A program made the position numbers and the translations under genes. The notes beneath the pieces were generated by a model, which did no database searches, was not told the DNA's origin, and was given only the letters and a program-made list of their open reading frames with translations. A DNA stretch of 36,105 nt from Candidatus Omnitrophota bacterium (lineage in GTDB: Bacteria; Omnitrophota; Gorgyraeia; Gygaellales; Gygaellaceae): positions 1-36,105 of the forward strand of contig JAGYNB010000008.1 of assembly GCA_018400015.1 (NCBI GenBank), written 5' to 3'. Shown here one piece after another: positions 1-36,105 of the stretch; position 1 is the first letter of the stretch; the number at the start of each line of letters is the position of its first letter.

Positions 1-1
1 T

Positions 2-1921
2 TTGGTAGATAGGCCTATAAGAATAATTGCCGATAGTTCAATAGATAAGAATTTTGGTACAGGCGCAGTAAAGGTTACTCCTGCTCACGACGTAAACGAC
101 TATGCTTTAGGTAAAAAACACAAACTTGAGTTTATTAATATCTTAAATTCTGACGGAACGATAAGTGATAATATCAATGTCTATAAAGGCCTGGACAGGT
201 TTAAGGCTAGAGAGATGGTTTTGGAAGATTTAAAAAAGAAGGATCTTTTTGTAAAAGAGCAGCCGCATAAGATCTCAGCAGGCCATTGTTATAGATGTCA
301 TACGATAATCGAGCCTTATTTGTCCAGGCAGTGGTTTGTGAAAATGAAACCTCTGGCCAAACCGGCAATAAAAGCAGTTAAAAGCGGTAAAATAAAGTTT
401 CATCCTAATCGCTGGACCAAAGTGTATCTTAACTGGATGGAGAATATTCACGATTGGTGCATATCCCGTCAGATTTGGTGGGGGCACAGAATCCCTATTT
501 GGTATTGTTCTGATTGCGGTAAGGTTTTTGCCAGCGTAGATGACGTAAAGGTATGCAAGAAATGTGCATCCGGTAATATAAGACAGGAAGAAGATGTTTT
601 AGATACCTGGTTTTCTTCATGGCTTTGGCCTTTTGCTACTTTTTACTGGCCGTTTGACATTCAGGATCCGGTGAAAAGAGCTCAGTATAAAAACGATTTA
701 AAATATTATTATCCTACGGCTGTTTTGGTAACTGCTCCAGAGATAATCTTTTTTTGGGTGGCCCGTATGATTATGGCTGGGTATGAATTTATGAAGGAGC
801 TCCCCTTTAAAGATGTTTATCTACACGGCACGGTGAGGGATTTAACCGGCAAGAAAATGTCTAAGTCTTTAGGTAATGTAATTGACCCTTTGGATATTAT
901 CGATAAATTCGGTGCCGATGCGTTAAGATTTAGTCTTATTTCGATTACTGCTACAGGCCAGGATGTGTTTTTATCTGAGGAAAAATTCCAGATGGGAAGG
1001 AATTTTGCCAATAAAATCTGGAATGCTTCTAGGTTCGTATTGATGAATCTCTCAGATGATGTCAATCGCGATCTCTGCGTATACGTAAAAAATGAGAATC
1101 TTGATTTAGCCAGTCGTTGGATAACAAGCGAATTTTATCATATGCTCACTTATTTGGAGCAGGCATTAGATAGTTATAATTTTAACGAAGCAGCAAACAT
1201 TATTTATGAATTCTTCTGGCATAAGTACTGCGATTGGTATCTTGAATTGATTAAACCAAATATTAAAGATGAGGGTGTGCAGTTGATTATGTATAAAGTT
1301 TTGGAAAAATCACTGCGCGTTATGCATCCATTTGTGCCATTTTTAACAGAAGAGTTGTGGCATAGGATCGATCCTAATAATGCTTCCATAATGGTCAGCA
1401 AGTGGCCGCATATTCAGAAGCAGCTTATTGACGAAGACGCCGAGAAAGAAATCAACTTTTTGATAAATTCAGTGACCAACATACGTAATCTAAGAACTCA
1501 GTTGAATTTAAAAGAATCCATCAAGGTAAAACTTATCGCTGTAGGCAAAAAGACCGGCCTTGGACGTGTAGAAAAACTTTCCGGCTATATAAAAAATCTT
1601 GCTAATGTATCCGAGCTGGTTTTTAGCGAGAACACACCTTTAATGAAGTCATTTTTGACATGTGTGGTAAATGAGGTGCAGTTTTTTATAGAACTTGAAG
1701 GTTTAATCGATATAGAAAAAGAAAAAACAAGAATCAGCAAAGAGATTGCTCAGACCGAGAAGATGGTTATTTCGAAATCACAAAGGCTGAATAATCCTTC
1801 TTTTGTAAAAAAGGCTCCCGCTGAAGTGGTTGAAAAAGAAAAAGATAACTTATCACAATTAGAAGAAAAGCTTTCTAAATGGAAAAAAACGTTAAATGAT
1901 TTACAAGGAAAAAGCAGTTAA
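2..1921 (+). CDS. valS: Valine--tRNA ligase, C-terminal part (gene cut by left window edge)
   Basis: Class I aminoacyl-tRNA synthetase that charges tRNA-Val in the cytoplasm. The reading frame is open to the left edge, so the N-terminal HIGH-containing part lies outside; the first codon seen (TTG) is internal. Visible in order: end of the CP1 editing domain (GTGAVKVTPAHD near residue 20), the cysteine-containing segments around CYRCH and CSDCGK, the catalytic signature KMSKS within GKKMSKSLGNV near residue 285, the anticodon-binding helical domain, and a final charged coiled coil from about residue 565 to the end, typical of the ValRS tRNA-binding arm. The KMSKS motif plus this C-terminal arm separate it from IleRS and LeuRS. 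The 3' end overlaps nadC by 26 nt. Only the missing 5' end is uncertain. Confidence 0.97.
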   Translation: MVDRPIRIIADSSIDKNFGTGAVKVTPAHDVNDYALGKKHKLEFINILNSDGTISDNINVYKGLDRFKAREMVLEDLKKKDLFVKEQPHKISAGHCYRCHTIIEPYLSRQWFVKMKPLAKPAIKAVKSGKIKFHPNRWTKVYLNWMENIHDWCISRQIWWGHRIPIWYCSDCGKVFASVDDVKVCKKCASGNIRQEEDVLDTWFSSWLWPFATFYWPFDIQDPVKRAQYKNDLKYYYPTAVLVTAPEIIFFWVARMIMAGYEFMKELPFKDVYLHGTVRDLTGKKMSKSLGNVIDPLDIIDKFGADALRFSLISITATGQDVFLSEEKFQMGRNFANKIWNASRFVLMNLSDDVNRDLCVYVKNENLDLASRWITSEFYHMLTYLEQALDSYNFNEAANIIYEFFWHKYCDWYLELIKPNIKDEGVQLIMYKVLEKSLRVMHPFVPFLTEELWHRIDPNNASIMVSKWPHIQKQLIDEDAEKEINFLINSVTNIRNLRTQLNLKESIKVKLIAVGKKTGLGRVEKLSGYIKNLANVSELVFSENTPLMKSFLTCVVNEVQFFIELEGLIDIEKEKTRISKEIAQTEKMVISKSQRLNNPSFVKKAPAEVVEKEKDNLSQLEEKLSKWKKTLNDLQGKSS

Positions 1922-2738
1922 GGACTTATTGTCGCTCACCTTAAAAGAAGATATTGCAACTGGCGATATCACATCCAGAATTTTAATTAATCCAAAAGAA
2001 AAAGCAAAAGCAAATATTATCGCAAAAGAAAATGGTGTTATTTGCGGGGTAGGCTTGATTAAAGAGATTATTTCTTTAGTTGATAAAAAAGCCAGAGTTA
2101 AACTGTTTGTCAAAGATGGTCAGCTGATAAAGAAGAATTCACCTATTGCGATAATAAACGGCAATAAGCGCTCTATTTTAAAATCAGAGAGAATTATTCT
2201 TAATTTTCTGGGGCATCTTTGCGGGGTCGCTACAAAAACCAAGATTTTTACTGATAAAGTAAAAGGTACAAAAGCAAAAATTATTGATACGCGTAAGACC
2301 ACACCCGGTATGAGGTTATTGCATAAATACGCAGTGCGTTGTGCAGGAGGTATTAATCATAGGTCAAGTCTTGACAAACAGATACTTATTAAAGATAATC
2401 ATATTAAAGGTCAGGATATACTTCAGGTTTTAAAACTTGCGCTTAAATATAAGCCTAAGAATATAAAAGTAGAGATTGAAGTTGAGAATTTAAAAGATTT
2501 TAAGAATGTATTAAGTTTTAAACCTGATATTATTATGCTTGATAACATGAAGCCAGCTGTTATGAAACAAGCTGTTATCCATAGGAATAGATTCAGCAAA
2601 GGTGTGTTGCTTGAGGCCTCAGGAAACGTGACTTTAAATAATGTTAGGAGCGTTGCTCTTACAGGAGTGGATTTTATATCTGTGGGAGAGCTGACTCATT
2701 CTGTTAAAAATCTAGATGTCAGCATGGAGTTTGTCTAA
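1896..2738 (+). CDS. nadC: Nicotinate-nucleotide pyrophosphorylase (quinolinate phosphoribosyltransferase)
   Basis: Converts quinolinate and PRPP to nicotinate mononucleotide, CO2 and pyrophosphate in de novo NAD synthesis. The 280-residue length is normal for the family. The signature stretch is clear: IIDTRKTTPGMRLLHKYAV, then CAGGINHR and ILIKDNHI (the Arg/His/Lys residues that bind quinolinate), followed by the barrel motifs KVEIEVENL, IIMLDNM, LLEASGNV and DFISVGELTHS. The start ATG lies inside the end of valS (26-nt overlap), which suggests translational coupling; no strong Shine-Dalgarno is visible. nadA and nadB are not in the window. Confidence 0.97.
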   Translation: MIYKEKAVKDLLSLTLKEDIATGDITSRILINPKEKAKANIIAKENGVICGVGLIKEIISLVDKKARVKLFVKDGQLIKKNSPIAIINGNKRSILKSERIILNFLGHLCGVATKTKIFTDKVKGTKAKIIDTRKTTPGMRLLHKYAVRCAGGINHRSSLDKQILIKDNHIKGQDILQVLKLALKYKPKNIKVEIEVENLKDFKNVLSFKPDIIMLDNMKPAVMKQAVIHRNRFSKGVLLEASGNVTLNNVRSVALTGVDFISVGELTHSVKNLDVSMEFV

Positions 2739-2747
2739 GGCAAGAAT

Positions 2748-3365
2748 ATGAAAAAAATACTTTTTTTTATTTTGTTATTTTCTTTTAGTAGTATTTGTTT
2801 TGCTCAAAGACATATAGAGCTTAAGACATACTATCCTTCTCCATACGGCAGTTATAAGGAGATGGATATAGAAGAAGGGATTATATTTGGTACGCATGAT
2901 TCTCCAAGCGATTATGTAGCAGATATTACTTGTAATGCTTCTAAAAGAGGTAAACTCGCTTTTGGTTTAAAGGATTCATCTGTTACTGGAGAAAGAAGAT
3001 ATTATTATTGTGATAGTATAGGCGGTGTTTGGGATTGGTATGAGGAAAACTCTGCCGGCGTTGAGACTACAGAAACAGGCGTTGGTTCCAGCGTTATGTA
3101 TTTAATGAGTACTGGCAGTTATCGTAATTGCCCTAGTGATTGGTTAAGTGCGGGTATGTCTCATTATTATAATGGAGATATTGGTGCCAATGTTGATGAA
3201 AGGGTTTGTTATCGAAGTGATGCTGCTTGTTTGGTAATTACATTTTTAGCCGGAAGTATTCCGAGTTGTCCAAGCGGCTGGGATAAGACTTTTTCAGGTT
3301 CTATGAGTGGCGGTGCTGGCGGCGGTGCTTCTGTGTATCAGACAACATGCTATAAATGTCCATAA
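2748..3365 (+). CDS. Secreted Cys-rich protein with TYYPSPYGSY N-terminal motif
   Basis: Function unknown. Residues 1-19 form a signal peptide (MKK, hydrophobic core, cleavage expected after CFA, leaving Gln20). Residues 27-36 read TYYPSPYGSY, the same motif at the same place as in the secreted protein at 9914-11239; I associate it with Omnitrophota exported proteins. The C-terminal third has two tandem units of about 46 residues: 123-154 and 169-201 each begin GS-x-x-x-CPS-x-W and end CY-[RK], with 26 and 27 residues between the paired cysteines, so disulphide-stabilised units are likely. Further cysteines are at 62, 88, 161 and 204. The ATG is 9 nt after nadC with only a weak AAGG upstream. 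It could be an extracellular surface or pilin-associated protein; this is inference. Confidence 0.8.
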   Translation: MKKILFFILLFSFSSICFAQRHIELKTYYPSPYGSYKEMDIEEGIIFGTHDSPSDYVADITCNASKRGKLAFGLKDSSVTGERRYYYCDSIGGVWDWYEENSAGVETTETGVGSSVMYLMSTGSYRNCPSDWLSAGMSHYYNGDIGANVDERVCYRSDAACLVITFLAGSIPSCPSGWDKTFSGSMSGGAGGGASVYQTTCYKCP

Positions 3366-3405
3366 TCTTTAATTTATATATTCCTTTCTATTTAACCTTA
3401 CCTTT

Positions 3406-5397
3406 ATGAATAGTTTTAAGTTAAAAAGTTGTTTTAAACCAAAAGGCGATCAACCCCAAGCGGTAAAGTTTTTAACCGAGTATATAAGAAGCAATAAAAA
3501 ACATCAGACTCTTTTAGGTGTTACCGGTTCAGGCAAGACCTTTACTTTAGCGAATGTAATAGCAAAGATAAATAAACCCACGCTTGTCATATCCCATAAT
3601 AAAACCTTGGCCGCGCAGCTTTATACTGAATTTAAGGATTTTTTCCCAGAAAATGCCGTGGAGTATTTTGTAAGCTACTACGATTATTACCAACCAGAAG
3701 CCTATATTCCCCAGACGGATACCTATATTGAAAAGGATTCATCAATCAATGAACGCCTTGATATGCTTCGGCTTTCAGCTACCAGCAGTCTTATGTCTAG
3801 GCGCGATGTAATTATCGTTGCATCTGTAAGCTGTATTTATAACTTGGGCTCACCCGATGAGTACAAGGGGCAGTTGGTTATGATCAATAAAGGCGATTTG
3901 CTCAACCGGGAGGAATTTTTATTGAGTCTTGTTAAGATCCAGTATGAAAGAAACGATTATGATTTTACTCGCGGTAAGTTCCGCGTCAGGGGCAATGTTA
4001 TCGAGATTTTTCCTGCGTACTTAGAATGGGCAATAAGGCTGGAGTTTGACGAGAGTAGAATTGTGAAAATCGCAAGGATAGATTATCTGACTGGGAAGAT
4101 TATTAATTTATTTGATAAGATAGCGATTTATCCTGCCAAGCATTTTTTGATTGAAGAATCTAAAAGGGATTCAGCACTTGAATCAATCAAAGAAGAATTA
4201 CAAAACAGATTAAAAGAGTTAAAGGACGAGAAAAAACTTCTTGAGGCGCAAAGATTAGAGTCGCGCACAAAATATGATTTGGAGATGCTTGCGGAAGTCG
4301 GATATTGTCATGGGATTGAGAATTATTCCCGGCATTTATCCGGAAGACCGGCTGGTTCAAGACCATATTGTTTGATTGACTATTTCCCGAAGGATTTTTT
4401 AACTATCATTGATGAAAGTCACGTTAGTGTACCACAGATCAGGGGAATGTATAATGGAGACAGGGCGAGAAAGAAAGTTTTGGTTGATTTCGGGTTTAGA
4501 CTTAAAAGCTGTTTGGATAACCGACCCTTAAGTTTTGATGAATTTGAGAACCTTATTAAACAGGTAGTTTTTGTTTCCGCTACTCCGGATGAATTTGAGG
4601 TTAAAAAATCTCAAGGAAGGGTTGTTGAACAGATAATCAGACCAACAGGGCTTTTGGATCCCGAGGTTATTGTTAGACCTATAAAGAATCAGATAGATGA
4701 TTTGGTTAAAGAATTAAAGCAGGTGAGTAAGAATAACCAGCGCAGTTTAGTAACTACGCTTACCAAGCGCATGGCAGAAGATTTAGCTAATTATCTAGAT
4801 GAGAAAAAAATCAAAACACAGTATTTGCATTCTGAGATTGATACGATAGAACGTGTAAAGATATTAAAAGACTTAAGAGAGAAAAAATTCGATTGTCTTG
4901 TTGGGGTTAATCTTTTAAGGGAAGGTTTAGATTTACCTGAGGTAGCACTTGTTGCAATAGTTGATGCGGATAAGGAGGGTTTCCTGCGTTCTGCCACCAG
5001 CCTTATTCAGGTCTCAGGCAGAGCCGCGCGTAATGTTGACGGCAGGGTTATAATGTATGCTGATAAGATTACAGGTTCAATGAAAAAAGCTATTGATGAA
5101 AGCAAGCGCCGTCGTAAGCTGCAGCTTGAATTCAATAAGAAAAATAAAATTACGCCTAAAAGTATCATCAAGGCAATAAAAAACGGTATTGAGCAGTTTT
5201 ATCAGGCAAAGGATGTTGAGGAAAAGGTTACCGGTTTAGATAAACAGTCTTTTGAATTGGATGAGTTGATTGCCCAACTTGGTTTAGATATGGAGAAGGC
5301 AGCGCGTAATCTTGATTTTGAAAAAGCGATTAAATTGCGTGACGAGATGAATGATTTTAAAAAGAAGTTTAAAAAAACAAAGAATAAAAATGGATGA
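3406..5397 (+). CDS. uvrB: UvrABC excinuclease subunit B
   Basis: DNA-damage verification helicase of nucleotide excision repair; it is loaded by UvrA and recruits UvrC. Its 663 residues match the family. Visible: Walker A GVTGSGKT at 38-45, the beta-hairpin region [17 protein letters not shown] near residue 90, the [10 protein letters not shown] segment, helicase motifs [24 protein letters not shown] and [15 protein letters not shown], and a C-terminal UVR motif (about 625-657) that binds UvrC. No Shine-Dalgarno precedes the ATG; the 40-nt gap upstream is pyrimidine-rich and I see no convincing promoter. The stop overlaps the following birA start by 8 nt (ATGGATGA). Confidence 0.98.
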
Positions 5398-6178
5398 AGG
5401 AATAACAAGGGTTTTTAAAGATCACGAAGAGAAGCTGAAAATTAACTCTCAAATAATCGGTTTACATGTATATCATTATAGATCTTTAGAGTCTACTAAT
5501 GATTTAGCATTTTCGCTTGCGTTAAAAGGCTTAAAAGAAGGCAATATCATTGTTGCTGATAGGCAAACTAAAGGGAAAGGCCGCTTAGGCAGAAAATGGT
5601 ACTCTCCGAAAGGAGGATTGTATTTATCAGTTATTTTACGGCCTGATATTCCATTTTTAAGGGTAAGTTTAGTAACGATATTCTCAGCAGTATCAGTGTG
5701 TTCTGTGCTAAGGCGTTTAGGTATAAATGCCTGGATAAAATGGCCCAATGATATCATGGTAGCCAATAAGAAAATTTGTGGTATATTGGTGGAAATGGAT
5801 TCTACTATTGATAGAGTAAAATTCATTATTACAGGAATAGGCATTAATAATAAGGTTAATAAAAGCGATTTGGTGCACATTGCCACAAGTATATATGAGG
5901 AAACAGCCCAATTAATATCCAATAAAGACCTGTTAAGGTTCTTAAGCGAAGAATTGGATAAAAACTACGCGATATTTTTAAAACAGAATTACACTTATTT
6001 TACAGACAAGCTTAAAGCCATGTCGAGAATGATTAATAAAAATGTGATTTTAAAAGTTAATTCCAAGGAACACAAGGGAAAAGTTAAAGGTTTTGATGAT
6101 GACGGTTCTTTGGTTATGGAAATAAACAAAAAGAAGAAAAAGTTTTTAAGCGCGGATAATGTTAAGGTGCTAGGATGA
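5390..6178 (+). CDS. birA: Biotin--[acetyl-CoA-carboxylase] ligase, catalytic type without HTH
   Basis: Attaches biotin to the biotin carboxyl carrier protein through biotinyl-AMP. I choose the ATG at 5390 (262 aa) because it forms a tight 8-nt overlap with the uvrB stop; the frame stays open to an in-frame ATG at 5351, but those 13 residues are uvrB-encoding sequence. Visible: SLESTND near 32-38, the biotin/AMP loop GKGRLGRKW (62-70), KWPND (117-121), [10 protein letters not shown] with the catalytic Lys, and a C-terminal SH3-like domain (about 215-262). The roughly 60-residue N-terminal winged helix of E. coli BirA is absent, so it should be an enzyme only and not a biotin-operon repressor. 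It overlaps coaX by 4 nt (ATGA). Confidence 0.93.
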
Positions 6179-6924
6179 TTTTAACAGTTGATATAGGTAA
6201 TACCAATACAACCCTAGGGTTTTTTAAAGACAATAGACTTATAAATAGGAAAGATTTTCCTACAGGAAAAATCTGCAGTCAAAAAGATAAACTGAAAAAA
6301 TTGACAAAAAACTATGTGATTGAAGATTGTATAGTTTGTAGTGTTGTGCCCAAAGTTGAAAACAAGCTTAATTTAATCTTAAAATCATTATTACGTAAAA
6401 AACCTTTGATTGTTGGACGTGATATAAAGCTCCCTGTAAAGAATAAATATAAAAATCCGAAAGAAGTTGGTATTGACAGGCTCGTTAATGCCTTTGGTGG
6501 GAGTCTATTGTATAAAAATAATTTAATACTTATTGATTTTGGAACTGCGGTCACTTTTGATGTAGTAACAAAAAAAAGAGAATATCTGGGTGGTTTGATA
6601 TTGCCGGGATTGAAACTTTCATTGGATGCTCTTTATGAGAAAACAGCGCTTTTACCCAAGGTCAGGCTTTCAAAACCTAAGGGGTTAATCGGTAGAACTA
6701 CAAAAGAAAGTATTTTAAACGGGGTGGTCTATGGTTTCAGCGCTTTAACTGATGATATAGTTTTGCGTCTTGCTAAAAATATTAAAGGCAAATATTCAGT
6801 TGTGGCAACAGGCGGTAGCGCAAGCCTTTTAAAAAAATACGCCAAGAGGATAGATTATGTTGAAGATAATTTAACTTTAAAATCCATATTTTTATTGTAT
6901 ACGTATTATCATGAAAAAAACTAA
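6175..6924 (+). CDS. coaX: Type III pantothenate kinase
   Basis: Phosphorylates pantothenate, the first step of coenzyme A synthesis. The 249 residues show the ASKHA-fold motifs of CoaX: VDIGNTNTTLG (5-15, phosphate loop), GIDRLVNAFGG (99-109) with the catalytic Asp101, IDFGTAVTFD (120-129), GGLILPGL (139-146) and VATGGSASLL near the C-terminus. These distinguish it from the CoaA and CoaW types. It overlaps birA by 4 nt and mazG by 14 nt. panE and panB, which make its precursor, also lie in this window but in other transcription units. Confidence 0.96.
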   Translation: MILTVDIGNTNTTLGFFKDNRLINRKDFPTGKICSQKDKLKKLTKNYVIEDCIVCSVVPKVENKLNLILKSLLRKKPLIVGRDIKLPVKNKYKNPKEVGIDRLVNAFGGSLLYKNNLILIDFGTAVTFDVVTKKREYLGGLILPGLKLSLDALYEKTALLPKVRLSKPKGLIGRTTKESILNGVVYGFSALTDDIVLRLAKNIKGKYSVVATGGSASLLKKYAKRIDYVEDNLTLKSIFLLYTYYHEKN

Positions 6925-7300
6925 ATTTAACGAGCTTAAAGATATTTTTGATACTTTACATGGTGAAAACGGCTGTCTCTGGGATAAACAGCAGACCCAC
7001 GAAAGCCTGATTCCATATCTAAAGGAAGAAACAGAAGAGTTTATTGAAACTATAGGTAAAGATACCTATGAGCATATGAAAGAAGAATTAGGGGATTTAT
7101 TATTACAGGTGATGTTTCACGCTCAGATCGCCAAGAAGCATAATAAATTTGATATAGAAGATGTGATTGCTACTCTTATTGAAAAACTGAAAAGACGTCA
7201 TCCTCATGTTTTTGCTGGCGTAAAGGTTAAAAGTTCTCAGGAGATAATTAGCAATTGGAAGAAAATAAAAAAAGAAGAAAAAACCAATAAGAATAAATAA
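6911..7300 (+). CDS. mazG: MazG-type nucleoside triphosphate pyrophosphohydrolase, single domain
   Basis: Expected to hydrolyse NTPs or dNTPs to the monophosphate and pyrophosphate, as housekeeping of the nucleotide pool. Visible: LHGENGCLWDKQQTHESL (16-33), the metal-binding EE-x-x-E cluster at 39-43, EELGDLLLQV (58-67) with the second Glu/Asp pair, and RRHPHVF (95-101). At 129 residues it is one MazG domain, about half of the 263-residue two-domain E. coli protein. The tail (118-129) is lysine-rich. It starts inside coaX, so it is probably translationally coupled. Substrate preference cannot be read from sequence. Confidence 0.93.
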   Translation: MKKTKFNELKDIFDTLHGENGCLWDKQQTHESLIPYLKEETEEFIETIGKDTYEHMKEELGDLLLQVMFHAQIAKKHNKFDIEDVIATLIEKLKRRHPHVFAGVKVKSSQEIISNWKKIKKEEKTNKNK

Positions 7301-7302
7301 AC

Positions 7303-7725
7303 ATGAACGCTTTTACTTGGGCTATACTTACGGCTTTAATTTGGGGTGTTGTTCCTTTAATTGAAAAAAGCGGTTTAGCTAAGGTAACACCTCTTACAGG
7401 GTTATTTTTTAGGTCAATAGGTGTTGTTTTTGGGTTGATTATTTTAAGTATTTTCATGGTTGATTATAAGCAAATTAAATCAGTTGATTTGAAAAGCGTA
7501 GCGCTTTTGATGTTAGGAGGATTTTTAGCTAGTTTTGTTGCTCAGTTGTTTTTTTATCAAGGTTTAAAGATAGGACAGGTTTCTAAAATGGTGCCCTTAT
7601 CAGGTACTTATCCGTTGGTTGCTTTTGTACTAGGGATAATTATTTTTAAAGAATCGCTTACTCCTTTAAAGGTTTTAGGTGTGTGTTTTATCAGTTTTGG
7701 CGTGTGGGCTTTGCATTTTAAATAA
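7303..7725 (+). CDS. Half-size EamA (DMT superfamily) membrane protein
   Basis: Integral membrane protein of 140 residues with about five predicted helices (approximately 4-19, 33-52, 65-86, 96-113, 120-138). It matches one EamA repeat: AILTALIWGVVPLIEK at the N-terminus and PLVAFVLGIIIFKESLTPLK near the end. Most EamA transporters have two such repeats (about 300 aa), so this one presumably works as a dimer, like small multidrug resistance relatives. The frame is clean at both ends and the next promoter starts just after the stop, so I see no sign of a broken longer gene. The ATG comes 2 nt after mazG. The substrate is unknown. Confidence 0.85.
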   Translation: MNAFTWAILTALIWGVVPLIEKSGLAKVTPLTGLFFRSIGVVFGLIILSIFMVDYKQIKSVDLKSVALLMLGGFLASFVAQLFFYQGLKIGQVSKMVPLSGTYPLVAFVLGIIIFKESLTPLKVLGVCFISFGVWALHFK

Positions 7726-7733
7726 AAAAAATC

Positions 7734-7761
7734 TTGACAAAATTTAAAACATACATATAAT
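7734..7761 (+). promoter_or_regulatory. Sigma70-type promoter of groESL
   Basis: Perfect -35 TTGACA (7734-7739), 16-nt spacer and perfect -10 TATAAT (7756-7761). Transcription should start near 7768, leaving a leader of about 95 nt that contains the CIRCE element. This is a vegetative promoter with repressor control rather than a heat-shock-sigma promoter. Confidence 0.9.
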
Positions 7762-7798
7762 TAAGTTTCTAGCAGGAGGTATTTTTTTTGCCTAGTTG

Positions 7799-7825
7799 TT
7801 AGCACTCAAGACTTGAGACTGCTAA
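7799..7825 (+). promoter_or_regulatory. CIRCE operator (HrcA site) in the groESL leader
   Basis: Arms TTAGCACTC (7799-7807) and GACTGCTAA (7817-7825) are separated by exactly 9 nt. This matches the CIRCE consensus TTAGCACTC-N9-GAGTGCTAA except for one base in the right arm (C for G). It should bind HrcA and repress the chaperonin operon in the absence of stress. hrcA itself is not in the window. Confidence 0.92.
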
Positions 7826-7861
7826 TTTTTAATAACTCGTTTAAAACAAGGAGGAGGTACT

Positions 7862-8149
7862 ATGAAGATACAACCACTAGGTGAGCGCGTAGTTTTAAAA
7901 CAGCTTGAAGCTGAGAATAAAACCAAGGGAGGTATAGTTTTGCCTGATTCAGCCAAGGAAAAACCGCAGGAGGCTGAAGTTATTGCTGTTGGTAAAGGTA
8001 AGACAGTTGATGGTAAAGTTATTCCTTTGGAAGTTAAAGTAGGCGATAAAGTTCTTTATGGTAAGTATTCTGGCACTGAAATTACCACAAAAGACGCAGA
8101 AGAGCTGATTATAATAAAAGAAGAAGATATTTTAGCAATTTTAAAGTAA
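7862..8149 (+). CDS. groES: Co-chaperonin GroES
   Basis: Lid of the GroEL folding chamber. The 95-residue length is typical. Visible: the N-terminal [13 protein letters not shown], the mobile loop region [16 protein letters not shown] (about 21-36) that docks on Gro[18 protein letters not shown], and the end EEDILAIL. The start is set by a very strong Shine-Dalgarno, AAGGAGGAGG (7848-7857). It is the first gene of the CIRCE-controlled unit, 19 nt before groEL. Confidence 0.98.
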
Positions 8150-8153
8150 TTAA

Positions 8154-9809
<1,656 letters not shown>

Positions 9810-9834
9810 TCCACTGCTTGAAAATAAGTAAAAT

Positions 9835-9872
9835 AAAAAGGGCGATAGATTAATTTCTGTCGCTCTTTTTTT
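9835..9872 (+). terminator. Rho-independent terminator after groEL
   Basis: A stem of about 15 bp: AAAAAGGGCGATAGA pairs (with G-T wobbles) with TTCTGTCGCTCTTTTT across a short TTAAT loop, and the hairpin ends in a run of T. It closes the groESL operon 25 nt after the stop codon and is the only clear intrinsic terminator in the window. Confidence 0.85.
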
Positions 9873-9873
9873 G

Positions 9874-9902
9874 TTGACTAATACTGTAAAACTTCTTACA
9901 AT
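9874..9902 (+). promoter_or_regulatory. Promoter of the S74-domain secreted protein gene
   Basis: -35 TTGACT (9874-9879), 17-nt spacer, -10 TACAAT (9897-9902), one mismatch from consensus in each box. It begins directly after the groEL terminator. The expected transcription start (about 9908-9910) is only a few bases before the ATG at 9914, so the mRNA would be nearly leaderless; no Shine-Dalgarno is present. Confidence 0.75.
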
Positions 9903-9913
9903 AATATACACTT

Positions 9914-11239
9914 ATGAAGAAAAGCATTATTTTTATAGTTGGTTTAATTGTTTTAGTTTCTTTTGTTTTCGCTCAAGAGATTGAGGAAATCCGTATCGTT
10001 ACTTACTATCCTGCGCCATACGGAAGTTATACAGAGCTTCGTTCTCAGAGAATGGCAATTGGAGATAATTATAGTAATAGCGCAAGTTATGAGTGGGGTT
10101 CTACGATCAGTTCGTCAGCTGATTTGGTCGTTGAAGGTAATGTTGGAATTGGGACAGCAGAGCCTATAGGCACGCTTGTAGTTGGCAATAACGTTTCCGG
10201 CCTAGGTATTGGCGGAAACAGCTGGATAAGTGTAGGATTATCAGGAGCGAGAAATGTATCCGGTATTGTTTTAGGCAGTGATAGTGTAAATAACAGATAT
10301 CTGCAATTAGATTGGAATGATAATGTTAATCGCGCTCAGATTAATACTTCAAGCGCAACCCAGCCGTTGGTGTTACAAAATTTAAGCAATGGCAATGTGG
10401 GTATTGGGATAGACAATCCTTCATCTAAACTGCATATAGGGGATGGTTCATTAGCTATTTCTGAAAGCACAACAGGGCATGGGTTATTTGCTAATTGGGA
10501 TGGGGCAATAGATACAGGAACATTAGGTATCTGGGATGGCGGATGGGGACAGTTTTATTTTAATACAGTTGCACCTGCTAGTACTCGTTCAGCTGGTATT
10601 GGAGTAAATACCAAACCCTCTTATCCAATACATATACGAAGTACTGGTTGGCAGATGTATCTTGATGCTGCAGTAGCAACAGGCGGGTCAGGTTTTGGTC
10701 TTGGGGTTCAAGGTACGGATTATTGGAGCGTATGGAAACACGGTTCAGGTTCAAATCATGATCTGATTTTTAGATGGGCTCCTACAGATACGGAAATCGT
10801 TCGTATCGATGGAGCAAATCAGCGTTTCGGTATTTTAAGGGATCCCACAGCAAACGCCTTGGAGGTTAATGGCAATGCTTCAAAGAGCGTAGCTGGTTCT
10901 TGGCTGGCCAATTCAGATATAAGGATAAAAACCGCAATTGAAACTGTTACAGGCGGAAAAGATATAATTGAAAAACTTCGCCCGGTTAAGTTTCGCTACA
11001 AACAAGATTATCTTAAAAAACATCCGGAAATCAAGGATCGTTATTATTACAATTTTATAGCACAGGAGTTTAAGGATGTTTTTCCTCATAGTGTAAGTGA
11101 TAACGGTGAGGGGTTGTTACAGCTGGATACTTATAATGTTAATATTTTTCTTGTTGCTGCAGTGCAGGAGATTATTGAAGAAAATAATACCTTAAAAAAA
11201 CGCATAGAAACTCTTGAAGCTCAGTTTAATAAAGAGTAA
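9914..11239 (+). CDS. Secreted fibre-like protein with TYYPAPYGSY motif and S74 chaperone domain
   Basis: Residues 1-20 are a signal peptide (cleavage expected after VFA, leaving Gln21). TYYPAPYGSY at 30-39 matches the motif in the protein at 2748-3365. The middle has phage-tail-fibre-like segments: NVGIGTAEPIGTLVVG and a second copy, NVGIGIDNPSSKLHIG. The last 110 residues resemble the endosialidase-type intramolecular chaperone (peptidase S74): S334-D-x-R-x-K339 with the Ser-Lys spacing of the self-cleavage site, then EKLRPVKFRYK, FIAQEFKDVFP and a terminal coiled coil (about 415-441). Family knowledge: this domain trimerises beta-helical fibres and cuts itself off at the Ser. I infer an exported trimeric surface fibre. 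No phage genes are near. The gene has its own promoter. Confidence 0.85.
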   Translation: MKKSIIFIVGLIVLVSFVFAQEIEEIRIVTYYPAPYGSYTELRSQRMAIGDNYSNSASYEWGSTISSSADLVVEGNVGIGTAEPIGTLVVGNNVSGLGIGGNSWISVGLSGARNVSGIVLGSDSVNNRYLQLDWNDNVNRAQINTSSATQPLVLQNLSNGNVGIGIDNPSSKLHIGDGSLAISESTTGHGLFANWDGAIDTGTLGIWDGGWGQFYFNTVAPASTRSAGIGVNTKPSYPIHIRSTGWQMYLDAAVATGGSGFGLGVQGTDYWSVWKHGSGSNHDLIFRWAPTDTEIVRIDGANQRFGILRDPTANALEVNGNASKSVAGSWLANSDIRIKTAIETVTGGKDIIEKLRPVKFRYKQDYLKKHPEIKDRYYYNFIAQEFKDVFPHSVSDNGEGLLQLDTYNVNIFLVAAVQEIIEENNTLKKRIETLEAQFNKE

Positions 11240-11281
11240 ATTTATCCCACCTGTATTTTTAAGCTTTTTATAACAATAATC

Positions 11282-11309
11282 TTGACAATTCATGAATTTA
11301 GAGTATAAT
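11282..11309 (+). promoter_or_regulatory. Sigma70-type promoter of guaB3-guaA
   Basis: Perfect -35 TTGACA (11282-11287), 16-nt spacer and perfect -10 TATAAT (11304-11309). The leader is about 28 nt and includes Shine-Dalgarno AGGAGA (11334-11339) before the ATG at 11345. I see no intrinsic terminator between the previous gene and this promoter. Confidence 0.9.
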
Positions 11310-11344
11310 TAGCTAAATTTTATTATTAAATATAGGAGATTGTT

Positions 11345-12505
11345 ATGGCAGAATGGATTGGCATAAATAAAAGAGCCAGAAAGTGTTACGGCTTTGATGA
11401 AGTAGCTTTAGCGCCGGGAATGGTTACTATTAATCCTCAGGAGGTAGATACCACATTTAGTATTAATAATAAGAAATTCCGTGTTCCCATAATTGCTGCG
11501 GCTATGGACGGTGTGGTGGATGTGCGCTTAGCAGTTGCAATGAGCAAACTTGGCGGCCTGGCAGTACTTAATCTTGACGGAGTGCAAACCAGGTATGATA
11601 ACCCAGAAGAGGTTTTAGTTAAAATAGCCAAGGCAACACCGGAAAAAGCCACAAAATTGGTTCAGCAGATATATACCAAACCGATAAAAGAAAAACTGAT
11701 CTCAAGAAGAATATATGAGATCAAGAAAAATAAAGGCATTGCCGCAGTAAGCTGTATTCCCCAAAATGCCGAGCGTTTTGGCAGAATCGCAGAGGATGCA
11801 GGCGTGGATATGTTTGTTGTGCAGTCAACGGTTGTGAGTACAAGACATATTACCTCGCAGTATAAGACACTTAATCTTAAAAAGTTATGTACTCAGATGA
11901 AGGTGCCGGTTGCTATCGGTAACTGCGTTACTTATGCTATGACATTAGAGCTATTGGAAGCCGGCGCATCGGCAGTATTAATCGGAGTGGGCCCTGGTGC
12001 AGCATGTACAACAAGAGGGGTTTTAGGTATCGGCGTACCCCAGGTTACGGCAACTTTGGATGCTGCAGCAGCAAGAGATTTTTATTATAAAAGAACCGGA
12101 AAATATATCCCTATTATTACCGATGGCGGAATGCGTACAGGTGGTGATATCTGTAAGGCTTTTGCCAGCGGTGCAGATGCGGTAATGGTCGGTTCTACCT
12201 TTGCTAAGGCAAAGGAGGCTCCGGGAAAAGGTTTCCATTGGGGTATGGCAACAAGCCATGCAAATCTGCCGCGGGGAACGCGTATAAAAGTTGGTATCAG
12301 CGGCAGCCTAGAAGAGTTATTGTTCGGACCTGCAAAAGTTGATGATGGCTCACAGAATATAATGGGAGCATTGATGACTTCCATGGGTTCTTTGGGAGCA
12401 AAGAATATAAAAGAAATGCATGATGTTGAAATAATCATTGCGCCTTCAATACAGACAGAAGGTAAAATATTTCAGGTGGTGCAAAGAGTAGGAATGGGAA
12501 AATAA
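11345..12505 (+). CDS. guaB3: GuaB3-type IMP dehydrogenase family protein
   Basis: Expected to oxidise IMP to XMP with NAD, the committed step to GMP. The 386 residues form one IMPDH barrel without the CBS pair of standard GuaB (about 490 aa). The catalytic loop is [15 protein letters not shown] with Cys221. [20 protein letters not shown] is the phosphate-binding region, and [19 protein letters not shown] plus [18 protein letters not shown] match the GuaB3 subfamily that I remember from actinobacteria and cyanobacteria, not GMP reductase. The downstream guaA overlaps it by 1 nt (TAATG) and uses XMP, which supports the IMPDH role. A regulatory, non-enzymatic role cannot be excluded. Confidence 0.9.
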
Positions 12506-14052
12506 TGGCCAGCAAAGATACTGTTTTAATACTTGATTTTGGTTCACAGTATACGCAGCTTATCGCAAGACGTGTTAGGGAAAATAAGGTTTTCAGTAAA
12601 ATTATTTCTTATAAGACGCCGGCTGAGGAAATAAAAAAACTTAAACCCAAAGGTCTGATTCTTTCCGGGGGTCCTGCTAGCGTTTATGATAAGAAGCCGC
12701 CTATGCCGGATAAGAGAATTTTCAAGCTGGGGATTCCTATTTTGGGTATTTGTTACGGAGTTCAGGTTATCTGCGAAGTGTTAGGCGGTAAAGTAAAGTC
12801 TTCAAAGGCTCATGAATACGGAAAAACCGAGCTTTTTATAGATGACAATACTACGCTTTTTTATTCTTTGCCGGCAAATATTTCCAGTTGGATGAGTCAT
12901 GCTGACAGCGTTGTTAAGATGCCTGCCGGCTTTAAAACAATGGCCCATAGTTTAAGTACGCCTAATGCCGCTATCAGCAATAAAGCAAAAAAGATTTTTG
13001 GATTACAGTTTCATCCCGAGGTTGCACATACTCAAAGAGGCAATCAGATTGTTAATAATTTTTTGTTTAGGGTTTGCCGTTGTGCACCGCGCTGGGTAAT
13101 GCATTCTTTGGTGAAAAAGAGTATTGACGATATCCGCGCAACCGTTGGTAAGAAAAAAATGGTTGTTTGCGGTTTAAGCGGTGGGATAGATTCTTCTGTT
13201 GTTGCAGCAATGATTCATCGTGCAATCGGAAGACGTTTAAAATGTATTTTTATCGACAACGGGCTTTTAAGGAAAAATGAAGCAAAACAGGTGAGAAAAG
13301 TTTTTGGTGAATACATGAGACTTAATCTTACAGTTGTCGATGCCAGCAAAAGATTTTTGCATAAATTAAAGGGTGTGACCGACCCTGAGTTAAAAAGAAA
13401 AGTTATCGGCGAAGAATTTATTAAAGTATTTGAGGAAAAAGCAAAATCTTTAAAGAACGTTGAGTATTTAGCGCAAGGCACTCTTTATCCGGATGTTGTT
13501 GAGTCTGTTTCCGCTTTTGGCGGTCCCACGGCGAAAATAAAGAGCCACCATAATGTAGGGGGCCTTCCGGCAAACATGAAGCTTAAGCTTTTAGAGCCGT
13601 TAAGGGACCTTTTTAAGGATGAGGTGCGTTTAATTGCCAAAGACTTAAAGCTTCCCGACAATCTTATTCATCGGCAGCCGTTTCCTGGTCCAGGTCTTGC
13701 AATAAGGATTCTAGGGGATGTTACTCCGGAACGACTCGATATCTTAAGAGAAGCTGACGAAAGAGTCATTGAGGAAATCCAAAAGGCACGGCTGTATGAA
13801 CAGATATGGCAGTCTTTTGCAGTGTTGTTGCCTATAAAGACAGTAGGCGTTATGGGTGATGAAAGAACTTATGAAAATGTTGTGGCCCTACGTTGTGTAA
13901 ACAGTCTTGATGGCATGACCGCAGACTGGGTAAAACTTCCTTATGATGTCATGGAAAAGATCTCCCTGCGTATTATTAATGAAGTAAAGGGAGTGAACCG
14001 CGTTGTTTACGATATAAGCTCTAAACCTCCGTCAACCATTGAGTGGGAATAA
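12505..14052 (+). CDS. guaA: GMP synthase (glutamine-hydrolysing)
   Basis: Aminates XMP to GMP using glutamine and ATP. The 515 residues have the full architecture. Class I glutamine amidotransferase: [10 protein letters not shown] with nucleophile Cys83, and [13 protein letters not shown] with His170 and Glu172. ATP pyrophosphatase domain: [13 protein letters not shown] (223-235). The C-terminal dimerisation domain begins near [19 protein letters not shown] and ends [10 protein letters not shown], the standard C-terminus. It is translationally coupled to guaB3 by a 1-nt overlap, and both belong to the unit transcribed from 11282. Confidence 0.99.
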
Positions 14053-14105
14053 AGCATTTCTTGTTTGAAAGTTTAGAAATTATACAACCCAGATTTTTAT
14101 AAAAC

Positions 14106-17100
14106 ATGCTTGCACATTCCGATTTTGTCCATTTGCATTTACACACCCAATATAGCCTTCTTGATGGCGCTTGCAAAGTTAATGATTGTCTTGAGCTCGC
14201 CCATAGTTTAAAAATGCCTGCTTTGGCTATCACCGATCATGGTAATATGTTTGGCGCGATTGATTTTTATATGAATGCGCAGAGGCTTGGCATTAAGCCG
14301 ATAATTGGCTGTGAAGTTTATGTTGCTCCCGAAAGTAGACACGATAAAATACTAAAACCAGGCATTGAGAATGCGTTCCATCTTATTCTCTTAGCTAAAG
14401 ACGAGACAGGATACCGCAATCTTGTGAAGCTTGTTTCCGCTGGATATCTGGAAGGGTTCTATTATAAACCGAGGATCGATAAGGATATTTTATCTCAACA
14501 TTCCAAAGGACTGGTTGGACTTTCTGCGTGTCTGCAAGGAGAAGTGGCAAGTTTTTTAAAACAGGGTAGATTTAACGATGCATTAAAATCAGCTGATGAC
14601 TATAAAAATATTTTAGGAAAAGATAATTTTTATCTTGAATTACAGGAAAACGGTATTTTAGAGCAGAAAAAAGTAAATAAAGATTTAATAAAGCTTTCCA
14701 AAGAGATTAATTTATCTCTTGTTGCTACAAATGACGTGCATTATTTACGTAAAGAACAAGCCCATGCCCATGAGGCTCTGCTTTGCATTCAGACGCAGTC
14801 TAACCTAAACGATCCTAACCATATGAAGTTTCAGACAGATGAATTTTATTTTAAGACGCCTGATGAGATGAAAAAACTCTTTAAGGATGTTCCTGAGGCG
14901 ATTAAAAATACTATTCATATCGCAGAGCAGTGTAATTTAGAGCTTGATTTTAGCGTATTACATTTGCCGAAGTTCGATGTTCCCGAAGGTTTTGATAAGG
15001 ATAGTTTCTTAAAGAAGCTTTGCCAGGAAAACCTGGGCAGGGTTTCGCTTGAATCAGTGTCAAAAGACGATCTTAACCAGCGCGTAGAACACGAATTAAG
15101 AATTATTAAAGATACTGGTTTTGCCAGCTATTTTCTTATTGTTCAGGACTTTGTGAGGTTTGCAAAAGACAATAATATCCCTGTTGGCCCAGGCAGAGGC
15201 TCTGCAGCCGGAAGTATTGTCAGTTATCTATTGGGTATTACAGACATCAATCCATTAGATTACGGATTATTGTTTGAAAGGTTTCTAAATCCTGACCGCT
15301 TAAGCATGCCTGATATAGATATAGACTTTTGTTATCAAAGGCGCCAGGAGGTAATCGATTACGTTACGAATAAGTACGGCAGGGAGAATGTTGCCCAGAT
15401 TATTACCTTCGGTACTATGCTTGCAAGAGCTGCAGTCAGGGATGTTGGCCGTGTAATGGGAATGAGTTATCAGGATGTGGATAGAATTGCAAAATTGATT
15501 CCGCCAGAACCAAACATCCAGCTTAAGACAGCTGTAAGCAGCGAGCCGCAGCTGAAGACCTTGTATGAAACAGACCCTCAGATAAAGGATTTAATAGATA
15601 CTGCCACTGTATTGGAAGGGTTGTCTCGCCACGCGTCTGTTCACGCAGCAGGTGTTGTTATTGCCGATAAACCTTTGACTGAGTACCTGCCGTTATTTAA
15701 GACTGCCGATGATTCTATTACTACGGGTTTTAGTATGAGTATTTTAGAGAAGATCGGTCTTTTAAAGGTGGATTTTTTAGGTCTGCGAACGCTTACGGTG
15801 ATCGATAAGAGTTTAAAGATCATCAGTAGAACTAAAAAAGAAGAAATTGATATTAGAAAAATTCCTAAGCAAGACGAAAAGACTTTTAGATTATTAAGTG
15901 ATGCAGATACCATTGGCGTATTCCAACTTGAAAGTACGGGCATGAGAGATTTATTAAGAAAATTAGAACCCCATCGTTTTGAGGATTTGATTGCACTCCT
16001 GGCGCTTTATAGGCCAGGGCCTATCGGTTCGGGAATGCTTGATGATTTTATTGCCAGAAGGCATAATCGCGTACCGATAATCTATGATCATCCGCGTCTA
16101 GAGAGTATTTTAAAGGAAACCTACGGGATTATGGTTTATCAAGAGCAGGTTATGCGCATTGCTTCAGATTTAGCGGGTTTTAGCCTTTCTCAAGCAGATT
16201 TATTGCGTCGGGCTATGAGCAAGAAGATTCCGGAGGTTATGGAACGGTCACGAAAGGATTTTATTAATGGTTGCGTAAAAAATAAAGTTGCCCAAAGAAT
16301 TGCCGAGAAGATCTTTGATTTAATTGAATATTTTTCCGGGTACGGTTTTAATAAAAGTCATTCCACCGCTTATGCGATGATTTCTTATTATACGGCATAT
16401 TTAAAGGCGAATTATCCGGTTGAGTTTATGTGCGCATTACTTTCAAGCGAGCGTGATAATACGGATAAAATAGTTGAGTATGTAAGGGAATCGGAAAACA
16501 TGGGTATACAGATTTTACCTCCGGATGTAAATAAAAGTTATTCTGAATTCAGTGTTGAGAATGATAAAAATATCCGTTTTGGTCTATTGGCAGTAAAAAA
16601 TGTCGGTTCAACCGCTATTGAATCTATTCTTGATTCACGCGCTAAAGACGGTGAGTTTGATTCATTGGAAGAGCTTTGCGAAAGAGTTGATTTAAGGGTG
16701 ACAAACAGAAAAGTTCTCGAAAGCCTTATTAAGTGTGGTGCGTTTGATAGTTTTAAACTTCACAGGGCGCATCTTATGAGTACGCTTGATGAAGTGTTGG
16801 ATCACGCCTCAAGATTAAATAAAGAAAGGCAGAAAGGGCAAATATCCTTTTTTGATATGGTTGATAGCTCTGCGTTTAATAAAAAACCTGATCGGTCAAT
16901 GCAGGTTAAGGAATGGCCTGAGCCTCAGGTTCTTGCTTTTGAAAAGGACTTGTTGGGTTTTTATGTAAGTGGGCATCCATTATCTAAATACGCAAAACAG
17001 ATAAAGAAGTTTCGTTTTGTAAATATTGCTCAGTTAAGAAGTCTTAATGACGAACAACGCGTGAATCTTGTTGGGTTGATTGCAAAAATAAAATACACTT

Positions 17101-17558
17101 TGACCAGAAAAAATCAGGAAAAAATGGCGATATTGAAAATAGAAGATTTAGACGGCATAATTGAGGTCTTGGTTTTCCCGAAAGTGTATAAGATGGTTGC
17201 GTCGCAATTAAAGGCCAATAATGTAGTTTTATTAAAGGGCCGTTTAATGTTGAAGGAAGAACCTCCAAAGATAATCGCTGAAGATATGCTGCCTATCGAC
17301 AAGGCCTACAATTTGGTATCTGCCATAACGATTGACCTAACAGGGATTAAGGAGAATTTATTCAGTTCTTTAAAAGAAAATCTCTTACAGCACACAGGGC
17401 AGACACCTGTTTACTTTCATTTGACTGCAAAAGACCGTACAAAAAAAAGAATTCTCGCCAGTAACGCGTATTTTGTAACAATTAATGATGAATTTATAAA
17501 TTCCCTTGAGGAAATGCTTGGGTTTGATAAGTATTTTCTTGCGCTTAAAGATAATTAA
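14106..17558 (+). CDS. dnaE: DNA polymerase III alpha subunit (DnaE1 type)
   Basis: Replicative polymerase subunit. The 1150 residues match the family. N-terminal PHP domain: FVHLHLHTQYSLLDG and AITDHGNMFG, with the metal-binding His pattern retained. Polymerase core: GPGRGSAAGSIVSYLLG, then MPDIDIDF at 401-408, whose Asp403 and Asp405 are the first two catalytic aspartates, and FGTMLARAAVRDVGR. Later: GRHASVHAAGVVI-type segment (seen as LSRHASVHAAGVVIAD), ALYRPGPIGSGM, GIMVYQEQVM, FNKSHSTAYAMISY, and a C-terminal OB fold (about residues 980-1055). The ATG is 53 nt after guaA, with no Shine-Dalgarno and no convincing promoter in the gap, so co-transcription with guaBA is possible. Confidence 0.98.
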   Translation: MLAHSDFVHLHLHTQYSLLDGACKVNDCLELAHSLKMPALAITDHGNMFGAIDFYMNAQRLGIKPIIGCEVYVAPESRHDKILKPGIENAFHLILLAKDETGYRNLVKLVSAGYLEGFYYKPRIDKDILSQHSKGLVGLSACLQGEVASFLKQGRFNDALKSADDYKNILGKDNFYLELQENGILEQKKVNKDLIKLSKEINLSLVATNDVHYLRKEQAHAHEALLCIQTQSNLNDPNHMKFQTDEFYFKTPDEMKKLFKDVPEAIKNTIHIAEQCNLELDFSVLHLPKFDVPEGFDKDSFLKKLCQENLGRVSLESVSKDDLNQRVEHELRIIKDTGFASYFLIVQDFVRFAKDNNIPVGPGRGSAAGSIVSYLLGITDINPLDYGLLFERFLNPDRLSMPDIDIDFCYQRRQEVIDYVTNKYGRENVAQIITFGTMLARAAVRDVGRVMGMSYQDVDRIAKLIPPEPNIQLKTAVSSEPQLKTLYETDPQIKDLIDTATVLEGLSRHASVHAAGVVIADKPLTEYLPLFKTADDSITTGFSMSILEKIGLLKVDFLGLRTLTVIDKSLKIISRTKKEEIDIRKIPKQDEKTFRLLSDADTIGVFQLESTGMRDLLRKLEPHRFEDLIALLALYRPGPIGSGMLDDFIARRHNRVPIIYDHPRLESILKETYGIMVYQEQVMRIASDLAGFSLSQADLLRRAMSKKIPEVMERSRKDFINGCVKNKVAQRIAEKIFDLIEYFSGYGFNKSHSTAYAMISYYTAYLKANYPVEFMCALLSSERDNTDKIVEYVRESENMGIQILPPDVNKSYSEFSVENDKNIRFGLLAVKNVGSTAIESILDSRAKDGEFDSLEELCERVDLRVTNRKVLESLIKCGAFDSFKLHRAHLMSTLDEVLDHASRLNKERQKGQISFFDMVDSSAFNKKPDRSMQVKEWPEPQVLAFEKDLLGFYVSGHPLSKYAKQIKKFRFVNIAQLRSLNDEQRVNLVGLIAKIKYTLTRKNQEKMAILKIEDLDGIIEVLVFPKVYKMVASQLKANNVVLLKGRLMLKEEPPKIIAEDMLPIDKAYNLVSAITIDLTGIKENLFSSLKENLLQHTGQTPVYFHLTAKDRTKKRILASNAYFVTINDEFINSLEEMLGFDKYFLALKDN

Positions 17559-17577
17559 TTATAATCTAATAATTCTC

Positions 17578-17606
17578 TTGACATCATAACAAACTGTTGT
17601 TATTAT
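17578..17606 (+). promoter_or_regulatory. Promoter of the HU gene with internal inverted repeat
   Basis: -35 TTGACA (17578-17583, perfect), 17-nt spacer, -10 TATTAT (17601-17606, one mismatch). The spacer holds an inverted repeat: ATAACAA (17586-17592), 4 nt, TTGTTAT (17597-17603), which runs into the -10 box. A repressor bound there would block RNA polymerase. Confidence 0.85.
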
Positions 17607-17633
17607 ACTTAAGAATAATGAAGGGAGTAAGTT

Positions 17634-17903
17634 ATGACCAAAAAAGATATTGTTCTTAAGATTGCTGACGAGACCGGTATTAAGCAGATCGATGTAAAAA
17701 AGGTTGTTCAGAAAACCTTTGATTTTATCGTTGATGCTTTAGTTCGGGGTGAAAAAGTCGAGCTTCGTAATTTTGGCGTATTTAAAGTAAAGCAACGCAG
17801 AGGTCGAACCGGCAGGAATCCGCGCACAGGTCAGACCGTTCCTGTTCCGCCAAGGAAAGTAGCTATTTTTAAGCCTGGTTTGGAAATGAAGCAGAAAATC
17901 TAA
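17634..17903 (+). CDS. hup: HU/IHF-family DNA-binding protein
   Basis: Small dimeric nucleoid protein that bends DNA. At 89 residues it is a standard HU size. Visible: MTKKDIVLKIADETG (helical N-terminus), VELRNFGVFKVKQRRGRTGRN (beta arm base), and the DNA-inserting arm tip GRNPRTGQTVPVPPRKVAIF with its Pro, ending in FKPGLEMKQKI. RNP and GVF features fit HU or IHF alike; without a second subunit in view I call it HU-like. The Shine-Dalgarno AAGGGAG precedes the ATG. It is the first gene of a long unit and probably autoregulated, as inferred from the operator-like repeat in its promoter. Confidence 0.95.
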   Translation: MTKKDIVLKIADETGIKQIDVKKVVQKTFDFIVDALVRGEKVELRNFGVFKVKQRRGRTGRNPRTGQTVPVPPRKVAIFKPGLEMKQKI

Positions 17904-17936
17904 ATTCTTTTCAGTCAATCCATAATTCTTACCTAA

Positions 17937-19187
17937 ATGTTTAAAACAGTTCGGGGAACAAAGGATATCCTTCCGCAGGAAACTGCAATTTGGCAAAAAA
18001 TCGAAAATGTCTCAAGAGAGGTTTTTGATCTTTTTGGCTATAAAGAGATACGTACGCCTTTAATTGAAGATAAGGGTTTATTTTTAAGAAGTTTAGGCCA
18101 AGAGACCGAGATTGTCCAGAAGCAGATGTTTTTAATCCAACGCGAAGACCAGGAGTATGTTTTAAGGCCGGAAGGAACTGCTGGCGTAGCCCGTTCTTAT
18201 ATTGAAAACAATCTGGTTAACACTAAAGGATTTTGCAAGTTATTTTACATTGGTCCAATGTTCAGGGCAGAACGTCCGCAAAAGGGCAGGCTTAGGCAGT
18301 TTCATCATATAGGAGTAGAGGCTATAGGCGCCAAAAGCATTTATCTTGATGCGGAAATTATACAATTGACTGATTACTTATTAAAAAAGCTAAAGGTAAG
18401 TGATTTTCAGATTAATCTTAACAGCTTGGGGTGTAAAAAAGATAAACAGAAATTGTCAACGTTATTAAAAGAACAGCTAAAGAAGCATTTACCTGAGCTT
18501 TGCGATGATTGCCGGAAAAGGTACGATAGGAATGTTTTTCGTATCCTTGATTGTAAAAACAGAGATTGCATAAAAATAAAAAGGGCCCTAAGGCTTATTC
18601 CGAAAGATTATTTATGTAGTGATTGTCTTAATGATTTTAACGCAGTATTAAAAGAGCTTGATAAGCAAAAAGTGAGCTATAAAGTGGATAATTTTCTTGT
18701 AAGAGGCTTAGATTATTATACGGGTTTGGTTTTTGAGATATCCCAAGATGACTTAGGCGCTCAGGATGTAATCGGCGCAGGCGGCAGGTATGATAGTCTG
18801 ATTGAAGATATAGGCGGCAAGAATACTGCGGCAATTGGGTTTGCTTTGGGTTTTGAGCGTGTGCTCATTGCTTTAAAAGAAAAAGAAATTCCAGCGTTTG
18901 AAAATGGCGCTTATATTATTTTCCTTGATCAGCAATCTAGGAGTAAGGAATATCAGCTTGTTGCACAGCTTAGGCAAAATAATATTAAATGCGATACCGA
19001 TTATGAAAATAAATCTCTTAAAGCCGCATTAAGAAAAGCCAACGATATGGGTTTTCGTTTTGTTTTGATTTTAGGAGAAGATGAGATAAAAAATAATACT
19101 ATTACGGTTAAAGATATGCTGGAAAAGTCCCAGAAGCAGGTTGAGAGAGAAAATATATTTTCTTATTTGAAAGATTTGATAAAATAA
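17937..19187 (+). CDS. hisS: Histidine--tRNA ligase
   Basis: Class II synthetase charging tRNA-His; 416 residues, typical length. Visible: VRGTKDILPQE at the start, LRPEGTAGVAR, motif 2 FYIGPMFRAERPQKGRLRQF followed by HHIGVEAIG, the histidine-specific RGLDYYTGLVFEI, and motif 3 AAIGFALGFERVLIAL. A cysteine-rich insert (CDDCRKRYDRN to CSDCLNDF) lies about residues 180-240, as in many bacterial HisRS. The C-terminal anticodon-binding domain covers about 325-416. The ATG is 33 nt after the HU gene and has no Shine-Dalgarno. The stop is 4 nt before aspS, so the two synthetases are likely coupled. Confidence 0.98.
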   Translation: MFKTVRGTKDILPQETAIWQKIENVSREVFDLFGYKEIRTPLIEDKGLFLRSLGQETEIVQKQMFLIQREDQEYVLRPEGTAGVARSYIENNLVNTKGFCKLFYIGPMFRAERPQKGRLRQFHHIGVEAIGAKSIYLDAEIIQLTDYLLKKLKVSDFQINLNSLGCKKDKQKLSTLLKEQLKKHLPELCDDCRKRYDRNVFRILDCKNRDCIKIKRALRLIPKDYLCSDCLNDFNAVLKELDKQKVSYKVDNFLVRGLDYYTGLVFEISQDDLGAQDVIGAGGRYDSLIEDIGGKNTAAIGFALGFERVLIALKEKEIPAFENGAYIIFLDQQSRSKEYQLVAQLRQNNIKCDTDYENKSLKAALRKANDMGFRFVLILGEDEIKNNTITVKDMLEKSQKQVERENIFSYLKDLIK

Positions 19188-19191
19188 GTCA

Positions 19192-20571
19192 ATGCTGAGA
19201 ACACATAATTGCGCACAGATAAGGGAAGCTGATATTGATAAAGATGCAACGCTTTGCGGCTGGGTGGATAACAGGCGCGACCACGGCAAGCTTATTTTTA
19301 TCGATATCAGAGACCGTTTTGGTATTACCCAGGTAGTTTTTATTCCCCAGAAAAATAACCCTGATTTTCACGTTAAGGCGAACAGCCTTAGGTCTGAATT
19401 CGTAATCAAGGTAAAAGGCAAGGTTCAGGCCAGGCCAGGTAATATGCAGAATCCTAAACTGCCAACAGGTAAAGTTGAACTGTTTGCCTTGGAATTGGAT
19501 ATACTTTCAACAAGCGAAGAGCTGCCGTTTGAGATATCCAATTACAGCGATGTGGGCGAAGAAACAAGGCTTAAATATAGGTATCTTGATATTAGAAGGC
19601 CTCAGGTGATGAATAATTTTTACTTCAGGCATTTGTTATATCAGTCAATCAGGAATTTTTTGACAAAGCAGGATTTTATAGAGTTTGAAACGCCGATATT
19701 GACTAAATCTACGCCTGAGGGTGCACGCGATTATCTTGTTCCGTCACGCGTTAATCCAGGGCGGTTTTTTGCACTTCCGCAGTCGCCGCAATTATTTAAA
19801 CAGATTCTTATGGTTGCCGGAGTGGATAGGTATTTTCAGATTGCTAAATGTTTTCGCGATGAGGATCTGCGTGCGGATAGACAACCTGAATTTACCCAGT
19901 TAGATATGGAAATGTCTTTTGTTACCCAGGAAGATATTTTCTCGATTTGCGAGAATTTATTTAAGATTATTTTCAAAGATGTTTTAAATATTGATTTAAA
20001 AACTCCTTTTAAAAGACTTACGCATGCTGAAGCTATGCAAAATTATAAATCTGACAAGCCTGATTTAAGGACAGATACAGAGAAATTCGCTTTTGTCTGG
20101 ATTGTGGATTTTCCTTTGTTTAAATACAATGAAGAGGAAAAACGCCTTGAATCAGAGCATCATCCGTTCACTTCGCCTATGCCGCAAGATTTAGATAAGT
20201 TGGATTCCAAACCCTTAGAGGTACGTTCGTCCTCATATGATTTGGTTTTAAACGGCAATGAAATCGGCAGCGGTTCTATCAGAATACACGACCGTAATCT
20301 GCAGGAGAAGATTTTTAAGATTATCGGCATTTCCGAAGAAGAGTCCAAAAAAAGATTTGGATTTTTGCTTGAATCTTTCAAATACGGCGCTCCTGTGCAT
20401 GGGGGAATTGCTTTTGGTATAGACAGGCTTTTGACCATATTTCTAGACCAGCCAAGTATAAGGGAAGTTATTGCTTTTCCCAAGACTCAGAAAGCAGTTT
20501 GTCCGATGACCGATGCGCCATCAGACGTTGATAAAAAACAGTTGAAGGAATTAAAAATAAAAGTAGAATAG
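19192..20571 (+). CDS. aspS: Aspartate--tRNA ligase lacking the GAD insertion domain
   Basis: Class II synthetase for tRNA-Asp. N-terminal OB anticodon domain: CGWVDNRRDHGKLIFIDIRD. Catalytic motifs: YRYLDIRRPQ, TPEGARDYLVPSR, FRDEDLRADRQPEFTQLDME, HHPFTSP, GGGSIRIHD-type (here GSGSIRIHD), and AFGIDRLLTIFLDQPSIRE followed by VIAFPKTQKA. At 459 residues it is about 130 shorter than usual bacterial AspRS. The loss is one clean block: after SDKPDLR (287-293), where the GAD insertion normally begins, the chain goes straight to FAFVWIVDFPLFKYN (299-313), which normally follows it. The frame is unbroken, so this is not a frameshift. All catalytic motifs remain, so it should still charge tRNA. Confidence 0.96.
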   Translation: MLRTHNCAQIREADIDKDATLCGWVDNRRDHGKLIFIDIRDRFGITQVVFIPQKNNPDFHVKANSLRSEFVIKVKGKVQARPGNMQNPKLPTGKVELFALELDILSTSEELPFEISNYSDVGEETRLKYRYLDIRRPQVMNNFYFRHLLYQSIRNFLTKQDFIEFETPILTKSTPEGARDYLVPSRVNPGRFFALPQSPQLFKQILMVAGVDRYFQIAKCFRDEDLRADRQPEFTQLDMEMSFVTQEDIFSICENLFKIIFKDVLNIDLKTPFKRLTHAEAMQNYKSDKPDLRTDTEKFAFVWIVDFPLFKYNEEEKRLESEHHPFTSPMPQDLDKLDSKPLEVRSSSYDLVLNGNEIGSGSIRIHDRNLQEKIFKIIGISEEESKKRFGFLLESFKYGAPVHGGIAFGIDRLLTIFLDQPSIREVIAFPKTQKAVCPMTDAPSDVDKKQLKELKIKVE

Positions 20572-20587
20572 ATAAAAAGGAGGCATT

Positions 20588-21109
20588 ATGATCAAATCTA
20601 ACACATTCAGAATAATTTTGGCATTGTTGTTGGTTGTTTCGCTCTCAAGCTGTACGGTAAGAACTTATAAGGTTATAAAGCAAAGACCGGATCAAGATTT
20701 ACAAGCGGGCAATAGAGGCATGCTGCAGGGGACTGCGCCTGAGGTGGACCCAAATAGAAGTACTTCCCGTGAGGTCACGGTTGTAGAGGTTGAAATGGGT
20801 GATAGGCTTTTACCCTGGATAGAAACTAAAGAAAACAACGTGAAGTATTCAAGCGATTTGAGAGTTTCCCGCGTTGAGACGGAAAAAGATTATCCTGCGG
20901 TAATCGTTGATAATGCTACTGAAAGTAGCGAAGCCAAGGTTATGAAATACACTGTAAAAAAGAACGATACCCTTGATAAAATATCCGCAAGGCCAGAGAT
21001 TTACGGAACAGCCAAAAAATGGACTTTGATTTACGAGGCGAATAAGGATAAGCTTAAAAGTCCTGATAAGATTTATCCAGGCCAGGTTTTGGATATCCCT
21101 AGAGAATAG
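20588..21109 (+). CDS. LysM-domain lipoprotein
   Basis: Envelope protein of 173 residues. A hydrophobic N-terminus ends in lipobox LSSC, with the lipidated Cys at position 22. Residues 23-115 have no recognisable domain. The C-terminal LysM domain spans about 119-171: [20 protein letters not shown], then [20 protein letters not shown] and GQVLDIP, which should bind peptidoglycan glycans. I infer a lipoprotein that tethers its membrane to peptidoglycan; no enzyme motif is visible. The Shine-Dalgarno AAAGGAGG is strong. It is followed closely (3 nt) by phoH. Confidence 0.9.
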
Positions 21110-21112
21110 TTT

Positions 21113-22069
21113 ATGCAGATAACTTTAAAAATTGACGATAATACTGAAGCGCAGGGTATATTCGGCCTTCACGATGAGAATATAAAATTTATAGAAGACT
21201 CTCTTAAGGTGAAGGTTTTTCAGAAAAACCTTAATATTGTTATTAAGGGCACCTCTGTAAAGGCAAAAAAAGCAAAGAATATTTTAGAGGCCTTGCTTCA
21301 AGAAGTAAGAAGCGGCCGTCATCCAAGTAAAAAAGATGTCAGCCTGTTCTTAAAATCAAAAGAACCGAAGAAAAAAGCGTTAAGCTTCCAAGTGTTAGAA
21401 GAGAAAAACGGCCTTTCTTTTGATGGTAAATCGATCGGTCCAAAGACGAAAAATCAGCGTGATTACGTAGATGCGATTCGTAAACACGATATTGTTTTTG
21501 GTATAGGTCCTGCTGGAACAGGTAAGACATATCTGGCCATGGCCATGGCTGTGGAGGCATTACGCTCTGGTTTGGTGCGTAGGATCATACTTACACGTCC
21601 GGCAATTGAGGCAGGTGAGAATCTCGGGTTCTTGCCCGGAGATATGTATGAGAAGATTTCACCTTATTTGAGGCCGTTATATGACGCAATATATGATATG
21701 ATGGATCCTGAGCGTATTGAAAAATATTTAGAAACCAGTGTTATCGAAGTCGCACCTTTAGGTTATATGCGCGGCAGGACATTAAATGATGCTTTTATCA
21801 TTCTCGATGAAGCGCAAAACTGCACATCTGATCAATTGAAGATGTTTTTAACTAGACTTGGTTTTGATTCTAAGACGGTTATCACGGGAGACCTTACGCA
21901 GTCTGATTTGCCCGGCGGTAAGCCCACAGGGCTGTTGCATGCGCAAAATATATTATCCGAAGTAGAGGGAATAAAATTTATTTATCTTACAGGACAAGAT
22001 GTTGTAAGGCATGAATTAGTTCAACGCATAATCGAGGCTTATGATAGAGATAATAAAAAAGATTTATAA
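21113..22069 (+). CDS. phoH: PhoH-family ATPase (YbeZ type)
   Basis: P-loop ATPase linked to RNA metabolism and ribosome maturation, in which it is commonly the partner of YbeY. The 318 residues are typical. An N-terminal KH-like region (about 1-65) precedes the ATPase. Walker A GPAGTGKT is at 132-139, followed by LTRPAIEAGENLGFLPGD, GYMRGRTLNDAFIILDEAQN (Walker B), TRLGFDSKTVITGD and a terminal GQDVVRHELVQRII. It overlaps pgpH by 29 nt. The order phoH, pgpH, ybeY, recO resembles the conserved cluster of Gram-positive bacteria. Confidence 0.97.
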   Translation: MQITLKIDDNTEAQGIFGLHDENIKFIEDSLKVKVFQKNLNIVIKGTSVKAKKAKNILEALLQEVRSGRHPSKKDVSLFLKSKEPKKKALSFQVLEEKNGLSFDGKSIGPKTKNQRDYVDAIRKHDIVFGIGPAGTGKTYLAMAMAVEALRSGLVRRIILTRPAIEAGENLGFLPGDMYEKISPYLRPLYDAIYDMMDPERIEKYLETSVIEVAPLGYMRGRTLNDAFIILDEAQNCTSDQLKMFLTRLGFDSKTVITGDLTQSDLPGGKPTGLLHAQNILSEVEGIKFIYLTGQDVVRHELVQRIIEAYDRDNKKDL

Positions 22070-23456
22070 ACCGCTTTTACTTTGTTTTTTTTGTTTGATA
22101 GGGTTTTTATTGTTTTTGCTTTTAGGTTTTAACCCCTATTTAATTTTTATTTTAGTTTTTGTTTATATCTATCTGGATCTGTATTACACCAAAAATAAGG
22201 TCCCGTATTTTAGGTTGCTTCACGTGTCTTTATTGTTTGTTTTATTTTTAACTGGGGCAGAGGCAGTAAAGATCAATGAATTTTTTGTCTGGTACACGCC
22301 GGTTATCGCAGTAGTTATTTTAATGAGCATACTTTTTAATGACCTGCATTTAAGCTTTATCACAGCTTTAACGATTAGTTTATTTTCATCCAACAGATTT
22401 GAATATGTCTTGATTTTTATGGTCACGGGAATAATTGCAAGCTTGTTAAGCAAGAATCTTACGACTTTAAAAAGTATAATTCGTACATTCTTGCTTTGTG
22501 GAGTTATTCAGGTCGTGTTAGTGTTTTTGTTGAGTAATTTTTCCATTGAAAGGCATATGCTTACCGAGTACATGCACATAATGCTCAGTGCAGGTATTTA
22601 CGGTATGTTGTTATTGGGTTTTATTGGTTTCGGTGTTATTCATCTGTTGGAGTATTTGTTCAATATTATTACCAATATGAGTCTTGTAGAGCTTGCTGAC
22701 TACAACAATCCGATATTGAAGAAATTGTCTTTAATTGCCCCCGGGACTTATCATCATAGTCTTATGGTTGGCAATTTATCCGATGCCGCTAGTGAAAAAA
22801 TTGGAGCAAATTCTCTTCTTGCCAGAGTAGGAGCGTATTATCATGATATTGGTAAGCTCGATAAGCCTGAATATTTTGCCGAAAACCAACTTATGCAGTT
22901 TTCCAAGCACGAGAATCTTACGCCTTCGATCAGTAAGATGGTAATTACCAACCATGTGCGTCAAGGCGTGGAACTGGCCAATAATTACAAGCTCAACAAA
23001 AGGATTATCGATTTTATTCAGGAACATCATGGCACAAGTATAGTTTTCTATTTTTATATGCGCGCATTGGAGGAACAACAGGAAAATATCCCTGGCGAAG
23101 AGGAGTTTAGATATCCTGGTCCTAAGCCGCGTTCAAAGGAAACGGCAATAGTTCTTTTGGCGGATTCAGTGGAAGCGGCAACGCGTACGCTGGATGAACC
23201 ACAGCCGGGCAAAATAGAAGAGCTCGTACATAAAATCATAAATAATAAATTTATCGATGGCCAGCTTGATCAGTGTGATTTGACATTGAAGAACCTTGAG
23301 CAGATCGGCCAGACCTTTACCAGGATGTTGACAAGTATATATCATTCTCGAATCCAGTATCCGGAAGAAAAACAAAATGCCAACCCTAAAAAATCTACAG
23401 AAAAAAATTCGTCTGCCGCAAAAAAAGATAATACGAAGTATAGAAATAATAAGTAG
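22041..23456 (+). CDS. pgpH: 7TM-HD phosphohydrolase, PgpH/YqfF type, short form
   Basis: Membrane HD-domain protein; PgpH of Listeria hydrolyses the second messenger c-di-AMP. The 471 residues contain several hydrophobic helices (about 10-210), then the HD domain: GTYHHSLMVGNLSDAA (235-250), AYYHDIGKLDKPEYF (265-279) with the HD pair at 268-269, ITNHVRQGVELA, EHHGTSIVFYFY and VLLADSVEAATRT. B. subtilis YqfF is about 711 residues and begins with a large extracytoplasmic domain; this protein starts directly at the membrane helices and lacks it. The C-terminal tail is Lys/Asn-rich. The gene starts inside phoH and its end overlaps ybeY by 80 nt. c-di-AMP specificity is inferred from the family. 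Confidence 0.93.
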   Translation: MIEIIKKIYKPLLLCFFCLIGFLLFLLLGFNPYLIFILVFVYIYLDLYYTKNKVPYFRLLHVSLLFVLFLTGAEAVKINEFFVWYTPVIAVVILMSILFNDLHLSFITALTISLFSSNRFEYVLIFMVTGIIASLLSKNLTTLKSIIRTFLLCGVIQVVLVFLLSNFSIERHMLTEYMHIMLSAGIYGMLLLGFIGFGVIHLLEYLFNIITNMSLVELADYNNPILKKLSLIAPGTYHHSLMVGNLSDAASEKIGANSLLARVGAYYHDIGKLDKPEYFAENQLMQFSKHENLTPSISKMVITNHVRQGVELANNYKLNKRIIDFIQEHHGTSIVFYFYMRALEEQQENIPGEEEFRYPGPKPRSKETAIVLLADSVEAATRTLDEPQPGKIEELVHKIINNKFIDGQLDQCDLTLKNLEQIGQTFTRMLTSIYHSRIQYPEEKQNANPKKSTEKNSSAAKKDNTKYRNNK

Positions 23457-23790
23457 ACAATTAAACATAAGAAAAGATTTCAGCGTTGTTTTTGTAGATG
23501 ACAACTTTATAAAGAAGCTTAATCGGGATTTTCTTAAAATTAAACAGCCTACGGATGTGCTGGCATTTGAATGCGGCATAAAAGGGTATTTAGGCGATGT
23601 GGTTATCAGCGCTGAAGCCGCTAAAAATAATTCTCGCAGGTATAAAAACACTTTTTTAAAAGAGGCTGTCCTTTATATAATTCACGGCCTGCTACATTTA
23701 AAGGGATATAGAGATTATACTGACAGCGAGTTTGAGCGTATGGACAAAAGACAGCAATTAATTCTTGAAAGAACCTTAAAACAACTTTAA
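23377..23790 (+). CDS. ybeY: Endoribonuclease YbeY, with third His ligand replaced by Asp
   Basis: Metal-dependent RNase of 16S rRNA maturation and ribosome quality control; 137 residues. Visible: VVFVDDNFIKKLNRDF, the PTDVLAFE segment and GDVVISAEAA, then the metal site HGLLHLKGYRD: His103 and His107 are present, but the usual third ligand His is Asp113. The start lies 80 nt inside pgpH; no other Met occurs before the core, and the N-terminal length agrees with homologues, so I keep it. Neighbours phoH upstream and recO downstream support the call. Confidence 0.93.
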   Translation: MPTLKNLQKKIRLPQKKIIRSIEIISRQLNIRKDFSVVFVDDNFIKKLNRDFLKIKQPTDVLAFECGIKGYLGDVVISAEAAKNNSRRYKNTFLKEAVLYIIHGLLHLKGYRDYTDSEFERMDKRQQLILERTLKQL

Positions 23791-23792
23791 TC

Positions 23793-24563
23793 ATGATAAA
23801 TAAAACCAAAGCGATAGTTTTAAAAAGGATGGATTTTAGGGAAACAAGTCTAATCTGCACTTTCCTTACTCAGGATTTTGGTAAAGTAAAAGGCATCTTA
23901 AAGGGTATCAGGGCAGATAGTAAAAAGTTTGCTTCTTCAGTTGAGCCTTTCTCGGTAAATGAGATTATTTATTATCCGGTAAAGACCGGTGAGCTTCATT
24001 TGGTAAGTGCGGCTGAGCTCGAAGAGAATTTCACCAATATTAGAAACGATCTTAATTTAATGAATATTGCGAATTATCTACTTGATCTTACGGATTCGTT
24101 ACTGGCAGTTGAAGACAAAAATACTGATATCTACAAGTTGTTATTTAAAAGCCTGGATGCTTTGAATAATCAAAAAGATGCAACTAAGGTCCAGACCATT
24201 TTTCAGATTAGGGCATTGTTTTACAGCGGCTTTAAGCCGCATTTGGATTCATGCGTGTCTTGTTCAAATCAATTGGATTTTCAGGTTAAATTTTCCAATG
24301 CCTATGGCGGGCTTCTCTGCAGTAAATGTATGCAAAAAGATAAACAGTCAAGGAGCATCTTTCGTGGTACAATTGCAACGATAATGCATATCGAGAAGAA
24401 TAATTTCGATACATTGATGAATATGGGATTACATCCCCAGATAAAAAAGGAATTGAAAATTATACTTTCTAATTTTATCGAGTTTCATCTTGAGAAAAGA
24501 TTAAAGACGCAAAAAGTGATAAACCAAATCGATAAAAGAATAAACGAAACGGTGAAATTATGA
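23793..24563 (+). CDS. recO: DNA repair protein RecO
   Basis: Recombination mediator that helps RecR load RecA on SSB-coated DNA. The 256 residues show the N-terminal OB fold (KAIVLKRMDFRETSLICTFL, FGKVKGILKGIR) and the zinc-binding C-terminal domain with CVSCSNQ near 157-163 and LLCSKC near 178-183. It lies 2 nt after ybeY and overlaps panE by 4 nt. The era and dgkA genes that often sit between ybeY and recO are absent here. Confidence 0.94.
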   Translation: MINKTKAIVLKRMDFRETSLICTFLTQDFGKVKGILKGIRADSKKFASSVEPFSVNEIIYYPVKTGELHLVSAAELEENFTNIRNDLNLMNIANYLLDLTDSLLAVEDKNTDIYKLLFKSLDALNNQKDATKVQTIFQIRALFYSGFKPHLDSCVSCSNQLDFQVKFSNAYGGLLCSKCMQKDKQSRSIFRGTIATIMHIEKNNFDTLMNMGLHPQIKKELKIILSNFIEFHLEKRLKTQKVINQIDKRINETVKL

Positions 24564-25498
24564 AAATACTCATAGTTGGACCAGGCGCAATTGGTTGTTT
24601 GTTGGCTTATTCTTTACAGAGGAGAAAACACGAAGTTATCTTATTAGATAAAGACCAAAAGCGCGCTTTGATACTTAATAAACAGGGAATTACCGTTGAA
24701 GCCGCAAATGGCAAAAATAACGTTAAAGTTAAGGTAGTAACCAGTGCAAAAGATATTAACGGTATTGATTTTATCTTTATATGCGTTAAGTCTTACGATA
24801 CAAAAAATGCGGTTCAGTCGATTAAACATTTAATTAACGATAATGTTTCAATTGTAAGCGTACAGAATGGTATTGGCAATGTCGAAGTTATTCAGGAGTC
24901 AATTGAAAGCGATAATATTATGGTTGCCGTTACTAGTATCGGTTCTACCCTTTTGAGCCCTGGAAATGTTCGTCTCAGCGGTAAGGGTGATACCTTTTTA
25001 GGAAGGCCTGATAAGAAAAACTCAGTTCAGTTAAAGAAGGTGCGCGAACTTTTAACTGAAAGCGGTTTTAATAGCAAGATTTCCAAAGATATTAAAAGCG
25101 TATTATGGTCAAAGCTGATTATTAATGTCGGGATAAATCCAATCACTGCCATAACCGGTCTTTCTAATGGTGCTCTTCTTGATTTTGAGGGGGCTAAGCG
25201 GCTTATGCAGCAGGCGGTAACAGAAGCCGTACGTGTTGTTAAAAGAAAGAGAATTAAACTTATTTATGATGATCCTTTGGCTAAGGTTGAGTCTGTTTGT
25301 GAGGCCACATCAAATAATATATCCAGTATGCTTCAGGATATAAGGGCGAATAGGCATACAGAAATAGATTTTTTAAACGGCGTAATAATCAGATATGCAC
25401 AAGAGTTAAATATTAACGTTCCTGTTAACCGGATTTTGGTTGATTTGGTTAAAACTATCGAAGCCAGCTACAATCTAAGATCGACAAGTGATGCTTAA
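24560..25498 (+). CDS. panE: 2-dehydropantoate 2-reductase (ketopantoate reductase)
   Basis: NADPH-dependent reduction of ketopantoate to pantoate in pantothenate synthesis. The 312 residues fit. Visible: N-terminal Rossmann motif MKILIVGPGAIGCLLAY with GxGxxG at 7-12, FIFICVKSYDT-like segment (DFIFICVKSYDTKNAV), VQNGIGN, and the active-site region SVLWSKLIINVGINPITAIT with the catalytic Lys and Asn, followed by the C-terminal helical domain. panB, which makes its substrate, lies 2.6 kb downstream. The end overlaps polX by 8 nt (11 nt if the GTG start is used). Confidence 0.95.
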   Translation: MKILIVGPGAIGCLLAYSLQRRKHEVILLDKDQKRALILNKQGITVEAANGKNNVKVKVVTSAKDINGIDFIFICVKSYDTKNAVQSIKHLINDNVSIVSVQNGIGNVEVIQESIESDNIMVAVTSIGSTLLSPGNVRLSGKGDTFLGRPDKKNSVQLKKVRELLTESGFNSKISKDIKSVLWSKLIINVGINPITAITGLSNGALLDFEGAKRLMQQAVTEAVRVVKRKRIKLIYDDPLAKVESVCEATSNNISSMLQDIRANRHTEIDFLNGVIIRYAQELNINVPVNRILVDLVKTIEASYNLRSTSDA

Positions 25499-27200
25499 TA
25501 AGCAGATTGCTTTAATTTTTCTTCAGATTGCAAATATTCTTGAGATAAAAAGTGAAAATCCCTTTCGTATAAGAGCTTATCAAAAAGCCGCAGAAACTCT
25601 TGAAAATCTCGAGCAGGATCTGCTTATTCTAATCCGTGATGATAAATTAGAGTCTATCTCCGGAATCGGTAAAGACCTATCCAGTAAAATAAAAGAGTAT
25701 TATAAAACCGGTAAAATCGCATACCTAAAAAAGTTATATAAATTAGTTCCTAAAGGAGTTATTGACATATTAAAAATTCCCGGTGTGGGCCCAAAGAAGG
25801 TAAAGCTTTTGTATGAGAAACTGAACATAAAAAGCATTTCAGAATTAAAAAAAGCCTTAAAGACAAATAAGCTTAAAAGATTGTTTGGGATTAAAGATAA
25901 AACTATAGAAAACTTAAAATCCGGAATCAGTCAACTTGAAAATTCTCTAAGTAAAATGAACTTAGGCAAGGCAGATAAGATAGCCGGTTATTTTATTGAA
26001 AAAATAAAACAATCAGGGCTTATTTATGATATTTCAGTTGCCGGCAGTTTAAGAAGGGCAAAGGAGGCTATAAGGGATATTGATATTTTAGCTGTTTCTA
26101 ATAGACCGGTTAAGGTGAGCGATTATTTTACTAAATTGGATTTAGTAAGAAAAATAAATGCAAAAGGCGCTACCAAGTCCAGTATTATCACCGATGAAAA
26201 CATCCAGGTGGATTTAAGAATAGTAAAAAAAAATCAATTTGGTTCAGCGCTGCTTTATTTTACAGGTTCGAAAAGTTTTAACATAAAACTCCGCCAGATA
26301 GCAATAAAGAAAGGTTTTAAGATAAACGAGTACGGGTTATTTAAAAATAATAAATTGGTTTGCGGTAAGAATGAAAATGAGATTTTTAAAAAGCTGGGCT
26401 TAGAATTTATTCCGCCTGAAATGCGGGAAGATGTTGGAGAGATACTTTTGGCTAAAAAACAAACACTGCCTGAACTGATTGAGTTATCGGATATAAAAGG
26501 CGATCTGCATATGCACTCTAATTATTCTGACGGTGTTAGCTCTATCGCTGAGTTAGCAGATAAAGCCACCGGATTAGGTTATGAGTATATTGGGGTTAGC
26601 GACCATTCCCAGAGTCTAAAAGTTGCCGCAGGCCTGGATAAAAAACAACTTATAAAGAAGAAAAAAGAAATCGACAGGTTGAATTCCCGGTTAAAGAATT
26701 TACGGATTCTTTTTGGAACAGAAGTAGAGATTGATTCCAGCGGTAATCTTGATTATGACGTGAAAACTCTTAGAAATTTTGATGTGGTGATTGCTGCGAT
26801 TCATTCTGGGTTTAAGCAGTCAAAGGATATGTTAACCAAACGGCTTTTAAAGGTCTGCAGTAATAAATATGTGAATATAATCGCCCACCCCACAGGTAAG
26901 CTTTGGGGGGTAAGGGATGCTTATGAATTTGACTATGCAAAGGTTTTTAAAGCTGCTTTTGAGAATAATGTCTTTTTAGAGATAAATTCGTTTCCCGAAA
27001 GGCTGGATTTATGCGCATCTTTGGTAAGAACCGCCAAGGAACAAAAGGCGGGTTTTTGCATCAATACCGATTCGCACAGTAAAGATCACCTAAGATTCAT
27101 AAAATACGGCGTTAGCACTGCGCGAAGAGGCTGGCTGGAAAGTAAAGATGTTATTAATACTTTATCCTTAGATAAATTAATAAAAAAGCTGAAGAAATGA
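25491..27200 (+). CDS. polX: Family X DNA polymerase with PHP domain (PolX)
   Basis: Repair polymerase with 3'-5' exonuclease capacity in known bacterial PolX enzymes. I choose ATG 25491 (569 aa); a GTG codon lies directly before it at 25488. Domains in order: N-terminal 8-kDa helical domain with LEILKSENPFRIRAYQKAA-like start and helix-hairpin-helix motifs (SISGIGKDLSSKI, LKIPGVGPKKVKLLY); polymerase palm with GSLRRAKEAIRDIDIL, catalytic Asp196 and Asp198, and the third Asp241 in VDLRIV; C-terminal PHP domain with GDLHMHSNYSDG (Asp338, His340, His342), GVSDHSQS, AAIHSGF and INTDSHS. All key residues seem intact. It overlaps apbE by 4 nt. Confidence 0.95.
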   Translation: MLNKQIALIFLQIANILEIKSENPFRIRAYQKAAETLENLEQDLLILIRDDKLESISGIGKDLSSKIKEYYKTGKIAYLKKLYKLVPKGVIDILKIPGVGPKKVKLLYEKLNIKSISELKKALKTNKLKRLFGIKDKTIENLKSGISQLENSLSKMNLGKADKIAGYFIEKIKQSGLIYDISVAGSLRRAKEAIRDIDILAVSNRPVKVSDYFTKLDLVRKINAKGATKSSIITDENIQVDLRIVKKNQFGSALLYFTGSKSFNIKLRQIAIKKGFKINEYGLFKNNKLVCGKNENEIFKKLGLEFIPPEMREDVGEILLAKKQTLPELIELSDIKGDLHMHSNYSDGVSSIAELADKATGLGYEYIGVSDHSQSLKVAAGLDKKQLIKKKKEIDRLNSRLKNLRILFGTEVEIDSSGNLDYDVKTLRNFDVVIAAIHSGFKQSKDMLTKRLLKVCSNKYVNIIAHPTGKLWGVRDAYEFDYAKVFKAAFENNVFLEINSFPERLDLCASLVRTAKEQKAGFCINTDSHSKDHLRFIKYGVSTARRGWLESKDVINTLSLDKLIKKLKK

Positions 27201-28114
27201 TAATTTCAAGAAAGTTTTGTTTGCTGTTATTTTTTTGTTTTTTTACGGTTACGGGATGTACTTCGCAAAGCTACATTACTAAAACAGGCTTTTTGATGGG
27301 TACTGTTGTCGAGGTGACCTGTAAAGATAGTTTTATTATAGATGAGGTTTTTTCTGAAATCAAACGTTTGGATGATTTGTTGAGTAAATTCAATCCGCAG
27401 TCTGATATCTACACCCTGAATAAACAAAGGCGCATGGTAGTCTCAAGTGAAACCTTAGAAGTTGTTAAAAGATCGATTGAATTCAATCAAATTACCGATG
27501 GTGCGTTTGATATAGCTATCGGCCAATCTATTGATGTTTGGAAAAAAGCGATAGAATCTAAGTCTCTGCCTAGCGACAAGGCTGTAAAATCTGCTTTAGC
27601 CAAAAGCGGTATTGATAAAATCAGGATAAATGAAGTTAAAAATGAAATAGTTTTACTAGGCGGCATTACCCTTGACCTTGGCGGTATTGCCAAAGGTTTT
27701 GTTGTAGATAAGGCAGTTGAACTGGTTAACAGAAAAGGCGTTGATTCGTGTATGATTAATGCCGGCGGCAATATTTATTGTCTGGGTAAGCACAATAATA
27801 GGTCCTGGCGCGTGGGAATACTTGATCCAAGAAATGACGAGCGTATATTAAAGAAAATTAATTTAGAAGATATTGCCGTTGCCACATCAGGCGATTACCA
27901 GCAGTTTTTTGAAATTGATGGCAGTAGATATTCTCATATAATTGACCCTCGTACAGGTCATCCGGTTGAGAATAAGGTGATAAGCGTTACCGTATTAGCA
28001 GATAGTGCCGCCACCGCCGATGCTTTATCAACTGCGATATTTGTTTTAGGTAAAGAAAAAGGCACAAAGCTATTGGAAGAGTTGGATGTTTACGGGGTTG
28101 TTATTGAAGAGTAG
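27197..28114 (+). CDS. apbE: FAD:protein FMN transferase, ApbE-type lipoprotein
   Basis: Transfers FMN from FAD to Thr residues of exported flavoproteins such as Rnf or Nqr subunits. The N-terminus is a lipoprotein signal with lipobox VTGC (Cys21), so the enzyme sits on the outer face of the membrane. Visible: GFLMGTVVEV (31-40), the FD-[IV]-AIG segment (AFDIAIGQSIDVWKKA), LDLGGIAKGFVVDKAV, MINAGGNIYCLG, ATSGDYQQFFEIDG, HIIDPRTGHPV and DSAATADALSTAIFVLG with the metal-binding residues. The 305 residues are slightly short at the C-terminus. No flavin-bearing substrate protein is in the window. Confidence 0.96.
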   Translation: MIISRKFCLLLFFCFFTVTGCTSQSYITKTGFLMGTVVEVTCKDSFIIDEVFSEIKRLDDLLSKFNPQSDIYTLNKQRRMVVSSETLEVVKRSIEFNQITDGAFDIAIGQSIDVWKKAIESKSLPSDKAVKSALAKSGIDKIRINEVKNEIVLLGGITLDLGGIAKGFVVDKAVELVNRKGVDSCMINAGGNIYCLGKHNNRSWRVGILDPRNDERILKKINLEDIAVATSGDYQQFFEIDGSRYSHIIDPRTGHPVENKVISVTVLADSAATADALSTAIFVLGKEKGTKLLEELDVYGVVIEE

Positions 28115-28120
28115 TCTGTA

Positions 28121-28149
28121 TTGACATAATAGTGCTAAGTTGATAAAAT
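28121..28149 (+). promoter_or_regulatory. Promoter of panB with inverted repeat over the -10
   Basis: -35 TTGACA (28121-28126, perfect), 17-nt spacer, -10 TAAAAT (28144-28149, one mismatch). An inverted repeat GTTGAT (28139-28144), AAA, ATCAAC (28148-28153) covers the -10. The leader to the ATG at 28173 would be about 17 nt. Confidence 0.75.
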
Positions 28150-28172
28150 CAACACTTGGGAAAAGTTAAACA

Positions 28173-29003
28173 ATGATACAAATTAAAGATATAAAACAAG
28201 CTAAAAATAAAGCAAAGATCTCCATGTTGACAGCCTATAGTTATCCTTTGGCCAGGATAATCGATAAGGCTGGTATCGATATTATTTTAGTGGGCGACTC
28301 TTTAGCCAATGTTGTATTAGGAATGGACTCTACACGTGAAGTTACTATGAGCGATATGTTGCGCCATACGCAGGCTGTTGTAAGAGGTGTTGAACATGCC
28401 TTGGTTGTTGGCGATATGCCTTATGTTGCGTATCAAGAGGATATAAAACTTGCAGTTGAAAACGCCAAGAAGTTTATTCAAGCAGGCTGCGCGGCTGTAA
28501 AGGTAGAGTGGTTTGAAGATTGTCTTGAAGTGGTAAAACTGCTTCGCAAAGAAAATATCCAGGTGATGGCTCATATCGGATTAACTCCCCAGACTGTGGA
28601 AAAGCTCGGCGGGTTTAAAACCCAAGGTAAGGATCTAGAGACTGCAAAAAAACTTATCGATCAGGCTTTAAGGCTAGAAAAACAGGGTTGTTTTGCAATT
28701 GTTTTAGAGTGTGTTCCTGATCGGGTTGCCGGGTTGATTACTAAAAAAATTAATGCTCCTACCATCGGGATCGGTTCAGGTCTTTATTGTGACGGACAGG
28801 TTTTGGTTACGCATGATATGCTTGGGATTTTTGATAGGTACACGCCAAAGTTTGTAAAAAAATATGCTGATTTATCCAATGAAATACTGAAAGCCGTAAC
28901 TAGTTTTAAGGATGAGGTTTCTAATGGGGTTTATCCGGACAAAAAACATTCTTTTGCAATTAGCGATGAAGAGTTTGAGAAATTACAACAGGAGGAAGGA
29001 TAA
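28173..29003 (+). CDS. panB: 3-methyl-2-oxobutanoate hydroxymethyltransferase
   Basis: First step of pantothenate synthesis: ketoisovalerate plus methylene-tetrahydrofolate gives ketopantoate. The 276 residues match the family. Visible: MLTAYSYPLARIIDKAG, IILVGDSLANVVLG (metal-binding Asp), TMSDMLRHTQAV, VGDMPYVAYQ, CAAVKVEW (active-site Lys and Glu), VMAHIGLTPQ, VLECVP, TIGIGSGLYCDGQVLV with the catalytic Glu earlier, and HDMLGIF. It starts a new transcription unit with its own promoter and overlaps the next gene by 1 nt (TAATG). Confidence 0.98.
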   Translation: MIQIKDIKQAKNKAKISMLTAYSYPLARIIDKAGIDIILVGDSLANVVLGMDSTREVTMSDMLRHTQAVVRGVEHALVVGDMPYVAYQEDIKLAVENAKKFIQAGCAAVKVEWFEDCLEVVKLLRKENIQVMAHIGLTPQTVEKLGGFKTQGKDLETAKKLIDQALRLEKQGCFAIVLECVPDRVAGLITKKINAPTIGIGSGLYCDGQVLVTHDMLGIFDRYTPKFVKKYADLSNEILKAVTSFKDEVSNGVYPDKKHSFAISDEEFEKLQQEEG

Positions 29004-29743
29004 TGTTTAAAAGTTCAAATCCGGCATTAAGCACATCAACAATAAGAGGCGTAAAAGGCTATACTGGTTCAGAGGCAATGACCATTCAAGGCGCTGTGAA
29101 TAAATCCGCAATATTATTGCTGCTGGCATTTTTTACCGCCAGCTGGATATGGGGAAAGTTTTTAGAAGCGCCCGAAGCTGCTTCCGGATTTCTGATGTTA
29201 GGATTGTTTGGCGGGTTTATTACTGCTTTAGTGACTATTTTTAAAAAAGATTGGTCGCCGATAAGCGCACCTATATATGCATTGCTGGAAGGATTGGTGT
29301 TAGGCGGGTTGACTGTTATTTTCGAAAAGAATTATCCGGGTATTGCCTATCAGGCGATCACTTTGACATTTGCCGTGTTTGCCAGCCTTTTGATTGCTTA
29401 CAAATCAGGGTTGATAAAAGTTACCAATAAAATGCGTATGGGTATTGTTGCCGCAACAGGCGGAATAGCCTTGTTTTATTTTATCTCGATGATACTTGGA
29501 TTTTTCGGTGTGGGAGTGCCGTTAATTAACAGCTCTTCGCCTTTGGGCATCGGTTTTAGTATCATAGTTGTAATTGTTGCCAGTCTTAATCTTGTTCTAG
29601 ATTTTGATTTTATTGTTAAAGCAACTGAATCCGGCATGCCCAAGTACATGGAGTGGTATGCGGCTTTCGGACTGCTGGTAACTTTGGTATGGCTTTATAT
29701 TGAAATCCTAATACTCTTGTCAAAACTGCGCGGCAGAAGATAA
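29003..29743 (+). CDS. Bax inhibitor-1/YccA-like seven-helix membrane protein
   Basis: Integral membrane protein of 246 residues with about seven hydrophobic helices. The N-terminus FKSSNPALSTSTIRG, followed by MTIQGAVNKSAILLLL, is the signature of the bacterial subgroup of Bax-inhibitor-1-like proteins found in many phyla. In the better-known BI-1/YetJ branch such proteins act as pH-sensitive calcium leak channels; whether this subgroup does is not established. Start and stop are coupled to panB by a 1-nt overlap, though I see no functional link between the two. Confidence 0.88.
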   Translation: MFKSSNPALSTSTIRGVKGYTGSEAMTIQGAVNKSAILLLLAFFTASWIWGKFLEAPEAASGFLMLGLFGGFITALVTIFKKDWSPISAPIYALLEGLVLGGLTVIFEKNYPGIAYQAITLTFAVFASLLIAYKSGLIKVTNKMRMGIVAATGGIALFYFISMILGFFGVGVPLINSSSPLGIGFSIIVVIVASLNLVLDFDFIVKATESGMPKYMEWYAAFGLLVTLVWLYIEILILLSKLRGRR

Positions 29744-29758
29744 TTCGTGTTAAATCTT

Positions 29759-29787
29759 TTGACTTTTTGACGGATTTGTGTTAAAAA
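29759..29787 (+). promoter_or_regulatory. Possible promoter of glyS
   Basis: -35 TTGACT (29759-29764), 17-nt spacer, weak -10 TAAAAA (29782-29787). If real, transcription would begin within a few bases of the glyS ATG at 29798, which has no Shine-Dalgarno. The weak -10 leaves this uncertain. Confidence 0.35.
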
Positions 29788-29797
29788 TATTGCTCTG

Positions 29798-31102
29798 ATG
29801 AAAGACAATAATTTAATGGATAAACTGGTCTCTCTTTGCAAAAGAAGAGGGTTTATTTTTCATGGCTCTGAAGTCTATGGAGGTCTGGCCAATACCTGGG
29901 ACTACGGTCCTTTGGGGGTGGAGCTTAAGAATAATATTAAATCCTTCTGGTGGAAGACTGTCGTTAATAATCGCAGCGATATCTTTGGTCTTGATGCGGC
30001 AATACTTATGCATCCTGATGTCTGGAAAGCTTCAGGCCATGCGCAGAACTTTACTGATAATCTGGTAGATTGCAAGAATTGTAAAAAAAGATTTAAGCTT
30101 GATGATTTAAAAAATAAAAAATGTCCTGAGTGCGGCGGTGAATTAACCGATACTAAAAAGTTTAATTTAATGCTGGAAACTCATCTTGGACCTGTGGATG
30201 ACAGCGCATCTAGAGTTTACTTGCGTCCTGAAACAGCACAAGGTATATTCGTTAATTTCTTAAATGTGTTAAATGCGATGAGGCCAAAGCTTCCCTTTGG
30301 CATAGCCCAAATCGGCAAGGCCTTCCGCAATGAAATCACCCCCGGTAACTTTACATTCAGAACGCGTGAATTCGAGCAGATGGAGATTGAGTATTTTGTT
30401 CTTCCTGAGGATGCGGAAAAGTTCCACAAAGAGTGGATTGACCGGCGCTTCAGTTGGTATAAAGACTTAGGTATAAAAAAAGAAAATCTGCGCTTAAGAG
30501 TTCATGAAAAAGACGAACTGGCCCATTATGCCAAAGGGTGTACGGATATAGAATATAAATTTCCTTTTGGCTGGAGCGAGCTGGAAGGCGTGGCCAACAG
30601 AGGCGATTTTGACCTAAAACAGCATACCGAACACAGCGCTAAGGTATTTGAATATTTTGATACTGTTAAAAATGAAAAGATCACTCCTTATATAATCGAG
30701 CCTTCTGGTGGAGTGGATAGAACTGTTTTGGCAGTTTTGGCGGATAGTTATCATGAAGAGAAAATAAAAGATGAGATTAGGGTTGTGTTAAAGTTGGATA
30801 AGAAATTAGCTCCCACTAAGGTTGCGGTTTTACCATTACTAAAGAAGAATTCCGATATTGTAAAAATGTCCCATGCGATAACCGATGATTTAAGTACCTG
30901 TTTTACGGTAAAGTATAACGATACCGCATCAATCGGTAAGCTTTACCGCAGGCAGGACGAAGTGGGAACGCCATATTGCGTTACCGTGGATGTGGATTCT
31001 TTAACCGATAAAAAAGTTACGGTAAGAGACAGGGACACAATGGCTCAGGATAGAGTAGGAATTGAGAATTTAAAAAATTACTTGTTTGAAGAGTTTGTTT
31101 AA
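29798..31102 (+). CDS. glyS: Glycine--tRNA ligase, dimeric (eukaryote/archaea-like) type
   Basis: Charges tRNA-Gly. This is the single-chain alpha2 class, not the alpha2-beta2 GlyQ-GlyS type of E. coli. The 434 residues show FIFHGSEVYGGLANTWDYGP, a zinc site Cys92-x2-Cys95 with Cys109-x2-Cys112, YLRPETAQGIFVNF, IAQIGKAFRNEITPGNFTFR (motif 2), EFEQMEIEYF, FGWSELEGVANRGDFDL, and PYIIEPSGGVDRTVLAVLAD (motif 3). The C-terminal anticodon-binding domain runs from about 335. No Shine-Dalgarno precedes the start. ppdK follows after 20 nt. Confidence 0.98.
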   Translation: MKDNNLMDKLVSLCKRRGFIFHGSEVYGGLANTWDYGPLGVELKNNIKSFWWKTVVNNRSDIFGLDAAILMHPDVWKASGHAQNFTDNLVDCKNCKKRFKLDDLKNKKCPECGGELTDTKKFNLMLETHLGPVDDSASRVYLRPETAQGIFVNFLNVLNAMRPKLPFGIAQIGKAFRNEITPGNFTFRTREFEQMEIEYFVLPEDAEKFHKEWIDRRFSWYKDLGIKKENLRLRVHEKDELAHYAKGCTDIEYKFPFGWSELEGVANRGDFDLKQHTEHSAKVFEYFDTVKNEKITPYIIEPSGGVDRTVLAVLADSYHEEKIKDEIRVVLKLDKKLAPTKVAVLPLLKKNSDIVKMSHAITDDLSTCFTVKYNDTASIGKLYRRQDEVGTPYCVTVDVDSLTDKKVTVRDRDTMAQDRVGIENLKNYLFEEFV

Positions 31103-31122
31103 CTGAAAGGAGAGTTTCAAAG

Positions 31123-33873
31123 ATGAAGAAGCATGTGTTTAGTTTCGGCGGTGGCAAAGCAGACGGCAATGAAAGTATGAAAAATCTACTTGGCGGAAAA
31201 GGCGCAAACCTTGCTGAAATGGCAGGCCATAAAGACTTAAAGCTTCCTGTTCCTCCGGGATTTACAATTACTACTGAAGTATGTACACACTATTATAAAA
31301 ATAAAAAGCGCTACCCGGCAGGCCTTAAAGAAGAGGTTAAAAAGGCTTTGCAGAAGGTAGAAGCTTTAATGGGTAGAAAATTCGGCGACAGCAATAACCC
31401 GCTTTTAGTGTCAGTTAGAAGCGGTGCGCGTAAATCCATGCCCGGCATGATGGAAACAATTCTTAATGTAGGCTTAACTGAAAAAACTATTCCCGGTCTT
31501 ATCAAACAAAGCGGCGGAAATCAGCGTTTTGCCTATGATGCCTATAGACGTTTGATTACCATGTATTCAGATGTGGTAATGGAAAAAGCTGCCGGAATCG
31601 AACCCAAGGATTCTGAAAGCGGTATCCGCAAGCAGCTTGAGAAAATCATGCACAATCTTAAAAAACAAAAAGGCTATGAGACCGATACTGATCTTACAAC
31701 GGAGGATTTAAAAAAGCTTTGCTCAGAATATAAGAAAAAAGTAAAAGAGGTTTTAGGAAAAGAATTCCCGGATGATGCGATGAGCCAGCTTTGGGGCGGC
31801 GTGGGAGCAGTATTTTCATCATGGAACGGTAAGCGTGCAATAAGCTACCGAAGGATCGAAAGCATTCCTGATGAGTGGGGTACAGCGGTAAATGTGCAAA
31901 CCATGGTATTTGGTAACATGGGAAGTGATTCTGCAACCGGAGTTGCTTTTACGCGTAATCCCGGCAATGGTGAAAATGGTTTTTATGGCGAGTATTTAGT
32001 CAACGCCCAGGGTGAAGACGTTGTCGCCGGTACCAGGACCCCAGCTCCGATAAATAAGTATTCCCAGAGCGATCATAACAAGGAACTGCCTATTTTAGAA
32101 AAATTAATGCCGCCAATCTATAAGCAGCTTGTGGATATAAGATCTAGACTTGAAAAACATTACCATGATATGCAGGACATTGAGTTTACTATTGAAAAAG
32201 GAAGGCTTTTTATGCTTCAGTGCAGGACCGGCAAGCGTAATGGTCCGGCAGCTTTGAATATGGCTGTTGATATGTTAAAAGAAAAACTGATTAAAAAAGA
32301 AGAGATGGTTATGCGCGTAACTCCTGCTCAACTCGATGAATTGTTGCATCCGATAATTGACCCTAAGTTGGAGTTAACTAAAAAGCCTTTGGCAAAAGGT
32401 CTTCCTGCAGGCCCGGGTGGGGCGGCAGGAAAGATTGTATTTTCATCTGCTGATGCAGTTGACTGGGCAAAGCGAGGCGAGAAAGTTATTTTAGTAAGAG
32501 AAGAAACTAACCCAGAAGATGTCGAAGGTATGCGTGCCGCACAAGCTATTCTTACAGCCCGCGGCGGTATGACTTCACATGCAGCGTTAGTTGCCCGCGG
32601 CTGGGGTAAATGCTGTATCGTCGGTTGTTCGTCAATAGAGGTTGATTACGACAATAAAAAGATGTTTATAAACAATAAGGAGTTCTCTGAAGGTGATTGG
32701 ATTACCCTTAATGGTACCAAAGGTAATATCTATGAAGGACAGCTTTCGATGATGGATGCTTCTTCAGAAAATAAGGTTCTGGATACATTCTTAAAGGTTT
32801 GTGATTCAATTAGAAAGCTTGGCATAAGAACCAATGCCGATACACCCGCAGATGCCAAAAAAGCGCGCGGTTTTGGCGCAGAAGGCATAGGGCTGTTCAG
32901 GACAGAGCATATGTTCTATGGTAAAGGTTCGGATCAGCCATTGTTTATTCTTAGGAAAATGATTATGTCAAAATCCTTGGAAGAAAGACAAAAAGCATTA
33001 GATGAGTTGTTTCCGTTTATCAAAAAAGACATCAAAGGCACATTAGAGGCTATGGACGGGTATCCGGTTGTTATAAGGCTTTTGGATCCGCCACTGCATG
33101 AGTTTGTGCCGCGCGATGAGAAAAAGCTAACCGAATTAGCTAAAGAACTGGGAATTGATAAAGAAGAGCTGAATAAAAGATCCGTTGCGCTTCATGAGTC
33201 AAACCCGATGATGGGTCATCGCGGTGTTCGTTTAGGCGTTACATATCCGGAGGTAAGCGCAACTCAGATCCGCGCAATTTTCGAAGCTGCAGCAGAGCTT
33301 ATTAAAAAAGGTAAAAAGCCGTATCCGGAAATAATGATTCCGGTTGTCTGCGACGTGAAGGAAATCGAAAATCAGTTTGCGATTGCCAAGAAAATATACG
33401 TAGAAACCTGCAAGAAGTTCAACCTAAAGTCAATTAAGCATATGCTCGGGACAATGATTGAAATTCCCAGGGCTGCTTTAACAGCCGGTAAGATTGCAGC
33501 TCAGGCTGAGTTTTTCTCATTTGGTACAAACGATCTTACCCAGATGGGATTTGGTTTTTCACGCGATGATATCGGCGGGTTTGCGCCTGATTATATCGCA
33601 AAAGGCATACTCCTTGAGGACCCGTTTCAGAGTATTGACCAGGAAGGAATCGGCGAACTGATCAAGATTGCCATTGAACGCGGTAGAAAGACCAATAAAA
33701 AGCTTGAGGTTGGTATCTGCGGTGAGCACGGCGGAGAAGCAAAATCAGTTGAATTCTGCTACAACGTAGGCATGGATTATGTGAGCTGTTCTCCGTTTAG
33801 AGTCCCGATTGCAAGATTAGCCAGTGCCCAAGCTGTAGTAAAAAATTCTAAACCGAAAAAGAAGAAAAAGTAA
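31123..33873 (+). CDS. ppdK: Pyruvate, phosphate dikinase
   Basis: Interconverts PEP + AMP + PPi and pyruvate + ATP + Pi; often the pyrophosphate-using glycolytic end step in anaerobes. The 916 residues have an ATP-grasp N-terminal domain (GGKGANLAEMAG near the start, SVRSGARKSMPGMMETILN, SYRRIESIPDEWGTAVNVQT), the swivelling phospho-His domain GGMTSHAALVARGWGKC with His486, and the PEP/pyruvate barrel (GLFRTEHMFYG, MIEIPRAALTA, FFSFGTNDLTQMGFGFSRDD, ICGEHGGE with Cys866). It is about 35 residues longer than the Clostridium symbiosum enzyme before the His, and has a lysine-rich tail. Shine-Dalgarno AAAGGAGAG is upstream. The sigma gene follows after 3 nt. Confidence 0.98.
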   Translation: MKKHVFSFGGGKADGNESMKNLLGGKGANLAEMAGHKDLKLPVPPGFTITTEVCTHYYKNKKRYPAGLKEEVKKALQKVEALMGRKFGDSNNPLLVSVRSGARKSMPGMMETILNVGLTEKTIPGLIKQSGGNQRFAYDAYRRLITMYSDVVMEKAAGIEPKDSESGIRKQLEKIMHNLKKQKGYETDTDLTTEDLKKLCSEYKKKVKEVLGKEFPDDAMSQLWGGVGAVFSSWNGKRAISYRRIESIPDEWGTAVNVQTMVFGNMGSDSATGVAFTRNPGNGENGFYGEYLVNAQGEDVVAGTRTPAPINKYSQSDHNKELPILEKLMPPIYKQLVDIRSRLEKHYHDMQDIEFTIEKGRLFMLQCRTGKRNGPAALNMAVDMLKEKLIKKEEMVMRVTPAQLDELLHPIIDPKLELTKKPLAKGLPAGPGGAAGKIVFSSADAVDWAKRGEKVILVREETNPEDVEGMRAAQAILTARGGMTSHAALVARGWGKCCIVGCSSIEVDYDNKKMFINNKEFSEGDWITLNGTKGNIYEGQLSMMDASSENKVLDTFLKVCDSIRKLGIRTNADTPADAKKARGFGAEGIGLFRTEHMFYGKGSDQPLFILRKMIMSKSLEERQKALDELFPFIKKDIKGTLEAMDGYPVVIRLLDPPLHEFVPRDEKKLTELAKELGIDKEELNKRSVALHESNPMMGHRGVRLGVTYPEVSATQIRAIFEAAAELIKKGKKPYPEIMIPVVCDVKEIENQFAIAKKIYVETCKKFNLKSIKHMLGTMIEIPRAALTAGKIAAQAEFFSFGTNDLTQMGFGFSRDDIGGFAPDYIAKGILLEDPFQSIDQEGIGELIKIAIERGRKTNKKLEVGICGEHGGEAKSVEFCYNVGMDYVSCSPFRVPIARLASAQAVVKNSKPKKKKK

Positions 33874-33876
33874 TAA

Positions 33877-34689
33877 ATGGAAAATATAAAAAGCTATATC
33901 AAGCAGATCAGGAAAATTCCTCTTCTTACTGCAAAAGAGGAGCTTGATCTGGCAAGACGAGTGCAAGATGGCGACAAGAAAGCGCGCTCCAAGCTAATAA
34001 GAAGCAACCTGCGCCTTGTTATTAGCATTGCCAAGCACTATATGCATTTGAATATGCCCTTTATGGATTTGATCGAAGAGGGTAATATCGGCCTGATGAA
34101 GGCAGTGGAAAAGTTTAAGCCTGCAAAGGGTTTTAGATTTTCCACTTATGCTGCCTGGTGGATCAGACAGTCGATAATCCGTTCATTATCAGATCAAAGC
34201 AGGGTTGTGCGTCTTCCTGTGTATATGAATGAGATGATTTCCAAGTGGAAAAAGACCAAGGAAAAACTCTCTCAAAGCTTAAAAAGAGTACCTGAGATAC
34301 ATGAAGTGGCAAAAAAGATGAAGCTTCCGATTGAGAGGGTAAATGAGATTTCCGGCTGGGCAGTTAAAGCCACGTCTTTAGAGTCTCATGTAGGAAGCGA
34401 TGAGGATTCAGAATTAAAAGAATTGATAGAAGACCCTAACGCAAAGGCTCCTGATGAAGAAGTTAATGTATTCTTGCAGCAGGAGAGGATTAAAAACTTG
34501 TTTGAAAATATTAATAAGCGCGAGAGACAGATTCTCGATTTGCGCTTTGGTTTGGAAGACGGTTATATCTATACATTAGCGGATGTGGCTAAAAAGCTGG
34601 GAGTTTCACGTGAGCGGATCCGTCAGATTGAGGCAAATGCATTAAGAAAACTTCGTAATTTTATAGAACAGGAAGAAAGGACTTACTGA
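33877..34689 (+). CDS. RNA polymerase sigma70-family factor (no region 1.1)
   Basis: Directs RNA polymerase to promoters. The 270 residues contain region 1.2 (about 1-34), region 2 (about 38-107) with NLRLVISIAKHY, FMDLIEEGNIGLMKAVEKF and the -10 recognition helix YAAWWIRQSIIRSL, region 3 (about 118-190), and region 4 (about 205-262) with DLRFGLEDG and the -35 helix-turn-helix YTLADVAKKLGVSRERIRQI. It lacks region 1.1 and the long non-conserved region of RpoD, so it may be a group 2 alternative sigma (RpoS-like) or a small primary sigma; the sequence alone does not decide. Its stop overlaps the next start by 1 nt, coupling it to a LacI-type sensor. Confidence 0.94.
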   Translation: MENIKSYIKQIRKIPLLTAKEELDLARRVQDGDKKARSKLIRSNLRLVISIAKHYMHLNMPFMDLIEEGNIGLMKAVEKFKPAKGFRFSTYAAWWIRQSIIRSLSDQSRVVRLPVYMNEMISKWKKTKEKLSQSLKRVPEIHEVAKKMKLPIERVNEISGWAVKATSLESHVGSDEDSELKELIEDPNAKAPDEEVNVFLQQERIKNLFENINKRERQILDLRFGLEDGYIYTLADVAKKLGVSRERIRQIEANALRKLRNFIEQEERTY

Positions 34690-35546
34690 TGATAAGAAGG
34701 CAGAGGATGTATGCTTTGTTTTTGCATCGTTTTGAAGATTTCTTCACCTCATTTTTTGCAACTAATATCATAAAAGGCGCAAGCCTTGCTGCAAGTAGAT
34801 TAGAAGCGGATTTGTTGCTGCATATCTTTGATGATTTGAATAAGTTTATCCGCGAGGAATGGCCGTTTATTCCCAGTCTGAATCCGCCTTATGTTGACGG
34901 GATTATTTTCGGCGATGTCAACGGGCACAGGTCTTGTTTGGATGTTGTATCAAGTAAGGGCGTACCTTTTATTGTATTAAACAATAATTTTGCCGAGAGC
35001 ATAAACTGCGTGAGTATTAATAATCGTGATGCAGCCCGCCAGTTGACTGAAAGTTTGATTGCTTTAGGGCATACGAAAATCGCAGTCATAAACGGCAATC
35101 TAAAAACCCATGCCGGATTTGAACGCCTTGCCGGCTTTAAGGATGCTTTAAAAGCGCATAATATTAATATCCCCGGCAGCTACATTAAAAACGGCGAGTT
35201 CTTAAGGTCATTAAGCAGGACCGCAGCAGAAGAACTTTTAAAACTGGATGATAAGCCCACAGCTATATTTGCCGCATCAGATGTGATGGCAATGGAGGCA
35301 ATAGAGGTAATAAGGGAAAATAACCTAAAAGTCCCTGAAGATATATCCGTATTCGGTTTTGATAATTTTCCTATGAATATCTACAGCAAGATAAGTCTGT
35401 CAACAGTAAGCCAGCCGTTGGAGGAAATGGGCAGGCTGGGCGTTGAGGCATTAAACCAGATAGTTTCAAAGCAGATAAAACCGCCGTTTAAAAGAGAATT
35501 GCAGGCTCAGGTGATGCAAAGAGAATCCTGTGCAAAACTGATTTAA
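34689..35546 (+). CDS. LacI/GalR-type ligand-sensor domain without DNA-binding domain
   Basis: The 285 residues match the periplasmic-binding-like effector domain of LacI/GalR regulators: FFATNIIKGASLAASRLEAD at the start of the fold, VDGIIFGDVNG, GVPFIVLNNNF, VSINNRDAARQLTESLIALG followed by HTKIAVINGN, ERLAGFKDALKAHNI, KPTAIFAASDVMAMEAIEVI, the DISVFGFDNFPMN hinge and LSTVSQPLEEMGRLGVEAL. The usual 50-60-residue helix-turn-helix headpiece and hinge helix are absent: only about 10 residues precede the first strand, and the sequence upstream belongs to the sigma gene. There is no signal peptide, so it is cytoplasmic. Coupled by a 1-nt overlap to the sigma gene, it could sense a ligand and control that sigma factor. 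The ligand is unknown; a purine is suggested by the neighbour apt. Confidence 0.88.
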   Translation: MIRRQRMYALFLHRFEDFFTSFFATNIIKGASLAASRLEADLLLHIFDDLNKFIREEWPFIPSLNPPYVDGIIFGDVNGHRSCLDVVSSKGVPFIVLNNNFAESINCVSINNRDAARQLTESLIALGHTKIAVINGNLKTHAGFERLAGFKDALKAHNINIPGSYIKNGEFLRSLSRTAAEELLKLDDKPTAIFAASDVMAMEAIEVIRENNLKVPEDISVFGFDNFPMNIYSKISLSTVSQPLEEMGRLGVEALNQIVSKQIKPPFKRELQAQVMQRESCAKLI

Positions 35547-35563
35547 AACTATAAGGAAATACT

Positions 35564-36079
35564 ATGGATCAATTGCAAAAATGTATTAGAGATATACCTG
35601 ATTTTCCTAAAAAAGGGATAATTTTTAAAGATATCACCACGCTTTTAAATAATACAGATGCCTTTAAGAAGACGATTGATATTTTAGCCGAGAAGTTTAA
35701 AAATGATAATATTGATTATATAGTAGGTATAGAGTCGCGCGGTTTTATCTTTGGCGGAGCCTTAGCCTATCAATTAGGCTGCGGGTTTGTACCAGTAAGG
35801 AAAAAGGGTAAGCTTCCGGCAAAGACAATTTCCGTTACTTATGATCTGGAGTACGGCACAGACACTCTTGAGATGCATGAAGATGCTTTTAAACAAGGTT
35901 CTAATATTTTAGTCATTGATGATCTTTTGGCAACAGGCGGCACAGCCCAAGGCGTATGCCAATTGGTGAAAAAGCTCTGTGGTGAGATAATCGCAGTATG
36001 TTTTTTGATTGAGTTAAGTTTTTTAAACGGACGCGAGAAGTTAAAAGATTATCCCTTGTTTTCAATAATCAAATACTAA
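35564..36079 (+). CDS. apt: Adenine phosphoribosyltransferase
   Basis: Salvages adenine: adenine + PRPP gives AMP + PPi. The 171 residues match the family. Visible: IRDIPDFPKKGIIFKDITTL at the N-terminus, YIVGIESRGFIFGGALA, FVPVRKKGKLP, YDLEYGTDTLEMHEDAF, and the PRPP loop ILVIDDLLATGGTA (about 123-136). Both products, AMP and PPi, are substrates of PPDK encoded three genes upstream. The ATG follows the sensor gene by 17 nt with an AAGGAA Shine-Dalgarno. A tRNA gene begins 1 nt after its stop. Confidence 0.98.
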   Translation: MDQLQKCIRDIPDFPKKGIIFKDITTLLNNTDAFKKTIDILAEKFKNDNIDYIVGIESRGFIFGGALAYQLGCGFVPVRKKGKLPAKTISVTYDLEYGTDTLEMHEDAFKQGSNILVIDDLLATGGTAQGVCQLVKKLCGEIIAVCFLIELSFLNGREKLKDYPLFSIIKY

Positions 36080-36080
36080 C

Positions 36081-36105
36081 GCGCCTGTAGCTCAGATGGA
36101 TAGAG
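36081..36105 (+). tRNA. 5' end of a tRNA gene, probably tRNA-Arg (cut by right window edge)
   Basis: The last 25 bases fit the acceptor strand GCGCCTG, the linker TA, D-stem GCTC, D-loop AGATGGATA and the return GAG, with the internal A-box pattern. The opening GCGCC-x-GTAGCTCAG-x-TGGATAGAG resembles many bacterial tRNA-Arg genes, but the anticodon is outside the window, so the identity is a guess. Confidence 0.85.

What the first reader, a model, noticed from the sequence alone, without database searches (positions are those of the whole stretch)
2748..2855. Shared post-signal module TYYP-[SA]-PYGSY in two unrelated secreted proteins
Seen: both exported proteins (starting at 2748 and 9914) have signal peptides ending FA followed by Gln, then, within 10 residues, TYYPxPYGSY and E-[ML]. 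The rest of the two proteins is unrelated. Such a fixed position next to the cleavage site suggests a sorting, anchoring or assembly tag. I recall the motif from Omnitrophota genomes but know of no assigned function.
Basis: partly seen in the sequence, partly recalled or inferred. Interest (0 to 1): 0.58.

Follow-up and report, generated by a model that had tools for sequence, protein, structure and literature searches.

The report
Conserved N-terminal module of fibre proteins

Summary
Both window proteins carry TYYP[SA]PYGSY 8-10 residues after a signal-peptide cleavage site, and only their first ~60 residues match. The motif is the core of a ~20-residue module, A|xExITITTYYP[SA]PYGxYxxL, always next to the signal peptide. 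A profile finds it in 148 of 270 Omnitrophota species (7 copies here, up to 21) and 23 of 149 Elusimicrobiota, against 0 of 57 other genomes of a control phylum, with no match in phage, plasmid, viral or PDB collections. The proteins are not simply unrelated: they form a mosaic family of tail-fibre-like proteins whose C-termini vary (S74 chaperone, C1q, Cys-rich and others) and are swapped between two species of one genus. The module core is under purifying selection (pN/pS 0.22; flanks 0.67-0.94). The best reading is the cell-proximal docking end of an adhesive fibre, like the N-terminal domain of Bdellovibrio MAT fibres, though much shorter; docking is inferred. A CsgG channel is not required, and sortase, lipobox and pilin signals are absent. 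Unexpectedly, 22 of 108 module genes precede genes of the His-Xaa-Ser radical-SAM system, mostly those with Cys-rich tips. No paper found mentions the motif.

The parts
2748..2804 (+). Sec signal peptide of protein 1 (residues 1-19, predicted cleavage FA|Q)
   Evidence: sequence; helix 2-17 in the AlphaFold2 model
2805..2864 (+). N-terminal module of protein 1, QRHIELKTYYPSPYGSYKEM; invariant YYPxPxG at 2829-2849
   Evidence: profile A1 matches 2802-2891, E 1.0e-12
2865..3362 (+). Distal part of protein 1, Cys-rich, no Pfam, PHROG or NCBIfam match and no close relative found
   Evidence: poorly predicted; not the Hxs-linked tip class (E 2.9)
9914..9973 (+). Sec signal peptide of protein 2 (residues 1-20, predicted cleavage FA|Q)
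   Evidence: sequence; helix 3-18 in the model
9974..10039 (+). N-terminal module of protein 2, QEIEEIRIVTYYPAPYGSYTEL
   Evidence: profile A1 matches 9983-10069, E 2.6e-15
10040..10912 (+). Fibre shaft of protein 2, with VGIGTxxPxxxLxV-type repeats as in phage tail fibres
   Evidence: PHROG tail-fibre matches begin at residue 62 or later; low model confidence
10913..11095 (+). Peptidase_S74 intramolecular chaperone, with the sequence SDIRIK fitting the SDxxxK autoproteolysis motif
   Evidence: PF13884 3.2e-12, place; Foldseek to MyRF ICA 7dc3 2.9e-6; SDxxxK as stated in PMC10769870
11129..11233 (+). C-terminal helix after the S74 domain (residues 406-440)
   Evidence: AlphaFold2 model, pLDDT above 90

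Best explanation
The motif is the core of a short module that forms the mature N-terminus of a large family of mosaic, phage-tail-fibre-like exported proteins of Omnitrophota and Elusimicrobiota. The Sec signal peptide is removed 7-10 residues before TYYP in most members, leaving ITITTYYP[SA]PYGxYxxL at the end of the chain. This end is most likely the fixed, cell-proximal attachment point: it docks the fibre, probably a trimer, on one common cell-envelope partner, while the shaft and the exchangeable C-terminal tip (S74 chaperone, C1q-like, Cys-rich and others) face outwards and bind targets. Shown here: position, two-phylum spread, purifying selection on the core, conserved head with variable tail, tip swapping within a genus, tail-fibre and S74 relationship. 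Inferred: surface location, trimerisation, docking, and adhesion as the task.
For: Post-signal position in 149 of 155 proteins. Profile in 148 of 270 Omnitrophota and 23 of 149 Elusimicrobiota genomes, 1 of 58 in the control phylum, that one being the genome it was chosen for. Core pN/pS 0.22 with near-saturated synonymous change (pS 0.69) among the 7 own paralogues; neighbouring segments 0.67-0.94. Modules of 126 proteins link into 1 component, the last 100 residues of 114 of them into 43 components (the module was the selection criterion, so its unity is partly by construction). Pfam S74 in 18 of 126, C1q in 1; one PHROG tail-fibre family matches 50 of 126. Same genus: window 9914 versus a G128 protein has 124 of 160 identical over residues 1-160 and 5 of 23 to 15 of 39 per 40-residue block beyond 200; a second pair has 100 of 119 over residues 1-120 and mostly 10-30% per block beyond 160. 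No TM-like segment after the module in 122 of 126 and no LPXTG, so the N-terminus is the only common candidate for attachment. S74 genomes are mostly module genomes, 48 of 53.
Against: No partner was found; no neighbour gene is common to all. AlphaFold2 gives the module no confident structure, so a folded docking domain is not shown; the monomer model says little about a trimer. Many members are short (median 242 aa), unlike long adhesive fibres. Localisation and trimerisation are untested. 5 of 53 S74 genomes lack the module, so fibres can do without it. The S74 association is not corrected for phylogeny.
Confidence: 0.55

Rival explanations
1. Export address: the module is read by an outer-membrane translocation machine, as the N22 segment of CsgA is read by CsgG, and does not serve as a lasting anchor.
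For: Same place and length as N22 (22 residues, not cleaved, bound by CsgG and sufficient to direct secretion; PMC7217966 passages). Extended, poorly folded in the models. Many different passengers carry it.
Against: CsgG itself is absent from this genome and from the same-genus genome with 8 copies (genomes 93.5% and 94% complete). Secretins are nearly universal in the phylum, 268 of 270, so they neither support nor exclude a secretin route. No exporter was found genetically linked to the family as a whole.
Confidence: 0.25
2. Structural cap: the module only nucleates and closes the N-terminal end of the trimeric beta-fibre and has no outside partner.
For: Aromatic and proline-rich, lies shortly before the VGIGT-type fibre repeats in many members. 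Phage-fibre-like architecture.
Against: Members whose distal part shows no fibre relationship, such as window 2748 (no PHROG match), keep it; the module was not found in viral contigs or phage records.
Confidence: 0.12
3. Recognition element of the His-Xaa-Ser radical-SAM system: the module or signal region recruits HxsD/HxsB, which modify the protein before export.
For: 22 of 108 module genes with 450 nt downstream are followed by HxsD, and 21 of these 22 loci also by HxsB; CC in the last 20 residues 19 of 32 versus 3 of 76. HxsB identified over its NCBIfam cut-off in 4 of 4 complete genes tested.
Against: 86 of 108 have no such neighbour; the link follows the tip class, not the module. No Hxs gene neighbours the window genes. 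A separate HxsA4 substrate lies in one such locus.
Confidence: 0.05
4. Relic of recent gene duplication or conversion, with no function of its own.
For: Many paralogues in one genome (up to 21), tandem pairs and triplets.
Against: Synonymous sites in the core are near saturation while the protein is kept; flanking segments of the same genes are not kept. Kept across two phyla.
Confidence: 0.03

Closest known systems
Bdellovibrio MAT (mosaic adhesive trimeric) fibre proteins (PMC10769870, passages read)
   Same: Signal peptide, then an invariant N-terminal part thought to sit at the cell surface, then a variable fibre and tip; S74 and non-S74 members; TNF-like tips there, one C1q here; many paralogues per genome; tip swapping.
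   Different: MAT has a ~130-residue beta-rich domain after the signal peptide, here the common part is ~20 residues. MATs are typically ~1,000 aa, here the median is 242 aa. The paper's text does not name Omnitrophota or Elusimicrobiota.
S74 / intramolecular chaperone proteins: endosialidase-type phage fibres, MyRF ICA (7dc3), 3gw6
   Same: C-terminal domain of window 9914 and 18 of 126 members.
   Different: The module was not found in phage records or viral contigs; most module proteins have no S74.
CsgA N22 segment and CsgG (curli)
   Same: Short uncleaved segment right after the signal peptide (PMC7217966 passages).
   Different: Different sequence; no CsgG in this genome; many passengers instead of one amyloid.
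Bacteroidetes lipoprotein export signal (PMC5080379, search listing only)
   Same: A surface-export signal close to the start of the mature protein (its exact place and form are recalled, not read here).
   Different: No acylated Cys: lipobox-like string in 1 of 126.
His-Xaa-Ser (Hxs) radical-SAM system, TIGR03978 HxsB, TIGR03976 HxsD
   Same: Neighbours of 22 of 108 module genes.
   Different: Those fibres have no HxS in 13 of 15 listed and one HxS each in the other two; no product of the system is known to me.

Membership tests
Bdellovibrio MAT fibres | Conserved ~130-aa beta-rich domain immediately after the signal peptide | tested here: not met
   Only ~20-40 residues are common to the family; no direct comparison with MAT sequences was made
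Bdellovibrio MAT fibres | Variable adhesive tips, S74 and non-S74 subfamilies | tested here: met
   S74 18 of 126, C1q 1, others; 43 C-terminal components of 114; that the tips are adhesive is inferred
Bdellovibrio MAT fibres | Trimeric surface fibre | not testable with these tools
   monomer models only
Peptidase_S74 (window 9914 only) | PF13884 over cut-off, SDxxxK, ICA fold | tested here: met
   47 bits against 22; SDIRIK in sequence; 7dc3 E 2.9e-6
Curli-type export (CsgG) | CsgG in the same genome | tested here: not met
   no match in G000 or G128; 92 of 270 genomes have one
Lipoprotein export signal | Lipobox Cys at +1 | tested here: not met
   1 of 126 lipobox-like; both window proteins have Gln after FA
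Sortase substrates | C-terminal LPXTG-type signal | tested here: not met
   0 of 126; sortase genes were not searched
Type IV pilins | Prepilin cleavage motif before the hydrophobic segment | tested here: not met
   0 of 126 by a simple pattern
His-Xaa-Ser system | HxsB and HxsD next to the gene | tested here: not met
   not for the window genes (ORFs read by eye); met for 22 of 108 relatives, HxsB over cut-off in 4 of 4 complete genes, HxsD in 3 of 6

The most novel reading that the evidence does not exclude
The YYP module is the address label of an undescribed surface-display system shared by two bacterial phyla: one unknown envelope receptor accepts many interchangeable fibres, and a branch with Cys-rich tips is chemically modified by a His-Xaa-Ser-type radical-SAM maturase encoded in the same operon.
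Probability: 0.3. Interest if true: 0.82.

Novelty: new variant of a known kind. Interest (0 to 1): 0.62.

Why it matters
Omnitrophota are widespread and mostly uncultured, and have been proposed to be predators or parasites on genomic and isotope evidence (PMC10066038, passages); which molecules they would use to hold their prey or host is open. A common, short, searchable module that marks a whole repertoire of fibre proteins gives a list of candidate adhesins in more than half of the sampled Omnitrophota genomes and a defined test for their anchor. If the module is transferable it would be a new type of surface-display signal. The operons with HxsB/HxsD give the His-Xaa-Ser system, of whose product I know no description, new candidate substrates.

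Tried and rejected
Sortase, lipobox and pilin signals: looked for as sequence patterns and not found beyond one lipobox-like string. CsgG: rejected as an obligatory partner. Secretins: present almost everywhere, so no information. A phage or plasmid origin of the module: no match in viral contigs, phage records or plasmids, though the shafts and S74 tips are phage-like. Known domain: no Pfam, NCBIfam or PHROG family was found that covers the module (for 41-43 only family counts, not positions, were seen); best PDB match E 0.22. Restriction to the window's order, suggested by the strict DNA pattern (32 of the 33 positive genomes), was wrong: the profile finds 84 genomes in other orders of the class and 12 in other classes. 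Two apparent exceptions to the two-phylum rule: L108, labelled Planctomycetales, shares its GTDB phylum with genomes whose hits lie at the same places as those of the Omnitrophota survey (28 of 78), so the label is likely wrong; L109, labelled Bacillota, is alone (1 of 58) on a 5.6-kb contig, so misbinning or transfer. Heat-shock linkage: noted, not pursued. RNA elements: none in 1-12600. Structure of window 2748: model too poor to search (mean pLDDT 57), so no fold search was made.

Limits of counts. The 155 proteins are distinct by a 40-residue key, duplicates dropped; 126 with start and stop were used as full proteins, 114 of these for C-termini, and 108 of 124 outside the window for downstream genes. 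Starts and cleavage sites come from my own simple rules, not from SignalP. The HxsD and HxsB profiles were built from the neighbours themselves; examples were checked with NCBIfam. The tip profile was built from Hxs-linked proteins, so its 14 of 14 is partly circular; the CC count is independent of it.

Full report
What is in the window. The two ORFs at 2748-3365 and 9914-11239 are as described: a Sec-type signal peptide ending in FA, then Gln, then TYYP[SA]PYGSY 8-10 residues on, then E-M or E-L. They align to each other only over about the first 60 residues. The second protein ends in a Peptidase_S74 intramolecular chaperone (PF13884, 3.2e-12; nearest solved fold MyRF ICA 7dc3) and its middle matches phage tail-fibre families from residue 62 on. 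The first protein has a Cys-rich distal part with no match in Pfam, NCBIfam or PHROGs at E 0.01. Both genes stand alone among what I read as housekeeping genes (by eye, not from a call: nadC and uvrB around the first, groES-groEL and guaB around the second).

More copies in the same genome. A looser DNA pattern finds seven copies in the 1.41-Mb genome, the profile the same number: the two in the window, one after rho on C12, one in an arginine/lysine biosynthesis region on C2, and three in a row on C21 (neighbours named by eye). All seven start with a hydrophobic signal segment.

Extent. By record title 76 are Omnitrophota-type and 27 Elusimicrobia-type, 6 'bacterium', one Planctomycetales and one Bacillota (counted by eye). 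Viral contigs: none. From these and other loci I collected 155 distinct proteins; 149 have a hydrophobic segment within 45 residues before the motif, and the remaining 6 start at or near a locus end. Y-Y-P-x-P-x-G is invariant in all 155 because the collecting pattern asks for it; the residues around it, not asked for by the protein pattern, give the consensus xxExxTITTYYPSPYGxYxxL. By a simple cleavage rule the motif lies 7-10 residues after the cut in 102 of 143 and 5-19 in all. A profile of 83 modules (A1) matches 148 of 270 Omnitrophota genomes (52 of 57 in the window's order, own and same-genus genomes included; 84 in other orders of the class; 12 in other classes; up to 21 copies), 23 of 149 Elusimicrobiota and, in the phylum of the Bacillota-labelled hit, only that hit (1 of 58). 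The Planctomycetales-labelled hit shares its phylum with genomes having hits at the same places as in the Omnitrophota survey (28 of 78), so its label is probably wrong. Phage and plasmid records: no match. PDB: best E 0.22.

One mosaic family, not two unrelated proteins. Of 126 complete members, 18 have S74, 2 Gly_rich_2, 2 Peptidase_G2 (weak), 1 C1q, and one PHROG tail-fibre family alone matches 50. The last 100 residues of 114 members fall into 43 groups with no detectable similarity between groups, while the modules of all 126 link into one (the latter is partly by selection). In the genome of the same genus (G128, near Candidatus Gygaella obscura by shared contigs), the tips are swapped: window 9914 and the gene on G128 C17 share 29-34 of 40 residues per block up to residue 160 and then drop to 5 of 23 to 15 of 39 beyond 200; the C12 protein and the G128 C8 protein share 100 of 119 over the first 120 residues and then mostly 10-30% per block beyond 160. 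The gene after rho is present in both species but its product is only 29% identical, while the flanking proteins are 96% and 85% identical. Between what I read as apbE and panB, G128 has a 528-aa module gene where the window has 58 bases.

Selection. Among the seven own paralogues, the ten-codon core has pS 0.69 and pN 0.15 (ratio 0.22); signal peptide 0.94, pre-core 0.67, post-core 0.89. So the core is old and kept, not recently copied.

How it most likely works. The proteins carry a cleavable signal peptide, mostly no later membrane segment (122 of 126), no LPXTG, no prepilin motif, and a lipobox-like string in 1 of 126. What they share is the mature N-terminus. The design, a fixed head with exchangeable tips, is that of phage tail fibres and of Bdellovibrio MAT fibres, where the invariant N-terminal domain is thought to bind a surface element (PMC10769870, passages). 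I therefore take the module as the cell-side docking end (0.55). Whether it is a lasting dock or an export address like CsgA N22 (PMC7217966, passages) cannot be told from sequence (rival, 0.25). CsgG itself is absent from this genome and its sister although together they have 15 copies. Secretins are in 268 of 270 genomes, so they do not discriminate. S74 genomes are mostly module genomes, 48 of 53 against 100 of 217 of the rest (Fisher 1e-9), not corrected for phylogeny. AlphaFold2 monomer models give the S74 domain high confidence and the module low confidence; this fits an extended end or an end that folds only in a complex, and proves neither.

An unexpected neighbour system. Clustering the genes around the GTDB loci showed mostly what I read as housekeeping genes, but also a repeated operon: module gene, then HxsD, in some loci a second HxsD-like gene, then the radical-SAM maturase HxsB (TIGR03978, 485-537 bits against a cut-off of 370 in 4 of 4 complete genes; HxsD over cut-off in 3 of 6). 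22 of 108 module genes with enough sequence downstream have it: 6 in Omnitrophota genomes, 12 Elusimicrobia-labelled, 4 unlabelled (with titles and G handles). The link follows the tip: 19 of 32 proteins with CC in the last 20 residues against 3 of 76 without (Fisher 5e-10). In one Elusimicrobium locus (L086) a His-Xaa-Ser repeat protein (HxsA4, 1.7e-24) lies a few genes on, so the fibre does not simply replace HxsA. The window genes do not have these neighbours, and whether this genome has HxsB elsewhere is untested.

Literature. The motif strings gave no paper in the held open library; the searches for Omnitrophota, Elusimicrobiota and tail fibres listed nothing that describes the family by title or start of abstract, but most subscription papers are not held. 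His-Xaa-Ser with radical SAM gave two papers; I read passages of PMC9062424, which treats HxsB and HxsC as putative maturases.

Verdict. It is a new variant of a known kind, a mosaic tail-fibre-like family with its own short N-terminal module, whose partner is unknown.

Noticed in passing
L086:2777-7114 (also L121, L019, L030, L078, L144 and others): Operon of a module gene with HxsD and HxsB, in L086 also an HxsA4 repeat protein and further radical-SAM genes; the Omnitrophota loci L121, L019 and L030 have an extra HxsD-like gene.
   Followed up: partly
L011:859-3216 and L158:1205-3546: Three module genes in a row, in the same order in both species, each with its own motif variant (PSPTG, PSPDG, PTPYG), beside what look like hspR, hsp20, hrcA, grpE and dnaK genes (named by eye).
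   Followed up: no
window 7799-7825: CIRCE-like inverted repeat (1 mismatch, 0 expected) before groES; the module gene at 9914 follows groEL by about 100 bases.
   Followed up: no
L159:5440-6012: Counterpart of the C2 gene in the sister species with YCP instead of YYP, a rare departure from the core.
   Followed up: no
L155:4019-5605 versus window 28115-28172: A module gene present in one species of the genus and absent from the same slot in the other, before a likely panB gene.
   Followed up: partly
L011:1527-2657 (end): One member ends in a very Cys-rich tail (CPKPSCLPDCDDCDCCCDGSCSSCPCD).
   Followed up: no
G331 C1 and G358 C11 (Elusimicrobiota): Weak module matches (E about 1e-5) in clustered ORFs of 520-714 aa, possibly a diverged branch.
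   Followed up: no
L109 (JAMDEM010000044.1): A Bacillota-labelled 5.6-kb contig with a module protein (658-residue open frame), alone in its phylum: misbinned contig or transfer.
   Followed up: partly
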